The notes under the pieces: generated by a model
The model's input: the letters and a program-made list of their open reading frames with translations, nothing else
What the model was told of the DNA's origin: nothing
Database searches by the model: none
Assembly (NCBI RefSeq): GCF_021018745.1
Contig: NZ_CP063845.1
Location: forward strand, 2,294,001-2,358,000
Source: Gloeobacter morelensis MG652769
GTDB lineage: Bacteria; Cyanobacteriota; Cyanobacteriia; Gloeobacterales; Gloeobacteraceae
DNA length: 64,000 nucleotides
Reading direction: 5' to 3'
Program-made: the position numbers and the translations under genes
Shown: piece by piece, positions 1 to 64,000 of the stretch
Numbering within the stretch: the stretch's first letter is position 1
How the letters are laid out: the number at the start of each line of letters is the position of its first letter

Positions 1-1
1 G

Positions 2-934
2 TTCAGCATTGCCATCAGTCCCGACAGCCAAATGATTGCAACAGCTGGTGCGGACGGCAATGCCAGCCTCTGGCGACTCGACGGAACATTGTTGAAAAAT
101 TTGCAGGGCCATCGTGACAAAGTTTTCAGTGTGACAATCAGCAGCGACGGCAAAAAAATTGCGACTGCAGGTGCGGATAAAACGATCAGACTCTGGAGCA
201 TTTCTGGTGAGCTGCTTGGAGTATATCAAGGCCATCAGTTGAGTGTTGCCAGTGTTGTATTTAGCCCCGATTGCACAACGCTGGCTTCGGTAGGCATCGA
301 CGGTACCGTGCGTCTGTGGAGTTCAGATGGAACGGGGCGCGTCATTGGAGACCACACAGGGAGTTTGGAGGACATCCGTTTCAGTCCAGATGGACGAGTT
401 ATTGCTTCGGTGGGAAGCAGAGGAACGTTGCAGTTATGGAGTTCGATCTCAAACAGCAAATCCGCCTTCGTTGTCAGCAGTGGTTCGGTCAGACGAGTTG
501 CCTATAGCCCAGACGGCAAGCTTATAGCTACGGGCGACGTCGATGGCAATCTAAAACTTTGGAATTTTGATGGCTCAAGCCTCAGTGTTACTCTCTACAA
601 GGAAATTCCTGCCCATGAAGCTGAAATCCGCAGTATGACCTTCAGTTACGACGGTCAGTATATTGCAACTGCAAGTGCAGATGGTTCTACCCGTATTTGG
701 AAGAGCGATGGTTCTCGATACAAGATCCTTCTTGGCTCATCCGATGGAATCAACAGCGTTCGTTTTAGTTACGACGATTCAGCAATTGTGACGGCTGGTG
801 AAAATGGAATGGTCGAAGTCTGGGAGAACTGGAATACAAGCGAAGAAAATCTCCGCCGTACTGCCCGACAGTGGATCTGCCCTTTTGTTCTCAACAACAC
901 GGAACTTTCCGAAACGCTAGACGTAGGTTGCTAA
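2..934 (+). CDS. WD40 repeat protein, N-terminus outside window
   Basis: The reading frame is open from the window edge, so the start lies upstream and 310 residues are visible. About seven WD40 repeats can be read, each with a FSPDG-like turn, an (I/L)ATAGADG-like stretch and a closing (R/L)LW, for example near codons 50-60 and 95-105. Such repeats form beta-propellers used as protein-interaction platforms. No catalytic domain is visible, but cyanobacterial WD40 proteins often carry an N-terminal kinase or STAND NTPase that would lie outside the window. The base composition is AT-richer than most of the window and continues into the next two genes. Propeller identity is secure; the role is unknown. 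Confidence 0.85.
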   Translation, partial: FSIAISPDSQMIATAGADGNASLWRLDGTLLKNLQGHRDKVFSVTISSDGKKIATAGADKTIRLWSISGELLGVYQGHQLSVASVVFSPDCTTLASVGIDGTVRLWSSDGTGRVIGDHTGSLEDIRFSPDGRVIASVGSRGTLQLWSSISNSKSAFVVSSGSVRRVAYSPDGKLIATGDVDGNLKLWNFDGSSLSVTLYKEIPAHEAEIRSMTFSYDGQYIATASADGSTRIWKSDGSRYKILLGSSDGINSVRFSYDDSAIVTAGENGMVEVWENWNTSEENLRRTARQWICPFVLNNTELSETLDVGC

Positions 935-1012
935 AAATTGCCGGCGAGGGAGGCTCGAAGGCTCGATCCTTACTCAAGCGCAGAACATACACCTAGTGGT
1001 GAGGGAAGGAAA

Positions 1013-1207
1013 GTGGAAAGGGAAAAATTATCTAGGGTTGCAAACAGTTCTCAGACCGAAATTTTCGAAGCAACCCAGACGACTCAAGAAATTTATAGAA
1101 CGCTTCTTCAGTTAGAAAGCCTGGCCTTGCAGTTGGAAAAGGCGGATATTTTAGTGAAGATACCGGTAGAAGGTACAAGCTTCTGCAAATTCTACAAGCC
1201 CGACTAA
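1013..1207 (+). CDS. small peptide, candidate substrate of the adjacent radical SAM maturase
   Basis: A 64-residue frame opens with GTG at 1013, preceded by a purine-rich GAGGGAAGGA that could serve as ribosome binding site. The frame also extends back to a TTG at 938 (89 residues), which lacks such a site. The peptide has a polar, Gln/Glu-rich helical-looking middle with leucines and a distinct tail ending EGTSFCKFYKPD with a single Cys. It ends 39 bases before the likely start of a SPASM-type radical SAM enzyme on the same strand. Small genes in this position often encode ribosomally made peptide precursors, so the leader-plus-core reading is an inference from position. I recognise no named precursor family, and it could be a non-substrate small protein or non-coding. 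Confidence 0.45.
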   Translation: MEREKLSRVANSSQTEIFEATQTTQEIYRTLLQLESLALQLEKADILVKIPVEGTSFCKFYKPD

Positions 1208-1246
1208 TCTCCGATATTCTTGCGTAGCCCAATAACGAGTAAGTCA

Positions 1247-2554
1247 ATGCGTGAGTCTCGCTACAATGTGTGGATTGTCAATGGTGAATACCACTACGTC
1301 TTCAATGCGCTCAGTGGTTGCTTCATTCGCCTGACAGACGAGGAACAGCAATCCGTCGAAAAGCTGCTTGTGCAGGGTGTGTTGGAGTCCAACCATAATC
1401 TTGTGCAAAAACTCGTTGAGAATCGTATGCTTGTTGCAGACGCTCAAGACGAGCTGGCAACCCTCAATAGAAGATTTTTGTCCAGCCGCTACGATCGGCG
1501 CAGGTTTGCCCTGACCATTGTCACCAGTCTTGGCTGCAATTACGATTGTGCTTACTGTTATGAATTGAAGCAACCCTCGTTGATCGGCGACGATGTTGCG
1601 GAGTCCTTGCTTCAATTAGTTAACGAAAAAATATCGAACATTGAATCGTTTAAAGTCAGTTGGTTGGGTGGAGAGCCGCTCCTTGGCAAGGCCAAGTTGC
1701 TGGCCCTGTCCGAACAATTTATTGAGCGATGCGACCAACACAAAGTTACCTATAATGCCGATTTAACAACCAATGGATTTTTGTTAAACGAGCAAACCTG
1801 TATTGAACTGCATGATAAGAAAGTGCGATCGGTTCAAGTGACTCTAGATGGGCCTGCCCACATACATGATCGACGACGTCCTCAAAAGAACGGGGGCGCA
1901 ACTTTTTGGCGAATTATTCAAAACTTGCATCATGCTGTTCGCTATTTCAATGTGAATATACGCGTCAATGTGGACATGGAAAATATTGATAGCGTGGAAG
2001 CGCTATTTAGAACGTTGGAAGCCGAAGGATTCAGAAATAAACTGATGGTATATCCAGCCCAAGTCGTGGCCGTTGACGATGGCATTCCAGCTCCTTCTGC
2101 AACCTACAACTCTTGTTGTTTGAATAGGACTGCTTTTGCCAATACTCAAATCGACTTTTTAAAGCTCGCTGTAGGCTATGGTTTTGGCAAACCTTCGTTG
2201 CCAGGCCCGATCGGCACTAGTTGCACGGCAATGCGTACCAACGAGTTGGTTGTAGGCAGCAAGGGAGAACTTTATAAGTGTTGGGCTTCGATTGGCAATC
2301 CATCGGAAGTAATCGGTCATATTACCCACTACAAAGACAGCAACGGCAGGTTGCAGAAGTGGCTAAAATATGATCCGTTCTCAGATGAGGAATGCCGCAG
2401 TTGTATCGCATTGCCTGTGTGCATGGGAGGTTGCGCATACCACGCGATGGATCCCGTTCAGCACGACAACCGCTGCGACACCTTCCGCCACAACTACCGC
2501 GATCGGATCCTGGCCTATATCGAAGCGCAGGAGAAAAAAGCGGCGTCGCTTTGA
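1247..2554 (+). CDS. radical SAM/SPASM peptide maturase
   Basis: This 435-residue protein has the organisation of radical SAM peptide-modifying enzymes. Residues 1-85 form an N-terminal domain of the kind that contacts peptide substrates. The radical SAM cluster motif CNYDCAYC lies at about residues 97-104, binding the 4Fe-4S cluster that cleaves S-adenosylmethionine, followed by a GGEP motif. The C-terminal SPASM region has Cys in SCTA, YKCW, then EECRSC, LPVC, GGC and NRC, enough for auxiliary clusters. ATG 1247 was chosen over an in-frame TTG at 1220. The gene follows the small peptide gene, supporting a RiPP-type role. The exact chemistry (thioether, C-C link or epimerisation) cannot be read from the sequence. 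Composition is AT-richer than the downstream genes. Confidence 0.85.
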   Translation: MRESRYNVWIVNGEYHYVFNALSGCFIRLTDEEQQSVEKLLVQGVLESNHNLVQKLVENRMLVADAQDELATLNRRFLSSRYDRRRFALTIVTSLGCNYDCAYCYELKQPSLIGDDVAESLLQLVNEKISNIESFKVSWLGGEPLLGKAKLLALSEQFIERCDQHKVTYNADLTTNGFLLNEQTCIELHDKKVRSVQVTLDGPAHIHDRRRPQKNGGATFWRIIQNLHHAVRYFNVNIRVNVDMENIDSVEALFRTLEAEGFRNKLMVYPAQVVAVDDGIPAPSATYNSCCLNRTAFANTQIDFLKLAVGYGFGKPSLPGPIGTSCTAMRTNELVVGSKGELYKCWASIGNPSEVIGHITHYKDSNGRLQKWLKYDPFSDEECRSCIALPVCMGGCAYHAMDPVQHDNRCDTFRHNYRDRILAYIEAQEKKAASL

Positions 2555-2610
2555 GAATAACTCCTCATTCTCACGCTACGATGCATCCATAGCTTGTGGG
2601 GCGGCAAGTC

Positions 2611-3108
2611 ATGATGTATCCGCAGCGCATCGAACCGAAACAAGGCCAGGAGTCCGTTTGGGATTATCCCCGTCCGCCCCGGTTGGAGCCTGTCGCCAAA
2701 CGGCTTCGCGTTATCCTGTGCGGCGAGATGATTGCCGATACCACCCGTAGCTACCGGGTATTGGAGACCAGCCATCCGCCGGTCTACTACCTGTCGCCTG
2801 ATGACATCTGCATGGAATTTCTCATCCGTACCCCCCGCTCGTCGTTTTGCGAATTTAAGGGGGTGGCCACCTACTGGACGGTCAAAGCCGGATTTAAGAC
2901 CGCTGAGGATGCCGCCTGGGGTTACGAGAATCCAACGCCTGCTTTTATGTCCATGCGGGGCTATCTGGCGTTCTATGCCAACCGCATGGACGAGTGCTAC
3001 GTAGACGATGAGAAAGTGACGCCCCAGCCGGGTGGTTTTTATGGCGGCTGGATTACCCGCGAGATCGTCGGCCCCTTCAAAGGCGGCGCCGGTACCTGGG
3101 GCTGGTAG
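2611..3108 (+). CDS. DUF427 domain protein
   Basis: A soluble protein of 165 residues from ATG 2611 (GTG 2596 is an alternative, and ATG 2614 follows directly). The region RLRVILCGEMIADTTRSYRV and later SPDD, FCEFKG and ATYW match the small DUF427 fold, common in bacteria and of unknown biochemical function. The C-terminal part is extended and ends in a Gly/Trp-rich tail. It lies 56 bases after the radical SAM gene and 4 bases before the next gene, so it is probably co-transcribed with the FG-GAP protein. Family assignment is good; no function is claimed. Confidence 0.75.
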   Translation: MMYPQRIEPKQGQESVWDYPRPPRLEPVAKRLRVILCGEMIADTTRSYRVLETSHPPVYYLSPDDICMEFLIRTPRSSFCEFKGVATYWTVKAGFKTAEDAAWGYENPTPAFMSMRGYLAFYANRMDECYVDDEKVTPQPGGFYGGWITREIVGPFKGGAGTWGW

Positions 3109-3112
3109 AGCG

Positions 3113-4471
3113 ATGTTTGTCGATGCCGGCGACCGGATAGCCGAAAATCCCGCCCGCCTCCACTATGGAGTAGCGGTGTGCGATGTGGACGGCGATGGGG
3201 CTTTTGAAGCGTTCGTGGCCGGTTTCGGCTCGGCCAACCGGGTGCTCAAGTGGGACGGCTCCCAGCTTATCGATGTCGCGGATGCGGTATTGGCCGACCC
3301 GGAGCGGCGGGCCATCGGCGTGGCGGCGGGGGATATCGATGGGGACGGGCGCGAAGAAATTTATGTGCTCAACACCGATACTTTTGCCGGCCGCAAGCGC
3401 TTTGGTGATCGCTTATTCGCCTGCCAAAACAGTTGGTGGCGGGATCTATTTGGCGAAGCGGCGAACGCGGAGGCGCTCAATTTGACGGCGGGCCGCTCGG
3501 TAGCCGCCCTCGACCGCAAGGGCGACGGCCGCTACGGCTTTTTGGTGGCCAACTACGGTGGTCCGATGCGACTGTACGAACTGGATCAAAATGGACGGCT
3601 GGTCGATGCGGCTGGGGAAGCGGGAGTGGCTCTTGTCACCGGCGGCAGAGGGCTCGTTGCCGGGCCGCTGGTGGGCGGGGGACCGGACGTCTTTGCCGCC
3701 AACGAGCGGGGGCCGAACTTTTTGTTTCGCCACATCGGCGGCGGCCAGTTCATCGAAGCAGCACAGGCATGGGGGGTAGCCGACCGGCGCGAGAACGGCC
3801 GGGGCGTGGCGCTCTTCGATGCGGGCACTGGCTTTGGACTGGTTTGGGGCAACTGGGACGGTCCCCACCGGATGATGGTGCGCGAAGCAAACAGACCTTA
3901 CCAGGACATCACCCCCAGGGCGATGGCCTGTCCGTCGCTGGTGCGCACGGTGATCGCGGCGGACTTTGACAACGACGGGTACGAAGAACTTTTCTTCAAC
4001 AATATCGGCCAAGAAAATCGCCTCTTCGGCTGGCGCGAGGGACAGTGGATTGCTCTGGACCCGGCAGCGGCCGCCGAACCGTCGGGGTTCGGCACCGGTG
4101 CGGCGGTGGCCGACTTCGACGGCGACGGTTCTTTAGAATTGCTGGTGAGCCACGGCGAATCGGGCGCCCAACCGCTGGCGCTGTACCAGAGCCCAGCCAA
4201 CGCCAACTTCTGGCTCAGGGTACTGCCCCTCACCCGCCAGGGTGCCCCGGCCCGGGGGGCGGTGGTGACGCTCGCAGCCGGGGGCCGTCGCCAACGCCGC
4301 TGCATCGACGGCGGCAGCGGCTACCTCTGCCAGATGGAGCCTGTCGCCCACTTCGGTTTGGGAGTGATCGGGGACATCGAGCATATCGAAGTGCGCTGGC
4401 CCGACGGCACCGCCGCCGCCGTCGCCCATCCCGAACCGTGCCAGGTGCTGCGCGTGGCCTATCCGCGATGA
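3113..4471 (+). CDS. FG-GAP/VCBS repeat protein with ASPIC/UnbV C-terminus (CRTAC1-like)
   Basis: The 452-residue product begins at ATG 3113, just after the DUF427 stop. Repeats of the form DVDGDG, DIDGDG, DFDNDG and DFDGDG occur through the chain and are calcium-binding loops of an integrin-like beta-propeller. The last ~90 residues carry the ASPIC/UnbV signature, including a GGSGYLCQ stretch and VRWPDG. Proteins of this architecture are usually extracytoplasmic, yet no clear signal peptide is seen at this start. Its stop overlaps the start of the ABC ATPase gene (ATGA), which argues for translational coupling. The function is unknown; a binding or surface role is the usual guess. Confidence 0.8.
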   Translation: MFVDAGDRIAENPARLHYGVAVCDVDGDGAFEAFVAGFGSANRVLKWDGSQLIDVADAVLADPERRAIGVAAGDIDGDGREEIYVLNTDTFAGRKRFGDRLFACQNSWWRDLFGEAANAEALNLTAGRSVAALDRKGDGRYGFLVANYGGPMRLYELDQNGRLVDAAGEAGVALVTGGRGLVAGPLVGGGPDVFAANERGPNFLFRHIGGGQFIEAAQAWGVADRRENGRGVALFDAGTGFGLVWGNWDGPHRMMVREANRPYQDITPRAMACPSLVRTVIAADFDNDGYEELFFNNIGQENRLFGWREGQWIALDPAAAAEPSGFGTGAAVADFDGDGSLELLVSHGESGAQPLALYQSPANANFWLRVLPLTRQGAPARGAVVTLAAGGRRQRRCIDGGSGYLCQMEPVAHFGLGVIGDIEHIEVRWPDGTAAAVAHPEPCQVLRVAYPR

Positions 4472-5205
4472 TCAGCCTTCAGGCGGTCTCCAAGCGCTAC
4501 GGCACGGCAATAGCCCTCGCCCCGACCAGCATCGCGTGCGAAGCCGGCAGCACCACCGCCCTGATCGGCCCGAGCGGCTGCGGCAAATCGACGCTGCTGC
4601 GCATCATCGCCGGGTTGGTGGTTCCCGACAGCGGCACGGTGACCCTGGCGGGGGAGACCCTCACCGCCCGCAACAGCGAAAAGTTGCGCCGGCGTCTGGG
4701 CTACGTCATCCAGGACGGGGGACTATTTCCGCACTTGAACTGCCGCGACAATGTGACGCTGCTGGCGCGCTATCTCAAACAAGCTCCTGCGGCAATTAAC
4801 CAGCGGGTGGCTGAGTTGGCAGCACTGGTGCAGATTCCGGCTGCAGCCCTCGCGCGCTTTCCGCGCGAACTATCGGGCGGCCAGCGCCAGCGCATCGGAC
4901 TGATGCGCGCCCTGATGAACGACCCGCCCATCGTACTGCTCGATGAACCCCTGGGTGCCCTCGATCCGATTACCCGCAGCGAGCTGCAGACCCAACTCAA
5001 AACAATCTTCGCCGGACTGGGCAGGACGGTGATCCTGGTCACCCACGATATGGGCGAGGCCGCTTACCTGGCAAGCAGCATCGCCCTGATGCGCGACGGC
5101 CGGATTGTCCAGCGGGGCAGTTTGCAAACGCTGCTTGAGGCGCCGGCTGAAGCCTACGTAAGCGAATTCATCCGCGCCCAGCGCTCGCCCCTGCCCTCGC
5201 TGTAG
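4468..5205 (+). CDS. ABC transporter ATP-binding protein
   Basis: A 245-residue ABC ATPase with Walker A GPSGCGKST near residues 34-42, a Q-loop in VIQDGG, signature LSGGQRQR near residue 135, Walker B IVLLDEP and a switch His in LVTHD. It resembles the ATPases of amino-acid or osmoprotectant importers (OpuCA/ProV-like) but lacks a CBS tail. Start ATG 4468 overlaps the upstream stop. No permease or binding protein follows, because the next gene is on the other strand, so the ATPase is an orphan within the visible operon. The substrate cannot be assigned. Confidence 0.85.
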   Translation: MISLQAVSKRYGTAIALAPTSIACEAGSTTALIGPSGCGKSTLLRIIAGLVVPDSGTVTLAGETLTARNSEKLRRRLGYVIQDGGLFPHLNCRDNVTLLARYLKQAPAAINQRVAELAALVQIPAAALARFPRELSGGQRQRIGLMRALMNDPPIVLLDEPLGALDPITRSELQTQLKTIFAGLGRTVILVTHDMGEAAYLASSIALMRDGRIVQRGSLQTLLEAPAEAYVSEFIRAQRSPLPSL

Positions 5206-5209
5206 GCGG

Positions 5210-5887
5210 CTATTTGCCCGCGTACTGACTGGCCCACTCTGTCCAACTGGCCGGGGTGGGGACGCGGGCCACCAGCTTGTAGCCTTGATCTTCCTGGGGT
5301 TGGAAGACAGCCACCTCGCCCTCGGCCAGATCGCCGAACTCTTTACCGGCTGCATCCTGTAGATTCGGACGGTGGGCCACCAGCAAAGTGTTGGTGCCCG
5401 GGGCGGGAGCGGTCGCAAGCAGCTTGCGCAGGGCGGCAGCACGGCGTTTGGCTTCTACCGGCGGCACGTTCTGGGCCTCAGTGATGTCCAGCGAGGTCTG
5501 CACACCGGTAAAACCGGCCAGACGAGCGGTTTCAGCCGCGCGGTGGTACTGACTGGAAAGCACCGTGCCAAACGAAATTTTCAGCGCGGCAAACGCCTTA
5601 CCCATCGCCTTTGCCTGTGCTTCACCCTCCGGGGTGAGCTGACGCTGCGCCTTGATGTTGGCCAGATTGGCCGTGTCGGTATCCGCCTGGTTCGGGTCGG
5701 TCTGCGGATGGCGCATGTAGAGCACGTAACCACCCTTTTGCAGGGCTGTCACCAGTGCTTTGCCCGTCAGCAATTCCGGCTTCGTCATCGACGCACTCAT
5801 CTGGGCATGACCTGCGCGCGCACCCGAGGCGATCGCGCCCGTCAGGCCCAACAGCACAGCCGCAGTCTGTCTTCTGGTCATTCTCAT
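5210..5887 (-). CDS. histidine phosphatase superfamily protein, exported
   Basis: The 225-residue product has an N-terminal signal-like segment (MTRRQTAAVLLGLTGAIAS, residues 3-21, with a twin arginine) ending near an AHAQ site, so export to the periplasm is likely. The catalytic stretch reads LYMRHPQTD, a variant of the RHG(E/Q)T motif of phosphoglycerate-mutase-like phosphatases; the usual Gly is Pro. A second conserved His sits in LLVAHRPN, in the position of the GHxP motif. The arginine of VLSSQYHRAAETA is also typical. The substrate is unknown. It ends 4 bases from the convergent ABC gene. Start could be ATG 5887 or 5881. Confidence 0.75.
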   Translation of the reverse strand: MRMTRRQTAAVLLGLTGAIASGARAGHAQMSASMTKPELLTGKALVTALQKGGYVLYMRHPQTDPNQADTDTANLANIKAQRQLTPEGEAQAKAMGKAFAALKISFGTVLSSQYHRAAETARLAGFTGVQTSLDITEAQNVPPVEAKRRAAALRKLLATAPAPGTNTLLVAHRPNLQDAAGKEFGDLAEGEVAVFQPQEDQGYKLVARVPTPASWTEWASQYAGK

Positions 5888-6454
5888 TGATTTTCCTCAA
5901 TTCAATTGCTCAGTCAGGTCAAAACAAAACCCCGGCCGGTCCAACGGCCGGCCTGCGCCCGCGCCCGTCCTCAGAGTCCAAAACCCTGCAAACGCAGAGC
6001 GCAAATTGGCTGTTCCAGATTCGGAAGGGAGCTACAGACCCATCCCCTCAATCAACGTAGCCACCTCGAAAATCCACTGGAACTGCGAGCACCGGAAGGT
6101 CAGTGCAACGGTCTTCACGGGACGTATCTTGCCAAGACACATCCCAACGCATCGCCAAGGAGTATATCCCGACGTCTTTTCGGCCGCTGGTGTTCAAAAC
6201 GACACTGCCCGTAAGAATTTTTAGTTGATTTCTCAAAAGTGCGCGCCCGTGCAAGCCAGCTCTTGCACGGGCGTGGCCTTCGGCGACGAAGCGGGGTGCA
6301 CCTCGGGAGTGAGCGCTTGCGGCGGTCTTTACCAGACCGGATTTTTCAGGGGATCGCCAACCTGTGGCGATGGGGAAATGCGCTGGACAAAGCTAAAATA
6401 AGCGCGAAGAGCCTGGGCTGGCAGCGGCGAACTGCCGCTAGGATATGTTCCACA
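5888..6454. other. intergenic region without supported gene
   Basis: About 570 bases lie between the divergently placed phosphatase start and the small gene at 6455. Short frames exist on both strands but none shows family resemblance, a good ribosome binding site or conserved-looking composition. The only clear structure is the hairpin at 6243-6274. The AT-rich stretch around 6210-6240 flanks that hairpin. Confidence 0.5.
6243..6274 (-). terminator. strong hairpin, probable terminator of dxr transcription
   Basis: Arms GCCCGTGCAAG (6245-6255) and CTTGCACGGGC (6262-6272) pair perfectly around a 6-base loop, and pairing extends outward through a C-G and a G-T pair. Reading on the minus strand, the stem is followed after a few bases by TTTT (AAAA at 6235-6238). 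This suits a rho-independent terminator for the leftward dxr transcript, although the T-run is short and slightly displaced. Confidence 0.5.
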
Positions 6455-6688
6455 ATGTCTGACACCGGGCCGCACCGCATGAAAATTCAACTGGCCATCG
6501 GCGATCGCGTTCGCTGCATCGACCCCAATCCGACGCCCCCGGGACGCCCGGCGCGCAGTTTCGGCCGCGCCCTGGTGGGCAAGACCGCGACGGTCGTCGG
6601 CTTCGGCGCCTTCGGCGGCATTACCGTTCAGGTGGACGGCTGGGAGCACACCGTCGTGGTCTCCCGACGGGAAATCGGCAAACTCTAG
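6455..6688 (+). CDS. small conserved-looking hypothetical protein
   Basis: A 77-residue frame starts at ATG 6455 with AGGA upstream; an internal ATG at 6479 would give 69 residues. The product contains [22 protein letters not shown] and ends [10 protein letters not shown], a compact beta-rich pattern reminiscent of small SH3-like barrels, but I recognise no named family. It converges on dxr and the two stop codons overlap by 4 bases. Function unknown. Confidence 0.55.
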
Positions 6689-7863
6689 ATGAGTACCGGG
6701 GCGGGCGAGCGCTCCACCAGCCACCGCACGTGCTCGCGCGCCCAGCGATCGGCTCCGCACACATCGTCGAGATCGGGTGCGCCGACGCTTTTGTGGGCTT
6801 CGAGGGTAGCTTCGAGCAGGCGCGACATCTCCAGAAAGCGGACTTTTTCTTGGAGAAACTGGGCGACGGCCTCTTCGTTGGCGGCGTTAAGCACCGTCGG
6901 GTAGGTGCCGCCCGCCCGGCCGGCCTGGTAGGCCAGCCGCATGTTGGGATAGCGCTCGTGGTCGGGCTCTTTGAAGGTGAGGGTGCCCACCCGGGCGAGA
7001 TCCAGAGGCTTCCAGGGGGTGGCGAGGCGCTCGGGCCAACTGAGGGCGTACAAGATCGGCAGGCGCATGTCGGGCCAGCCGAGTTGGGCGACGACCGAAG
7101 TGTCGGCCAGTTCGACAAGCGAGTGCACGATGCTCTGGGGGTGGATGACGATCTCAATCCGGTCGTAGTCCAGCCCAAAGAGCCAGTGCGCCTCGATGAC
7201 CTCCAGACCCTTGTTCATCAAGGTGGCCGAATCGACGGTGATCTTGGCTCCCATCACCCAATTGGGGTGCTGGAGGGCGTCCGCCGTGGTCGCCTCGACC
7301 AGCTTCTCCACCGGCCAGTCGCGGAAGGCCCCGCCTGAGGCGGTGAGCAAGATGCGCTTGAGAGCGCCCTCGGGCACCCCCTGCAGACACTGGAAGATGG
7401 CCGAGTGCTCCGAATCGACCGGCAGCAGCTTCACCCCCCGCGCGCGGATGCGCGGCATCACCACCGGTCCACCCGCCACCAGCGTCTCTTTGTTGGCGAG
7501 GGCCAGATCCCGGCCCGCATCGATGGCCGCCAGGGTAGGCATCAGCCCGGCACAACCGACGATGCCGGTGACCACCACTTCGGCAGGAGCCTGGGAAGCG
7601 ACCGTGCAGCAGCCTTTTTCGCCGACGAACATTTCGGGTATGCCGTCAAAACCCGCCAGCAAAGCCGCCAGCTCCGCACGCCTCGCCTCGCTGCCCACCG
7701 CCACCACCTGCGGCCGGAAGCGGCGGACCTGCTCGGCCAACAGCTCCATATTGCTGTGGGCGGTCATGCCGGTCACAGCAAAGCGCTCCGGGTACTCGGC
7801 GACAATATCGAGGGTCTGGGTGCCGATCGAACCGGTGGAGCCGAGCAGGGCAATGTGCTTCAC
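6685..7863 (-). CDS. dxr: 1-deoxy-D-xylulose 5-phosphate reductoisomerase
   Basis: At 392 residues this has normal DXR length. It catalyses the NADPH-dependent conversion of DXP to 2-C-methyl-D-erythritol 4-phosphate, the committed step of the MEP isoprenoid pathway in the cytoplasm. The NADPH fold starts at once ([15 protein letters not shown]). The substrate and metal region includes [16 protein letters not shown], and the flexible-loop region [23 protein letters not shown] is well conserved. MEP-pathway products feed carotenoid, chlorophyll and tocopherol side chains, consistent with hpt elsewhere in the window. Its 3' end overlaps a small convergent gene by 4 bases. Confidence 0.97.
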
Positions 7864-7925
7864 AAAGATTTACCAGCAACTAACCGGTATTGTCCCGTGC
7901 GCACGCACGACTGGCAAGCGCCCCC

Positions 7926-7946
7926 TGGCATCTGGCATCTGGCATC
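7926..7946. repeat. short tandem heptamer repeat, TGGCATC x3
   Basis: Three perfect contiguous copies of the heptamer TGGCATC lie in the short gap between the gene at 7964-9172 (its 3' side) and dxr. Heptameric short tandem repeats in intergenic DNA are known in cyanobacteria. Two further heptamer tracts of a different unit occur at 15866 and 37351. Confidence 0.8.
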
Positions 7947-7963
7947 GGAAGCCCATAACCGTC

Positions 7964-9172
7964 TTAGCGCTTACGATTTTTGCGCCACAGGCCGTACATC
8001 CGCTCAGCGTCGGCGGCAGCCTGGGCGCGCTCCCGGGCCAGATAAATTTCGAGTGCCTGGGAAGGTCCGTACTCCAACTCTGTCCGGCGCACCGCCCGCG
8101 CTTCGTCGCGGGCCAGGTAGGCACTGCGCCGTGTGCCGGTAGTGGTGCGCGGTGCATCCCGCCGTCGGGTGTTGGTGACCGGGGAGGGCTCCGACTTGAG
8201 GACCACTTTTTTGCGCGCCCGGACCGGGGAGGCTGCAACCCTCCGGCTGGAGCCGGTGTTGCGTTTGCGCAGCACCGGGGACGGGCGGGCGGACTTGGCG
8301 GCAGCCCCGCGGCGAGTCGCATCCACTTTTGCGGGGCTTGCGGATCGGGACTTTGGCACCGGCGGCGGTGGGCTAGAAGGCACAGGTTCGCTCTTTTGGA
8401 CGGGGGGGGCGGCCGGCATCGGCGGCACCGCGGGCAGCATGTTCACCCGAGCCAGCCGTTCGGGCAGCGCACCGGCGATCCTGGCCTGTGGCTCGGCCGG
8501 CCGGTCCTGCCAGTAGCGCGCCGCTCCGGCCCCCCCCAGCCCCAGCAGACCCACGACCCCCACCGCCAGCCCAAGGCGGGGCAAGGTCAATGGCCGTCGT
8601 CGCCCGACCGGCGCAGGCGAGACGGCCTCGCTCTGCAAGGAAGGCGCCGCTACCAGAGCCTCCGGCGGCGCGGGGATGTACAGGTGGACTAGGTGTCCCT
8701 CCTCCAGCAGCCGGTGGCCGGCGGTGCGCGCGTGCGCCGGAATCATCACCCCAGGACGCTCGGACCGGTAGCTCCACAGGTCTGGTGCGGGCACAGCTTC
8801 GATGCGCTCAGGCAACCGGCGGCGATCGACGATCGCGGCTGGACCCCGCTGCAGACAGGTGAAGATGTTCTCCAGCTTCGCCGCATCGAGGGTGTCTTCG
8901 AGGTAGTAGCACAAAAAATATGGTACGTGGCCGCGGCCAAATTCATCGCCGCCGTCGTCGTACAGCCACCCGAAAAGCTGGTGAGCGGAGCTGGCCTGGT
9001 GCAGGTAGACCGAGCGATAACCCTGCTGGGGCAGCTCGTAAGGATTCCAGTGGCGCTCGACCACCTGCTCCAAAAACACCATGCGCACCGCCGGGGGCAC
9101 CCCGGCACTGGCGAACAACTGAAAGCCCTGTCCGGCAACGCTGGTGTAGACGAGTTGGCCAAGGGTGAGCAT
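7964..9172 (-). CDS. hypothetical protein with a membrane anchor and basic Pro/Ala-rich tail
   Basis: The 402-residue product has three parts. Residues 1-165 form a globular, aromatic-rich domain (VYTSVAGQGFQLF, QQGYRSVYLHQASSAHQLFGW, YFLCYYLEDTLDAAKL). One hydrophobic helix at about 198-216 can span the membrane. Residues 220-360 are Pro/Ala/Arg/Lys-rich and probably disordered, followed by a charged helical C-terminus with EIYLARERAQAAADAERMYG. I do not recognise the N-terminal domain. The arrangement suggests a cytoplasmic domain tethered to the membrane with a flexible basic outer or linker segment. No operon partner overlaps it. Confidence 0.7.
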   Translation of the reverse strand: MLTLGQLVYTSVAGQGFQLFASAGVPPAVRMVFLEQVVERHWNPYELPQQGYRSVYLHQASSAHQLFGWLYDDGGDEFGRGHVPYFLCYYLEDTLDAAKLENIFTCLQRGPAAIVDRRRLPERIEAVPAPDLWSYRSERPGVMIPAHARTAGHRLLEEGHLVHLYIPAPPEALVAAPSLQSEAVSPAPVGRRRPLTLPRLGLAVGVVGLLGLGGAGAARYWQDRPAEPQARIAGALPERLARVNMLPAVPPMPAAPPVQKSEPVPSSPPPPVPKSRSASPAKVDATRRGAAAKSARPSPVLRKRNTGSSRRVAASPVRARKKVVLKSEPSPVTNTRRRDAPRTTTGTRRSAYLARDEARAVRRTELEYGPSQALEIYLARERAQAAADAERMYGLWRKNRKR

Positions 9173-9341
9173 AGCGGCTCGCGCGCTCCTTTGCGTGCGG
9201 ATGGTGGCTTACAATCGCGTCGGCTGCAAATTGCCGACACTTGCGATCACGGACGGCCTTTTCCCCCAGGAATTCTCAGAAATGGACAGCGCTTTACATC
9301 GAATGAGCGACACCCGCTGTGAAGGTCGAACTTCCATCGAG

Positions 9342-9361
9342 TGGTGCAAGGATGGTGCAAG
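9342..9361. repeat. direct repeat TGGTGCAAG, two copies 11 bp apart
   Basis: TGGTGCAAG occurs at 9342-9350 and 9353-9361 in the 244-base gap upstream of the gene starting at 9172. One helical turn of spacing is typical of binding sites for response regulators of the OmpR/PhoB type, but the distance to the start (about 170 bases) is long. The rest of the gap 9173-9416 shows nothing I can name. Confidence 0.4.
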
Positions 9362-9416
9362 TGTATCCTATAAAAACGGGGAATCCACTCGCCTCCATGC
9401 GCAATCGAATGGTGAG

Positions 9417-10172
9417 TTACGGAGCCGGTGGACCGTTTGCCAAGGATTTGAGGTAACCGGTGGGTGGATAGAGGGGATAGCGCGCCCGCAGCCGACCATC
9501 TGCGGTGGGTACAACACCGAGCGTGCCCAACTGGGCGAGAGCCGCTCGGCGGGTGGGTTCGTCGCCGGCGTTGGCATAGATTTCTTGCCAGATAGTTCGC
9601 CGGGTCCAGTTGATGGCCGGTGCCGATTCGAGGTGCTTCGCCAGCGCCCACCACTGGTTGGCGGGGAGCTGCCCGGCCGCACCGAAGCGGACGGCGGCCA
9701 GGCCCGCCGCGCGGCGCAAGCAGTTGGCGGCGAGGGGGTGATTACCGGAGTACAGAAAGTGAACAAAACCACGAGATTGCCAAAGGGCAATGCTGTCGGG
9801 GTTGTGCCGCAGGCCCCGGGCCAGAAGCCTCTCCGCCAGGTCGGGTCTGCCCATGCCGTAGGCTACCGATAGATTGGCAAGCAGATAGGCGGGCTCAAAG
9901 TGGGGATTCAAGCGGTTGATCGACTCGATAAAAGTGTAACTATCGGTGTAGCCCAGGCGCCGGCGCATCCGGTGGTCGCCCAGGTACTGTACGAAGCGCA
10001 GCCACAGCCAATCGGCGGCGAGATTGCGGTGACCGAAAACCGGCAGCGGAGGGGAGGCCGCCCGGAACGCCCGGGGGACGGCGCGGTTGGCTGTGAGCCT
10101 GTCCGCCTGCAAAGCGAGCATGAGCGCGCAACAAACCGCGCCGGTGCCCAGGGCGCGAAGCGTGTTCACCAT
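9417..10172 (-). CDS. TPR-like protein encoded downstream of pilin
   Basis: A 251-residue protein from ATG 10172, 8 bases after the pilin stop, so co-transcription with the pilin gene is very likely. It opens with a hydrophobic signal or anchor (LRALGTGAVCCALMLAL). Helical pairs follow, such as NPHFEPAYLLANLSVAYGMG and PDSIALWQSRGFVHFLYSGN, spaced like tetratricopeptide repeats. Similar cyanobacterial proteins are encoded beside type IV pilin genes, and a role in pilus assembly or surface biology is plausible, but this rests on the neighbour. The C-terminal third is less repetitive. Confidence 0.65.
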   Translation of the reverse strand: MVNTLRALGTGAVCCALMLALQADRLTANRAVPRAFRAASPPLPVFGHRNLAADWLWLRFVQYLGDHRMRRRLGYTDSYTFIESINRLNPHFEPAYLLANLSVAYGMGRPDLAERLLARGLRHNPDSIALWQSRGFVHFLYSGNHPLAANCLRRAAGLAAVRFGAAGQLPANQWWALAKHLESAPAINWTRRTIWQEIYANAGDEPTRRAALAQLGTLGVVPTADGRLRARYPLYPPTGYLKSLANGPPAP

Positions 10173-10180
10173 GGCCCGGC

Positions 10181-10723
10181 TTAGCGGGTCGGGTTGGCGT
10201 CGATGACGATTTTGGCGGCGGACTTGAGGTAGGAAGCCGCCAGCCCGCGCACCTGGGTGCCGGCGGCGGTGGCCGCTCCGCCGTCGACATTGATGGCAAA
10301 GTCGGTATTGCTGTTGGCTACTGCCGTCTGGCCACCCGCCTGGTGGGCGACGGCCCACTTGGCGCCGTCGGCGGGGGCGGCGCTCACAAAGCGGGTGGCG
10401 TCGTGGCCCACCTGGATCGCAGCCTGCAGGTCGCTGAGGTCCACACCCGTCTGGACCAGGGTGCCCCCCAGGGTATCGGCGTTGGCGGTGGGTACACCGC
10501 CGGCACCCATCGTGCCGGCGGTGTAGTAGGCGCCGGTTTCGTTGAGATAAGCTTCCTGGGCGGTTTTGCCGGCGTCGATGGCGGCAGTCGCCTCGGTGGT
10601 CTTCGCTTTGCCGGTCTGGCCTAGAAAGTTGGGCAGAGCGACGGCGGCGAGGATGCCGACGATGATCACGACCACCAACAGTTCAATCAGGGTAAAGCCC
10701 CGGGGGGCGCGCTGGGATGCCAT
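10181..10723 (-). CDS. pilA: type IV pilin-like protein
   Basis: The 180-residue precursor has a 9-residue basic leader ending in Gly9. Prepilin peptidase would cut there to expose FTLIELL with the conserved Glu at mature position 5. A long hydrophobic helix follows (VVVIIVGILAAVALPNFLGQ), then a Gly/Ala/Thr-rich globular part with many TAA/GG segments. This is the standard layout of a type IVa major pilin, used for motility and DNA uptake. There is no obvious C-terminal disulphide pair, because no Cys is seen after the helix. The next gene on the same strand begins 8 bases later. The pilin role is well supported; whether it is the major or a minor pilin is not. Confidence 0.88.
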   Translation of the reverse strand: MASQRAPRGFTLIELLVVVIIVGILAAVALPNFLGQTGKAKTTEATAAIDAGKTAQEAYLNETGAYYTAGTMGAGGVPTANADTLGGTLVQTGVDLSDLQAAIQVGHDATRFVSAAPADGAKWAVAHQAGGQTAVANSNTDFAINVDGGAATAAGTQVRGLAASYLKSAAKIVIDANPTR

Positions 10724-10912
10724 GGAAAGTACTCCGGTTGCGACAAGTTCAGGGTGCCCCGCAGCAACGCATTTCTAACGCCTGCCAAAGTGACCCGCAA
10801 ACCGTCTTTGGGCCTGCGAGTCAGCTCCAGCACCGGTTGCGGGCACTGCCCGCCCACCAGTTCCCAAGGGCCGTGCCTGAGCAGCAGGTTCGCCACGCAC
10901 GCCGTTAGGCTG

Positions 10913-13042
10913 TTAGTGGTTTCCGGAAGTCAGGTTCAAAAATCGGGTGAACTGATTTTCGAAGAGCAATTTCACTGTGCCGGTAGGGCCGTTGCGGTGC
11001 TTAACAATATTGACTTCTGCAATGTTGCGATCCGGCGAGTCGGGATTGTAGTAGTCGTCGCGGTAGAGCATTAAGACAATATCAGCATCTTGTTCTATGG
11101 ACCCCGATTCTCTTAAGTCTGACAACATGGGCCGCTTATTCGTGCGCGCTTCGACGCTGCGCGACAGCTGCGAGAGGGCCATTACCGGCACGCGCAACTC
11201 GCGGGCAAGGCCCTTGAGGCCGCGGGTGATTTTAGATAGCTCCTGAACGCGGTTGTCGGAGCCTGCTCCTTCCATCAGCTGCAAGTAATCGATCATCACC
11301 AGTCCCAATCGCCCACCCTGCTCGGCCTGCAATCGGCGGGCCTTGGAGCGGATTTCAGTGACGGTTGCGTTTGGGGAATCGTCGATGTAGAGGGGAATAC
11401 TGGCCAGTTCACCGATGGCTTGACCGATGCGCTGCCATTCGTTCTCGCTGATGCGCGCCGCCCGCAGCCGATGGCTTTCGACGCCCGCTTCCGAGCACAG
11501 CAGGCGCTGGACGAGTTGTTCTTTGGACATTTCCAGACTGAAGACCACCGCCGGCAATCCGGCTTTCTGGGCGATACGCTGGGCGATCGATAGGGAGAAA
11601 GCAGTGTTGTGCAGACAGATGTCGGCCGCGACAAAATTGTGGGTGACAGGCACCGTCAGGTCGTAGACCTGCTCGTTGCCCACATATTCGATGGAGGCAA
11701 TTTCATCCCAGTAGAGGTCGCAAAGGGGTTCGAGATCCTGGCTCCAGAAACTGGTGGATTTGATCGGTGCTTCGATGGCAGGTTTAATCGTTAAATAAAA
11801 CATCCCGGACACCTCGCGCAGAGCGGAGAGCACCCCAAGGCGCAACAGCAAATGCTGCAGTTGGTGGCAAAAAGCCTTGGCGGGTGATGTAAATTCGACG
11901 GTTCGGTCGCTCACCCGGGCGGAATCGGCGGTGATGCAAAGCTGCTTCAAAAAAGCGACCAGTTGCGCCCTCGGCAGCCGAAAAACCGGGCCGGGAATAC
12001 GGTTATCCCGGGTGGCCCGGCTGCACAACAGCGAAATTTCTTGGGGCGGCAGGCTCTCGCTGCCAAAAACCGGGATGCGGCAGGGTACGGCGATGCGCGT
12101 CCCGGCGGCGATTGCGGCGAGGGGCTTCCAGCCGGTTGGCGTCAGGTAGGGGTGGGCCAGGGTCGTCTTCACCTCACGTCCGAGGCCGGTGCGCACGCGG
12201 TAGACCGGCTTGATGCCGTCATCTACGAAATGACTCGGTTCGACACAGGCCAGTTTGCCGTCGCCCAATAGCGTCAGCACTTCTACCAATTTTCCGGCCT
12301 CACCGCGGCGGTAAGTGTCTTCGATGGTGACGAGCGCGCCGGTGGCCGGATCAGCGATGGGGGTATCGGCCGCGCAGCACTTGCCCATACCGGGGCGGCC
12401 CGCAACAATAATCAGATCCGACGGCTGCAGGCCCTGGGTGTAGTTGTCGAGGTCATAAAAATGGGTGGGGATGCCGAAGACGTTGCTGCCGTCCTGGTAG
12501 CGGGTCTCCAGTTGCTCGAAGATGTTCATGAGCACTTCGGAGGCGGGCACCAGCGAGCGCTGCACCCGCTCCTGGGTGACGGCAAAGAGCGTCTGCTCGG
12601 CTTGATCGAGCAATTTGGGAATCTCGGTGGCAGTGTCGAAACCGAGGGCGGCAATTTCCTGGCCGGCGCGAATCAGCATGCGCAGGGCGTACTTGTCCGA
12701 GACCAGGCGGCCGTAGCCGTCGATGTTGATCGTGTTGATGGCGGCGTCGGTGAGGCGGCGCAGGTAGGCGCGGCCCCCGATTTTTTCGGTAAGTTTGTTG
12801 TCTTCAAGCCAGGCACCCAGGGTGAGCAGGTCGGTGGGCCTGCCCTGGGCGTGCAGAGCCAGGGCCGCCCGGTAGATGATCTGGTGCGACTCGACGTAGA
12901 ACGCCTCGGGTCGCAGGTGTTCTACGACGCGGGTGAGCGCCTCCGGGTCCATCATCAGGCCCCCCAGAATCGTCTCCTCCGCATCGATATTTTGGGGCGG
13001 CAGGCGCTCTTCGATGCGCAGATCGAGTTCAGATGAGGTCAT
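10913..13042 (-). CDS. dnaB: replicative DNA helicase DnaB with in-frame intein
   Basis: The 709-residue precursor is a DnaB helicase (451 residues without the insert), the hexameric 5'-3' fork helicase. The N-terminal primase-interacting domain (residues 1-110) contains PPQNIDAEETILGG. The ATPase starts near 200, with Walker A split as GRPGMGK (residues 215-221) and T480. Downstream are SLEMSKEQL, MIDYLQLMEG, SQLSR and RESGSIEQDADIV, all typical of DnaB motifs. The insert, residues 222-479, is an intein and must be spliced out to restore the P-loop, so the helicase is inactive until splicing. The gene lies upstream of the pilin operon and divergent from the isoaspartyl peptidase. Confidence 0.96.
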   Translation of the reverse strand: MTSSELDLRIEERLPPQNIDAEETILGGLMMDPEALTRVVEHLRPEAFYVESHQIIYRAALALHAQGRPTDLLTLGAWLEDNKLTEKIGGRAYLRRLTDAAINTINIDGYGRLVSDKYALRMLIRAGQEIAALGFDTATEIPKLLDQAEQTLFAVTQERVQRSLVPASEVLMNIFEQLETRYQDGSNVFGIPTHFYDLDNYTQGLQPSDLIIVAGRPGMGKCCAADTPIADPATGALVTIEDTYRRGEAGKLVEVLTLLGDGKLACVEPSHFVDDGIKPVYRVRTGLGREVKTTLAHPYLTPTGWKPLAAIAAGTRIAVPCRIPVFGSESLPPQEISLLCSRATRDNRIPGPVFRLPRAQLVAFLKQLCITADSARVSDRTVEFTSPAKAFCHQLQHLLLRLGVLSALREVSGMFYLTIKPAIEAPIKSTSFWSQDLEPLCDLYWDEIASIEYVGNEQVYDLTVPVTHNFVAADICLHNTAFSLSIAQRIAQKAGLPAVVFSLEMSKEQLVQRLLCSEAGVESHRLRAARISENEWQRIGQAIGELASIPLYIDDSPNATVTEIRSKARRLQAEQGGRLGLVMIDYLQLMEGAGSDNRVQELSKITRGLKGLARELRVPVMALSQLSRSVEARTNKRPMLSDLRESGSIEQDADIVLMLYRDDYYNPDSPDRNIAEVNIVKHRNGPTGTVKLLFENQFTRFLNLTSGNH
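11606..12379 (-). other. intein in DnaB P-loop with decayed homing endonuclease
   Basis: Residues 222-479 of the precursor (258 residues) form the intein. It begins with Cys (CCAADTPIAD, splicing block A). It has a block-B-like TTLAHPYLT, block F around VYDLTVPVTHNFV and ends ADICLHN with the penultimate His and terminal Asn. The first extein residue is Thr, the nucleophile that lies in Walker A. The central ~120 residues keep only half of a LAGLIDADG-like domain: AQLVAFLKQLCITADS stands where an acidic DADG-type motif would be, followed by FTSPAKAFCHQLQHLLLRLG. The endonuclease therefore looks dead while splicing blocks persist. Blocks were assigned by eye. Confidence 0.9.
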
Positions 13043-13208
13043 GGAGCCGGGCCTTCGTTTCCGGTCGCCATCTTACTCTACATCTAGCGCCCGCAAGCAA
13101 AGTATGACCGCCGCAAGCCCCGCTCCTCGCACCGGGCCAGCGGCCACAGGCGCCGCTGCGGCTGCAGCCCGGGATGCCCAGCCCGTAAGATAAGCGAAGC
13201 GCGAAGGA

Positions 13209-14078
13209 GTGAAGATGCCGCGACCTGGACTGATTATTCACGGTGGGCTTGGAGCGAGCGAGGCGGATGAAGCGAGTCGGCAGGTACGCCGCGAGGCCCT
13301 GCTGGAGATTCTCAAAGTCGCCAATGAGGGGCTCAAAAAAGGCGGTGCCCGTGAGGCGGTGGTGCGCGCCTGCGCATTGCTCGAAGATTGTCCGCTCTTT
13401 AATGCCGGGACCGGCGCCACCATCCAGCGCGACGGCCAGATCCGCCTCAGTTGTGCGCTGATGGACGGCAGGGAGCAACGCTTCAGCGGTCTGGTCAACG
13501 CCCGCTACCTCAAAAACCCGATCCGCCTGGCGGAGCAGTTGCAAAGCCGCACCGACCGGTTACTCGATCCGCACGGGGCCGAACTGCTCGCCCGTTCTCT
13601 GGGTGAAGCGGTGTACGAACCGGCCCTGCCGGAGGTGATTCGGCGGTGGGCGGACCAACGCTTCGAGGCGCAGTACGCCGGTACCCACGGCACGGTGGGG
13701 GCGGCGGCGGTAGACGGCGAAGGCGGACTGGCCGCCGCCACCTCTACCGGCGGACGCTTTATGGCCGGGGTAGGGCGGGTAAGCGATTCGTGCACCCCGG
13801 CGGGCAACTACGCCACCGACCGCTGTGCGGTGAGTTGCACCGGCCACGGCGAGGACATCCTGGACGAAGCGCTCGCCGCGCGCATCGCCATCCGGGTAGG
13901 CGATGGGATGAGCCTTCCGCAGGCGTTCGAGCGATCTTTTGCAGAAGCCGAGGCGCGCGGGCGCGACTTTGCCGCCATCGCTATCGACAGCGACGGCCGC
14001 ACCTGCTGGTCGGTTACCATGGGCATCCTGGTGGCGGCGTACTTCGATGGGAACGGAGCATTTTGCGCGACGTTTTGA
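13209..14078 (+). CDS. isoaspartyl peptidase / plant-type L-asparaginase
   Basis: A 289-residue Ntn hydrolase of the type-2 asparaginase family, which is made as one chain and cleaves itself before a Thr. That Thr is residue 162 in YAGTHGTVGAAAVD, where autoproteolysis exposes the N-terminal nucleophile. Other family marks are HGGLG at the start, FNAGTGATIQRDG, LAAATSTGG and GRVSDSCTPAGNYA. The enzyme hydrolyses beta-aspartyl dipeptides and asparagine in the cytoplasm and is related to cyanobacterial isoaspartyl dipeptidases involved in cyanophycin breakdown. No cyanophycinase gene is visible nearby. GTG/ATG ambiguity is small; ATG 13215 would drop two residues. Confidence 0.9.
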   Translation: MKMPRPGLIIHGGLGASEADEASRQVRREALLEILKVANEGLKKGGAREAVVRACALLEDCPLFNAGTGATIQRDGQIRLSCALMDGREQRFSGLVNARYLKNPIRLAEQLQSRTDRLLDPHGAELLARSLGEAVYEPALPEVIRRWADQRFEAQYAGTHGTVGAAAVDGEGGLAAATSTGGRFMAGVGRVSDSCTPAGNYATDRCAVSCTGHGEDILDEALAARIAIRVGDGMSLPQAFERSFAEAEARGRDFAAIAIDSDGRTCWSVTMGILVAAYFDGNGAFCATF

Positions 14079-14108
14079 ACCACGTTTGTTGAGCTGCTAT
14101 CCACGCCT

Positions 14109-14130
14109 GCTACAGACTGGAAGCTGTAGC
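14109..14130 (+). terminator. weak hairpin after the isoaspartyl peptidase gene
   Basis: Arms GCTACAG and CTGTAGC (7 bp) flank an 8-base loop 30 bases after the stop codon. No T-run follows, only AATT, so a terminator role is possible but not secure. The rest of 14131-14262 shows nothing recognisable. Confidence 0.3.
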
Positions 14131-14262
14131 AATTCGACGGCGGCGGCTCGACGGCGATAGTTCAAACAGGGTTCGCCGGAAAGGCTTAAAACAGACGAAG
14201 CACACGCTGTTCCCCGGCAGTCAGCTACAAATCTCTCCCACAGAGTAGGAGCAATTGGCCTT

Positions 14263-15858
14263 TTATCCCCGCCAGCGCCGGTTAATAGCCACGTACTTGA
14301 GCGGGTGGAGATCCTGCAAGTTCGGTTCCCAGCCTACCAGCCAGGGCTTTTGCAGGTACTCCAGGCCCGTATGAAACAGCGGTGCGATCGCAGCCTCGCT
14401 GAGCAGTCGCTCCTCAGCCTGGGCCAGGAGCCGGTAGCGGCGGGTCGGATCTCCCTCGCGGCGGGCGCGGGCCAGCAGCAGTTGATAGAACGGGTCGAGC
14501 CAGTTGGGATAGTTCTTGGGCGTCGGTCCGTCGTAAAGATCGAGAAACGTCGTCGGATCCAAGTAATCGCCGCCCCAGCGCGATACGGCGACGTCGTAGT
14601 CGTGGCGGCGGATGCGTGCTAGAAAAGTCTGCAATTCCTCGGTACTCACCGCCGGAGCCACCCCCAAACGCCGCTTCCAGACGCTCTGCAGCACGGCGGC
14701 CACCGTCCGGTCCGGTTCGCGGTTGGCACTGTGGATCACAAAGCGTTCGGGAGGGTTGATTTTGCCTGCCGGGTGGGGGGGCGCGGGGCCGCGATAACCC
14801 GGAATCCCCGGTGGCACAAAAGTGAGCGCAGGCACAGCGTCGCCTTTGAGATAGCGCAGCGCCAGCTCCTCGCGCTCAACGGCCTTGCTCAAGGTAGTGC
14901 GCACCCCCGGGCGGTCGAACGGTTTACGGCTGCAGTTGAAGCTCAAGTAATAGGTGATGAAGCGGCCGTCAGTGTGGTAGTCGCGGTACTGGCGCAGGGC
15001 CGGCAATAGCGGCCGGGGCAGCACCCCTCCCACCGTCACGTCCAGTTCGCCCGCCTGGTAGAGATTGATGTTCTGCGAGCCGTCCACGATGGGCAAAAAC
15101 GACGCTTCGGCAAGGCGCACCCGCGATCGATCCCAGTAGGTCTCCGAGCGCACCACCCGGATTTCGTCATAGGGGCGATGGGCCGCCAGTACAAAAGCAC
15201 CGTTGGTGATCATATTGCCCGGTCTTGACCAGCTCTCGCCGTGCCGGGCGATCGCCTGGGCGGGCACCGGCCGGTAGACAAAAAACGACGACAACAGCGG
15301 AAAGAAGGCCGTCGGACCTTCCATTTCGACGCGCAGCGTCAGCGGGTCCGGCGCGCTTACCCCGAGGGTGTCCGGGGGCAGTTTGTCCTCGTTGATCGCC
15401 CGGGCGTTTTTAAGGTAGTAGAGCACATTGGCGTAAGGACAGCCGGTATGCGGATCGAGCGCCCGCCGCCAGCTGTAGACAAAATCCGCCGCCGTGCAAG
15501 GTAGCGCATCGCTCCAGCGCGCCCCCGGGCGCAAACTAAAAATCCACACCCGGGCGTTGTCCTCGGAGCGCCAGCGCACCGCCAGAGCCGGAAGCGGGCT
15601 GAGGGTGCGCGGATGGTACTCGGTGAGCCCTTCAAAAAGGGCCATGCACAGGTTCAGCTCGCCCAGCGCCCCTTCGACTTTGTGCGGATCGAGCGAGCGC
15701 GGCTCGGCGGCGTTGCCGATGCGCACCCGGTCGTGGGCGGGCGGTGCGGTTTTGCCAAAATACGGCGAGGGTGCACGGCTACAGCCCGCCCACAGCGGCG
15801 CAATGAGCAAGCCGGAGCGCAACAGGTCGCGGCGGTTCCAGAGGGTCAGCATCCGCAC
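14263..15858 (-). CDS. peptide ABC transporter substrate-binding lipoprotein
   Basis: The 531-residue product is a solute-binding protein of the family-5 (OppA/DppA) type. The N-terminus contains RRDLLRSGLLIAPLWAGC, a lipobox with Cys26, so it is probably lipid-anchored outside the cytoplasmic membrane. The early segment RIGNAAEPRSLDPHKVEG and later GNMITNGAFVLAAHRPYDEI match the peptide-binding fold, as does YYLSFNCSRKPFDRPGVRTTLSKA. It captures oligopeptides for uptake. No permease or ATPase genes adjoin it, which is common in cyanobacteria where transporter parts are scattered. The substrate is not predictable. Confidence 0.9.
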   Translation of the reverse strand: MRMLTLWNRRDLLRSGLLIAPLWAGCSRAPSPYFGKTAPPAHDRVRIGNAAEPRSLDPHKVEGALGELNLCMALFEGLTEYHPRTLSPLPALAVRWRSEDNARVWIFSLRPGARWSDALPCTAADFVYSWRRALDPHTGCPYANVLYYLKNARAINEDKLPPDTLGVSAPDPLTLRVEMEGPTAFFPLLSSFFVYRPVPAQAIARHGESWSRPGNMITNGAFVLAAHRPYDEIRVVRSETYWDRSRVRLAEASFLPIVDGSQNINLYQAGELDVTVGGVLPRPLLPALRQYRDYHTDGRFITYYLSFNCSRKPFDRPGVRTTLSKAVEREELALRYLKGDAVPALTFVPPGIPGYRGPAPPHPAGKINPPERFVIHSANREPDRTVAAVLQSVWKRRLGVAPAVSTEELQTFLARIRRHDYDVAVSRWGGDYLDPTTFLDLYDGPTPKNYPNWLDPFYQLLLARARREGDPTRRYRLLAQAEERLLSEAAIAPLFHTGLEYLQKPWLVGWEPNLQDLHPLKYVAINRRWRG

Positions 15859-15865
15859 TATCGTA

Positions 15866-15890
15866 CAGGTGTCAGGTGTCAGGTGTCAGG
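15866..15890. repeat. heptamer tandem repeat CAGGTGT, 3.6 copies
   Basis: CAGGTGT is repeated perfectly from 15866 (three full copies plus CAGG). It covers the stop and last codons of the SpoU-family methyltransferase gene, so its C-terminal residues PLTPDT are partly encoded by the repeat. The same heptamer, on the other strand, ends the histidine kinase gene at 37351-37368. Confidence 0.85.
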
Positions 15891-16642
15891 GGGAGTTGGC
15901 GATCGCGGTTTTGGGTGCTGGCCCAGCCGATCTGTCGCAGCACGCCGCGCAGCAGGGCCACCTCCTGGGCGGTGAGGTTCGCGCGATTAAACAGGCGGCG
16001 AAACTTTTCGAGTTTGCGCTGCGCTGTGTGCGGCTGCAAATACCCAATCTCCAAAAGCGCCCTCTCCAGATGAGCATAGAAACCTTCCAGCGCCTCCGTT
16101 TCGGGCATCGGCTCACTGTAGGTGACTGGTGGGGGAGGCTCGCTGTCTAAAAAAAGCGCATAGGCGCAGATCCCCACGGCCTGCGCCAGATTGAGCGAGG
16201 AGTAAGCCGCACCGGTGGGGATCTGCACGGTGCGCTGACAGTAAGCAAGTTCTTCGTTGCTGAGCCCGCGATCTTCAGGACCGAACACGTAAGCGGCCGT
16301 GCCTTCGCCCGCGCCCAACCAGCGCGCTCCCTCGGCAGGGGAAAGAGGCGGGTCACCCACTGTGCGGATGCGGGCCGTGGTGCCGACCACCCGCGTGCAA
16401 TCTGCCACAGCCTGCGAGAGCGTTGGCACGATACGGGCGCCTTCCAGCACATCCGCCGCGTGCACAGCCATATGGCGCGCCTCTTCGTCCTCGGGCGAAC
16501 ACTCGGGGGCCACCAGCCACAACTCGGAGAGATCAAAATTTTTCATCACCCGGGCAATGGCTCCCAGGTTCCGTGCCCCCTGTGGTGCCACCAGGACGAT
16601 GCGGACGTTCAAATGTGCTGGATCGTACTCCTGTTTGGGCAT
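15872..16642 (-). CDS. SpoU-type RNA methyltransferase (TrmJ-like)
   Basis: A 256-residue protein from ATG 16642; a longer in-frame start at 16684 would add an unconvincing 14 residues. It is a knotted SPOUT methyltransferase: NVRIVLVAPQGARNLGAIARVMKNF near the N-terminus, YVFGPEDRGLSNEEL in the middle and YSSLNLAQAVGICAYALF late are the three SpoU motifs that form the SAM-binding trefoil knot. TrmJ methylates the ribose at tRNA position 32; an rRNA or other tRNA target is equally possible here. The C-terminal ~85 residues form a helical extension with RALLEIGYLQP, typical of TrmJ. Its 3' end lies inside a heptamer repeat. Confidence 0.85.
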   Translation of the reverse strand: MPKQEYDPAHLNVRIVLVAPQGARNLGAIARVMKNFDLSELWLVAPECSPEDEEARHMAVHAADVLEGARIVPTLSQAVADCTRVVGTTARIRTVGDPPLSPAEGARWLGAGEGTAAYVFGPEDRGLSNEELAYCQRTVQIPTGAAYSSLNLAQAVGICAYALFLDSEPPPPVTYSEPMPETEALEGFYAHLERALLEIGYLQPHTAQRKLEKFRRLFNRANLTAQEVALLRGVLRQIGWASTQNRDRQLPLTPDT

Positions 16643-16812
16643 CCTACACCAGATCTGCATTTCGCCACATGCGTTTCGCCACATCGTTCAATTCCATCCC
16701 TGCATCTCGATGAGGTCCGCGCACAAATCGCCAAGCGCTTCTGGGCGTCGCAAAGCTGATTCCTTTTCTCACCCGCAATCGGAGGCCGATTCAAAAGCGA
16801 CAGCGACAGCCC

Positions 16813-18546
16813 TCAGGGCGTCGGCTCAGAATTGCAGTGCCCCTCGCGCCCCTCGGGGCTTGCTACCGGGTTCATAGAGGCAGATGGTGCACTACGGCCA
16901 ATCGACGGAAGTCGACAAGGGGTTCCCACAGCGCCGAGACCGCGCTGCACCAGCGCTCTTACCCTGGCAAGACGCAGTTCTTCGATGTCCAGGTCTCGCT
17001 CGATTGCCAGAAGCGCCTCGTCGTCGATGAGCCCTTCGGCCCGCAATTGCAGAACCCGCTCCCGTTCGGCGGCAAGGAGCCGGTGCTGCAGCTCGGCTTC
17101 GATGGCGAGCTTGCAGGTGAGGTGGATACTGCTCTCCGCCACAACCTCCTCGGCGTAGATGCGCAACCGGTCGGCGTAATGCTGCCGCATCGCGGCAACC
17201 AGGGGCGTGGCTGCACACTCAGCGGGCCGTTCGCGTACCAGGGTGTCGATGCAGGCGAGGGCGGCAGCCGCCGCCTGCTGGCGGGCAAAGCGCTCCTCGC
17301 GCTCGCCCTGACCATCGTCACCCAGACCGAGGAGCCGGATCAGGGGGGGCAGAGTGAGCCCCTGCAGGACCAGCGTCACCAGGATGACGCTGAAGGACAG
17401 AAACAGAATCAGGTTCCGCTGGGGAAAGGGGGCACCGGAGGCGGTGAGCGTCGGTACGGCGAGGGCCGCCGCGAGCGATACTACGCCCCGCATCCCGGTC
17501 CAACCCACGACCAGCACCGGTCGCCAGGCAATGGGGTCGCGCCTGCGAAGACTGGCACTCAACCACCGTGGCCCGTAGGCGAACAAGAACACCCACACGA
17601 GGCGCACCAGGATCGCCGCCGCGCTCGCCACGGTGGCGTAGAAGGCCAGGGTGGCGGGGGTGTACTCGGTCAATCCCTCGACGATGGTCGGCAACTGCAG
17701 CCCGATCAGGATGAAGGCCAGACCGTTGAGGACGAAGACCACCATGTTCCAGACGGCGATGGCCTGGATCCGGGTGACGGGGCTCATGATTTTTGAGCTG
17801 AGCCGACGATGGTAGAGGCCCACGGTGACCGCCGCCAGCACCCCGGAGAGGTGCAACTGCTCCCCGAGCAGGTACGCCCCGTAGGAACCGAGCAGGGTGA
17901 GGGCGATTTCCACGGGGGTCTCCTCCACCTGTCGCTGTAGAAAGGCAAGCAGCCAGCCCGCGGCCAGACCCACGGCGACTCCCCCGGTGGCCAGGAGCAA
18001 AAACTGAGCCCCGGCTTCGACAGGTGAGAAATGGCCGGTGACGACGGCGGCCACGGCAAAGCGGTAGGCCACCAGGCCCGAGGCATCGTTGACGAGGCTT
18101 TCCCCTTCCAGGATCGTTACCACCCGTCGCGGCACCCCCAGCAACTGGGCTATGGAGGTGGCGGCCACCGCGTCCGGCGGTGAGACGATGGCCCCCAGCA
18201 CCAGGGCCACCGCCCAGGGCATCTCGGGCACCACCACCCGAACGGCGGTGGCCACGGCGAAGGTGGTGGCGAAGACCAGCCCCACGGCCAGCAGCACGAT
18301 GGGCTGGAGGTTGGCTTTGAAATCGCGCCAGTTGGTGTTCCAGGCAGCGGCGGTCAGCAGCGGCGGCAAAAAAAGAACGAACACCAGTTCCGGCTCCAGT
18401 TCGACCTGAGGCAATCCCGGCACCAGACTCAATCCCAGCCCGCCCAGCACAAGCAGGATGGAGTAGGGCACCGAGACTCTGCGGGCAAGGACGAAGAGGG
18501 CACAGACAGCGACGAGCAAACCCAGGACGGTTTCGACGGCGTGCAT
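16813..18546 (-). CDS. Na+/H+ antiporter, CPA1 family
   Basis: The 577-residue protein has about 12 hydrophobic segments in its first 410 residues and a charged cytoplasmic tail (410-577). Ion-binding motifs of the CPA1/NhaP-NhaS group are present: SPPDAVAATS with Asp125, and LEGESLVNDASGLV with Glu148 and the following Asn-Asp pair. It exchanges Na+ or K+ for H+ across the cytoplasmic membrane for pH and salt balance. The tail (RERVLQLRAEGLIDDEALLAIERDLD) is predicted helical and probably regulatory. It lies downstream of the RND operon on the same strand with a gap of about 120 bases, so independent expression is likely. Confidence 0.92.
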   Translation of the reverse strand: MHAVETVLGLLVAVCALFVLARRVSVPYSILLVLGGLGLSLVPGLPQVELEPELVFVLFLPPLLTAAAWNTNWRDFKANLQPIVLLAVGLVFATTFAVATAVRVVVPEMPWAVALVLGAIVSPPDAVAATSIAQLLGVPRRVVTILEGESLVNDASGLVAYRFAVAAVVTGHFSPVEAGAQFLLLATGGVAVGLAAGWLLAFLQRQVEETPVEIALTLLGSYGAYLLGEQLHLSGVLAAVTVGLYHRRLSSKIMSPVTRIQAIAVWNMVVFVLNGLAFILIGLQLPTIVEGLTEYTPATLAFYATVASAAAILVRLVWVFLFAYGPRWLSASLRRRDPIAWRPVLVVGWTGMRGVVSLAAALAVPTLTASGAPFPQRNLILFLSFSVILVTLVLQGLTLPPLIRLLGLGDDGQGEREERFARQQAAAAALACIDTLVRERPAECAATPLVAAMRQHYADRLRIYAEEVVAESSIHLTCKLAIEAELQHRLLAAERERVLQLRAEGLIDDEALLAIERDLDIEELRLARVRALVQRGLGAVGTPCRLPSIGRSAPSASMNPVASPEGREGHCNSEPTP

Positions 18547-18667
18547 AGAGCGGTAGGTGGCGAACGTGAGCGAGCAGGATCGGCCCGGCTAGTCGCAGGG
18601 CATCCAGTCGCTCTTTGCCGTACCGGGTATGCCTCGATGCGACAAAGAGCAAGAGATAAGTAGCGCT

Positions 18668-21600
18668 TCAGGTTTCCAGGGCGTTCAGGGCCGGCGGCTC
18701 GACGGGGGGTTCTGCCGGTCTGGCCGGCGGCTGGGGCTGCTGCTTGAGCTGCTGGCCGTAGTAGAGTAGGGGGATGACCACGAGGGTGAGGGCCGAGGAG
18801 GCCATCATGCCGGTGATAATCGTCCAGCCCAACCCCGCCCAGATCGGGTCAAGCAAGATCGGAGCGTTCCCGAGGATGGCCGCCAGACTGGTGAGCAGGA
18901 TCGGTCGAAAGCGCACCGCCCCGGCTTCGAGAACGGCATGCTTCAGGTTCTCCCCTTCCGCCAGCCGCTTACCGATGAATTCCAGCAGCACGATCGCGTT
19001 GCGAACGACCATGCCCGCGAGGGCGATGACACCGATGAGCGAGAGGGCGCTGAAGTAAGCGTGGTTGAGGGCGAAGGCAATCAAAATACCAATCAGAGCC
19101 AGGGGAATGCTTCCCAGGATGATAATCGGCACCTGGAAGCTTTTAAACTGCCCCACCAGCAACAGGTAGATCATGAGCATCGCCGCCGAGAGCGCAAGCC
19201 CGACGTCGCGGAAAAGGTCCAGCGTAAGCCGCCATTCGCCGTCCCACTCGATGTGGTATCCCTCCGGCAGCGGGTGGCTGGTGAAGTAGGCGAGCTGGTC
19301 GAAGACCGCGTAGAGCGAGGAGCGATCCCCCATTTCGCCGTACACGTAGGCCACGGGGCGGTTGTCCTTGTGGAAGATGGGCTGGTCGGCGGCCTCGGTG
19401 CCCTGGAGCACCAGTTCGCTCAGGGGAAGGAGGGCACCGGAGGCGGCGGGCAGTTGAATCCGGTTGAGGTCCTCGATGCGCTGCCGGAACTGCGGGGCGA
19501 AGCGCACCTGGATGCCCACCGGCAGGATCTCCCCGGGCACCTCGAAGGTGGAAACATCGCTGCCGGAGACGAGCATATTCAGGGTCTGGGCGATGTCCGA
19601 GGTGGCGATGCCCGAGCGCATGGCCTTGTCCTGGTCTACGCCGAGGCGCACCTGCGGCATCTGATTTTTGCCCGAATCATCGATATCCACCACCTCGGTG
19701 GTGTGGGTGAAGACTTGGCGCACCTGCTTGGCCAGGGTGCGCAGCATCTGCCGGTCGGGGCCGTAGATTTCCGCCAGCACCGTCGAACGCTGTGGCGGAC
19801 CGGGAGGGTTTTCGAGGATGCGCACGACCGCGTTGTACTTCGCTGCCACCCGGGCCAGCCTCGGCCGCAGGCCGATGACCAGGTTCTCGGTCGTGATCCC
19901 CCGGGCCGCCTTGTCGGTGATGTGAACGCGGATGTCGGCGTAGTGCTTCTCGGTGCGGTTCGCTCCCCCCTTGATGAGAGCGTTGAAGTCGATGGGAGCG
20001 TTGGTGCCGGCGTAAGTTTCGAAATTGATGATTTCGGCGTGGGTTCTGAGCACCGCCTCCAGGTCGCGGACGATCCGGTCGGTGCGGTCCAGGTCGGTGC
20101 CCACCGGTGCGTCCAGTTGCACCAGGAACGTCGAGTCGTTTCCCTTGGGCAGCACCCTGACCCTGACCGCCTGGAAGAGGGGCAGGGTCAGGGTGGCCAG
20201 GAGCAGCCCCGTCACCGTGAGGAGCACCACCCGCCGCCAGAACTTCGAATCGAGTAGCGGCTGCATCACCCCGGCATAAAAGCGGTAGATCCGCGAACTG
20301 GTCACGTCGGCGTCGTGCCCTTGGCCCGGTTTGATCTTGATCAACCGCACCGCCATGTAGGGGGTCACCGTGATCGCAAGCAACAGGCTCAGGACCATGG
20401 CGACCGGAACGTTGAACCCCAGGGGGGCAAGGTACGGTCCGACGAGGCCGGTGATGTAGTTGAGCGGGTAGAACGAGAGCACGACCGTAAAGGTGGCAAG
20501 CACCGTCGGGCTGCCGATTTCGCTCACCGCCGCGACCGCTTCCTGCAGTTTTTCGTTCCAGGAAAGGTCCGGTTTGAGTTCAAAGCGGCGGTGGATATTC
20601 TCGACGATCACCACCCCGTCGTCCACCAGGATGCCGAGGGAGATGATGAGGGCGAACATCGCCACCTTGTTGATGGTATGCCCGGTCAGCCAGGCGATGC
20701 CGATGGTGGTGCCGAGGGTGAGCGGGATCACCACCGCGACGATGAGCGAGTCGCGCCAGCCAAGAAACATGATCATCATTACCACCACCACCAGGGTGGC
20801 CACGATCAGTTCGTGGAAAAGGTTCTCGACGGTGCTCTCGGCGTTGTAGCCGTCGTTGCGGGTGACGGCGATCTTGATGTCTGCGGGCAGTTGCGCCTTC
20901 AGTTCCCCGAGGCGATGGAAGACCGCCTCGGCAACGGCCACGGCGTTGGTGCCCTTTCGCTTGGCTATACCGATCGAAACGGCGGGCTCGCTATGAAATT
21001 CCCCCTTCGGGCGGGCATTAATCTCGGGGTCAGGGGCGGTGAGGTCGGAGTCGCTGCGGTAGTGAATGCGCGAATAACTGGTGCGACTCCGGTAGCGGTC
21101 TGTGATCGTTGCGACATCGCTCAGATAAATCGGGCTACTGTCTTCGCCAAAGCCCACCAGCACTCGGCCCACATCCTGCGCGGTCTGAAACAGGTTCCCC
21201 CCCTGTACGGAGATGCGAAACTGGCCGTTGGCAAGGTCGCCGCCGGGTAGCCGGGTGTTGGCGTTGCGGAGGGCCTGGGCGATGGTCAGGGGGGAGAGTT
21301 TGCGGCTGGCAAGCCGGTCGGGATCGATGTCCACTGCGATCATCCGGGGTTGCCCGCCGCTGATGGTGAGGTTGGCGGTGTCGGGAATCTGGCGCAGGTC
21401 CTCCAGCAGCCGCTCCGCCACGCGGCGCAACTGGTTGTCGCTGCGGAGACGGGAGTGCAGGGTGAGGGTGACGATCGGCACATCGTCGGTGCGGGAGGGG
21501 TGCACCTCGTAGCTGACCCCCGGGGGCATGAAGTTGCGGTTGGCAAACAACTGATCCTGGAGCGTGAAGATCCCCTTTTCCCAGTCGGTGCCGACCTTGA

Positions 21601-21916
21601 ACTGCACGGCAATCATGCTGCCCGAATCCTGGGAGACCGAGTAGATGTGGTCGATGCCTTCGAGTTCTCGCAGCTTCGACTCCATGATCGTCGTCAGGCT
21701 GCGTTCGACGACCGCGGCGGGGGCCCCCGGGTAGGTGAAGGTGATCTGGGCGGAGGGAATGACGATCTGAGGGTTTTCTTCCTTGGGGGTGAGAACCAAG
21801 GCGATGACGCTGAAGACGGCAAGAGCCACCGCGAACAGAATCGTGACCGGCGAATTGATGAAGTAGGCTGTGATCTGACCGACGAAGTCGCGGGACTGGT
21901 TCGATGATGTCGACAT
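18668..21916 (-). CDS. RND efflux transporter, inner-membrane pump
   Basis: At 1082 residues this is a full-length RND pump of the hydrophobe/amphiphile exporter type, with 12 membrane helices and two large periplasmic loops. TM1 is in SPVTILFAVALAVFSVIALVL. TM4 contains GILVDDGVVIVENIHRR with the Asp pair for proton relay, and TM6 and TM11-12 stretches are clear (VIALAGMVVRNAIVLLEFI). It would form a trimer and export compounds with the adaptor encoded 41 bases upstream on the same strand. No dedicated outer-membrane protein is adjacent; a TolC-type protein is encoded at the right edge of the window. The substrate is unknown; it resembles sub-branches with unspecific or unknown cargo. Confidence 0.93.
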   Translation of the reverse strand: MSTSSNQSRDFVGQITAYFINSPVTILFAVALAVFSVIALVLTPKEENPQIVIPSAQITFTYPGAPAAVVERSLTTIMESKLRELEGIDHIYSVSQDSGSMIAVQFKVGTDWEKGIFTLQDQLFANRNFMPPGVSYEVHPSRTDDVPIVTLTLHSRLRSDNQLRRVAERLLEDLRQIPDTANLTISGGQPRMIAVDIDPDRLASRKLSPLTIAQALRNANTRLPGGDLANGQFRISVQGGNLFQTAQDVGRVLVGFGEDSSPIYLSDVATITDRYRSRTSYSRIHYRSDSDLTAPDPEINARPKGEFHSEPAVSIGIAKRKGTNAVAVAEAVFHRLGELKAQLPADIKIAVTRNDGYNAESTVENLFHELIVATLVVVVMMIMFLGWRDSLIVAVVIPLTLGTTIGIAWLTGHTINKVAMFALIISLGILVDDGVVIVENIHRRFELKPDLSWNEKLQEAVAAVSEIGSPTVLATFTVVLSFYPLNYITGLVGPYLAPLGFNVPVAMVLSLLLAITVTPYMAVRLIKIKPGQGHDADVTSSRIYRFYAGVMQPLLDSKFWRRVVLLTVTGLLLATLTLPLFQAVRVRVLPKGNDSTFLVQLDAPVGTDLDRTDRIVRDLEAVLRTHAEIINFETYAGTNAPIDFNALIKGGANRTEKHYADIRVHITDKAARGITTENLVIGLRPRLARVAAKYNAVVRILENPPGPPQRSTVLAEIYGPDRQMLRTLAKQVRQVFTHTTEVVDIDDSGKNQMPQVRLGVDQDKAMRSGIATSDIAQTLNMLVSGSDVSTFEVPGEILPVGIQVRFAPQFRQRIEDLNRIQLPAASGALLPLSELVLQGTEAADQPIFHKDNRPVAYVYGEMGDRSSLYAVFDQLAYFTSHPLPEGYHIEWDGEWRLTLDLFRDVGLALSAAMLMIYLLLVGQFKSFQVPIIILGSIPLALIGILIAFALNHAYFSALSLIGVIALAGMVVRNAIVLLEFIGKRLAEGENLKHAVLEAGAVRFRPILLTSLAAILGNAPILLDPIWAGLGWTIITGMMASSALTLVVIPLLYYGQQLKQQPQPPARPAEPPVEPPALNALET

Positions 21917-21957
21917 GGCAACGAATCCTCAAAAAGAACGGAAACGGCACCGGGAAG

Positions 21958-23223
21958 TTAGCGGGCGCTCAGCCGCGTTCCCTCGGCCAGATCGGGGGCG
22001 GGGTCGAGGATGACGCGGCTACCCTCGTGCAACCCGGAGAACACCTCCGTCATGCTCCCGCGGGTCTCCCCCAGGGTGAGCGGCCGAAAATGGCTCACGC
22101 CACTCACCACCTCGTGGACGCCCGAAACTCCCAGCCGCTCCTGGAGCGCCGCCGTGGGCACAAGAAGCATCTGCCGCTCGCTCGATAGCACCTGCACCCG
22201 GCCGAACAGGCCGGGGATCGCCCCTTCGGTTCTGGACAGGGCGACCTTGACGGTGAAGTTGCGCGATTGGGGGTCAGCGGAGGCGATCACCTGGCTTACG
22301 ACCCCCGGTAGAGAGCGACCGAGGGCATCGACAGCGACATCCATGAACTGCCCCGGACGAAAGCGGGCAACCAGCGATTCCGGTGCCGCGAGGCTCAGGC
22401 ACAACTTGTCGGTGCTTTCGAGCTTGAGCAGGGGCTGTCCCGTCCCCGCCATCGCCCCGACCTCGGTGTACTTGCGGCTGATGGTACCCGCAAAGGGGGC
22501 GGTGACGGTGCCGTAGTCGAGGTTGGCCAGGGTTTCGTTGGCGGCTGCCTGGGCCTCGCGCACCTGGGCCAGGGCCTGGTTCACCTGGGCCTGCGCCTGG
22601 GCGATCTTGGCCTGGATCTGGCCGATCTTGGCCTGGAGCACGTCCACTTTTGTGTTGGCCGAGTCGAGCATCGCCTGGGGGATCGCTCCTTCCGCCTGCA
22701 ATGCTTGCATGCGCCGCTGCTCGCGCAGCGCGTCCACCAGTTGGGCGCGGGCTTCCACCAATTGGGCGTCGGCCTCGCGGGTCTGGGCCTGGGCGGTCAG
22801 GTAGCCGGAGCGGGCCGCGTTCACCGCCGCCTTGGCCTGGTTGCGCTTGGCGAGGATGTCGTTTACGTCGATCTGGGCTAGAACCTGTCCGGCACTGACC
22901 CGATCCCCTTCGCGCACGTTCAGCGAGCGCACGCTCCCGGGGATGCGGGAGGTGAGGGTGACAGACTTCTCTGCTTCGAGGTTGCCGGTGATGGTGCGCG
23001 TTGCCGCCACGAAGGCGCGTCGGACGGTGACGGTTTTGACCAGAGCTGTCTCGTCGGCTGTCTCCGCCACCCCTGCACCCGGCTGGGCGGCAGGCTGGTG
23101 GGCCAGCAGCCAGCCTGCACCGAAAGATATCGCCGTGAACACCAGGGCACCCCCCAGGAGGAAGACGGACCTTCCTACCCTGCCCCCGACAAATTTCAGG
23201 CGCGGGTCTTCGAGGATATGCAT
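21958..23223 (-). CDS. RND periplasmic adaptor (membrane fusion protein)
   Basis: The 421-residue protein has an N-terminal membrane anchor (VFLLGGALVFTAISFGAGWLL) and a lipoyl-like half motif near residues 85-120 (VTLTSRIPGSVRSLNVREGD). A long Ala/Gln-rich alpha-hairpin at about 120-235 (repeated IGQIQAKIAQAQAQVNQALAQ) is followed by the second lipoyl half with NLDYGTVTAPFAGTISRKYTE. A beta-barrel and membrane-proximal domain follow. It bridges the RND pump to an outer-membrane channel. The pump gene follows with a short gap, so the two form an operon. The promoter should lie in 23224-23404, shared with the divergent STAND gene. Confidence 0.93.
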   Translation of the reverse strand: MHILEDPRLKFVGGRVGRSVFLLGGALVFTAISFGAGWLLAHQPAAQPGAGVAETADETALVKTVTVRRAFVAATRTITGNLEAEKSVTLTSRIPGSVRSLNVREGDRVSAGQVLAQIDVNDILAKRNQAKAAVNAARSGYLTAQAQTREADAQLVEARAQLVDALREQRRMQALQAEGAIPQAMLDSANTKVDVLQAKIGQIQAKIAQAQAQVNQALAQVREAQAAANETLANLDYGTVTAPFAGTISRKYTEVGAMAGTGQPLLKLESTDKLCLSLAAPESLVARFRPGQFMDVAVDALGRSLPGVVSQVIASADPQSRNFTVKVALSRTEGAIPGLFGRVQVLSSERQMLLVPTAALQERLGVSGVHEVVSGVSHFRPLTLGETRGSMTEVFSGLHEGSRVILDPAPDLAEGTRLSAR

Positions 23224-23404
23224 GATTTCTCCTTGCTGTGGCTTAAGTCAGGTCGGCCAGAGGTGAGACGCTCGCTGCCGATGCATTGGGAGTTCACTCC
23301 TATTTAGAGCCTAAGGGGCAAGACCGGCTGTGGCTGTGGGAAAACATCGCTACCTGTAGCGGTTGCGCTGCTGGTTCTGGCCGGGTGAGAAGAGAAAGGA
23401 GAGA

Positions 23405-26400
23405 ATGGTCGCAAAATATCTGAAAACATCAGATCCGGACTCGCTCGCCCCTGCCCGAGCAACGACCGGACCTACCCGCGCTATGACCGTCGACGAAGTC
23501 CTGGCTTTCCTGGATGTGGTGCTCCAGCCGGAGCGGCTGAGCGATGTTCAATCGCTTGTCTTTCGCCATGCCTGGGAAGGGCTGACCTACACCGAGATCG
23601 CCACGGCTACGGGTTACGACGACGATTACGTCCGCGACGTAGGCTCCAGGCTCTGGCAGCGCCTGAGTAAAGCCTGCGGCGAACGGGTGAGTAAGACGAA
23701 CGTGCACTCCGCCCTGAGGCGCTGCCAGCAGCGGTTCGCCCGGGTCGAAACACCGCCGATTTCGAGACCGGATGCTCCCCCTCCGGCACCGGGCGTTCTG
23801 CCCGCCCGGAGCGCCCCGGTGGAAGTCAGGGGGCCTGACAGGGTGCGGGCGGATTGGGGCGAAGCGATGGACGTGTCGCTTTTCTACGGTCGGCGCAGGG
23901 AACTTGACCGCCTGCACGAGTGGATCGAGCTTAGCGGTTGCCGTCTGGTCGCCCTGCTGGGCAGGGGCGGCATGGGCAAATCCGCCCTTGCCCTGCGCTT
24001 TGCCGAGGCGCTTGCCGGTGCTGCACCCACAGCCGACGGCTTCAGGTTTTTGTTCTGGCGGTCTTTGCGCAATGCACCGCCCCTGTCTCTGCTCCTGGGC
24101 GAATTGCTGGACTTTCTCGGTGGACCGCCCCGGGCGGGAACTGGCGATAGCCTCGACCTCGACATTTCCCGATTGCTGGGGTTGCTGCGCCAGCACCGGT
24201 GTCTTGTCATTCTCGACAACGCAGAGTCGCTGCTAGAAGGCGGGGCGCGGCCCGGTGTCTATCGCCCCGGCCTGGAGGGCTATGGGGAGTTGTTTCGGCG
24301 CATCGGCGAAAGTCACCACCGCAGTTGCCTTTTGATGACCAGCCGGGAAAAGCCGGAGGAGGTGGCACTCCTGGAGGGGGACACCCTGCCGGTGCGCACA
24401 CTCCAGCTCCAGGGTCTATCCGGGGAGGAGGGCGTGCACATCCTCAAGGACAAGGGCCTGTTCGGCGCGGCGGCGGATTTCGTCCGATTGAGCACCACCT
24501 ACCACGGAAACCCCCTGGCCCTCAAGCTGGTAGCCACGTCCATCCGGGACATCTTTGCCCGTGACATCGCCCTGTTCCTCGCCGAGGGAACGTGGATCTT
24601 CAACGGACTGCACCAGCTTTTGACCCAGCAGTTCGAGCGCCTGTCGCCCTTGGAAAAGCAGGTGATGTACTGGCTTGCGCTCTACCGCGATGGCGGTACG
24701 GTGTCGCGGTTGCAGGAGGACATGGTTCCGCAGGTGTTGCGCCAGCGCATCCTCGAAGCCCTGGAATTTTTGCGCCGCCGCTTTTTGATCGAACCGGTCA
24801 TCGATCCCGACAGTAAGCGTGCTGTGGGAATTTCCGGTTTTACCCAGCAGCCTGTGATCATGGAGTACGTAACGGAACTTCTGGTCGAAAACGCCTGCGC
24901 GGAGTTGCTTGCGGGGGTGAACGAAGACCACTTTCTGCTTGACGCTTTCAAGACCTATCCCCTGATTCAGGCGACGGCCAGGGACGATGTCCGCGAGGCG
25001 CAGACCGAACTCATCCTCAAACCAGTCGCCCGCTCGCTGAGCCAGCGGTTCAGCACACCCGCCGCCGTGGAGCACTACTTCCGCAAGCTCCGGGACTGGC
25101 TGCGCGGCAATGCTTCCCACGCGTCAGGATACGCGGGGGGTTCGATGGTCAACCTGATGCGCTGCCTGGGGGTGGAGCTATCCGGGTGGGATTTTTCCGG
25201 CCTGAATCTGAGGCAAGCCTACCTCAGGGACATCGAACTGCAAGGGTGCGACCTGAGGCAGTGCGACCTTTCCCAGGCAGCTTTCAGCCATGCCCTTGGG
25301 GCGATCCTGGCCGTGGCTGCGCACGAAGATTTCGTGGTGGGTGCGGATTCCTGTGGCAGTCTGCACCTGTGGCACCTCGCCAGTGGGCGGCACCTCCTGA
25401 CTTTGAGCGAGCACCAGAGCTGGGTCTTCGGCGTGGCCATCAGCCCGGACGGCCAGACGATGGCAAGCGCCAGCCTCGACCAAACCGTCCGCCTCTGGGA
25501 TGTGCGGAGCGGCAACTGTTTGCGAACACTGCGGGGCCACGGCGACGGCGTCTGGTCGGTCGCGTTCAGCCCCGACGGCACCTTGCTGGCAAGCGGCAGC
25601 AGCGACCACAGCATCCGGCTCTGGGGACAGGAAGGCGAGTGTCTGAGCATCCTGGAGGGCCACACGGGCTGGGTCCACTCCGTCACCTTCAGCCCAGATG
25701 GCAGGCTTCTGGCCAGCGGTGGCCAGGACCGGGCAATCCGGCTCTGGGATGTTTCCAGTCGCTGTTGTCTGCTGACGCTGCCTCCTGAAGCTCAACCTTT
25801 GTGGGTTCTGAAATTTACACCCGATGGGAAAACGCTCATCAGTAGCAGCGTCGGCGGCACGGTGACATTCTGGGACATCAGCAGTGGCAGGTGTGTGCAG
25901 ACCTTGGCTGCCCACGATCAGGGAGTGTTCGCCCTCGCCGTGAGCCCGGACGGTTGCCTGCTTGCCAGTGGCAGCGGCGATCAGACGATCAAACTCTGGG
26001 AAATCCGATCCGGGCAGTGCCTGAAGATCCTGCGTGGCCACACGGCCCGGATTTGGTCCCTGGCCTTCAGCGGCCAGAGTGTTCAGACGGAGGCTGCCCG
26101 GTCTGGCATCGAATCCACCCTGATGAGCGGTGGCGACGATCACACGGTCAAAATCTGGAACACTGCCACCGGCAGGTGCTTCCACACGATTCGAGGCTAC
26201 AGCAGTGCATTCCTGTCGGTGGCCTTCAGCCCCAACGGCGAGCAACTGGCCAGTGGCAGCGAAGACCGCACTTTACGGCTATGGGATCTGCGGACCGGAA
26301 CCTGCCTGCAGGCGTTGAAAGGCCACCGCAGTTGGGTCAACGCCGTTGCTTACAGCCTGGACGGACGATGGATTGCAACCGGCGGCGACGACTACACCGT

Positions 26401-27202
26401 TCGTCTCTGGGAAGCGCGTACCGGCCAATGTCTCGCAGTCCTGAAGGGGCACACTCACCCGGTACGTTCGGTCGTATTCTCCGACGACAGCACACTACTG
26501 CTCACGGGTAGCGCGGATCATACCGTCAGGCTCTGGGAACTGGCCGCTGTTGGAGAAAATTTCACCCGCGTCCGGACGATCGAGGCCCACAGTGACTGGG
26601 TTTTCTGCATCGCCTGCCGTCCGGGTACCGCCCTTTTTGCTACAAGTAGCAGCGATCAGACGATTAAGCTCTGGGACCTCAGGACGGGAAAATGTTTGAA
26701 AACATTCGAGGGACACCCCGGGATTGTCTGGTCGATTGCCTTCTTGCCCAACAGTCCATTCCTGGTCAGTGGCGGCGAGGACCGGACGCTACGCATCTGG
26801 AACGTCGACACCGGCGAGTGTCTGCACGTCCTGCCGAGCGCCGGCCCCATCTGGTCCCTCTGCCCGAGCCAGGATGGCCGAACCCTCGCCAGCGGCAGCA
26901 GCGACCATACGATTACGCTCTGGGACCTCACGGCAAGAAAGGCGCTGCGTACGCAGCAGGGGCACAACAATAGTTTGTGGTGCGTCAAATTGAGCCCTTC
27001 TGGCGAGTTATTGGCCTCTGCAAGTCAGGATGAAACCATCCGACTCTGGAATGTTTCTGACGGGAACTGCCTCCGCATTCTGCGTCCGAGTCGTCTCTAC
27101 GAACAGATAAGCATCCACGGAGCAAGAGGGCTGACCGCCGCGCAACGGGTGTCACTCCATGCCCTCGGTGCAGTGGACTCGCCTCCGCACCGGGATAGCT
27201 GA
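23405..27202 (+). CDS. STAND NTPase with N-terminal HTH-like domain and 14 WD40 repeats
   Basis: The 1265-residue product starts at ATG 23405 behind an AAGGAGAGA ribosome binding site. Residues 20-110 form a helical domain (LTYTEIATATGYDDDYVRDVGSRLW) like the HTH-like N-terminus of cyanobacterial vMAP-type STAND proteins. The NTPase follows: Walker A GRGGMGKSAL near 185-194, Walker B CLVILDNAES near 265, then NB-ARC-like helical parts. Around residues 600-635 is a pentapeptide-like stretch (LNLRQAYLRDIELQGCDLRQ). From about 635 to the end are 14 WD40 repeats, enough for two seven-bladed propellers. Such proteins sense a ligand through the repeats and oligomerise on ATP binding. The effector output here is not evident; signalling or defence is plausible. 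Confidence 0.93.
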   Translation: MVAKYLKTSDPDSLAPARATTGPTRAMTVDEVLAFLDVVLQPERLSDVQSLVFRHAWEGLTYTEIATATGYDDDYVRDVGSRLWQRLSKACGERVSKTNVHSALRRCQQRFARVETPPISRPDAPPPAPGVLPARSAPVEVRGPDRVRADWGEAMDVSLFYGRRRELDRLHEWIELSGCRLVALLGRGGMGKSALALRFAEALAGAAPTADGFRFLFWRSLRNAPPLSLLLGELLDFLGGPPRAGTGDSLDLDISRLLGLLRQHRCLVILDNAESLLEGGARPGVYRPGLEGYGELFRRIGESHHRSCLLMTSREKPEEVALLEGDTLPVRTLQLQGLSGEEGVHILKDKGLFGAAADFVRLSTTYHGNPLALKLVATSIRDIFARDIALFLAEGTWIFNGLHQLLTQQFERLSPLEKQVMYWLALYRDGGTVSRLQEDMVPQVLRQRILEALEFLRRRFLIEPVIDPDSKRAVGISGFTQQPVIMEYVTELLVENACAELLAGVNEDHFLLDAFKTYPLIQATARDDVREAQTELILKPVARSLSQRFSTPAAVEHYFRKLRDWLRGNASHASGYAGGSMVNLMRCLGVELSGWDFSGLNLRQAYLRDIELQGCDLRQCDLSQAAFSHALGAILAVAAHEDFVVGADSCGSLHLWHLASGRHLLTLSEHQSWVFGVAISPDGQTMASASLDQTVRLWDVRSGNCLRTLRGHGDGVWSVAFSPDGTLLASGSSDHSIRLWGQEGECLSILEGHTGWVHSVTFSPDGRLLASGGQDRAIRLWDVSSRCCLLTLPPEAQPLWVLKFTPDGKTLISSSVGGTVTFWDISSGRCVQTLAAHDQGVFALAVSPDGCLLASGSGDQTIKLWEIRSGQCLKILRGHTARIWSLAFSGQSVQTEAARSGIESTLMSGGDDHTVKIWNTATGRCFHTIRGYSSAFLSVAFSPNGEQLASGSEDRTLRLWDLRTGTCLQALKGHRSWVNAVAYSLDGRWIATGGDDYTVRLWEARTGQCLAVLKGHTHPVRSVVFSDDSTLLLTGSADHTVRLWELAAVGENFTRVRTIEAHSDWVFCIACRPGTALFATSSSDQTIKLWDLRTGKCLKTFEGHPGIVWSIAFLPNSPFLVSGGEDRTLRIWNVDTGECLHVLPSAGPIWSLCPSQDGRTLASGSSDHTITLWDLTARKALRTQQGHNNSLWCVKLSPSGELLASASQDETIRLWNVSDGNCLRILRPSRLYEQISIHGARGLTAAQRVSLHALGAVDSPPHRDS

Positions 27203-27407
27203 AGGGTTGCCAACGTCTGCCAGATCGAAGGTGGAGGCTACAGTCTGCAATCTCCCATTCGTTCGACAACACCAGCCCAAAAACCAGGGTAAGCTTATCT
27301 TTGATGCTATTGACAAGTAGGGTCGCGCCTGCCTTCGCTTGCCGCTAGAAACGCCTCCAACACTTTCAGCATGTACCAATCTTGGACAAATCTTCTTCGT
27401 CAATTGA

Positions 27408-27465
27408 TACCGATAATCCCCGGCCTGTCGCGGTGAAGGGTGATGGGAATGTAGCGGCTTGGGGC
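27408..27465 (-). pseudogene. 58-bp relic copy of the serA ACT-domain region
   Basis: This stretch aligns without gaps to 28450-28507 inside serA, in the same orientation, with 7 mismatches over 58 positions by my hand count. The matching part of serA encodes the start of the ACT domain (YMLITLHRDMPGIIG). The similarity stops abruptly on both sides. It looks like the remnant of an older serA 3' end or of a duplication, now separated from serA by the VapBC-type module. Confidence 0.75.
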
Positions 27466-27490
27466 GGTGCAGAAGTATAGCTTTAAGCCT

Positions 27491-27525
27491 CCTGTGCGTT
27501 ACTGTAGTGTTACCAGTAATACAGG
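27491..27525 (+). promoter_or_regulatory. dyad upstream of antitoxin gene, candidate operator
   Basis: Inner arms TTACTG (27499-27504) and CAGTAA (27514-27519) are flanked by outer arms CCTGT (27491-27495) and ACAGG (27521-27525), an imperfect nested palindrome ending 18 bases before the antitoxin start. Toxin-antitoxin operons are usually autoregulated at such dyads. The binding is inferred. Confidence 0.45.
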
Positions 27526-27543
27526 ACTGTCTTGAGGAACTTT

Positions 27544-27843
27544 ATGGCGAGTACGTCTACTCGTGTCCAGGGGTACCGGCAGCGACTGAGCGCATCTGGA
27601 CTCAAGCGAATTGAAGTAACGGTACCCACAGGCGATGCCGCCCTTGTTCGCCGTCTGGTCGAGGTGCTGCGAACTGGTGATGAAACTGGAGAACACTTAC
27701 GTCGGCAAGTACGCTCGGCACTCGGAATGCTGCCGGCTCAGACCGGAGAGGAGCTGGTTGCTTTTTTCCGCTCATCGCCGCTGGTGGGAGAAGAACTCGT
27801 ATTTGAGCGAGATCGTTCGCCTGGACGGCCCGTCGAACTGTGA
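27544..27843 (+). CDS. putative antitoxin of VapBC-type module
   Basis: A 99-residue protein from ATG 27544 with a GAGG upstream. The N-terminus RVQGYRQRLSASGLKRIEV resembles small MazE-like/DUF3018-type antitoxins, with a ribbon-helix-helix style beginning followed by a helical stretch (DAALVRRLVEVLRTG). The C-terminal part (EELVAFFRSSPLVGEELVFE) would contact the toxin. The stop codon overlaps the toxin's GTG start by 4 bases, the classic coupling in such modules. The role rests mainly on the PIN-domain neighbour. Confidence 0.7.
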   Translation: MASTSTRVQGYRQRLSASGLKRIEVTVPTGDAALVRRLVEVLRTGDETGEHLRRQVRSALGMLPAQTGEELVAFFRSSPLVGEELVFERDRSPGRPVEL

Positions 27844-28274
27844 GGGAAAGGCGATTCTTGCTGGACACGAACGTTGTGAGCGAGTTTGTCCGCCTTTGCC
27901 CGGAACCTCTGGTCGTCAATTGGCTAGCTTCGCAAAATCCGCTTGAACTATTCCTCTCAGCGACTACTTTTGGTGAGCTGGCGGACGGGGTGTATCGGCT
28001 GGATGTGGGCAAAAAGCGGGACACTCTGCTGGCGTGGCTGGAGGAGTTGCCGTCGCAGTTTTCTGATCGGATATTGCCTTTCGATCGGACGACGTCGACG
28101 CTCTGGGGACGATTGATGGCCCAGGGCGATCGGCGTGGTCGTCCACGTCCAGCAATCGACCTGCAGATCGCTGCGACAGCAATCCAGCACGGTTTGGTGT
28201 TAGCGACGCGCAATATCGACGACTTTCGAGATCTTGACCTTTCTCTGGTAAATCCCTGGGAGCCAATCTCTTAA
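27840..28274 (+). CDS. vapC: PIN-domain toxin, VapC-like
   Basis: A 144-residue PIN-domain ribonuclease. The first catalytic Asp is in RFLLDTNVVSEFVR (Asp9), and a conserved acidic residue follows in LSATTFGELADGVYRL. The third acidic region is PAIDLQIAATAIQHG, with LVLATRNIDDF at the end. VapC-type toxins cleave tRNA or rRNA when the antitoxin is degraded. Start GTG 27840 overlaps the antitoxin stop. The gene converges on serA and the two stop codons overlap by 4 bases, so the module sits flush against serA. PIN fold is secure; the RNA target is unknown. Confidence 0.9.
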   Translation: MRERRFLLDTNVVSEFVRLCPEPLVVNWLASQNPLELFLSATTFGELADGVYRLDVGKKRDTLLAWLEELPSQFSDRILPFDRTTSTLWGRLMAQGDRRGRPRPAIDLQIAATAIQHGLVLATRNIDDFRDLDLSLVNPWEPIS

Positions 28275-29851
28275 AGATTGACCGTATACGCCTTGCGAAT
28301 CCCCGGAACCGACTCGATTTCACCCAAGAGTCCTTCCGGGAGCGGGTCATCGAGGGAGACCATCATCACCGCGTCGCCGCGCACCAGTTTGCGGCCCACC
28401 TGCATGCCGGCGATGTTGACGTTGTAGGAACCGAGAAACGAACCGACCTTGCCGATAATGCCCGGCATGTCGCGGTGCAGGGTGATGAGCATGTAGCGGC
28501 TCGGGGCAACGCTGATCGGAAATTCGTCGATGTTGGTGATGCGCAGTTCGTCCTCAGCTAGAAGCGCACCGGTGACGGAGCGCTCGCCCTCCGGGCCGCG
28601 CGCCTCCAGGCGGATCGAGCCTGCGTAATCGGCAAAAGCTGAATCGCGCGTCTCGGTGACCCGAATGCCCCGCTCCTTGGCCTCCAATAGCGCGTTGACG
28701 AAGTTGACCCGCTCGCGCAGGGCCGGGGTGAGCAGCCCCTTGAGGGCGGCCACGACGATGGGTTGGGCGTCTTTGGCGGCGAGAATGCCCTGCAGGCGGA
28801 TGTCGAGGGCATCCACCCGACCACCGGCCAGTTGACCTACCAGGTTACCCAGGGTCTCGGCCAGTTCCAGATAGGGCTTCAGTTCCTGCAGCACCTCGGC
28901 GCGCAGACCCGGAATGTTGACCGCCGTGCGGGCCGGAAGACCCAGAAGCACATCGCGAATCTGCTCAGCCACGTCGATGGCGACGTTGGTCTGAGCCTCT
29001 TCGGTCGAAGCCCCCAGGTGGGGCGTGAGGATCACCTCGCGCCCAAGGGCGCACAGGGGTGATTCGCCCAAAGGTTCGTTCTCGAAGACATCGAGGGCCG
29101 CTCCGGCGATGCGGCCCTCCTTGAGGGCAATGTAGAGTGCCTGCTCGTCGATGAGGCCGCCGCGGGCGCAGTTGATGATCCGGGCCGTGGGCTTCATCAG
29201 GGCAAGGGTCTTCTCGTTGATGAGGTGGGTGGTCTCCGGCGTACGCGGCACATGCAGAGTGATGTAGTCGGCCTCGTGAAACAGTTGTTCGAGATCCACC
29301 AGGCGTGCCCCCAACTGCTGGGCGCGCTCAGCGGAAATATACGGATCAAAAGCGACGATCTGCATGCCGAGCGCGCGCGCCACCCGCGTCACGTGGGCGC
29401 CGATGCGGCCGAGGCCGACCACGCCGATTGTCTTTTTGTAGACCTCGACGCCGATAAATTGCGAGCGCTTCCACTGGCCCGCCTTTAGTGAAGCGTTCGC
29501 TTCGCCCACGTGGCGCGACAGGCTCATCATCAGGGCGATGGCGTGCTCGGCGGCGGCGATCGTGTTGCCCTCGGGGGAGTTGACCACGACGATCCCCTTG
29601 CGGGTAGCAGCCTGCAGATCGACATTGTCGACACCCACCCCGGCGCGGCCAATGATCCGCAGGCGCTGGGCCGCTTCGATCACCGGGGCGGTCACCTTGG
29701 TGCCCGAGCGGATCATCAAAGCGTCGTACTGGGGGATGGTCTCAAGCAACGTCGCCGGGCTGAGATCCGGCTCGTAAGTTACTTGAGCGACCTGGGTAAG
29801 AATTTCGATACCAGCCTGGTCGATCGCGTCACTGACAAGCACCTTGGGCAT
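28271..29851 (-). CDS. serA: D-3-phosphoglycerate dehydrogenase
   Basis: The 526-residue enzyme oxidises 3-phosphoglycerate to 3-phosphohydroxypyruvate with NAD+, the first step of serine synthesis. The NAD-binding fold has VGLGRIGAHVTRVARALG near residue 145-165. Active-site residues are in NCARGGLIDEQAL and LTPHLGASTEEAQ. After the catalytic domains there is an intervening domain (about 320-445) and a C-terminal ACT domain starting at YMLITLHRDMPGIIGKVGSFLG, the long form of the enzyme, often serine-regulated. A short relic of the ACT-coding region lies 985 bases beyond its stop codon, at 27408-27465. Confidence 0.97.
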   Translation of the reverse strand: MPKVLVSDAIDQAGIEILTQVAQVTYEPDLSPATLLETIPQYDALMIRSGTKVTAPVIEAAQRLRIIGRAGVGVDNVDLQAATRKGIVVVNSPEGNTIAAAEHAIALMMSLSRHVGEANASLKAGQWKRSQFIGVEVYKKTIGVVGLGRIGAHVTRVARALGMQIVAFDPYISAERAQQLGARLVDLEQLFHEADYITLHVPRTPETTHLINEKTLALMKPTARIINCARGGLIDEQALYIALKEGRIAGAALDVFENEPLGESPLCALGREVILTPHLGASTEEAQTNVAIDVAEQIRDVLLGLPARTAVNIPGLRAEVLQELKPYLELAETLGNLVGQLAGGRVDALDIRLQGILAAKDAQPIVVAALKGLLTPALRERVNFVNALLEAKERGIRVTETRDSAFADYAGSIRLEARGPEGERSVTGALLAEDELRITNIDEFPISVAPSRYMLITLHRDMPGIIGKVGSFLGSYNVNIAGMQVGRKLVRGDAVMMVSLDDPLPEGLLGEIESVPGIRKAYTVNL

Positions 29852-29905
29852 GGGATCTCCGTTGAAACTGAACTCGGCCCTCTGATTTTACACTCCCAAT
29901 AAAGA

Positions 29906-29933
29906 GCCCCTGCTGCTGAATAGTAGCGGGGGC
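29906..29933 (-). terminator. probable terminator after the cupin gene
   Basis: GCCCCTGCT (29906-29914) pairs with AGCGGGGGC (29925-29933) with one G-T pair around a 10-base loop. On the minus strand the stem is followed by CTCTTTATT. It lies between the cupin gene stop (30019) and the serA start (29851), so it could end leftward transcription of the cupin gene before serA. Confidence 0.5.
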
Positions 29934-30018
29934 ATGAGGACGCAGTTAGGAGGTATCTTGCCCAACACTGTAGGTCAAGCTCAGCCGCCAATAGACTTCT
30001 TTAACAAGATTTTCGGGA

Positions 30019-30414
30019 TCAAGAGCGCGGCTCGATACGCTTGTAGTCGTCCTCGAAGCGGATGATGTCGTCCTCGCCGAGGTACTGACCGTTTTGGACT
30101 TCGATAATCACCAGCGGGATAATGCCGGGGTTTTCGAGCCGGTGGGTGGCACAGGGAGGTACGTAGGTCGACTGGTTGGCGTGGATGAGTTCGATGCGGT
30201 CGTTGCAGACGACGCGGGCGGTGCCGGAGACGACGACCCAGTGCTCGGATCGGTGGTGGTGCATCTGCAGGCTCAGGCGGTGGCCGGGTTTGACCTCGAT
30301 GCGCTTGACTTTGTAGCCGTTGCCTTCGCCCAGGACCGTGAACGAACCCCAGGGGCGGAGCACGGTGGAAGCGACGATATCGATGTCCGGACTCAGCATG
30401 TGCGAAGTTTCCAT
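30019..30414 (-). CDS. cupin, mannose-6-phosphate isomerase type II-like
   Basis: A 131-residue single-domain cupin from ATG 30414 (an ATG at 30426 is also in frame). It matches the C-terminal isomerase domain of bifunctional mannose-1-phosphate guanylyltransferase / mannose-6-phosphate isomerase: RPWGSFTVL, VKRIEVKPGHRLSLQMHHHRSEHW with the metal-binding His residues, and VPPCATHRLENPG. Here it stands alone without the nucleotidyltransferase half. It would interconvert fructose 6-phosphate and mannose 6-phosphate for GDP-mannose and surface glycans. Family good, exact activity inferred. Confidence 0.85.
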   Translation of the reverse strand: METSHMLSPDIDIVASTVLRPWGSFTVLGEGNGYKVKRIEVKPGHRLSLQMHHHRSEHWVVVSGTARVVCNDRIELIHANQSTYVPPCATHRLENPGIIPLVIIEVQNGQYLGEDDIIRFEDDYKRIEPRS

Positions 30415-30491
30415 GGCGTTCCTCACCCTTTTGGACGCTCGGACGGTGACGCGGCACCTTTACCTGGAACAGAATAACAGGGTACCCACCT

Positions 30492-31553
30492 GTGTTGGCA
30501 GGCCGTGGCGTGAAAATCTGTATCCTGGGTGGCGGATTGATTGGCCTCGCGGTGGCGCTGGAACTGCGGCTCGCCGGAGCCGCAGTCGTCGTGCTCGATC
30601 GCGGCAGCGTGCCCGCGGGCTGGGCGGCGGCGGGAATGATCGCCCCGGCGGCCGAGGGGTTGGCGGGTACCCCACTTGCTGAATTGGCTTTTGCAAGCCG
30701 TGCACTGTGGCCCATCTGGGCAGCGCGCCTCGAAGAATTCAGCGGCCAGGGAATCGATTACACCCCTTGCGGCGCACTAGTGCCCGCCATCGCCGACGCG
30801 GCTGCCCCAATCGAGGGCCATCAGTGGTGGGACAGCACCCAACTGGCAAGCGCAGTGCCGGGTCTTGCCCCCGATGTGACGGGCGGCTGGTGGCTTGAAA
30901 AAGAAGCCTGCGTCGACAACCGCAAGGTACTCACCGCCCTGCGCCTGGCCGTCGAGCGCATGGGGGCCGAAATTTGGGCGGGGGTGACAGTGACCGGCCC
31001 CGCCGATCCGGGCCTTGCCGCCGTGGCCACCAGTGCCGGTCCGGTGGCGGCGGACGCCTTCGTGCTTGCCCAGGGGGCCTGGTCGGGGGCCTGGGGACTG
31101 CCCGTCCAGCCGCTTAAAGGCCAGATGCTCGCCCTCGAAAGCGCGCCGGGTTGGTTGAAAGCCATTATCTTTAGCAAGAACATCTACCTGGTGCCGCGCC
31201 GGGACGGCCGCATCGTCGTGGGCGCCACCCAGGAGACGGTCGGTTTCGCACCGGGCAACACCGCCGGGGGGATGGCCGGTCTGCTTACCGCTGCCCTCGC
31301 CCTGGTCCCGGGGCTCGCTGCCCATCGACTCCTGGAGCAGTGGTGGGGCTTTCGACCGGCCACCCCCGACGCCGCGCCTCTGATCGGGCCGGGACCGTGG
31401 CCGAATCTGCACCTGGCAACCGGTCACCACCGCAACGGGATTCTGCTCGCACCGATCACCGCCCAACTGGTGACCCGAGCGCTCACCGGCGGCGGCGAAG
31501 ACCCTTTGCTCGCGGCCTTCAGCTACCGGCGCTTCGGAACCGCTCCGCGCTGA
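30492..31553 (+). CDS. thiO: glycine oxidase ThiO
   Basis: A 353-residue FAD-dependent amino acid oxidase of the ThiO/DadA group. FAD binding is shown by VKICILGGGLIGLAVALEL with GxGxxG-type glycines and a downstream LDRG. GWAAAGMIAPAAEG, PLKGQMLAL, WWGFRPATPDAAPLIGP and ATGHHRNGILLAPITA are conserved in ThiO. It oxidises glycine to the iminoacetate used to build the thiazole of thiamine. Many cyanobacteria carry a ThiO-ThiG fusion; here the ThiG half is absent. Start is uncertain: GTG 30492, TTG 30495 or GTG 30510. The 3' end overlaps convergent prmA by 35 bases. Confidence 0.85.
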   Translation: MLAGRGVKICILGGGLIGLAVALELRLAGAAVVVLDRGSVPAGWAAAGMIAPAAEGLAGTPLAELAFASRALWPIWAARLEEFSGQGIDYTPCGALVPAIADAAAPIEGHQWWDSTQLASAVPGLAPDVTGGWWLEKEACVDNRKVLTALRLAVERMGAEIWAGVTVTGPADPGLAAVATSAGPVAADAFVLAQGAWSGAWGLPVQPLKGQMLALESAPGWLKAIIFSKNIYLVPRRDGRIVVGATQETVGFAPGNTAGGMAGLLTAALALVPGLAAHRLLEQWWGFRPATPDAAPLIGPGPWPNLHLATGHHRNGILLAPITAQLVTRALTGGGEDPLLAAFSYRRFGTAPR

Positions 31554-32403
31554 AGCGGCCCACCAGGCAGGCCCAGTCGCCCTCACTGAGGGTCTCGGAA
31601 AGTTCAAAACCCTGCCCGGCGAGGGCTTCGACCACGCGGGGAGCCTGGGTAAGCAGCAGGCCGCTGAAGATGCCCCAGCCGCCAGAGCGCACCAGCCGCC
31701 GAAATTCCGGGGCGAGATCGGCAATCACCTCAGCCAGGATGTTGCTCACCACCCCATCGAGTGGCCCGGACAACTGTTCGGTGCTGCCGTGTGCCACCGC
31801 AGCCCGCTCCTGCAAACCGTTGATTTGCAGATTCTTGCGGGTGGAGGCGACGGCCAGATCGTCGGTATCGACCGCCCAACCCCGCCCGGCCCCCAGCTTG
31901 AGGGCTGCCACCGTGAGCACGCCAGAGCCGCAGCCGACATCGGCAAAGATGCCCAGATGCGGTACAGATTCGAGCGCCCGCAGGCACAGCCGGGTGGTGG
32001 CGTGCTCACCCGTGCCGAAGGCCATGCCCGGATCAAGGGGAATCACCAACCGGTCGCCGGGGGGATCCGGCAGCCACACCGGCCAGATGACCAGGCGTTC
32101 ACCTACGAATATCGGCCGCCAATGCTCGCGCCAGGATTTTTGCCAGTCGCGCCGCTCCGCTGCGCGCCAGCCGATTTCGGCCTTTTCGCTCAGCCGCTCA
32201 CCGACGTTTTCACGCCAACGCTGCAGCACCCCCTCGGGCGTTTCGCCGCTCAGGTACCCCCGCAGCACCAGCCGCTCCCCGAGAATTTGCCGCTCGACGT
32301 GGGGGAGGCCCAGCTCAGTCAAATACCAGTAGAGCGTTTCTTCGACTTCACCGTCGGCCCCATCTGCAGCCGTCTCCACCTGCACTTGCCATAGATCGGC
32401 CAC
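31519..32403 (-). CDS. prmA: ribosomal protein L11 methyltransferase
   Basis: The 294-residue protein has an N-terminal L11-recognition domain (about 1-110) and a class I SAM methyltransferase domain. The SAM site contains FADVGCGSGVLTVAALKLGAG. The motif MAFGTGEHATTRLCL just before it is diagnostic for PrmA, as is VSNILAEVIADLAPEF with the NxL-type residues. It trimethylates several amino groups of ribosomal protein L11. Start GTG/ATG: the first residue reads MADLWQVQVET. Overlap of 35 bases with thiO is unusual but both frames are convincing. Confidence 0.95.
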   Translation of the reverse strand: MADLWQVQVETAADGADGEVEETLYWYLTELGLPHVERQILGERLVLRGYLSGETPEGVLQRWRENVGERLSEKAEIGWRAAERRDWQKSWREHWRPIFVGERLVIWPVWLPDPPGDRLVIPLDPGMAFGTGEHATTRLCLRALESVPHLGIFADVGCGSGVLTVAALKLGAGRGWAVDTDDLAVASTRKNLQINGLQERAAVAHGSTEQLSGPLDGVVSNILAEVIADLAPEFRRLVRSGGWGIFSGLLLTQAPRVVEALAGQGFELSETLSEGDWACLVGRFSAERFRSAGS

Positions 32404-32570
32404 ACCCTGCCTCCCGACGCACCGCCCACCACTGTAGCCCCCCTGGCAATGGCAGTATCACAGGGTACACTTCACCAATAGCGTTCCGTCGCCCGGCCGC
32501 TGGGAGGCTCCTTTGTTAAGCATTTCTAAAGTATGATTGAAAATAATGACTGCATGGGCAACTTCTCACC

Positions 32571-33140
32571 GTGGAAACCGCGATGACCAGCCCGATTCAG
32601 GCTTCGGCCCGGGCCATGCTCGATGTCTCCCTGCCGACTGCGCCTGCTGAGGTCCGCCGCTACGTGAGCGATCCGCAGCGGCTTTTGCGTAGCGGCTTTC
32701 CCCCGGAGCGCATCGAGCAACTCGGTCCCGATCGCTTCCGGCTGAAGGTGCGCCCGCTGGTTTGGATGGGTCTTGCCATCGAACCGACTGCCGAGTTGCA
32801 GATTGGTGCCGACGACCAAGGGCGCGCCTGGGCGCAACTGATTGCCTACGAATTGAAGGGTCATCCCTGGCTGGTCAAGCACCTTAAAATCGACTTTCGC
32901 GCCCAGTTGCGCACCCTCGAGGTGATACAGGCGGGGCGCACCCCCATGCAGGGTTGGGCTGAGGCTTCCGCTTGCTTCCCGACGCCACCTTTTCTAGCCT
33001 GGATGGCCGAACCGGTCTTGAGCGGGGCGGCTCGCACGATTCTCGAAAGTTTCCTGTGGATCTTGCGTGACCGGCTCAGCAAATCGCTCGAAAGCGACTT
33101 TCGGCGCTGGCAGGCTGCGACCGTTCAGATTGAAGCTTGA
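32571..33140 (+). CDS. DUF1997 family protein
   Basis: A 189-residue protein (GTG 32571; an ATG at 32583 would give 185). Its beginning (SARAMLDVSLPTAPAEVRRYVSDPQRLL) and RFRLKVRPLVWMGLAIEPTAELQI match DUF1997, a family shared by cyanobacteria and plant chloroplasts with a START-like or SRPBCC-like beta fold. The biochemical function is unknown. The protein ends in a helical segment. Its 3' end overlaps coaE by 16 bases in convergent orientation. The upstream gap 32404-32570 shows nothing I can name. Confidence 0.8.
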   Translation: METAMTSPIQASARAMLDVSLPTAPAEVRRYVSDPQRLLRSGFPPERIEQLGPDRFRLKVRPLVWMGLAIEPTAELQIGADDQGRAWAQLIAYELKGHPWLVKHLKIDFRAQLRTLEVIQAGRTPMQGWAEASACFPTPPFLAWMAEPVLSGAARTILESFLWILRDRLSKSLESDFRRWQAATVQIEA

Positions 33141-33712
33141 GCCAGGGCGCACGCTACCTGCCTTTCCAGGTGGGCCGGCTCGCCGTTGTTGTCGATGACC
33201 ACGTCGGCAAGCCGCACTTTTTCAGCAAGCGGCCACTGGCTGGCGATGCGCGCCGCAATCGCTTCGTCGCTGAGCCCGTCGCGCTTCTTGAGCCGCGCGT
33301 GTTGCGGCTCAGCTTCGCAGCTCACTACCCAGATTTCGGTGACCAAGTCGGTCATGCCCGCCTCGAATAATAGCGGGATCATCAAGCAGAGGGTCCCCGC
33401 TGTGCGCTCGATAGCCGCCTGCAGGGCTGCGCGCACGAACGGATGGATGCGGCTTTCCAGCCAGTGGCGCTCGTCCGGGTCAGCAAAGACGATGCGTGCC
33501 AGGGCTGAACGGTTGAGCGCTCCGGCGTCGGTGAGCATCGCGCTGCCGTAACGGTGAACAATGGCGGCAAGGGCGGTACCGCCAGGGGCGACCGCTTCGC
33601 GCGCCAGAAGGTCGGCGTCGATGACCGGGATGCCCCGCCCGGCGAGCAGTCGGCCCACCGTGCTCTTGCCCGTCGCGATTCCACCTGTAAGCCCAATGAC
33701 TCGCCTGGCCAT
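33125..33712 (-). CDS. coaE: dephospho-CoA kinase
   Basis: At 195 residues this is a normal-length CoaE, the last enzyme of coenzyme A synthesis, phosphorylating the 3'-hydroxyl of dephospho-CoA. The P-loop GLTGGIATGKST lies at residues 7-18, followed by VIDADLLAREAV and later RIVFADPDERHWLESRIHP and LIPLLFEAGM, all typical. The lid region (RLKKRDGLSDEAIAARIASQWP) is also present. It overlaps DUF1997 at the 3' end. The gap to frr upstream (33713-33906) contains no supported gene. Confidence 0.95.
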   Translation of the reverse strand: MARRVIGLTGGIATGKSTVGRLLAGRGIPVIDADLLAREAVAPGGTALAAIVHRYGSAMLTDAGALNRSALARIVFADPDERHWLESRIHPFVRAALQAAIERTAGTLCLMIPLLFEAGMTDLVTEIWVVSCEAEPQHARLKKRDGLSDEAIAARIASQWPLAEKVRLADVVIDNNGEPAHLERQVACALAQASI

Positions 33713-33906
33713 CCACTGACCCCCAAGCGCCCGCCCTGCCCATTGTGACAGCCCCGCTTGAGACCCATGGCCTGGAATTGCCCTTATCGCTGTCGAGCGA
33801 CGATTTCCTTGAGCCGATTTGCCGCGATTTTGCGCGCTTACTCATATTCATGTTTCTGGTGACCCTTTTTGGTTGTGCGGCCACGCGAACTCCTTGCACC
33901 ATCCCG

Positions 33907-34467
33907 TCAGACGGTCGTGATCTCTTTTTCTTTGGCCTCAAATAATTTTTCGATCTGCTGGATGGACTTATCGGTAAGCTTCTGGACTTCGTCTTGCAAC
34001 CGCCGCGATTCGTCTTCGGAGATTTTGGCGTCTTTTTCTTCTTTGCGCACTTCGTCGATGGCGTGGCGGCGGATGTTGCGCACCGCCACCCGGCCTTCCT
34101 CCGCCAGGTTGCGCAGCACCTTGACGAGATCCTTGCGCCGCTCGGCGGTCAGGGGTGGAATGTTGAGGCGGATGGCCTTACCGTCGTTGCCGGGAGGAAG
34201 CCCCAGGTCCGATTCGAGAATCGCCTTTTCGATGAGCCGGATGGAACTCGGGTCGTAAGGCTGGATGATCACCGTCGAAGCGTCCGGAGTCGTAACCGTT
34301 GCCAGCGTCTTCAGCGGCGTCGGCTGTCCGTAATATTCGACGTTGATGCGGTCGAGAAGGGAGGTGGACGCGCGGCCGGTGCGGATGGTGGCAAAGTTGC
34401 CCGCCGTCGCCTCGATCGCCTTGCGCATGTCCTGTTCAGTTTTCGAAACGTTCACCGCAACCTCCAT
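33907..34467 (-). CDS. frr: ribosome recycling factor
   Basis: ATG 34467 gives 186 residues, the usual RRF length; a start at 34479 would add four residues. RRF splits post-termination ribosomes together with EF-G. Family marks are [21 protein letters not shown] near the start, [18 protein letters not shown], and the helical arm in [28 protein letters not shown]. In many bacteria frr follows pyrH; here the upstream gene on the same strand encodes a methyltransferase and pyrH is not visible. Confidence 0.97.
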
Positions 34468-34518
34468 TCGTGGGAGCACCAGCTACCCATGATCGCCGAT
34501 GAACGCTCCAATCCGCTA

Positions 34519-35169
34519 CTACCCCCGGATGTCGGCTGCCGCCTTGCGCGCCGTCACGCAATAAAACGGATCGCGCTGCTGCGAGAAAAAGAACGTCAAT
34601 CCCGTGGGCAACTTCCGGTGCACCCGCAGATCGGTGTAGCCCCCAGCAGCAAGCAGATATTGCTGGACGAGATCGACGCGCTCCTCCTCTTCGCTGTTTT
34701 GCCAGCGGTGCACCGCCTTGGTCGGAAACATGCGGTTGGAGAAGCTGATAATCACTGCGCCGCCCGGTTTGAGCACCCGGTTGACCTCCGCTAGCACGCC
34801 TGGCGCGTCCACCAGGTACTGAATGGAGACAGTGTTGAGCGCCGCATCGAAGGTGTTGTCCGCCAGGGGCAATTTCGGATTCTGGTTGAGGTTTTGTACA
34901 AAAAATTCGTCCAGGCGCGGGTTGGCCGCCAGTTCGACGCTGTTCATGCCGTGGCCGACGACCTTGGCAGTCTTCAGATCCTCGGGCAGGTGGGAGACCC
35001 AACTGCTCATCGTGTCCAGGATCGTGGCGTTCTCAGGCAGGTACTGCCGGAAGACTTCCTGCAAGCTGGCGATAAAACCGAGGTCGATGTGCTGCACCAG
35101 CCGCGGCTGCTGGTAGAAAAGCCCATCGTCGCCTTCGTCGGGGCGGCTCGCTCTTGGCAATGTAATCAT
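34519..35169 (-). CDS. SAM-dependent methyltransferase-like protein
   Basis: A 216-residue protein from ATG 35169. The methyltransferase type-11 pattern is visible: ATILDTMSSWVSHLPEDL in the place of motif I but with an altered glycine pattern, LPLADNTFDAALNTVSIQYL, and VLAEVNRVLKPGGAVIISFSNRMF as post-motif. The tail ends in FFFSQQRDPFYCVTARK. The poor glycine-rich motif suggests atypical SAM binding or loss of catalysis. Similar proteins are widespread in cyanobacteria and plastids; the substrate is unknown. Gap to frr is short, so the two may be co-transcribed. Confidence 0.8.
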   Translation of the reverse strand: MITLPRASRPDEGDDGLFYQQPRLVQHIDLGFIASLQEVFRQYLPENATILDTMSSWVSHLPEDLKTAKVVGHGMNSVELAANPRLDEFFVQNLNQNPKLPLADNTFDAALNTVSIQYLVDAPGVLAEVNRVLKPGGAVIISFSNRMFPTKAVHRWQNSEEEERVDLVQQYLLAAGGYTDLRVHRKLPTGLTFFFSQQRDPFYCVTARKAAADIRG

Positions 35170-35283
35170 CAGCTCGTTTGGATACACAACTTCATACTTC
35201 CATGGTGCCCCAGCTTCGGCGCGCGGGCTCGTCCTCCAGGGCTGTGTTAGCTTGAACAGTGTGCGGGCGGACGTTGCGGGGCC

Positions 35284-35805
35284 ATGAACGACAATCTTCG
35301 CATTCTCTATTTGATCGGTCTGGCGGTGCTGCTGGGCTGGTTGGCCTGGCAGGTCTTCCGGCAGGTGCGCCGCAACGTCGGGGTCGAAGGGGTGATCAAC
35401 AAGCTCCAACCCAAGACCAAAGACGGCCAGGCCAGTGCCCAGGATTATTACGAACTGGGCTGCGCCTATCTTGAGAAGCGACTCTACATGGACGCCACCG
35501 AGAACTTCAAAAAAGCGCTCCAGGCCAACCCCGAATTCGCCGAGGCTCACAACAATCTGGGCTTCTGCCACTTCCAACAGCGCCAGTACGACCTGGCCAT
35601 CCGCGAGTACAAAGACGCCGTCCGCTTCAAGCCCGATTACGTCTCCGCCCTCAACAACTTGGGCCACGCCCTGGAGATGAAGGGCCAGGCCGTCCAGGCT
35701 CTCGAAGCCTACGATCAGGTGCTCACCCTGCAACCTGCCAACGCCACCGCCGAGCGGCGGGCGCGGGCCTTGCGCAAACGCGTTCCTTCCACCGCCGATG
35801 GCTGA
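35284..35805 (+). CDS. membrane-anchored TPR protein, Ycf37-like
   Basis: A 173-residue protein with one N-terminal membrane helix (LYLIGLAVLLGWLAWQVF) and three tetratricopeptide repeats. The repeats are near residues 57-90 (AQDYYELGCAYLEKRLYMDA), 91-124 (AEAHNNLGFCHFQQRQYDLA) and 125-158 (VSALNNLGHALEMKGQAVQA). Size and layout match Ycf37, a cyanobacterial and algal photosystem I assembly factor. That assignment is by architecture, not by a search. It heads a compact cluster: its stop overlaps the next gene by 8 bases. Confidence 0.75.
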   Translation: MNDNLRILYLIGLAVLLGWLAWQVFRQVRRNVGVEGVINKLQPKTKDGQASAQDYYELGCAYLEKRLYMDATENFKKALQANPEFAEAHNNLGFCHFQQRQYDLAIREYKDAVRFKPDYVSALNNLGHALEMKGQAVQALEAYDQVLTLQPANATAERRARALRKRVPSTADG

Positions 35806-36028
35806 GGACGAAGCCTACTACGTGCTGCTGCGCACCGGCCAGGAAGAACAGTTCGTCACCGAAGCCGAACTGCAGGCCGTTCTCGCCGATGCCGTCCGGC
35901 GGGCAGAGGGCCTTGAGGGCGAAGCTCTGGCCCACCAGGTCAAATTTTTGCTCGACACCGCCTGCGACTACCCGACACTGCCCGGCGAGTACCTGCAGTG
36001 GTACAGCGTGCGCCTCGAAAAAAAATGA
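35798..36028 (+). CDS. small acidic hypothetical protein
   Basis: A 76-residue soluble protein, acidic and Ala/Glu/Leu-rich (ELQAVLADAVRRAEGLEGEALAH within it), ending in LQWYSVRLEKK. I recognise no domain. It overlaps the end of the Ycf37-like gene and its own stop overlaps the next start (ATGA), so the three genes are probably translated from one message. The tight coupling supports that it is real. Confidence 0.65.
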   Translation: MAEDEAYYVLLRTGQEEQFVTEAELQAVLADAVRRAEGLEGEALAHQVKFLLDTACDYPTLPGEYLQWYSVRLEKK

Positions 36029-36252
36029 GCGCCGCTTCTCGCATCCTGACCATTTTTGCCGCTTTCGCTCTGGTCGCTTTTGTGGTGGTGCGTTGCACCG
36101 GCGAGCCGCCGGGCAACCCGCCGCTCTGTATCGACAACCCGCGCATCGACCCCGACAACGACAAAAACGGGCCGCGCGCCACAGAAAGCGCCAGCGACGC
36201 CACCCCCTACGCCGGCACTCCGGGCGCGGCGGTGAGCACAGTCTGCCGGTGA
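36025..36252 (+). CDS. small hypothetical protein with membrane or signal segment
   Basis: A 75-residue product from ATG 36025. The N-terminus ILTIFAAFALVAFVVV is a membrane anchor or signal peptide, followed by a Cys in VRCTGEPPGNPP and a Pro/Asp/Asn-rich mature part. A lipoprotein is possible but the residues before the Cys are not a standard lipobox. It is coupled to the upstream gene and lies 55 bases before hpt. Function unknown. Confidence 0.6.
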   Translation: MSAASRILTIFAAFALVAFVVVRCTGEPPGNPPLCIDNPRIDPDNDKNGPRATESASDATPYAGTPGAAVSTVCR

Positions 36253-36307
36253 GCTCCAGGCGGTACAATTTGTTGCGGATACACTCCGTACGGGTGCTGG
36301 ATATCGG

Positions 36308-37207
36308 ATGCCGCCGACGCTACAAGCCTTCTGGAAATTCACCCGCCCGCACACCATCTACGGCACCGCCGCGAGCTTGATCGGCATTTTCGTGATTGCC
36401 TCGGCACACCTGGGCGCTGTTACCCCTGAAGGGCTCGCAGCACTGCTTGTCGCCCAGGTGAGCTGTTTGTGCGCCAACGTCTATATCGTCGGCCTCAACC
36501 AGCTTACCGATGTTGAGATTGACCGTATCAACAAGCCCTACCTGCCTATCGCGAGCGGCGAGATTTCGCCGCGCACCGGGGCGGTGCTGGTGGGCGCCCT
36601 TGGAGTAGCAGCACTCGGAATCGCCCTGCTGCAAAATCCGTACCTGTTTGCCACGGTGGCGGCAAGCGTCCTCATCGGCACCGCCTACTCGCTGCCGCCC
36701 CTGCGCCTGAAGCGCTTTGCGCTGTTCGCTTCGCTGTGCATCTTCACCGTGCGCGGGCTTATCGTCAATCTGGGGCTGTGGGGCTATTTTCTGGAGCAAG
36801 CCGGCCAGCCCGTCCGGTTCGATCCGGCAATTTTGTGCCTGAGCCTGTTTGTGACCTTGTTTACCTTTGTAATCGCCATTTTCAAGGACATCCCCGACAT
36901 GGAAGGGGACCGACGCTTTGCGATCACTACCTTTTCACTGCGCCTCGGCAGGCGCTTTGTCTTTGACTTGTCGTGCTGGCTGCTGGTGGCGACTTACCTG
37001 CTGGTCAGCGCCCTGAGCGCCTTGTTTCGCCCACCTGCCGGGGTAGCCTTTTTGTTCGCTTTTCATGCTGCGGTGCTGGCGGTTTTCTTCTATCGCCGTG
37101 GCCGGGTGGAGCTTAAGGACAATGTCGAAGTGACCAATTTTTATCAGTTCATCTGGAAGCTTTATTACGTGGAATATCTGGTTTATCCGCTCACCTGGTG
37201 GCTGTGA
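36308..37207 (+). CDS. hpt: homogentisate phytyltransferase-like prenyltransferase
   Basis: The 299-residue protein is a UbiA-type membrane prenyltransferase with about eight or nine membrane helices. The two Asp-rich motifs are NQLTDVEIDRINKP (residues 63-76) and KDIPDMEGDRRF near 196-207. The first is the marker of the HPT/VTE2 group, which joins phytyl diphosphate to homogentisate to make 2-methyl-6-phytyl-benzoquinol on the way to tocopherol in cyanobacteria. Related plastoquinone or other prenyltransferases share the fold. The phytyl group derives from the MEP pathway (dxr in this window). Its 3' end faces the convergent histidine kinase gene. Confidence 0.88.
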   Translation: MPPTLQAFWKFTRPHTIYGTAASLIGIFVIASAHLGAVTPEGLAALLVAQVSCLCANVYIVGLNQLTDVEIDRINKPYLPIASGEISPRTGAVLVGALGVAALGIALLQNPYLFATVAASVLIGTAYSLPPLRLKRFALFASLCIFTVRGLIVNLGLWGYFLEQAGQPVRFDPAILCLSLFVTLFTFVIAIFKDIPDMEGDRRFAITTFSLRLGRRFVFDLSCWLLVATYLLVSALSALFRPPAGVAFLFAFHAAVLAVFFYRRGRVELKDNVEVTNFYQFIWKLYYVEYLVYPLTWWL

Positions 37208-37346
37208 ATCTGGTGTGTGGATTGATTGCCTACTGCCACAAACCGAACAAGCCGTCGGTGGCGTCTGGTGCCGACCAGATCAATGCTTAACCCGAACTGA
37301 CGTTAAAAATAGCCATGCGGCTGAAAACCTTACCGGGCAGCCGTTT

Positions 37347-38630
37347 TTACCCTGACACCTGACACCTGCTCTCATGGACAGCGGGTAGGCGCACGGTGAA
37401 GGTGCTGCCGTGCTCGGGGATGCTCCGGGCTTCGAGGGTACCGCCATGGGCCTCGGCGATGCCCCGGGCGATGGCCAGACCCAGGCCGCTGCCGCCCTGG
37501 CGGTGGCGCGAGCGGTCCGCCCGCCAGAAGCGGTCGAAGACGTGGGGCAGGTCGGTCGGGGCGATGCCGACACCGGTGTCGCTGACTTGCACCAGGACTT
37601 CCCGGGACGTGCGGCACAGGCGGACGTCGATGCGGCCCCCTTCGGGAGTGAATTTGACGGCATTTTCGATCAAGTTGACACACAGACAGCGCAGTTGGAC
37701 CGCCTTGCCCGACACTTGCCAGGAGGATGGCGACGGTTCGATCGCAAGGTTCAATTGCAAATCGCATTCGCAGGCGCGCGGACGGTACTCCGCCACCAGT
37801 TCCTGCGCCAAATGCGCCAGGTCGACCGGCTCGGGAGCTGCGATCCCCTCGCCGGTACGCGCCAGCATCAGCAACTCCTGCACGAGGGTGAGCAGTTGGC
37901 GGGTGGCGTCCTCGATGCGCAAAAACTTTTGCCGGTCGCCGGGGCGCATCTGCTCGGGATACTTGAGGGCGACCGCACAGTTGCTCTGGATGGCCATCAG
38001 GGGATTGCGCAACTCGTGGCTGGCGTCGGCGGCGAACTGTTCCAGTCTGCGCAGGGTGTCCTCCACCGGTCGGATCACCAGGCCCGTGAGCCACCAGCCG
38101 CCCGCCGCGCTCACCAGCAAGACCGCCGGGATACCCGCCGCCAAACCCCAGAGCAGTTGCCCAAAGGAACCTTCCATGGCTTCAAAAGAGCGGGTCACCC
38201 GCAGATAACCCGCGAGGGTGCCGCCGGGGGCGCGCACCGGCTCCACCCAGGCGCGCAAGGGGCCGGGCAAATTCTCGAAGCGGCCGGTGGTCGGCCGCTC
38301 GGCAAGCTGCGAAGCGATCCCCGGCAGTGCGCCCACCTCGCGCAGCAGGCGGCCTTCCGGGTCGAACCACTGCACCTCGGTGTCGGTAGGCAGCGGTTGG
38401 GAAGATACCTGGGGGGCGGAGCGAAAGTCGAACTCGCCCTCCTCGATGTCGATGGTGCTGAGGGCGGCGTGGGCGAAGGCGGCCAGTTGCTGATCGAAGC
38501 GTTGCGCCAGTGCCAGGCGGAAAAACCCCCCCACCCCCGCGCAGAAGAGCAGCAAGATTGCCGCAAGCACCCCCAGAAAACCGGCCAGCAGCTGCAAGCG
38601 GGTGCGGGTAAACAGCGACGGCTCAATCAT
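37347..38630 (-). CDS. two-component sensor histidine kinase
   Basis: A 427-residue kinase from ATG 38630, overlapping the response regulator stop. TM1 lies at about 12-40, a periplasmic sensor loop at 41-157 and TM2 at about 158-185. The dimerisation box FAADASHELRNPLMAIQSNC has the phosphorylated His205. The ATPase has NLIENAVKFTPEGG (N box), VSDTGVGI (G1) and GGSGLGLAIARGI (G2). It is of the HisKA/HATPase class paired with an OmpR-type regulator. The TonB receptor gene upstream is in the same run, suggesting that it senses a nutrient or metal. The last residues are encoded by a heptamer repeat. Confidence 0.95.
   Translation of the reverse strand: MIEPSLFTRTRLQLLAGFLGVLAAILLLFCAGVGGFFRLALAQRFDQQLAAFAHAALSTIDIEEGEFDFRSAPQVSSQPLPTDTEVQWFDPEGRLLREVGALPGIASQLAERPTTGRFENLPGPLRAWVEPVRAPGGTLAGYLRVTRSFEAMEGSFGQLLWGLAAGIPAVLLVSAAGGWWLTGLVIRPVEDTLRRLEQFAADASHELRNPLMAIQSNCAVALKYPEQMRPGDRQKFLRIEDATRQLLTLVQELLMLARTGEGIAAPEPVDLAHLAQELVAEYRPRACECDLQLNLAIEPSPSSWQVSGKAVQLRCLCVNLIENAVKFTPEGGRIDVRLCRTSREVLVQVSDTGVGIAPTDLPHVFDRFWRADRSRHRQGGSGLGLAIARGIAEAHGGTLEARSIPEHGSTFTVRLPAVHESRCQVSG
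37351..37368. repeat. heptamer repeat ACACCTG, 2.6 copies
   Basis: Two full ACACCTG copies preceded by CCTG lie at the end of the histidine kinase gene, encoding its last residues (CQVSG). This is the reverse complement of the CAGGTGT repeat at 15866-15890, which also covers a gene end. Confidence 0.8.
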
Positions 38631-39319
38631 TCGAATTCCATCGCGGAGCGATTGAAGCAGTAGCCGAAGCCGTGCACCGTCTTGAGCAAGTCCTGCGGGG
38701 CTCCGGCTTCTTGCAATTTGCGCCTGAGGCGCAGCACCAGGGCTTTGACGGCGTCGTCTCCCCCGGCATGGGCGGGTTCCCACAGCCGGTCTAGGAGCGT
38801 CTCGCGGCTGAAGATCTGCCCGGGATGGCGCAGCAGGCATTCGAGCAACCGGTACTCCTTGGGGGTCAAGTGCAAAGGCAAGCCGCCGTAGGTAGCCTGC
38901 AGCATCAGCGGATCGAGGCTGAGGGGTCCGGCTTTGAGCACCGGCCCCCGGGTCGGACCACTGCGCCGGAGCAGCGCCCGCACCCTCGCTCCCAGTTCCT
39001 CCAGGCTGAAGGGTTTGACCAGATAATCGTCTGCACCGCTATCGAGCCCGGCCACCCGGTCCGTGGTGCGATCGAGGGCAGTGAGCATCAAGATGGGTTG
39101 CTCGTAACCTGCCTCGCGCAGTTGCCTGCACAGGGCGAAGCCGTCGATCTCCGGCAGCATCACATCGAGTAGAAGCACGTCGTAGTGGTAGGTGCTGGCG
39201 TAGTGCCAGGCGGCTTTGCCGTCCGCCGCCACGTCCACCAGGTAGTGCTGGTGGGTGAGATCTTCAGCAAGCGGGATCGCAATGCGCTCGTCGTCCTCGG
39301 CGATCAAGATCCGGACCAT
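38627..39319 (-). CDS. OmpR-family response regulator
   Basis: A 230-residue regulator from ATG 39319. The receiver has the acidic pair in LIAEDDE, the phospho-acceptor Asp in LLLDVMLPEIDGF (near residue 50), the Thr in LMLTALD and the Lys in LVKPFS. The C-terminal winged helix has LTPKEYRLLECLLRHPGQIFSRETLLDRLW and VHGFGYCF, as in OmpR/PhoB proteins. It is encoded between the TonB receptor pseudogene (gap of 8 bases) and the histidine kinase (overlap of 4 bases), an operon. Direct repeats upstream of the receptor may be its target. Confidence 0.95.
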   Translation of the reverse strand: MVRILIAEDDERIAIPLAEDLTHQHYLVDVAADGKAAWHYASTYHYDVLLLDVMLPEIDGFALCRQLREAGYEQPILMLTALDRTTDRVAGLDSGADDYLVKPFSLEELGARVRALLRRSGPTRGPVLKAGPLSLDPLMLQATYGGLPLHLTPKEYRLLECLLRHPGQIFSRETLLDRLWEPAHAGGDDAVKALVLRLRRKLQEAGAPQDLLKTVHGFGYCFNRSAMEFE

Positions 39320-39327
39320 GGCAGTGC

Positions 39328-41542
39328 TCAATAGCGATAGTCGACGTTGAAAAAGATGTTTGTCCCCAGCCCGTCGAGGGAACTGCCGTGCTCGCGGTAG
39401 TTATTGTTGGTGAGGTTCTGGGCGACCAGCCGCAGCCAGAGGCTTTCGCTCACCAACATTCCCGCGCGCACATCGAAGACGAAAAAGCCGGGGGTGCCGT
39501 TCGGGTTGATGCGGTTGTCGGTGCGGTTGTTCGGGGCCAAACGGTTCTGAGCGCCTGCGTAGCGCAACAGCGGCTCGACGTAGAATTTGCCTGCCGGCGA
39601 TTCGTAGCGCACCCCGACGATGCCGTTAAATGGCGGAATGCGGTCGGCGGGTACGACGTCGCCGGTGTTGAGGGTGGTGTCCCCCTGGGTCCAGGTGGCG
39701 GTGCCCAAGAGGGCCAATTCGGGAATCACCCGCCACTGGCCGCCAAATTCGATGCCGCCGATAATCTGGCTCGCGGCGTTCTCCTGGCGCCGCTCCGCCA
39801 GGCCCCCCACCGTGTTGCCGGTGAGCACCGTGAGGATGCGGTCGGAGTACTTGCTCCAGAAGCCGAACAGTTCGCCTGTGAAGGTGCCTGTGCGGAACTT
39901 GAAGCCCGTGTCGATCGAGAAGACCTGCTCGGGGCGCAGGTTCGGGTTGGGGGAGTTGAAGAAATTGCCCTCCACCCCCGCCTGGGACAAGTCACTGATA
40001 TTGGGGGCGCGAAAGCCCCGGCCGACGTTGAGGACGTAGTTGATCTCGGGTTGATCTCGGGCGCAATCAAAAAGGCGTTGCTCAGGTTGTAGGTAAAGTC
40101 GCTGGAGTTGTTGGTAAATGCCGGTGAGTCACGCAATCCGTCCGCCGGCACGCGTGCGGTCACAGACGAATAGCGCACGCCGAGCACGGTGCTCACCTGG
40201 TCGCTCCAGCGGATGTAATCTTGCAAAAATATTCCCCACTGCTCGAAAGTCGAGCCCGAGACGTAGCGGGAGGGGCGCACGGCGGTCGAACCCGTGTCGA
40301 AGCGGCGGACGGTGTCGCTGAAGATCACATCGGAATAAACTTCGCCGCCGTAGGTGAGCGTGTGGCGACCAGCGACGCTTTCTAAGGTCAGCTGGGTACC
40401 GAACAGGTTGCTGTTGTTGCGTTCGCTGTTAAAAAAAGCGTCGGCCACCCCGCTGCCGAAGTTGGGAAAACTCGGGCGGGTGCTATAGGAGCGGCGCAGG
40501 CGATCGTCCAGGATGCGCTGGTAGCCCAGCTTCAACCGTCCCGAACTCAGCCAGCTTTCGCGGGGTTTCACTTCGTAGGTGAGCGTCGTAAACAGCCGAC
40601 TCTGGGGAGTGAAGAAATTGGACGCATCGACTACCGCGCTGCCGTAGCCCTGGATGAGGCTGTCGATGGCCGCGAGCCGCGGCGCTTCGTTGTATTCGAG
40701 CCCCAGCACCAGCCGCTGGGTCGGATCGAAATCGACCGCAAACTTTAGTTGACCCGCGTAATACTCGTAGCCCGTGCCGCCCGCCAGGCGCGGATCGGCG
40801 TTCGGGAACAACAGCTGCGGGTTGGGGCTGCCCCCCAGGTGAAAATCGTCGAAGCCCCGGTAGGTGAGCCCCAGGCTGAAAGCCTTGCCCTCGCTGCCCG
40901 CGACACTTCAAGCCTGCCGCTTCTCTCGGCGTTAGCCGTGCCGTACCCGGCGTAGACCCGCCCCTTCGCCTGGGTCGCTTCGCCGGTGAATTGGGGAGTA
41001 GAGCCCACAACATTCACTGCTCCACCCAGCGCGTCGCTGCCGTAGAGCACCGAGACCGGGCCGCGGGCCACCTCCAGGCGCTCGAAGGCATACGGGTCCA
41101 ATAGCGCCAGATACTGGTTCGGCCCGGAGCGAATAAAAGCCGGACTGATGCGAAAGCCGTCCTGCAATAGCAGCACCTCGCGCCCGGTCACCCCGCGCAC
41201 GAAAGGGGTCCCCTGGCCCGGTCCGCTCGACTGCACCCACACGCCGGTCTCGCCTTTGAGCAGATCGACGATCGTCGTGCCGTCGCGCTCGCTGGCGCGC
41301 TGCTGCGAAAGCACCGTCACCGGCAGGGGTACCCGGAAGACCTGCTCCTCGCGGCTTTTGCTCGCCGTGACCGTCACCTCCGGCAGATCTTCGCCAACCA
41401 CCGCCGGCTCGATGAGCCCCTGTGCCTGGGTCTGATCCTTGAGCAAATCGCTTGCCTGCTCGGCGCGCACAGCACCCCCCGCCAGCGCGGCGCTTCCCAG
41501 GGCCACCGTCAGCGCGACACCCCTACTCCACCCCAAAACCAC
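39328..41542 (-). pseudogene. TonB-dependent receptor, broken by two frameshifts
   Basis: Three frames joined in order give one outer-membrane TonB receptor of about 730 residues. It starts at GTG 41542 behind GGGAGGGA with a signal peptide ending VRAEQ. A plug domain follows (PLPVTVLSQQ, LLLQDGFRISPAF, LYGSDALGGAVNV), then a beta-barrel ending NIFFNVDYRY, an aromatic C-terminal residue typical of such barrels. The first break is near 40898-40906, where one missing base fits; the second is an 11-bp tandem duplication at 40039-40060. Joined, the barrel reads on normally. It would import a siderophore, haem or vitamin; none is indicated. In the displayed sequence it cannot yield a full protein. 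Confidence 0.88.
40039..40060. repeat. 11-bp tandem duplication inside the TonB receptor gene
   Basis: GTTGATCTCGG occurs twice in direct contact (40039-40049 and 40050-40060). Deleting one copy restores the frame so that IAPEINYVLNVGRGFRAP reads through into the barrel. The duplication is therefore the cause of the second frameshift. Confidence 0.9.
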
Positions 41543-41574
41543 AGCCGTCCCTCCCCACCGACGCTCTGGGGGTA

Positions 41575-41640
41575 CCGTAACTGTTCGTGGTTAACAAAAG
41601 AGGTGATAAATCCGTAACGGATGAATAAGCACTGGTTAAC
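41575..41640 (-). promoter_or_regulatory. repeated elements upstream of TonB receptor gene
   Basis: CCGTAAC occurs at 41575-41581 and 41612-41618, and TGGTTAAC at 41588-41595 and 41633-41640, in the same order twice. ATCCGT and ACGGAT around one base form a palindrome at 41610-41622. The elements lie 33-98 bases upstream of the start at 41542. They could bind the regulator encoded in this operon; no experimental support is implied. The remainder of 41543-41813 shows no gene. Confidence 0.4.
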
Positions 41641-41813
41641 GGCAGAATATGGAAAGCTCCGCCGCTTTTCGAGCCAAAAATTGAGAATTGTCCCTTAGAC
41701 GATAGTGTGGCTGGCGTGGGCTGGAAAGCGCTCAGAAAACCAGATGCAGCAGGTACCCCCCGAAAATTGATGGCCTCCCTCCTTCCCACTACCCCTGGTT
41801 CGCTCGCACCCCC

Positions 41814-42245
41814 TCAAACGCCACCGTGCACTGCCCAGAACTCCGCCGGGGTGCGGATCGGGTAGCGGTCGCGCAAGGCCAGCAAGGCCCTGTCGCCGGT
41901 GATGAGCGTCTGCGCCTGTCCGCCGCGCAGCGCGGCGACCAGCGTGCCCAGCACGGGCTGGTCGTTGGCGTCGGACAATGCGGGATCGTTGCTGGCTTCA
42001 GGTTCAACGAGTTCGGCCTGGATCGCGAGGGCGTCGATGAGGTCGTCGATCTCACCTGCGCTCAGGCCGTGCCGGTGCGCGAGTTTTGGCAGCACGCGCC
42101 GCAACTCGTCGAGGATGTAGGCCGAGAGCACGATGTCCAGCGCGCCGTGCTTCCACGCGGCGATGAGCTTGCCCGGCACACTGGCGGGGTAGGCGATGCC
42201 GGACAGCAGGACGTTGGTGTCCAGCACCACGCTCAGCGCGGGCAC
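41814..42245 (-). CDS. PIN-domain toxin (COG1569-type)
   Basis: A 143-residue PIN-family nuclease from GTG 42245, 2 bases after the antitoxin stop. The first catalytic Asp is in LSVVLDTNVLLSGIAYP, followed by VLSAYILDELRRVL with the conserved acidic residue and DANDQPVLGTLVAALRGG, then LITGDRALL. This is the putative toxin component family that pairs with Phd/YefM-like antitoxins. It is expected to cleave RNA. It lies in an island with the IS1 remnant and the broken TonB receptor. Confidence 0.85.
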   Translation of the reverse strand: MPALSVVLDTNVLLSGIAYPASVPGKLIAAWKHGALDIVLSAYILDELRRVLPKLAHRHGLSAGEIDDLIDALAIQAELVEPEASNDPALSDANDQPVLGTLVAALRGGQAQTLITGDRALLALRDRYPIRTPAEFWAVHGGV

Positions 42246-42247
42246 GG

Positions 42248-42520
42248 TCAGCGCCCGGCGCGCACTTGGGCAACAGTCGCGTCGATTTCGGCCAGGCCCT
42301 CGGCCTCGGGAACCTGGGCGTACCCGGCCTCGATGCGCTGGCACAAGGCATCGAAGCGGGACTGCATGCGGCGGATGCGTTCGAACAGACGGGCATCGAC
42401 CAAGGCGGCCACCGGCTTGCCGTCCTTCTTGATGAGGATGCTGTCGTGACGGTACTGCACCTGATTGAGCATCTCGCCCAGGTTCTGGCGGAAGGCGACG
42501 GCGCTGGTTTCGCTGATCAT
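42248..42520 (-). CDS. Phd/YefM-type antitoxin
   Basis: A 90-residue protein from ATG 42520. The N-terminus has SAVAFRQNLGEMLNQVQYRHDSILI and KKDGKPVAALVD, characteristic of the Phd/YefM DNA-binding fold. The C-terminal helix (RIRRMQSRFDALCQRIEAGY) would bind the toxin. It precedes the PIN toxin with a 2-base gap. Three 9-bp repeats immediately upstream (42535-42561) are a plausible binding site for autoregulation. Confidence 0.85.
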   Translation of the reverse strand: MISETSAVAFRQNLGEMLNQVQYRHDSILIKKDGKPVAALVDARLFERIRRMQSRFDALCQRIEAGYAQVPEAEGLAEIDATVAQVRAGR

Positions 42521-42534
42521 GGTGTTGCGATCTC

Positions 42535-42561
42535 TATGGTTAATATGGTCATTATGGTTGA
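42535..42561 (-). promoter_or_regulatory. three 9-bp tandem repeats upstream of antitoxin gene
   Basis: TATGGT recurs at 42535, 42544 and 42553, exactly 9 bases apart (TATGGTTAA, TATGGTCAT, TATGGTTGA). The array lies 15-41 bases upstream of the antitoxin start on the minus strand, where promoter or operator sequences would be. Confidence 0.5.
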
Positions 42562-42709
42562 TGCAGCAAGGCCGGGCAAGGGCTTGTCGTTCACAGGAGG
42601 TTGCACGACTGTGTTGCAAATATAATTTGTGATGCAGTTTTTTCCGAAATATCCGTCTGCTAGGCGGCTAATCCAAACAGACCCTCAATGAATCTCACCT
42701 GCGATTGGG

Positions 42710-43434
42710 GGGTGCACAATGGAGAAATGAAATGCCCTGCCTGCCAGTCCGATAACTTCTCGAAAAACGGTCATCGACGCGGCGTTCAGCATTACATCTG
42801 TAAAGACTGTTGCAAGCAGTTTCTTGAGTATTATACTCCCCAAGGTTATCCAGAAAAAGTGAAACGCAACTGCCTGACCATGTATCTCAATGGCATGGAC
42901 TTTCGTGGCATTGAGCGGACGACTGGAACTGCCACAATACGGTGATCAACTGGGTCAAACAAGCCGCTCTCTTCTTGCCCGATCTACCACAAACCAAGAA
43001 AATTTCTACGGTGGCTCAGCTCGACAAGTTACAGACTTTCATCCAGATAAAAAAACAAGATCTGGGTCTGGACGGTAGTTGATCAGGCTGTTCCAGGCGT
43101 TCTTACCTGGGTGATTGGCGACCGTAGTTCTCGAACTTTCAAACCGCTCTGGCAGATAGCCAAAGACTGGAAGTGCTTGTGGTATGTTACCGATGGCTAT
43201 GTCGTTTACAAGTCATTTGTCGAAGCGCAGAAACCTATTGTAAGCAAGACGGCAATGACTCGGGTGGAAGGGGAAAATGGTCGGCTGCGTCATTATTTGG
43301 CTCGCCTCCATCGCCAGGGCCTGTGCTATTCAAAAACAGTAGAGATGTTGAATTTATCGATACGACTTCTGGGGCACTGCCTGAAGTCGGGAATTGTAGC
43401 TATTCCGCCATAACCATGTACCCATTGTGCAACC
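42710..43434 (+). mobile_element. IS1-family insertion sequence, degenerate
   Basis: The element is 725 bp. The left end starts GGGTGCACAATGG (42710-42722) and the right end is its near-exact inverse (43422-43434, 12 of 13 matching). This size and a transposase starting close to the left end fit the IS1 family. No target duplication was found between the flanks. The transposase gene carries two frameshifts, so the copy is probably immobile by itself. Confidence 0.75.
42727..43413 (+). pseudogene. IS1-family transposase, frameshifted
   Basis: The frame begins at ATG 42727. MKCPACQSDNFSKNG and QHYICKDCCKQF form the zinc-finger and HTH part of IS1 transposases. Near 42925-42930 one base is missing and the frame shifts to give NTVINWVKQAAL. 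In the A-run near 43043-43051 an extra base shifts it back to KNKIWVWTVVDQAV. The last part WVIGDRSSRTFKPLW and WYVTDGYVVYKSFV is the DDE domain, with an Asp in each and the late ENGRLRHYLARLHR. With two indels it is a pseudogene. It is not a programmed frameshift, since a -1 shift does not restore the frame. Confidence 0.85.
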
Positions 43435-43578
43435 TCAGAATTTCTGCAATTATGGACCCGAAAGACAAGAAAAAAGTAGAGCGGATTACTAGGCTTAGCA
43501 ATCCACTCTAGATTCAATAATTGTTTGTGCTATTTTTGGTCATTTCGCCCGCTGGCTTGCGATCGGACGGGCTGGGAC

Positions 43579-46500
43579 CTATTTGCGCGGTAGGCCCGAG
43601 GAGAGCAGAATGGCCCGACGCAGCTTCAGCTCGTCCGCGTCCGGGCGGCTGAAGTCGATATCCTTGGTAAGCGCCTTCCAGGCCGGGTTGGCCTTCGCCA
43701 CGTACTGGATCGGCACGAAGGTGTAGGGCGTGAAATCGGGGGTGCTGGTGAACATGTCGCGCAGGTCGGTGGCCGCCGCGTCGTACTGGTTGAGCGGGGG
43801 AATGCCCAAGATCAAGTGGGTGGTCTTGAAGATGCTCGCGAGGCTGGTGTGGGTTTTGCTCACGTACTCGCGCTTCACCCAGGGGCTGATGGCCAGGAAA
43901 ATCGTGCGGCTGCCGTCGACGTGATCGAAGCCGTTCTGGGTGTCATCCTCGGTGACGAAGATGACCGTGTCCTTCCAGCAGGGGCTTTTAGAAATCAGCT
44001 CGACGGTGAGGCCCAAGGCGGCGTCGTTGTCTTGCACATAGCGGGTGTAATCCCAGGCGGGGCCGTCCGGGAAGATGTCGTTGGCACCACCGCCGTGGTC
44101 GTTCGGGTAGAACAGGTCCACGTAATCGGGCAATTTGCAGGTGTTGGTCTTGCGATCGACGTACTGGGATTCAAAGACCTGCTTGAAGCGCGCGTAGCGG
44201 TTGAAGCGGGTCGGATCTTCCTGCAGGGGCGCGTCGGGGATCTTGGTGTTGTACTCGGGGAAGAGGTGGTCGCTGTTGTCGCGCACGACCTTTTCCATCG
44301 GCACGTTCACCTGTTGGCGGATGCCGGTGGGCTCGGTGCCAAAATCCGCCGCGACGATCGCAAATTCGTAGCCGTTGCCGAAGTTGACGAAAGATTTGCC
44401 GTTGCGCGCCAGGTGCAAGTAGATCCCGCCGTGCTGGTTGTAATCGTGGGGGTCGGGCGAACCGTTGGCGTCGGTGAAGCCCAGGCGGCCCGGGTAGGGG
44501 CCGAACACCTCCGGGTCGGTGCCCGCGTCGTTGCGCCGCCCGCCGTAGGAAGCCGGCCAGTGGGTCTGCTCGAACTCGGTGGTGTAGGTGTTGGTCAGCC
44601 AGCGGTGACCGTCGGAGGAGACGTTCGGCTCCAGGTAGAAGTTGTCGCTGAAGGCGAAAGCGAGGGCCAGTTCGTGGTGGTTGGGGCTCGCGTTCGCCCC
44701 GAGGGCGTAGCTCGGCTCGCCGTTGACCGGCACCCCTTTGCGGGTCTGGGTGATGTCGCCCAGCAGGAGATCGTGGGTGACATTTTCTTTGTTGAGGAAA
44801 ATGACGTGTTTGATCTGCTTGCTCGCCACGCCGATGCGGCTTGGAATTGGGTTCTCGGTGTCGGTGAGCGGCCGGGACACAAAGCCGTTGTTGACGAGCA
44901 CCCGCTGGGTGTAGCGCTCCAGCTGCGGCCCGGAAGGAACGGCAAACAGATTCACCGTGCCGATCGTGCTCGATTTGGGAGAACCCAGGTTGTCGGGGGG
45001 CGTGTCGTTGTTGGGTCCGGCCCCGCGGCCGTTGGCGCTTGCCACGTAAAGGCTCTTGCCGTCGGCACTGACTTGCACGCTGCTCGGCCACCAGCCGGTC
45101 GGGATATGGCCCATCACCCGGCCGCCGCTGCCTTCGAGGCGCACCATGGCGACGGCGTTGATGCCTGCCTGGGCGACGTAGAGGTACTGATTGTCGGGAC
45201 TAAGGGCCAAGGCCACCGGCTGGATGCCCTTGAGGCGGCGGTCCAATCCCTGCAGTACGCTCAAGTTGATCCGGCTCAGTTCGCGGTAGGTGCGCGGGTC
45301 GAGCACCGAGACGCTGTCGTTGTTGCCGTTGGAGACATAAATGTACGAAGGCGAGATGGCCACCGCATTCGGGTGGCTGCCGCTGTAGGTCTCGATGCCT
45401 TCTTCGAGCTGGCCCACCAGCGGTCCGGGTTTGACCACTTTTTTGAGCACCGGCTCGGTGGGGGTGGACACATCCAGGACATAGACCGAGGAAGATTCCG
45501 GAACGTTCGGGCTGCCGAGTCCGGGGACGGTGTAGGACTGGCTCTGGGGGATGTAGCCGCAGCGGATGCCCCGCGGATCGCGCAGGGTGGGGGGTAAATT
45601 GCGAGGGTCCACCTTGGTGATCTGGATCTGGCGCGAGCGGACGGTCTCCTCGGGATAGCCCGCTCCCGGGTAGCAGAGCGGATAATCTTTGTTGTTGTCG
45701 CCGGTCGGGCTTGCGGGAGCGAGGCTGGTGTACTGGAACACCCCGACGTTGGCCACGAAGAGTGTCTTGTTGTCGGCAGAAAGGGTGATCCCGAAGGGAT
45801 AGCGGCCCACTTTCACCGAGCGCACCACCGCCTCGAAGTTGTTCGGCTCGGTGATCAGTCCTTGATCGTCGGTGCCGGTAGCGATTTTGCTCGTGTCGAC
45901 GACGAAGACCTGGAAGCTGGCTTGATCGACGACATAGAGGTAGCGCCCGTCGCCGCTCAGGGCCATCTGGCCGGGGAAGGTGCCTTTGAAGTAGGGCTGG
46001 GGCTGCAGCTTGGGATCAACCGGCGGGGTGTAGGCGCGCTCGGAGCCGTTCAGGTTCACCGAACCCACGATCTTGGCGGCGGCGGTGTCGCCCACCCAGA
46101 TATTGCCGTTTTCGCCCCCGGCCACGTAGAAGCGGGAGCCGTCCGGGGCAAAAGCCGCCCCGATGAAGGTGGCATCCAGGTCGATGCGGGTCGCCTGGGG
46201 ATTGGCGCTTTTGACGTAGCGAATCAGCGTCACCGAGAAGGGCGTGCTGCCGCTGTTGACGGTGAGTAGCGTGTCGCCGTCGGGGGAGAGCACCATACCG
46301 AAAGGCTTGGGCGCGGTCACGTCCACCTCGATGCCGATGGGCGTGATAAAGCGGCCGTTGGGCAAAACTGCCCCCTGGTAGCCGCCCACGGTGTACTGGC
46401 GCGTGGCGGGCAAGTCGCCCGCCGGGGCGCGATAATACACCGACTGCGAACCGATCGAGGTGGCGACCAGGGCTGTGGAGCCCAGCACGCCCAGCACCAC

Positions 46501-46581
46501 CGCCCCGATGGTGAGTGGGCGCGAGAGGGGCCAGCGCCAACGGGACGATGTTTCTTTGCTATCGAGATTATGGTTATCCAT
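43579..46581 (-). CDS. beta-propeller phosphoesterase, membrane-anchored (second of pair)
   Basis: A 1000-residue protein starting at ATG 46581, eight bases after a GGAGG; an ATG at 46596 is in frame. A hydrophobic segment (about residues 20-45, LTIGAVVLGVLGSTALVATS) anchors or exports it. Residues ~60-600 contain YVTN-like propeller repeats (FGMVLSPDGDTLLTVNSG, LYVVDQASFQVFVVDTSK). The C-terminal part resembles the phosphoesterase/phospholipase C family: KHVIFLNKENVTHDLLLGDI, HHELALAFAFSDNFYLEP, and FVTEDDTQNGFDHVDGSRT. It is about the same size and order as the gene just upstream, so the two are tandem paralogs. A phosphatase or lipase role near phoD is plausible. Confidence 0.85.
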   Translation of the reverse strand: MDNHNLDSKETSSRWRWPLSRPLTIGAVVLGVLGSTALVATSIGSQSVYYRAPAGDLPATRQYTVGGYQGAVLPNGRFITPIGIEVDVTAPKPFGMVLSPDGDTLLTVNSGSTPFSVTLIRYVKSANPQATRIDLDATFIGAAFAPDGSRFYVAGGENGNIWVGDTAAAKIVGSVNLNGSERAYTPPVDPKLQPQPYFKGTFPGQMALSGDGRYLYVVDQASFQVFVVDTSKIATGTDDQGLITEPNNFEAVVRSVKVGRYPFGITLSADNKTLFVANVGVFQYTSLAPASPTGDNNKDYPLCYPGAGYPEETVRSRQIQITKVDPRNLPPTLRDPRGIRCGYIPQSQSYTVPGLGSPNVPESSSVYVLDVSTPTEPVLKKVVKPGPLVGQLEEGIETYSGSHPNAVAISPSYIYVSNGNNDSVSVLDPRTYRELSRINLSVLQGLDRRLKGIQPVALALSPDNQYLYVAQAGINAVAMVRLEGSGGRVMGHIPTGWWPSSVQVSADGKSLYVASANGRGAGPNNDTPPDNLGSPKSSTIGTVNLFAVPSGPQLERYTQRVLVNNGFVSRPLTDTENPIPSRIGVASKQIKHVIFLNKENVTHDLLLGDITQTRKGVPVNGEPSYALGANASPNHHELALAFAFSDNFYLEPNVSSDGHRWLTNTYTTEFEQTHWPASYGGRRNDAGTDPEVFGPYPGRLGFTDANGSPDPHDYNQHGGIYLHLARNGKSFVNFGNGYEFAIVAADFGTEPTGIRQQVNVPMEKVVRDNSDHLFPEYNTKIPDAPLQEDPTRFNRYARFKQVFESQYVDRKTNTCKLPDYVDLFYPNDHGGGANDIFPDGPAWDYTRYVQDNDAALGLTVELISKSPCWKDTVIFVTEDDTQNGFDHVDGSRTIFLAISPWVKREYVSKTHTSLASIFKTTHLILGIPPLNQYDAAATDLRDMFTSTPDFTPYTFVPIQYVAKANPAWKALTKDIDFSRPDADELKLRRAILLSSGLPRK

Positions 46582-46605
46582 CCTGACGGCCTCCATTAAA
46601 GATGA

Positions 46606-46638
46606 GAGACCGCCGGGGCAGGCCGCCCCGGCGGTCTC
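46606..46638 (-). terminator. perfect 13-bp hairpin between the paralogs
   Basis: GAGACCGCCGGGG (46606-46618) pairs with CCCCGGCGGTCTC (46626-46638) around a 7-base loop. It lies 11 bases after the stop of the upstream gene and 24 bases before the start of the downstream gene. On the minus strand TCATCTTTAA follows, so a terminator or an attenuating structure between the two genes is likely. Confidence 0.65.
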
Positions 46639-46649
46639 ACCGAGAACGG

Positions 46650-49600
46650 TTATTTGGGCTGTTTGGCAGTCCAGTTCTTCAGCAACTGGGTGCGGTTGTT
46701 GCGCAGATCCTTGCGGTTGCGCTCCTCGGGGTAGGAGACGCCGGTGCCTTTGACCCCCTGCCACAGCAAACGGTTGAAGGCGACGACATCGAGCTTGTCT
46801 TCGACGGAGAAGTTGAAGCCCTTGGTGGCGTTCACCCACCATTTGCCGTCGTGCAGAGGCTTGACAGCCACGGTCTTGGGGGCCGCCGCATCGGCGCACT
46901 CCGGCACCAGGGCCGGGTCCACCGGCGGGGCGCAGAGGATGCCCGGAATGACCGCTGTGTAGGTGTTGAAGTTGGGCACGCGCGTGAAGACGTCCGCCAT
47001 CGGCCGGGTGTTGGCATCCAGCAGCCCCAGATAGTCAAGGCCCAACAGATCTTCGATCGTGCGCAGGGCGCTCACGGTCGTGTAGTTGGTGCTCACCAGC
47101 GCGCCGCGCTTGGTGTAGGGCGAGATGACGTAGGCTATCGAGCGGTGGCCGTCGACGTGGTCGGGACCGTCCTGGGAGTCGTCCTCGAGCACGACGATGG
47201 CGGTGTCCTTCCAGTAGATCGATTTGGAAACGGCTTCGACGAGCTTGCCCAGGGCGTAGTCGTTGTCGGCCATCTGCGTCTCGGCGGTGTCGAGACCTGC
47301 CACCGCCTGCTGGCCGAAGCTGCCGAAGTGATCGTGCATGATGCGCACGAGTTGCAGATTCGGCAGGTTGTTGTTGGCGACGTAGCCGTCAAATTCGCGC
47401 TTCCACTCTTCGTACAAGAAGATGTCCGAAATCTTCTGGTCGTAGCCGCGGAAGTAGATGTCGGTCTTATCCAGCAAGGCTGGTTTGGTGCCAGGCGCCT
47501 GGGGGATATTCGAGGCGAAGGGGGTGCGCGTAATCGGGATATAGAGCGGGTTGGCCGGGTCGGGTACGGTCGGGTCGTCCTGGGAAGTGCCGTAGTAGGC
47601 GAGATCGATGAAGAAGCCGTAGTTGCGCACGGTCTTGCCCGCCCGCAAAGCCGCATCCCACAGGTAACCACCGATGGCGCCCGGCTCCAGGTCGCCGTCA
47701 CCTTCCGGGGCGTTGGCGTCCTTGGTGCCCGGCAGAATCGAAGAGCTGCCCGAGGGATCGAGAATGCCGGTCACCCGGGTGTTGATCTGGTTGGGCGTCG
47801 GACTCGTCTGGGGCAGGCCGACGCTGATGTTGCGGTTGGTGCCTTCGTAGTCGTAGGTGAGACCGCTAAAATTGGCGTTGCCGTAGAGCACCGACTGGGT
47901 CTTTTCGGTGTAGTCGGTGGTGCGGGCGAAGGTGCTCCAGCTCCAGCCCACGCCGCTCGATTCGCCAGGGTTGTAGAAGTTATCCAGGATGACAAAGTCC
48001 GTGGCGAGTTTGTGGTGGTTGGGCGAAATTGGCTCCGGAAAGAGCGTCAGGCTCGGGTCGCCGTTGCCCACCGGCAGATCCCCCAGCACCTGATCGTAGG
48101 TGCGGTTCTCTTTGACCACGTAGATGACGTGCTTGATCTTGGTGCGCAGGTAGGCCATCAGCGGATCGGGCCGCTGGTTGCCGAAACCGTTATTTTTGTC
48201 GACGCGCGCACTCAGACGTTCCAGACTCGCCGCTCCAGGCACGGGGATGGTCGAGATGCCCGCTTTTTCGAGCGCCCAGTTGTACTCGTTTCTAAATGTC
48301 GTGTTGCTTGCTGCACCCGCTTCAGTGGTGCGGCCGTTGGAGGGGTTGGGGCCGACGTTGTCCTTGGCGTTGACCACGAAGAGCTTGCTGCCGCCCGCCG
48401 CGACGCTCACCGAGTTGGGATACCAGCCGGTCGGGATGCGCCCTTCGACTTTGCCGCTCGCCTGGTCCACCACCGCCACGGCGTTCTCGACACCCAAGGT
48501 GACGTAAAGCTTCTTGCCGTCCGGCGAGAAGGCAATGGCGTTCGGGTTGGAGCCTTTGTATTTGTAGCCGGGGCGCGCGAGCGAAATCGTGCGCACGACA
48601 TTGTTCGTCACCGGATCGATGACTGAGAGGCTGTCGCTGTTGCCGTTCACCACGTACAGCCGGCCCTGGTTGGCGGAAAGAGCCAGTTTGTTGGGCTGGC
48701 CGCCTACGGGGACGCGCGTCACCACTTTGCTGGCCAGGTCCACCGCGAGCACTTCGTCGTCGCGCGTGCTGGTGACGAAGACCTTGGCCGCCGCGCCGCG
48801 CGCGTCGCTGTAGATGGCCACGTCGAAGGGCAGTTCGCCGGTAGCCACCGTACCGCCGGGGATGAAGAATTTGATTTCTTCGAACACCGCGCGGGTGGCC
48901 GTATCGATAATCGAAATCGAGTCGTTCTGGAAGTTGGCCACTACCAGCGTCTGGCCGTCGCGGCTGATGTCGAGGCCCGCCGCCACCGCGCCGGTGGTGA
49001 CGAGTCCGCCGGAGGCGGCGTCCGCCGGGGTGCCCTTGAGGATACCGCCGTCGTAGGTGGGCAGGGGAGCGGTCTGGTTGGAGTTGTGCCCGAGCAGGAT
49101 AAAGGGGGCGTCGGGGACGTACTGGCCGCCGTCAAATTTGTAGACGTAGATGCGGTCGTCGATCCCGGCCGAGACGTAGAAGCGCTTGCCGTCCGGCGCC
49201 CAGACCAGGCCGTTGTACGTATTCGGAAGGTTGATCTGCTGCTTTTTGACCAGCGCGCCGCTGCTCACGTCAAAGACGAACACCCACTCCGCCTGGGGGA
49301 TGGTGACGGTCGAGGCGAGGCCGGTGGTCGGGTCGAGCACCGGGTAGCTGAGCAGTTCACCGGTGGTCTGATCCGAGAAGTACTGGTTGTAGCCGCTGGT
49401 GAGCACCAGCAGGGTCTTGCCATCCGGGCTGAGGGCGGTCTTGACGGCACCCTGGGCGTCGGCGTTGCCGTCGGGGCGCAATCCCGTGCTCAAGCGGGCG
49501 TAGGTCGAACCGGGGGCCGCCGTCGGGGTGACCACCTGGCCTGTAGGAATGATGCTGGCATTGCCGCCGATGTCGCCCACGGGCAAGCTCGTCTGGGCGA

Positions 49601-49676
49601 TCGCCGCCAGCGGCTGCAAGGTGAGGGAAGTTGCGAGCAGAGCGCTCAGCAACAGGCGAGAACGTGTCGAGGTCAT
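46650..49676 (-). CDS. beta-propeller phosphoesterase, exported (first of pair)
   Basis: The 1008-residue protein has a classical signal peptide (LLLSALLATSLTLQPLAAIAQ). Residues ~70-500 hold YVTN-type propeller repeats (VKTALSPDGKTLLVLTSG, LALSANQGRLYVVNGNSDS, IAFSPDGKKLYVTLGVENAV). From ~510 the phosphoesterase domain has HVIYVVKENRTYDQVLGDL, NHHKLATDFVILDNFYNPGE and later VVLEDDSQDGPDHVDGHRS, whose acidic and His residues are likely metal ligands. It lies upstream of its paralog and the hairpin at 46606-46638 separates them. Substrate unknown; it may act on phosphoesters outside the cell. Confidence 0.85.
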   Translation of the reverse strand: MTSTRSRLLLSALLATSLTLQPLAAIAQTSLPVGDIGGNASIIPTGQVVTPTAAPGSTYARLSTGLRPDGNADAQGAVKTALSPDGKTLLVLTSGYNQYFSDQTTGELLSYPVLDPTTGLASTVTIPQAEWVFVFDVSSGALVKKQQINLPNTYNGLVWAPDGKRFYVSAGIDDRIYVYKFDGGQYVPDAPFILLGHNSNQTAPLPTYDGGILKGTPADAASGGLVTTGAVAAGLDISRDGQTLVVANFQNDSISIIDTATRAVFEEIKFFIPGGTVATGELPFDVAIYSDARGAAAKVFVTSTRDDEVLAVDLASKVVTRVPVGGQPNKLALSANQGRLYVVNGNSDSLSVIDPVTNNVVRTISLARPGYKYKGSNPNAIAFSPDGKKLYVTLGVENAVAVVDQASGKVEGRIPTGWYPNSVSVAAGGSKLFVVNAKDNVGPNPSNGRTTEAGAASNTTFRNEYNWALEKAGISTIPVPGAASLERLSARVDKNNGFGNQRPDPLMAYLRTKIKHVIYVVKENRTYDQVLGDLPVGNGDPSLTLFPEPISPNHHKLATDFVILDNFYNPGESSGVGWSWSTFARTTDYTEKTQSVLYGNANFSGLTYDYEGTNRNISVGLPQTSPTPNQINTRVTGILDPSGSSSILPGTKDANAPEGDGDLEPGAIGGYLWDAALRAGKTVRNYGFFIDLAYYGTSQDDPTVPDPANPLYIPITRTPFASNIPQAPGTKPALLDKTDIYFRGYDQKISDIFLYEEWKREFDGYVANNNLPNLQLVRIMHDHFGSFGQQAVAGLDTAETQMADNDYALGKLVEAVSKSIYWKDTAIVVLEDDSQDGPDHVDGHRSIAYVISPYTKRGALVSTNYTTVSALRTIEDLLGLDYLGLLDANTRPMADVFTRVPNFNTYTAVIPGILCAPPVDPALVPECADAAAPKTVAVKPLHDGKWWVNATKGFNFSVEDKLDVVAFNRLLWQGVKGTGVSYPEERNRKDLRNNRTQLLKNWTAKQPK

Positions 49677-49822
49677 GGTGCGCCTTATCCAACCGATAGG
49701 TCGCCCGCATTGTAAGAAGACCAGGTGACAATACCGGAGGCGCAGATTAAGAGCAGGTCAACCCGCGATTAACGCCCGGAGGTTATATTGAGCCCGGTAC
49801 ATTTTTCACCGCTGCCGCCCAA

Positions 49823-51769
49823 ATGAAAACCCGGCTTGGATCGCTATTGCTCGTTCTCATCGCCGTTTTGGCCCCAGCCCCGATGGCCAAAGCCGATATC
49901 GCCCCGAACGAGAATCTTGTCGTCGACGGCATCCCCTCCATATCGGCGAGTCTGGCCGATTCGCTCGCCCGCTACACCGAATTTCGCACCGCCACCCTCG
50001 CAGGCTGGCACCCGAGCCGGCGGGAGATGCTCATCTTGACGCGCTTCGGCGATACCAACCAGGCGCACAGCGTCAAAATGCCGGGCGGCGATCGCAGCCA
50101 GAGGACGTTCTATCCGGACCGCATCCAGGGGGCTTCCTATCCACCCAGGCCGACGGGGGAGTTTTTTGTCTTCGCCAAAGACACCGGTGGCAACGAATTC
50201 AGCCAGCTCTACCGCTACGATCTGGCCGACGGCACCGTGACTTTGCTCACCGACGGCAAGTCGCGCAACACCGGCGCCACCTGGTCGCAGTCGGGCAGAC
50301 AGATAGCCTACACCTCCACCCGGCGCAACGGTAAAGACACCGATATTTATCTGGTCGATCCGCTCAGACCCCTGAGCGACCGCAAACTCGCTGAACTCAC
50401 AGGGGGCGGCTGGGGGGTGATCGACTGGTCGCCCGACGATCAAAAGCTGCTGGTGGCGGAGTACGTCTCGATTAACGAGAGTTATCTGTGGCTCCTTGAC
50501 GCGGCCACCGGCCAGAAGACCTTGATCACCCCCAAAGGCAGGGCAGAAAAAATTGCCTACGGTAGGGCCCAGTTTGCCGCAAACGGCCGGGGCATCTACC
50601 TGACCAGCGACCGCGACTCGGAATTTCAGCGCCTGCAGTATTTGGACCTGGCCACCGCGAAGCCCCAGGTTCTAAGCGGCGGCATTCCCTGGGATATCGA
50701 GAGCTTTGAACTTTCTCCCGACGGCCGTCTACTCGCCTTTGTCGCCAACGAGGACGGTATCGCGAAGCTCCATTTACTAGATACCGCCACCGGCCGGGAG
50801 CGCCCGGTCCCCAAACTGCCCGTGGGCTTGATTGGAACGCTCGAGTGGCGGCCCGGCAGCCGCGAACTGGGGATGACCCTCACCGCCGCCCGCTCGCCCG
50901 CCGATGTCTTCTCCTGGAATGTCGCCACCGGCAAAGTCGATCGCTGGACGACCAGCGAGACCGGCGGCTTGAACACAGCGACGCTTGCCGAACCGGCGCT
51001 GGTGCGCTGGAAAAGCTTTGACGGGCGGTCGATTCCAGGCTTTCTCTACCGGCCCCCGACCCGCTTTAGCGGCAAACGCCCGCTGATTATCAACATCCAC
51101 GGCGGTCCTGAGGCGCAGTTTCGACCCGGCTTTTTGGGCCGCAATAACTATTTTCTCGACGAACTCGGTGCGGCGATGATCTTTCCGAACGTGCGCGGCT
51201 CGTCGGGCTACGGCAAGACCTTTTTGCAGCTCGATAACGGCTTTAAGCGCGAGGATTCGGTCAAAGACATCGGGGCGCTGCTCGATTGGATCGCCACCCA
51301 GCCGGATCTCGATCCTGCGCGGGTGATGGTCACCGGCGGCAGCTACGGCGGCTATATGACCCTGGCGACAACCACCCACTATAACGACCGCATCCGCTGC
51401 GCCCTCGACGTGGTCGGCATCTCCAACTTTGTGACCTTTCTGGAAAAAACCGAGAGCTACCGCCGGGATCTCAGGCGCGCCGAGTACGGCGACGAGCGCG
51501 ACCCGAAGATGCGCGAATTTCTGCTCGCCATCTCCCCCGCCAACAACGCCGCCAAGATTACCAAGCCGCTCTTTGTCGTCCAGGGCCAGAACGATCCGCG
51601 CGTGCCGTTAAACGAATCCGAGCAGATGGTGGCCACGGTCAAGCGCGGCGGCAGCCCTGTCTGGTATCTGATGGCCAAAGACGAAGGCCACGGTTTTGCC
51701 AAAAAGAAAAACGCCGACTTTCAGTTCTACGCGACAGTCACCTTCGTACAAAATTATTTGCTCGACTAA
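49823..51769 (+). CDS. S9-family prolyl oligopeptidase-type peptidase
   Basis: A 648-residue protein with signal peptide (GSLLLVLIAVLAPAPMAKA). Residues ~30-400 form a beta-propeller (YRYDLADGTVTLLTDGKS and IAYTSTRRNGKDTDIYLVDP are propeller turns), and the alpha/beta hydrolase domain follows. The catalytic Ser is in TGGSYGGYM (about residue 507), the Asp in VQGQNDPRVP (about 592) and the His in DEGHGF (about 622), as in S9C acyl-aminoacyl/dipeptidyl peptidases. It would cut short peptides in the periplasm. Upstream promoter region 49677-49822 shows no other gene. Confidence 0.93.
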   Translation: MKTRLGSLLLVLIAVLAPAPMAKADIAPNENLVVDGIPSISASLADSLARYTEFRTATLAGWHPSRREMLILTRFGDTNQAHSVKMPGGDRSQRTFYPDRIQGASYPPRPTGEFFVFAKDTGGNEFSQLYRYDLADGTVTLLTDGKSRNTGATWSQSGRQIAYTSTRRNGKDTDIYLVDPLRPLSDRKLAELTGGGWGVIDWSPDDQKLLVAEYVSINESYLWLLDAATGQKTLITPKGRAEKIAYGRAQFAANGRGIYLTSDRDSEFQRLQYLDLATAKPQVLSGGIPWDIESFELSPDGRLLAFVANEDGIAKLHLLDTATGRERPVPKLPVGLIGTLEWRPGSRELGMTLTAARSPADVFSWNVATGKVDRWTTSETGGLNTATLAEPALVRWKSFDGRSIPGFLYRPPTRFSGKRPLIINIHGGPEAQFRPGFLGRNNYFLDELGAAMIFPNVRGSSGYGKTFLQLDNGFKREDSVKDIGALLDWIATQPDLDPARVMVTGGSYGGYMTLATTTHYNDRIRCALDVVGISNFVTFLEKTESYRRDLRRAEYGDERDPKMREFLLAISPANNAAKITKPLFVVQGQNDPRVPLNESEQMVATVKRGGSPVWYLMAKDEGHGFAKKKNADFQFYATVTFVQNYLLD

Positions 51770-51788
51770 AAAGCAAACAGCAGACACA

Positions 51789-51821
51789 GGCATCGCGTGT
51801 TCAGGTGTACCTGCCGATGCC
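51789..51821. terminator. hairpin between convergent genes
   Basis: GGCATCG (51789-51795) pairs with CGATGCC (51815-51821) and an inner CAGGT / ACCTG pair lies within. It sits between the ends of the S9 peptidase gene and the convergent regulator gene, suggesting a bidirectional terminator, although a T-run is absent. Confidence 0.4.
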
Positions 51822-51871
51822 AGGCACCCAAAACCCACCCAAGCCAAAATTCGCTTTAAGCACAGACAATC

Positions 51872-52540
51872 TTAACCAAACTTAGGCTCGCTCAACAATC
51901 GGTACTCAGCGGCGATGCGCACCAGGCCGGCGGTGTTGCGGCAGCCCAGTTTGCCCATTAACCGGGCGCGGTGCGCATCCACCGTGCGGGGGCTAATGTA
52001 TAGGCGTTTAGCGATTTCGTTGTTGGTCAGTTCCTGGGCGATCAAAATCAAGATCTCGCGCTCGCGAGCCGTCAGGTGGGGGACAGGCCCGCCCGCCCTG
52101 CCGAATTTGTCGGCGCTCTGCTCCTCAGCGACCAGCCGGGTGATCGCCTTACCAAAAACCAGGTAGCCCGAAAGTAACAGACCGACGGCGTTCAGCAGTT
52201 CGTGGCTTTGCATGCTCTTGAGCAGACAGCCGTTGGCCCCGGCATGAAACGCCAGCAGCACCTGCTCTTCATCGTCGGCCACCATCAATATTCGCGCCGA
52301 GGGATCTTTGCTTCTAAGCGAGCGGATGACCTCGACGCCGCACATTTTCGGCAGGACAGCATCGAGCAAAACCAGATCCGGCTTCAACTGGCAAAAAAGC
52401 TGAACAGTCTGCTCGACATTCTCTATTTCATAGACACAAAACCGTTCTTCTATAGAACCTAGAATGGTGCAGAAACCCCGCCGCATGACGGTGTGGCAAT
52501 TCGCAACCAGTATACGAATATCCGTATTGTTTACAAACAC
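51872..52540 (-). CDS. NarL/LuxR-type regulator with degenerate receiver
   Basis: A 222-residue protein from GTG 52540. The receiver domain has RILVANCHTVMRRG where a DDH acidic pair is normal, so both metal-binding Asp are replaced by Asn and Cys. The phospho-acceptor Asp remains (LVLLDAVLPKMCG), the usual Thr is Ala in ILMVADDEE, and the Lys is present in LLKSMQS. The C-terminal HTH is standard: LTAREREILILIAQELTNNEIAKRL and YISPRTVDAHRARLMGKLG. It may act without phosphorylation. No kinase gene is adjacent. Confidence 0.92.
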   Translation of the reverse strand: MFVNNTDIRILVANCHTVMRRGFCTILGSIEERFCVYEIENVEQTVQLFCQLKPDLVLLDAVLPKMCGVEVIRSLRSKDPSARILMVADDEEQVLLAFHAGANGCLLKSMQSHELLNAVGLLLSGYLVFGKAITRLVAEEQSADKFGRAGGPVPHLTAREREILILIAQELTNNEIAKRLYISPRTVDAHRARLMGKLGCRNTAGLVRIAAEYRLLSEPKFG

Positions 52541-52901
52541 GTCCTTCGCACCTTATTGAAATCTACTTTTGTATTTGCTGACGATGGCGCCTACTGTGCA
52601 GCATGCACAGTAGGCGCACCGACGGTGTTCTGCTGTGGGCTATTAAAATTTACGTCTGTCATGGCACCTCGGATGCGATGCCGCGGCTTAGGCCAAATGA
52701 TGAAGTGACTCCGATTCGAAGCGCTCATCGGTCGGCTTCCAGCGTTTTGCTCCCATTGCTACTTGTGTTTCACCTGAAGGTTGGGTGACGGCTCCATTCG
52801 TACATTTTCACTGTCTGAGTGGCCATGCGCTCCGCTGTGTACCACTGGGCAGACTATTAAGATGCAGTCTCAACAATTAGAAAAAGTTGGATCCGCAATC
52901 T
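52541..52901. other. intergenic region with a perfect palindrome
   Basis: The 361 bases between the NarL-type gene start and the cydB stop contain only short unsupported frames. The notable structure is the hairpin at 52587-52617. The sequence is AT-richer than the coding flanks. Confidence 0.6.
52587..52617. promoter_or_regulatory. perfect 13-bp inverted repeat upstream of the NarL-type gene
   Basis: GCGCCTACTGTGC (52587-52599) and GCACAGTAGGCGC (52605-52617) flank the loop AGCAT. It lies 47 bases upstream of the regulator start and about 285 bases beyond cydB. No T-run follows on either strand, so an operator or an RNA structure is as likely as a terminator. Confidence 0.5.
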
Positions 52902-53912
52902 TCACTCGTAATGGCCACCGGTGACTTTGCCGCGAAAGACGATGTACTGGAAGATGTTGTAGGCGAGCATGATCGGGATCAAAAAGCCCATGAAGATGAT
53001 CATGAACACCAGGGCACTGGGAGCGGCGGCGGCCTGGTAGATGGTCACCGACATCGGAATGATGTACGGAAATACGACCAGGGCCAGCCCGGCGAAGGTG
53101 AGTGTGAAAATCAAGATCGTCCAGATAAAGGGAGCGCGCTCCTGGCGGCGGGAGAGGCTGCGCAGCAACAGCCAGATGAGCAGAGCCCCCAGCAGGGGGA
53201 CGGCCGCAAAGATGTAGATAAACGGTTCTTGGAACAGGCGGGTGCGGGCGCTCTCGTAGAAGATGGGAGTCGAGATGGTGATGAAGATGGCGCCCACAAG
53301 CGTGGTGAGCGCTGCGATTTTGGCGGTGCGGTAGTGGGTGTCCTGCAGTTCACCCTCGGTCTTGGTGATGAGATAGGTCGAACCGATGAGCACGTAGCCT
53401 TGGATAAGGGTGAGCGCCACCAGGACTGATTGCCAACTCAGCCAATCCCAGGTAGAGCCTGCGAAGCGGCCCGCCGCATCGACGGTGATCCCTTTGAGCA
53501 CGCTGCCCAGAGCAAAACCCTGGCCAAGGGCCGCTAGAAAACTGCCGAGGCCGAAGGCGTAGTTCCAGAAGAGCTTGCGCTTGGCGTGCTCGCGAAATTC
53601 GAACGCCACCGCCCGGAAAATCAATCCGAAGATCATCAAAAAAATCGGGATGTACAGACCGTTGAGGATCGTGCCGTAGGCGAGGGGAAAAGCTCCGAAC
53701 AGAGCACCCCCCATAATCACCAGCCAGGTTTCGTTGGCATCCCAAACATTGCTGAGACTGGTCATCAGGATGCCCCGGCGCTCCTCATTGGAGGAAGTGA
53801 GTGAAAGAATGCCAACTCCCAGATCGAAGCCGTCGAGCATGACGTAGAGAAACAAAAACAGCGCCAGGATAAAAAACCAGACCTGTGGAAGAAACTGTGC
53901 GAGCGGATCCAT
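52902..53912 (-). CDS. cydB: cytochrome bd-type quinol oxidase subunit II
   Basis: A 336-residue membrane protein from ATG 53912. Eight to nine hydrophobic helices are visible, beginning VWFFILALFLFLYVMLDGFDLGVGIL, which contains the conserved DGFDLG of CydB, then WDANETWLVIMGGALFGAFP. It lies 13 bases after cydA and is co-transcribed. It supports the haem-bearing subunit I in reducing O2 with quinol electrons; sub-type may be cyanide-insensitive (CIO), since the Q-loop of CydA is short. Confidence 0.95.
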   Translation of the reverse strand: MDPLAQFLPQVWFFILALFLFLYVMLDGFDLGVGILSLTSSNEERRGILMTSLSNVWDANETWLVIMGGALFGAFPLAYGTILNGLYIPIFLMIFGLIFRAVAFEFREHAKRKLFWNYAFGLGSFLAALGQGFALGSVLKGITVDAAGRFAGSTWDWLSWQSVLVALTLIQGYVLIGSTYLITKTEGELQDTHYRTAKIAALTTLVGAIFITISTPIFYESARTRLFQEPFIYIFAAVPLLGALLIWLLLRSLSRRQERAPFIWTILIFTLTFAGLALVVFPYIIPMSVTIYQAAAAPSALVFMIIFMGFLIPIMLAYNIFQYIVFRGKVTGGHYE

Positions 53913-53925
53913 GCATTTTCCTCGC

Positions 53926-55380
53926 TTACGGTTGGGCTTCTTGCTGGGCTTCGGCCGGGCGGCTGTCGGGGATGTGTTCGGCAGGCTCCACTTCGACGGG
54001 CAACTGGCCCTCGAAATCCGGAACCGGCAGATTGAGATTGGGGCCGCGCTGGAGAATGCGCGCTCCGAAGTAGAGCACACAGAAAAACAAAAACGTATAG
54101 ACTACTGCAAAAAACGTCAGCGACGTCAGCACGTTGCTTGCCGGCACGTTGGAGACGCCCTCGGCGGTGCGGATCTGGCCGTAGACGATCCACGGCTGGC
54201 GGCCTACACAGCGCACGATCCAGCCGCACTCGACGGCGATATAGCCCAAAGGTGCCGCCAGAATCCAGGCGCGCATCAGCCAGCGCTGCGAGCCGATCTG
54301 CTCGGGCGAAAGCTTGCCGCGCAGCCATTGCACGGCGCTCACCGCCATCAGGGCCACGAAGAAAAAGCCGATGCCCACCATGATGCGAAACGCATAAAAA
54401 ATCAGCCACACCAGCGGGGGCCGGTCCTCGGGCTTGTAGGCTTTGAGGCCGTAGACCGGTTCAGACAGTGCCGGCTTGAATTCGAGGATATAGCCCAGGC
54501 CGCCCGGGACGGCGATGTCCCAGTCGTTTTTTTCGCCCTTCTCGTCGGGCCAGGCGGCGATCGACCAGGGGGCGGCCTGTCCGGCCGGGATCGTCTCCCA
54601 CTGCGACTCCATGGCGGCCAGTTTGGTGGGCTGGTAGCGGCGCACCTGCTCGCCGCTGACGTGGCCCACCCAGATCTGCACGGGGGCCACCACAACCGCC
54701 GCCGCCAGGGCAATCTTGAGCGATTTTGAGAAGAACTCCTGATTGCGGCCCTTGAGAATGTACCAGGCGCTGATGCCGCCAATCACGAACAGCGAAGTCT
54801 CCAAAGTGGCAAAGAACATGTGCAGGATGCTGTGACCGCTAAAGGGGTTGAGCAGCGCCTGAAAATAATCTTGAACCACGAATTTGCCGTTGATAAATTC
54901 GCCGCCCGCCGGGGTCTGCATCCAGGAATTGGCGATCAAAATCCAGACGGTCGAGAGATTCGCCCCAAAGGCGACCATGATCGTCGCGAAGTAGTGGATA
55001 TAAGGATGCACCCGCTGCCAGCCAAACAGCATGATCCCCAAAAAACCGGCTTCGAGCATGAAGGCCATCGACGCTTCAAAACCGAGGATGCTGCCAAAAA
55101 AGTCGCCCACCGCCTCCGAAAAAGCCGCCCAGTTGGTGCCGAACTGAAATTCCATCGGAATGCCGGTGGCCACCCCGATGCCGAAGTTCAACACGTACAG
55201 CTTCGACCAGAAGCGGGCGTGGTGATAGTAGGCAGGATTGCGCGTCCTCAGCCATAGGCCTTCGACGATGACCAGAAAGATACCCATGCCCGTGGTCAGC
55301 ACCGGCCAGAGCATATGAAAGATGGCGGTCAGCGCGAACTGCAGGCGCGATAGGACGACGGTATCGGACAGAAAATCCAT
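53926..55380 (-). CDS. cydA: cytochrome bd-type quinol oxidase subunit I
   Basis: The 484-residue subunit I has nine or so membrane helices. The early His in [15 protein letters not shown] is the usual haem ligand, and [11 protein letters not shown]-like residues (GHSILHMFF) and the later M in helices carry others. [18 protein letters not shown] is the CydA quinol-site motif. The Q-loop (about 240-330) is short, as in cyanide-insensitive types. It forms the oxidase with CydB, transferring electrons from plastoquinol or other quinol to oxygen. The promoter probably lies in 55381-55671, where no gene is seen. Confidence 0.96.
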
Positions 55381-55671
55381 GAGTATTCCTGCTCACTAGG
55401 TGAATTAACAACTCCACACCGGCCGCTCGACGGCCCCGGCGAAAGTCTCGGCCCGTGGGCTGCGGTTGGCGGTGCTGTAGAGAGGACAACAGCCGACACC
55501 CACGACTATGATCCCGGTGTGAAATCCGACCGGCCCAAATCTTTGCGGATTTTTTTAGCTTTGTCGGCAGACGTCTGTACCCGCCCGGGTGGCGGGTGCT
55601 GCCCGAGACACTCCCTGGGCGCTGAACTTGGTTAGACTCGTGCGCGCAGTCTTCGCGAAATCCCAGTTTTT

Positions 55672-57234
55672 ATGGCGTTTGATCGGAGTTCATTGATGCG
55701 ATTGTTCGCCGCCGCCACAGGCCGCAGGCGGTTTCTGGCCGCTGTGGGTGCCTGCGGGGGGGCGGCCCTGGTGCAGCGGGTCCATGCTGAGGAGGCTGGG
55801 ATGTTTAGTCTCGGGGTAGCCTCCGGCGATCCGCTCGCCGATGGTGTTGTGCTCTGGACGCGCCTGGCCCCGAAACCGCTTGGTGGAGGCGGCATGGGCA
55901 CGCGGCCGGTGCCGGTGCAGTGGCAGGTGGCTAAGGATGTGAATATGCGCCAGGTGGTCCAACGCGGCACAGCGGTAGCCCTGCCGGAGATGGCCCACTC
56001 GGTGCACGTCGAATTGCACGGCCTGGAGCCCGCCCGCTCCTACTGGTATCAGTTCAAAACCGGTTCCGAGGTGAGCCCTGTGGGCCGCACGCGCACTGCC
56101 CCGGCTCCGGGCGCGCGGGTGGATCGCCTGCGCTTCGCCTTCGCCTCCTGCCAGCACTACGAACACGCCTACTACAGCGCCTACCGGGATATGGCCGCGG
56201 CGGCGGATCTCGATTTTGTCGTCCACCTGGGCGATTACATCTACGAGCGGGGGCCTGCGGCCAACTCGCCGCGCAAGCACGACGGGCCGGAGATTACCAC
56301 CCTGGAGCAGTACCGCAACCGCTACGCGCTCTATAAACTTGATCCGTCTTTGCAGGCGGCCCACGCCGCCGCCCCCTGGATCGTCACCTGGGACGACCAC
56401 GAGGTGGACAACAACTACGCAACCCTCATCCCCGAGGACGACCAGACCCCGCAGGCCTTCGCCGCCCGCCGTGCCGCCGCGTACCAGGCTTACTATGAGC
56501 ACATGCCCCTGCGCCTTGCCTCATTGCCCAAAGGTGCTGACTTGCAACTCTTTCGGCGCTTCACCTTTGGCGATCTGGCCGAATTGCACGTGCTCGACAC
56601 CCGCCAGTACCGAAGCGACCAGCCCTGCGGCGATCGGCTGAAGCCCCGCTGTCCGGAAGCGCTGGCTGAGGCCGCTTCGATGCTGGGGGACCGGCAGGAG
56701 CGCTGGCTGCTTGCGGGGCTGAACCTCGCGCGCGCGCGCTGGAATGTGATTGCCCAGCAGACGGTGATGGCCCAGTTCGACGTCGATCCGCGCCCAGGCT
56801 CGGAACTGTTCAACCTCGATCAGTGGGACGGCTACGTGGCGGCCCGCGAGCGGCTGCTGCGCTATCTTGCCGCCCGCCGCCCTTCCAACCCGGTCGTGAT
56901 CACCGGCGACATCCATTCCAACTGGGTCTTCGATCTCAAGTCCGACTTCGCCAATCCCGACTCGGCCACTGTCGCCACCGAATTTGCCGGAACCTCGATC
57001 AGTTCCAACTTCTCAAAGGAGTTTACCGCCCAACTCATAGCGGCGATGCCCGCCAACCCCCACACCAAATTCTTCAACGGCGACCGGCGCGGCTATACCC
57101 TATGCACGCTTACTCCCAAGCAATGGCAGACCGACCTGCGCGTAGTCGCCAATCCGATCGACCCCGAGAGCACCGTAAGCACCCTTGCCTCCTTTGTGGT
57201 TGAGGACGGCCGACCAGGGGCTCAGAAGATTTAG
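55672..57234 (+). CDS. phoD: alkaline phosphatase PhoD-type
   Basis: The 520-residue enzyme has a twin-arginine signal (GRRRFLAAVGACGGAALVQRVHA) that exports it folded. The first ~120 residues form the PhoD N-terminal domain (FSLGVASGDPLADGVVLWTRLAP), followed by the metal-binding phosphoesterase: RFAFASCQHYEHAYYSAYRDM, VHLGDYIYE, TWDDHEVDNNY and VITGDIHSNWV. PhoD is a calcium/iron-dependent phosphodiesterase/phosphatase. Start ATG 55672 or 55696. Its stop is 12 bases from the remnant end of the interrupted GNAT gene. Confidence 0.95.
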   Translation: MAFDRSSLMRLFAAATGRRRFLAAVGACGGAALVQRVHAEEAGMFSLGVASGDPLADGVVLWTRLAPKPLGGGGMGTRPVPVQWQVAKDVNMRQVVQRGTAVALPEMAHSVHVELHGLEPARSYWYQFKTGSEVSPVGRTRTAPAPGARVDRLRFAFASCQHYEHAYYSAYRDMAAAADLDFVVHLGDYIYERGPAANSPRKHDGPEITTLEQYRNRYALYKLDPSLQAAHAAAPWIVTWDDHEVDNNYATLIPEDDQTPQAFAARRAAAYQAYYEHMPLRLASLPKGADLQLFRRFTFGDLAELHVLDTRQYRSDQPCGDRLKPRCPEALAEAASMLGDRQERWLLAGLNLARARWNVIAQQTVMAQFDVDPRPGSELFNLDQWDGYVAARERLLRYLAARRPSNPVVITGDIHSNWVFDLKSDFANPDSATVATEFAGTSISSNFSKEFTAQLIAAMPANPHTKFFNGDRRGYTLCTLTPKQWQTDLRVVANPIDPESTVSTLASFVVEDGRPGAQKI

Positions 57235-57337
57235 CGAGTTCGATGTCTACGGTGTATCTGGGCGCACCAATTTTGCGATGGTAGCCATTGGCAGAAACAA
57301 GCGTTGAGTGGAATCGAGAAATGGTACGAATCCATAT

Positions 57338-57346
57338 TTGCAATAG
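57338..57346. repeat. left copy of 9-bp target site duplication
   Basis: TTGCAATAG abuts the left end of the IS4-family element and is repeated exactly at 58627-58635 on the right. Confidence 0.92.
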
Positions 57347-57414
57347 TTCAAGGGGTGACAGAGTAGCTCACAAACCGGACTGGACAAGCATTCCAGGCAT
57401 CGCTACATAGGAAA

Positions 57415-58605
57415 ATGGACTTGGGATGTCGCCCAAGTCCATCCAAAAAAACAATGATGCCTGCATTCTACCAGACCTTCTTCGCACACCTGCTCACTGC
57501 GCGACAGTCTCTGTTTTTGCATTTGCTTGTCGCCACTTTGCAAACCCACAAACAGCTCGCCTTGGGCAAACTCTCCCAGGCACTGCCGCTGCCGATCACT
57601 GCCGACAGTCGCAAGCGCGCTCTCCAACGCTTTCTCACCCTCGACAAACTCAATATTTTCGAGGCTTGGTTCCCATTGGTTTTGTACCTGGTACTGACCC
57701 ACTTTTCCAAGACAACCACACTCAAACTGGCGATCGACCGCACCGACTGGTGGCACTACAACGTGCTGACAGTGGCCCTGGTGTGGCATAGACATGCCTT
57801 GCCACTCAATTGGACCTTGCTCGACCATCCTGGCAACAGTAACCTCGAAGACCAACAACTGTTACTCTCACCGGTTCTGTCTCTACTTTCTGCCTATCGC
57901 GTCGTGGTGTTGGGGGACAGAGAGTTTTGCAGTGTCAAGCTGGCCAATTGGTTGCGCAGTCGAAAGGCCGGCTTTTGCTTGAGATTAAAAATCAGTGAAT
58001 ATATTCGACAACAAGGTGCAGACTTTCGCTCGCTAAAGTCTTTGGAACTACAACCTGGAATGTCGATGTTTCTTGGCGGAGTGCGCGTCACCAAAAATCG
58101 TAAAAACAAGGGATTCGAGCCGTTCAATATTGCTTGTATCTGGAAACGAAAAATCCGGAATATGCAACCGGGTGAAGGCTGGTATATTTTGACAGACCGG
58201 CCAAAGTTACACGAAGCACTTGAGCTGTATGCTGACCGTTGGGGAATCGAAGTTTGGCACAAAGACGTCAAATCCTGTGGCTACCATCTTGAAGAAGTAC
58301 GCGTCAGTCAGGAACGGATGATGCGGGTACTGTTGTTAGCATCGATTGCCTGGAGTGCAGCGATGCTCAACGGTCTGCAACTGGAGCGAATAGGGGTGGA
58401 CAAGTACACCGGCAGGGTTCAAGAAAAGCAGCGACGCTTGCGGCGTCACAGCCCTTTTCGGGTTGGCCAGTACGCTTGGCACTGGGCACAGGCGGTGCTG
58501 GGTTTGGGTGACTGGCTCGACAATTTGATAGACACCTGTAGGAACAAAGCCCGGGACTATCGACGCGGGTTGCGGGCTGCAAGGTTGATGCTGAGCGTCA
58601 CGTAG
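57415..58605 (+). CDS. IS4-family transposase
   Basis: A 396-residue DDE transposase from ATG 57415; ATG 57454 would give 383 residues and escapes the hairpin covering the first start. Catalytic Asp residues lie in LAIDRTDWWHYN and VVLGDREFCS. The IS4 YREK signature is in YADRWGIEVWHKDVKS (Y, R, E, K at the expected spacing), where the E completes the triad. The N-terminal helical part and C-terminal basic tail are as expected. It carries out cut-and-paste transposition of the element. The gene is intact. Confidence 0.95.
   Translation: MDLGCRPSPSKKTMMPAFYQTFFAHLLTARQSLFLHLLVATLQTHKQLALGKLSQALPLPITADSRKRALQRFLTLDKLNIFEAWFPLVLYLVLTHFSKTTTLKLAIDRTDWWHYNVLTVALVWHRHALPLNWTLLDHPGNSNLEDQQLLLSPVLSLLSAYRVVVLGDREFCSVKLANWLRSRKAGFCLRLKISEYIRQQGADFRSLKSLELQPGMSMFLGGVRVTKNRKNKGFEPFNIACIWKRKIRNMQPGEGWYILTDRPKLHEALELYADRWGIEVWHKDVKSCGYHLEEVRVSQERMMRVLLLASIAWSAAMLNGLQLERIGVDKYTGRVQEKQRRLRRHSPFRVGQYAWHWAQAVLGLGDWLDNLIDTCRNKARDYRRGLRAARLMLSVT
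57416..57441 (+). promoter_or_regulatory. hairpin over the first transposase start codon
   Basis: TGGACTTGGG (57416-57425) pairs with CCCAAGTCCA (57432-57441), loop ATGTCG, a 10-bp perfect stem immediately after the A of the ATG at 57415. In RNA read from outside the element this could hide the start. Similar protection against read-through transposase expression is known for IS10 and IS50. Confidence 0.5.
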
Positions 58606-58626
58606 CCTTGTCTGTCACCCCTTGAA

Positions 58627-58635
58627 TTGCAATAG
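58627..58635. repeat. right copy of 9-bp target site duplication
   Basis: TTGCAATAG, identical to 57338-57346, directly follows the right inverted repeat of the IS4-family element. Confidence 0.92.
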
Positions 58636-59052
58636 AAGCCTGTCGCTTGCTCGTCGAAGGCGTCAATGACAACTGCAGCGGCGGGAATTTCACTTCTAAA
58701 GCTTCTGCTTAGGGCATCGAGCAACAATAGTTTTCCAAGACCCATTGCAGAGCATCGCTGATCGCGGGCAAGCCTTCCGAGCAGTACAGCAGGCACTACG
58801 GGATACCGCGGCAACCGCTTTTGAACTTCGGGAGAAAAACTTGTTAATACCACCCCTGTCATGGCCAAAGTAGAGTAGCCGATGACCGCAGTCGAGCGCT
58901 TCTGGGTCAAAACAAAAGTCGCAGCCGCATACCGACGCAAATCTTGCGTTGCTTGCTGCTTCAAGTAGCGGTCCAATGATTCGTTGCCGCTCGCAAAAAG
59001 CGAACGTTCATGAAACTGCTGCAAAGGCTGGATCGTGAAACTTGCAGCCTCC

Positions 59053-59355
59053 TCATAAGACACTTTTCACTGACCGCTGATATTCCTTCGCAGCCTGGCG
59101 TAGCTCGTCATTAGGCTCTGGTGGATTTAGGATCGCCTCGACAAAAACCTGTTGATCTTGCTGGGAGAGATATAACAATCCATGCTCCTGGATGGTCCGG
59201 CTCGCGGCTTCGAGCGCACTGGCAACCACAAAGTCGCTCACAGTGCGTCCTTCCAGTTGGGCTGCCTGGGCAATCAAGGCTTTACCGTCGCCGCTTACCC
59301 GCACTTCCAAGCGCTCGGATTTCTTGCCCTCGGGACTTGCCATACTGTTTGCCAC
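59053..59355 (-). CDS. DUF1778 (TacA-like) antitoxin
   Basis: A 100-residue protein (ATG 59355; MASPEGK at 59343 is an alternative). It carries a ribbon-helix-helix start (SERLEVRVSGDGKALIAQAA) and QLEGRTVSDFVVASALEAA, the DUF1778 pattern. The C-terminal tail DELRQAAKEYQRS is the toxin-neutralising part. It overlaps the GNAT toxin start by 11 bases, as in TacAT operons. With the toxin disrupted by the IS, this antitoxin is orphaned but its gene looks intact. Confidence 0.9.
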   Translation of the reverse strand: MANSMASPEGKKSERLEVRVSGDGKALIAQAAQLEGRTVSDFVVASALEAASRTIQEHGLLYLSQQDQQVFVEAILNPPEPNDELRQAAKEYQRSVKSVL

Positions 59356-59395
59356 GTTTTGTGCTCAATAGCAGTTTCGCCCTCACTATAACGTT

Positions 59396-59418
59396 GTGTA
59401 CGGAAGAATTCCGTACAC
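59396..59418 (-). promoter_or_regulatory. palindrome upstream of tacA-like gene, candidate operator
   Basis: GTGTACGGAA (59396-59405) and TTCCGTACAC (59409-59418) flank GAA, with 10 bp of perfect symmetry. It lies 41 bases upstream of the antitoxin start. A TATAGT (59385-59390, minus strand) between could be a -10 element, so the palindrome would overlap the -35 region. Autoregulation by the RHH antitoxin is a reasonable reading. It could also serve the end of the ADOP gene. Confidence 0.5.
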
Positions 59419-59436
59419 TAGCAGCGGTTTTGCTGC

Positions 59437-62064
59437 CTACTCGTAACGAAGGGCGACCATCGGATCGACCCGGGTGGCGCGGCGGGCGGGCAGGAAGCAG
59501 GCCAAAAACGCCACTCCCAAAAGCACTGCTGCCACGCCGATGAAGGTGGGCGGATCGATGGCGCTGACGCCGAACAAAAGGCTTGCAAGGAGTTGCCCCA
59601 GAGCCGCAGCAGCGACCAGACCGATCGCCACCCCTGCTGCGGCCGGCGCCATTCCCTGGCCGACGACAAGCCGGACAATGCTACCCCGCTCGGCGCCGAG
59701 AGCCAGACGAATGCCGATCTCGTGGGTGCGCTGGGTGACCGAGTAGGCCATCACGCCGTAGATGCCCACACCGGTAAGCACCAGGGCGACCGCCGCAAAC
59801 AGGACTAAAAGCAGCGCGTTGAAGCGCTGCTGTTCGATCGATTCAGCAATCACCGCTTCCATGGTCTGGACTTCGCCCAGCGCCTGATCGGCATCAATCG
59901 CCTTCACCTGCTCTCGCAAAGCCTTGCCCAAGGCGGCCGGGTCGCCGGTCTCGGTGCGGATGACCAGAGTGAGAAAGGGCCAGGCCAACTGGGAGTACGG
60001 AAAGTACATCTCTGGGCGCACCGGCTTGTTGAGCGCCAGCGTGCGCGCGTCCTTGGCGATGCCCACGATCTCAATCCAACTCTCGGGAGCCGGTCTGGGG
60101 GTATCGATGCTGATGCGTCTGCCTACCGGGTCCTCGCCGGGCCAGAATTTCTGGGCCATCGTCTCGTTGATGAGAGCCACCTTACGGGAGGTGGCACGGT
60201 CGCGCTCGTCAAAGGCGCGGCCCCGCAACAAGGGAATGCCCATCGTCTGCAAATAATCGGGGCCGACAATCAAGTAGCCTGCACTCGGCTCCTGGCCGGG
60301 TCCCACCGGGGGACGGCCTTCGATGATAAATGTGCCGTCGGAACAGCTGCCGCTTAGGGGCAGTGTGAAGATGCCGCTGGCCGAACTTACCCCCGGCAGG
60401 GCACGGATGCGGGCCAGCAAGCGGTCGAAAAAGTCCACTATCTGCCGCTCTTCACGGTACTTGACCACCGGCAGGTAGATACCGGCCGTGAGCACGTTTT
60501 TGGGGTTCAAGCCCGGATCGACGCTCTGCAATCGCCACAAACTTTGCCCCAGCAATCCGGCTCCCACCAACAGCATTAGCGCAAGCGCCACCTCCGCCAC
60601 CACCAGCAAGTTGCGCAGGCGATGGCGCGCCCGGCCGCCCGTGGCGGTGCGGCTACCGTCCTTGAGCGCCTCGTTGCAATCGACGTGGGTCGCCTGCAAA
60701 GCCGGCGCCAACCCGAACAAAAAGGCCGTAGCGAACGCCACCGCGACCGTGAAGGCAAGCACCGGTCCATCCACGGCAATCCCCTGCGCCCGCGGCAGAG
60801 CCGCTGGGCTGAAGGCCACCAGCAACCGGACGCCAAAATAAGCGAGCGCCAGACCACAGGCACCCCCAAACAGCGACAGCAGGGCGCTCTCGGTCAACAG
60901 TTGCCGGACGATCCGCGCCCGGCTCGCCCCCAGCGCCACGCGCAGGGCAAACTCCTTCCGGCGGGCGACGGCGCGCGCGAGCAGCAAATTAGCCACGTTC
61001 GCACAAGCGATAAGCAGCACGGCAGCCACCGCGCCGGTGAGTACTAGCAGCGCCGGGCGGATGTCGCCCACCAGTTCTTCATATAGGGGCACAAGCGCCA
61101 CCCCCCGGCCGGTGTTGGTGTCCGGGTACTGCCGCGCCAGGGCGCGGGCGACGGTGTCCATCTGCTCGGTGGCTTGCACCAGGCTCATCCCAGGCTTGAG
61201 GCGGGCGACGGCCTGGTGGGAGTGGCTGCCCCGCTTCTGAAAGTGCTCGCTGTCGAAGGCGAAGGGTACCCAGATGTCCCGGTCGCCCTGGGGGAACTGA
61301 AAGCCCGGCGGCATCACCCCGATGATCGTGTAGGGCCGCGAGTCGAGGGTGACGGTTCTACCCAACACCGCCGGACTCCCCTCGAAGCGTCGCTGCCACA
61401 GGCCATAGCTGATCACCGCCACCCGGCTGTCGGCAGATTTTTCTTCCTGCGACCGAAACCCACGCCCCAAGAGCGGCGAGGTGCCGAAGGTCTCAAAGAA
61501 GTTCGCCGAAACGATCGACCCCACAAGCCGTTCGGTCTGGCCATTGCTGCTGAGGCTGAAGGCTGTCTGGCCGTAGAGGGCAATTCGGTCGAACACGCGG
61601 TTTTGCTCGCGCCAGTCGAGGTAATTGGGGACTGAGATCGAGCCTACCTTCAGATCATGTCGGGGCGCCGTCTCCCAGACCTGCACAAGCCGCTCCGGCT
61701 CGGCGTAAGGCAGCGAGCGCAACAGCACCGCACTTACGACACTGAATATCGCTGTATTGGCGCCAATAGCAAGCGCCAGTGTCAAGACCGCCACCACCGT
61801 AAAGCCGGGGCTTCCCGCCAGCATCCGCAAACCATAGCGCACATCCTGTAAAAGCATCTGCATCTGTTCTTTCACGGCGGTCACTCCCAGATCGAATGCA
61901 GTCGACATCCACCAGCGCACGAGCAACGCCCCCCTGCCCTGCCGGGACAGTTCGCGGTGCTGCTCGCGAAACACCTGGACCATCTCATCGGCATACTCCT
62001 GCTGAAATTCGCTCGGATACAGTTTCAGCAGCCCTGCAAAAAGCCACTCCGGCCAGCCTTTCAT
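59437..62064 (-). CDS. ADOP-type ABC transporter permease (MacB-like)
   Basis: The 875-residue protein begins with a short soluble region (WPEWLFAGLLKLYPSEFQQEYADEM) typical of ADOP (acidobacterial duplicated orphan permease) proteins, then RYGLRMLAGSPGFTVVAVLTLALAIGANTAIF. It has two FtsX-type permease halves with four helices each (VAAVLLIACANVANLLLARAVARR and VLTGVGIYGVMAYSVTQRTHEIGIRLALGAE are FtsX marks), joined by a MacB-type periplasmic domain. It lacks an ATPase of its own. It is translationally coupled to a PadR repressor (4-base overlap). The cargo is not known; export or lipoprotein handling is possible. Confidence 0.9.
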   Translation of the reverse strand: MKGWPEWLFAGLLKLYPSEFQQEYADEMVQVFREQHRELSRQGRGALLVRWWMSTAFDLGVTAVKEQMQMLLQDVRYGLRMLAGSPGFTVVAVLTLALAIGANTAIFSVVSAVLLRSLPYAEPERLVQVWETAPRHDLKVGSISVPNYLDWREQNRVFDRIALYGQTAFSLSSNGQTERLVGSIVSANFFETFGTSPLLGRGFRSQEEKSADSRVAVISYGLWQRRFEGSPAVLGRTVTLDSRPYTIIGVMPPGFQFPQGDRDIWVPFAFDSEHFQKRGSHSHQAVARLKPGMSLVQATEQMDTVARALARQYPDTNTGRGVALVPLYEELVGDIRPALLVLTGAVAAVLLIACANVANLLLARAVARRKEFALRVALGASRARIVRQLLTESALLSLFGGACGLALAYFGVRLLVAFSPAALPRAQGIAVDGPVLAFTVAVAFATAFLFGLAPALQATHVDCNEALKDGSRTATGGRARHRLRNLLVVAEVALALMLLVGAGLLGQSLWRLQSVDPGLNPKNVLTAGIYLPVVKYREERQIVDFFDRLLARIRALPGVSSASGIFTLPLSGSCSDGTFIIEGRPPVGPGQEPSAGYLIVGPDYLQTMGIPLLRGRAFDERDRATSRKVALINETMAQKFWPGEDPVGRRISIDTPRPAPESWIEIVGIAKDARTLALNKPVRPEMYFPYSQLAWPFLTLVIRTETGDPAALGKALREQVKAIDADQALGEVQTMEAVIAESIEQQRFNALLLVLFAAVALVLTGVGIYGVMAYSVTQRTHEIGIRLALGAERGSIVRLVVGQGMAPAAAGVAIGLVAAAALGQLLASLLFGVSAIDPPTFIGVAAVLLGVAFLACFLPARRATRVDPMVALRYE

Positions 62065-62417
62065 CCCAGCACCTCCGGGGCGGCCAAAAGCTTTTTTGCG
62101 CGCGCGTCGGCCACCAGTGCCACGAGGCGCTCGGCCTCGGCCACCGCCACCCGCCTGCCCAGTTCGCTCAAGCGGTAGTACCGCCGCCGCTCGTCATCGA
62201 GCGCCGGGTCCGGACGCCACTGCGACTGTTCGACCAAACCCTCGGCCAGTAAGCGCTTGATCGTGCTGTAAAGCGTGCCGAGTCCCAAGTGCGCTCTACC
62301 CTCCGAGCGTTGCTCGACTTCGCGCACAATCCCGTAGCCGTGGCGCTCGCCGTCGGCCAGAGCCAGCAAAATCTGAAACACCGCCGGAGTCAGGGGCAAA
62401 AAGCGCTCGGGGTCCAT
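62061..62417 (-). CDS. PadR-family transcriptional regulator
   Basis: A 118-residue repressor from ATG 62417 (62441 also in frame). The winged-helix domain reads FLPLTPAVFQILLALADGERHGYGIVREVE, with HLGLGTLYSTIKRLLAEGLVEQS and RRRYYRLSELGRRVAVAEAERL, typical of PadR. Such regulators often sit upstream of ADOP-type permeases, as here (4-base overlap). It probably represses its own operon through the dyad at 62431-62466. No inducer is known. Confidence 0.92.
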   Translation of the reverse strand: MDPERFLPLTPAVFQILLALADGERHGYGIVREVEQRSEGRAHLGLGTLYSTIKRLLAEGLVEQSQWRPDPALDDERRRYYRLSELGRRVAVAEAERLVALVADARAKKLLAAPEVLG

Positions 62418-62430
62418 AGATCCAGGCTCG

Positions 62431-62466
62431 ATGTAATGCAAGTGGATATAATCACTGCGGATACAT
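62431..62466 (-). promoter_or_regulatory. PadR operator-like dyad
   Basis: ATGTA (62431-62435) mirrors TACAT (62462-62466), and AGTG (62441-62444) mirrors CACT (62453-62456), with the same centre at about 62448.5. ATGT/ACAT half-sites are typical of PadR operators. It ends 14 bases upstream of the regulator start, so autoregulation is likely. Confidence 0.65.
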
Positions 62467-62496
62467 TAGAGCGCGTCGGATCGGTTGTCAAGGGCA

Positions 62497-62625
62497 TCAA
62501 GGAGCCGTTCCAAGACTCAGCGGCAATTCGAGCCCGCGCACCAGCAAGGTGACGGCCGTCGCGTACTGGCGGTCGGTATCGGCGGTGCGCACCGCAGGCA
62601 CGACCACATCCAGAAAATAGGGCAC
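62497..62625 (-). CDS. possible small ORF after the TolC gene
   Basis: A 42-residue frame from GTG 62625, one base after the TolC-type stop, reads VVVPAVRTADTDRQYATAVTL and ends LELPLSLGTAP. It looks like the C-terminus of a protein more than a complete one. It may be a true short gene or a remnant. No family recognised. Confidence 0.25.
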   Translation of the reverse strand: MPYFLDVVVPAVRTADTDRQYATAVTLLVRGLELPLSLGTAP

Positions 62626-62626
62626 C

Positions 62627-64000
62627 CTACAGCACGCCGACGGCCCGCTTGATCGAGGCGACGGCGCGGTTGAAGTCGATGATCGCGGTAAGGCGGTTGA
62701 CCCGCGCCTGGGTCAGATCCCGGTCGGCGGTGAGCACGTCGGTCTGGGTACCCACCCCGGCTTGAAAGCGCAACCGGGCCAGGCGCAGCGACTCCTCGGC
62801 GCTGGTGACGGAGGTGCTGGTGGTATCGATGCGCAGCATCGCCGTCAGCATGTCGGTGTAGGCGCCCTCGACGCCGTAGCGCACGGTGTTGAGCGTGTCG
62901 ATGTAGTTGAGCCGGGCGGATTTGGCGTCGGCTGCCGCCTGGGAAGCCCGGGCGGCGGCGGCACCGCCGTCGAAGGCGTTCCACTGGATCTGCACGCCGG
63001 CGCTGTAGCCGGTGAAGGCCCCGGTGACCCGGTCGATGGTGTTGTCGTAGACCTGGCCGGTCAGAAATACGCTCACCTGGGGGGCGACCGAGGCGTAGTA
63101 CGCCTCCTCCTGGGCCTTGGCCACCTGCTCCAAAGCGAGATAGCGGGGCAGTTCCGCCCGGTTGCGATAGGCTTCGAAGATCGTCTGTTCGAGGGAGAGT
63201 TTCCAGCTTTCCCCTTGCTCGATCGCCTCGGCGGCGGTCACATCGGTGGGCCGGGCGAAGTTGAGTTGGCGGGCCAGGTTGCGCTGGGCGACGATGCGCC
63301 GGTTCTGGTACTGCAACAGCTCGACGCGGGCGTTGGCCAACTGCACCTCCGCCTGCAGCGAGGCGAAGCGGGTGCCGGTGCCGGCGCGCTCCTGGGCGCG
63401 AGCGTCTTGGTAACTCGCTTCGGCGCTTTTGACCGACGCTTCACCGATGGCGACGTTGCCGTCGGCGTTTTGCAAGTCATAGTAGGCGGTGATCACCGAA
63501 TCGATCAGATCCTGGCGGGTGCGCGCGTAGTCGAGGCGGGCGGCGCTCAGGTTCTGGGCGGCGGTGCGGATGTTGCTGCCGACCAAGCCACTGGAGAAGA
63601 TGGTCCAGTTGATTTCAATCTGACCGTTGAGGGGGGCGCTCTCGACGACGGCCAGGGCGGAGCTGAGGGAGGAGGTGGCGAGCAGCGCGGCGCTGATTTT
63701 GCTGGTGGCCGACTGGACGTAGCTGTAGCTAAGGCTGGTTTGGACGGTCGGGTAGAGCCCGGCGCTCTGCTCGCGCACCGAACCTTCCGCTTTTTCGACC
63801 GCCACAAGCGCAAGCTGCAACTGGGGGCTGCGCGCCAGGGCGATGTCGACGGCATCCTGCAGCTTCAGCGGTTGGATGGTCTCGACTTTGAGTTCCACTG
63901 CCCGGGTCGGCAGTGACGGCAGAGTCGGGGTCAAAGGTTCGACACCGAGCGCGTTTGCCTGGGTATTCGGCGTGTCGGCTGCTTGGGCCCCAAAAAAGGG
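62627..64000 (-). CDS. TolC-family outer membrane efflux protein, N-terminus outside window
   Basis: The frame is open to the right edge; 457 residues are visible, beginning in the post-signal region (AQAADTPNTQANALG). Two repeats of the outer-membrane efflux family are seen: LKLQDAVDIALARSPQLQLAL in the first and GESWKLSLEQTIFEAYRNRAE in the second. Long amphipathic, Ala/Gln-rich helical stretches form the trimeric tunnel (ASVKSAEASYQDARAQERAGTG, LRLARLRFQAGVGTQTDVLTA). It ends RAVGVL. It could serve RND or ABC exporters such as the RND pump in this window, but there is no direct linkage. Confidence 0.93.
   Translation of the reverse strand, partial: PFFGAQAADTPNTQANALGVEPLTPTLPSLPTRAVELKVETIQPLKLQDAVDIALARSPQLQLALVAVEKAEGSVREQSAGLYPTVQTSLSYSYVQSATSKISAALLATSSLSSALAVVESAPLNGQIEINWTIFSSGLVGSNIRTAAQNLSAARLDYARTRQDLIDSVITAYYDLQNADGNVAIGEASVKSAEASYQDARAQERAGTGTRFASLQAEVQLANARVELLQYQNRRIVAQRNLARQLNFARPTDVTAAEAIEQGESWKLSLEQTIFEAYRNRAELPRYLALEQVAKAQEEAYYASVAPQVSVFLTGQVYDNTIDRVTGAFTGYSAGVQIQWNAFDGGAAAARASQAAADAKSARLNYIDTLNTVRYGVEGAYTDMLTAMLRIDTTSTSVTSAEESLRLARLRFQAGVGTQTDVLTADRDLTQARVNRLTAIIDFNRAVASIKRAVGVL

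Follow-up and report, generated by a model that had tools for sequence, protein, structure and literature searches.

A cysteine-tailed peptide, a SPASM radical SAM enzyme and an NLR-like caspase gene at a divergent Gloeobacter locus: a candidate RiPP-linked conflict system

A short frame that directly precedes a SPASM radical SAM enzyme in Gloeobacter morelensis MG652769 raises two connected questions, i.e., whether the frame encodes the substrate of the enzyme, and what a modified peptide might do beside the large caspase gene that lies in front of it. The locus is found at the beginning of a 64,000-nucleotide stretch of contig NZ_CP063845.1 (positions 2,294,001 to 2,358,000; the window), whose coordinates are used below, negative positions lying before it. 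Four Gloeobacter genomes were compared, the present one (G000) and G001, G002 and G003, the Gloeobacter label of the relatives being read from their kin. The initial annotation had noticed the peptide and the enzyme; the membership of the caspase gene in the unit is a point absent from it. The features concerned are:

1 to 934, plus strand: WD40 repeats, the C-terminus of a 1703-codon caspase-nSTAND1-WD40 gene (Pfam)
1 to 2450, no strand: in-window part of a hyperdivergent AT-rich island comprising WD40 repeats, peptide and enzyme (nucleotide identity; pS saturated)
1013 to 1207, plus strand: putative RiPP precursor, 64 codons, GTG start (frame; similarity to the G002 peptide; ribosome binding site)
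1169 to 1204, plus strand: putative core EGTSFCKFYKPD, with a single Cys (tail FC[KR]xY[KE]P common to the G002 peptide)
1247 to 2554, plus strand: SPASM radical SAM maturase with an N-terminal RRE-like domain, 435 aa (motifs, profiles, predicted structure)

Both frames that had been described ahead of the enzyme are present, the longer one running from 938 to 1207 (89 codons from TTG). The 64-codon version from GTG 1013 is the likelier product, since the homologous peptide of the nearest species, G002, has its start at the equivalent position, with AGGAGG ahead of it; GAGGGAAGGAAA 5' of GTG 1013 is a ribosome binding site. The peptide ends in FCKFYKPD, and its tail would be the modified core. 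The G000 and G002 peptides align along their length, with a common segment LE[SA]LA..LEK ahead of the common tail, and their local alignment score of 59 exceeds the maximum of 48 in 1000 shuffles; the window peptide is therefore more than a chance frame. A similarity search with the 64-aa peptide in nine relatives returned itself and one chance match only, and profile searches matched it to no model in Pfam or NCBIfam.

In the corresponding slot, G001 encodes a peptide of 111 aa with five Cys, G003 one of 110 aa with two Cys and a signal-peptide-like start, and a more distant Streptomyces relative one of 60 aa with two Cys. Similarity of these three to the window peptide is not significant (p 0.04-0.5), and homology is therefore not claimed; their equivalence would rest on position, size and Cys content and composition, and is not convincing by sequence. 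The G001 peptide carries Lys at +3 of each of its five Cys (CxxK units), an arrangement matched by 0 of 200000 core shuffles, and a Cys-bearing small frame occupies the slot upstream of the enzyme in all five clade members with upstream DNA available. The expectation of the initial annotation, that a small Cys-tailed peptide would be kept beside the enzyme in relatives with a variable core, was borne out when co-occurrence was examined, the precursor being significantly conserved between G000 and G002 only and positionally in the others. Together with the complete SPASM enzyme and its RRE-like fold, the similar G002 peptide and the Cys-bearing peptides in the relatives' slot make the pair very probably a RiPP locus. 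Two further cyanobacterial precursors (L091 10270-10632 and L011 693-1187) resemble the G003 peptide in style: they lie beside related enzymes, start like signal peptides and have CDGGG...C cores.

The likely start of the enzyme is ATG 1247, in line with its orthologs, and not TTG 1220. It carries CNYDCAYC (CxxxCxxC), and its SPASM cysteines, complete as first described, are invariant in 19 homologs; with 54 bits against a cut-off of 27 for the SPASM domain (TIGR04085), it is a RiPP SPASM maturase in the general sense. The closest family models align over its whole length and likewise have a small Cys peptide directly upstream, but the enzyme scores below all their cut-offs: 285 bits versus 525 for TIGR04463, 268 versus 600 for Clo7bot (TIGR04334), 201 versus 600 for CefB (NF038107), none of which it joins as an equivalog, and 180 versus 400 for the geopeptide maturases (TIGR04280). 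Moreover, its putative substrate has a one-Cys core instead of being Cys-rich, and a caspase-nSTAND-WD40 partner is present. The suggestion that the peptide falls in no named RiPP class thus holds insofar as the precursor matches no model, but "undescribed class" was too strong, because the enzyme has kin in these four families, though below cut-offs.

An AlphaFold model of the enzyme (pLDDT 87) has an N-terminal domain of three strands and three helices in RRE order, predicted to bind the leader; no RRE sequence model of Pfam matched, the assignment being structural only. The nearest PDB folds are TigE and CteB (5why, 5wgg). CteB, the SCIFF/thermocellin maturase and a maker of Cys thioethers, is the best solved structure by both sequence and fold, including the N-terminal RRE-like domain, although identity in the fold alignment is 18-19%, the precursor differs, and the SCIFF maturase model gives the present enzyme 87 bits versus 425. 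There is good support for the general class, a maturase of Cys peptides guided by a leader. A Cys thioether of the ranthipeptide kind (Cys to a non-alpha carbon) would be the bond to which enzyme kinship and Cys core, and these only, point.

Enzyme identity is 70% to G002, 55% to G003, 54% to G001 and 47% to Streptomyces spiralis; of the named entries in the genome collection, the MAG Aphanocapsa lilacina HA4352-LM1 comes closest (70%). The enzyme groups with its close relatives, which also score below the family cut-offs, in a clade with strong support (100/99) that excludes the remaining 22 sampled homologs. No further close relative was found in 393 Streptomyces and 366 actinobacterial genomes, and viral contigs held no relative of the enzyme. 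Many distant relatives have a small Cys-bearing peptide upstream, some with a single Cys. The clade, a subfamily not yet curated and with a minimal substrate of one Cys, is useful for working out the reaction. A plasmid of Methylomagnum ishizawai (L053 2819-4858) encodes CefA, a "Cys-every-fifth" precursor of 679 aa in which long repeats that look folded come ahead of the Cys array; its neighbours are a TIGR04463 enzyme, a 2OG oxygenase and a radical SAM C-methyltransferase. Upstream of a more distant enzyme homolog (L046, G004:C116), two nearly identical precursors of the GG-leader type stand in tandem, and their short tails contain Cys (MSCFCNAK and QQCFCKPS).

The gene upstream of the peptide starts at about -4177 (contig C1, 2289823), outside the window. 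Its protein matches the caspase domain (PF00656, 1.1e-11), nSTAND1 (PF20703, 7.7e-122) and WD40 repeats (5.6e-126), and the His/Cys dyad of the caspase is intact (YFCGHG and DACHSG). It has the NLR-like layout of a caspase with its dyad, a STAND NTPase and a repeat sensor. The order caspase gene, peptide, enzyme is kept in 4/4 Gloeobacter genomes, with a stop/start overlap as ATGA in G001 and with the peptide start and its AGGAGG inside the end of the caspase gene in G002. A DUF427 gene follows the enzyme in three species; in G003 it lies ~850 kb away, and yet the trio is kept. Of two further genomes, G005 has a caspase ortholog together with a fragment of the enzyme at the end of a contig, whereas G004 has neither the ortholog nor a close enzyme. 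Beside the distant enzyme homologs, no caspase, nSTAND or WD40 gene was found except in G235, where a caspase-nSTAND gene 6.5 kb from the enzyme homolog, with opposite-strand genes between, was taken as coincidence. A third caspase-nSTAND-WD40 paralog of G000 (L069, G000:C1 3173076-3174605 and beyond) looks truncated, with 1154 codons versus 1672 in G001.

The initial annotation had taken peptide and enzyme to be AT-rich and acquired together. Both are AT-rich (GC 0.45-0.50 at the locus versus ~0.63 for the window), but the tract that shares a history is WD40 repeats, peptide and enzyme, not the pair alone: the AT-rich stretch also spans the WD40 part of the upstream gene, and third-position GC falls from ~0.8 to ~0.45 near the WD40 start. 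This 3.5-kb island begins at about -1150 (about 1.1 kb before the window) and runs to about 2450. Among G000, G001 and G002, DNA identity is 0.47-0.76 inside it, versus 76-99% in the caspase-nSTAND part and 82-98% after the enzyme; between G000 and G001, no alignable DNA was found from -975 to 2222. Synonymous differences per site (pS) are saturated in the WD40 part and most of the enzyme (0.65-0.87), reach 0.71-0.88 in the peptide and 0.58 in the last third of the enzyme (G000/G002), and compare with 0.18-0.47 in DUF427 and 0.02-0.70 in caspase-nSTAND, where they climb toward the WD40 boundary.

The explanation that divergent WD40 repeats are a general habit of such genes was rejected: three enzyme-less caspase-nSTAND-WD40 paralogs (A, B and C) of the same species are conserved over the compared parts, with pS largely 0.04-0.27 (one bin 0.36), 0.18 or less in the WD40 region without a rise, and no island. 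Low GC in the WD40 part is found in paralogs A and C as well. Selection on the protein has little effect on synonymous sites, and the island is therefore best read as replacement by diverged alleles, the exchanged unit being sensor, peptide and maturase; this cassette would either be extremely divergent or have been exchanged between species of Gloeobacter. Such joint exchange is the strongest sign of a shared function, as it suggests that the three parts work together. The island may reflect only one or two exchange events, as the species pairs share history, and how frequent such islands are along the window could be measured to a limited extent, synteny with G001 and G002 breaking beyond ~11-17 kb.

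From the observed gene order, domains, catalytic residues, linkage and cassette divergence, we infer that the peptide is modified, by what chemistry, and with what it pairs. The reading that we prefer, to which we give about an even chance, is that a polymorphic RiPP cassette is coupled here to an NLR-like caspase, the modified peptide being the partner of the operon's own WD40 sensor. The three genes would form one operon, which would supply an NLR-like NTPase equipped with a protease effector, a RiPP precursor that is short and Cys-tailed, and a SPASM maturase carrying an RRE. After binding the leader, the maturase would probably crosslink the core Cys (FCKFYKPD) with a residue close by; a ranthipeptide-like thioether is the most likely bond. 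The product would be a specific partner of the WD40 sensor, either as ligand or as restraint of the caspase. Because of this pairing, sensor, peptide and maturase would vary as one allelic cassette, beneath which the caspase-NTPase effector would stay constant. The complete SPASM enzyme, the G002 homolog, the CxxK array of G001, the kept gene order and the island count for this proposal, whose evidence base is four loci of one genus only. Against it count the distant enzyme relatives without a caspase, nSTAND or WD40 neighbour, the TPR gene that takes the place of the caspase gene in the Streptomyces relative, and the signal-like start of the G003 peptide, which would route it away from a sensor in the cytoplasm. 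More tentatively, the cassette might serve polymorphic recognition: the radical-SAM-modified peptide would be the cognate self ligand of the NLR-like caspase, and repeats, peptide and maturase would be inherited and exchanged as one allele, such that only matched sets hold the caspase off (or turn it on).

It is possible, though doubtful, that the locus is an ordinary ranthipeptide-like one, whose peptide is modified, exported and active outside the cell as an antimicrobial or signal, the caspase gene being a long-standing neighbour without a role. Distant relatives of the enzyme fit this explanation, since their loci are plain Cys-peptide ones that lack a caspase and in some cases include C39-like peptidases or transporters; the signal-like start in G003 keeps the explanation alive. 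However, the linkage to the caspase gene was kept where other neighbours changed, the genes overlap, and the border of the island lies inside the caspase gene; a secreted product would leave linkage and border unexplained, and none of the frames read in the vicinity of the locus encodes a peptide exporter.

An unlikely alternative is that the caspase serves in maturation, cutting off the leader or cutting between units of the modified peptide, with the NTPase-WD40 part gating cleavage. Cleavage after Lys or Arg is common among bacterial caspase-like enzymes, and these residues adjoin the Cys units in the G000, G001 and G002 peptides; the dyad is intact, and among the frames read beside the precursor there is no other protease gene. 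Yet the caspase domain is constant and the peptide and WD40 part vary, although a cutting domain would be expected to follow its substrate, and an NLR-like protein of 1700 aa would make an odd leader peptidase. That the small frame is no precursor at all, i.e., a chance frame or plain small protein beside an enzyme acting on something else, agrees with the lack of significant similarity outside G002, but is very improbable in view of the G000/G002 score above all shuffles, the Cys-bearing frame in the same slot of 5/5 clade members and the regular CxxK array.

The preferred reading, a cassette paired with the NLR-like caspase, has a parallel in the FxSxx peptide systems, in which a SPASM enzyme is linked to conflict systems of the STAND/TPR and vWA-MoxR types (Kaur et al., 2020; PMC7159879); the same paper describes a radical SAM enzyme proposed to modify a peptide effector. 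Common to both are a small, fast-varying precursor and a SPASM enzyme linked to conflict proteins. However, the window peptide lacks the FxSxx-COOH tail and the enzyme scores 49 bits versus 370 with FxsB (TIGR04269), so that the locus is not a member, and a caspase-nSTAND1-WD40 protein is present instead of TIR/AP-ATPase/TPR and vWA-MoxR proteins. Bacterial caspase-nSTAND-WD40 proteins and fungal NLRs share the effector-NTPase-repeat layout and a fast-varying repeat sensor, but here a RiPP precursor and its maturase lie within the sensor's variable cassette. Our literature searches turned up no description of a RiPP cassette joined to a caspase-nSTAND-WD40 gene, only the notes on FxSxx and radical SAM enzymes in PMC7159879. 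By analogy, the locus is best read as a putative RiPP-linked conflict system on a plan akin to FxSxx, from which it differs in NTPase, effector and sensor.

The locus bears on the role of modified peptides beside bacterial STAND/NLR-like proteins, those of FxSxx and its kin included, and on the targets sensed by the WD40 parts of bacterial caspase proteins. The three close species provide natural allele swaps at a fixed locus, such that matched and mismatched pairs of peptide and sensor are directly testable. In the Streptomyces relative, the TPR protein that follows has the FxSxx TPR family as its best NCBIfam match, below cut-off, which is a hint. This locus (L020 5662-8350 of Streptomyces spiralis), a member of an otherwise Gloeobacter-only enzyme clade, looks horizontally acquired: with its two-Cys peptide and TPR gene, it has 52-54% GC in a high-GC genome and lies near an IS110-type transposase and a contig end.
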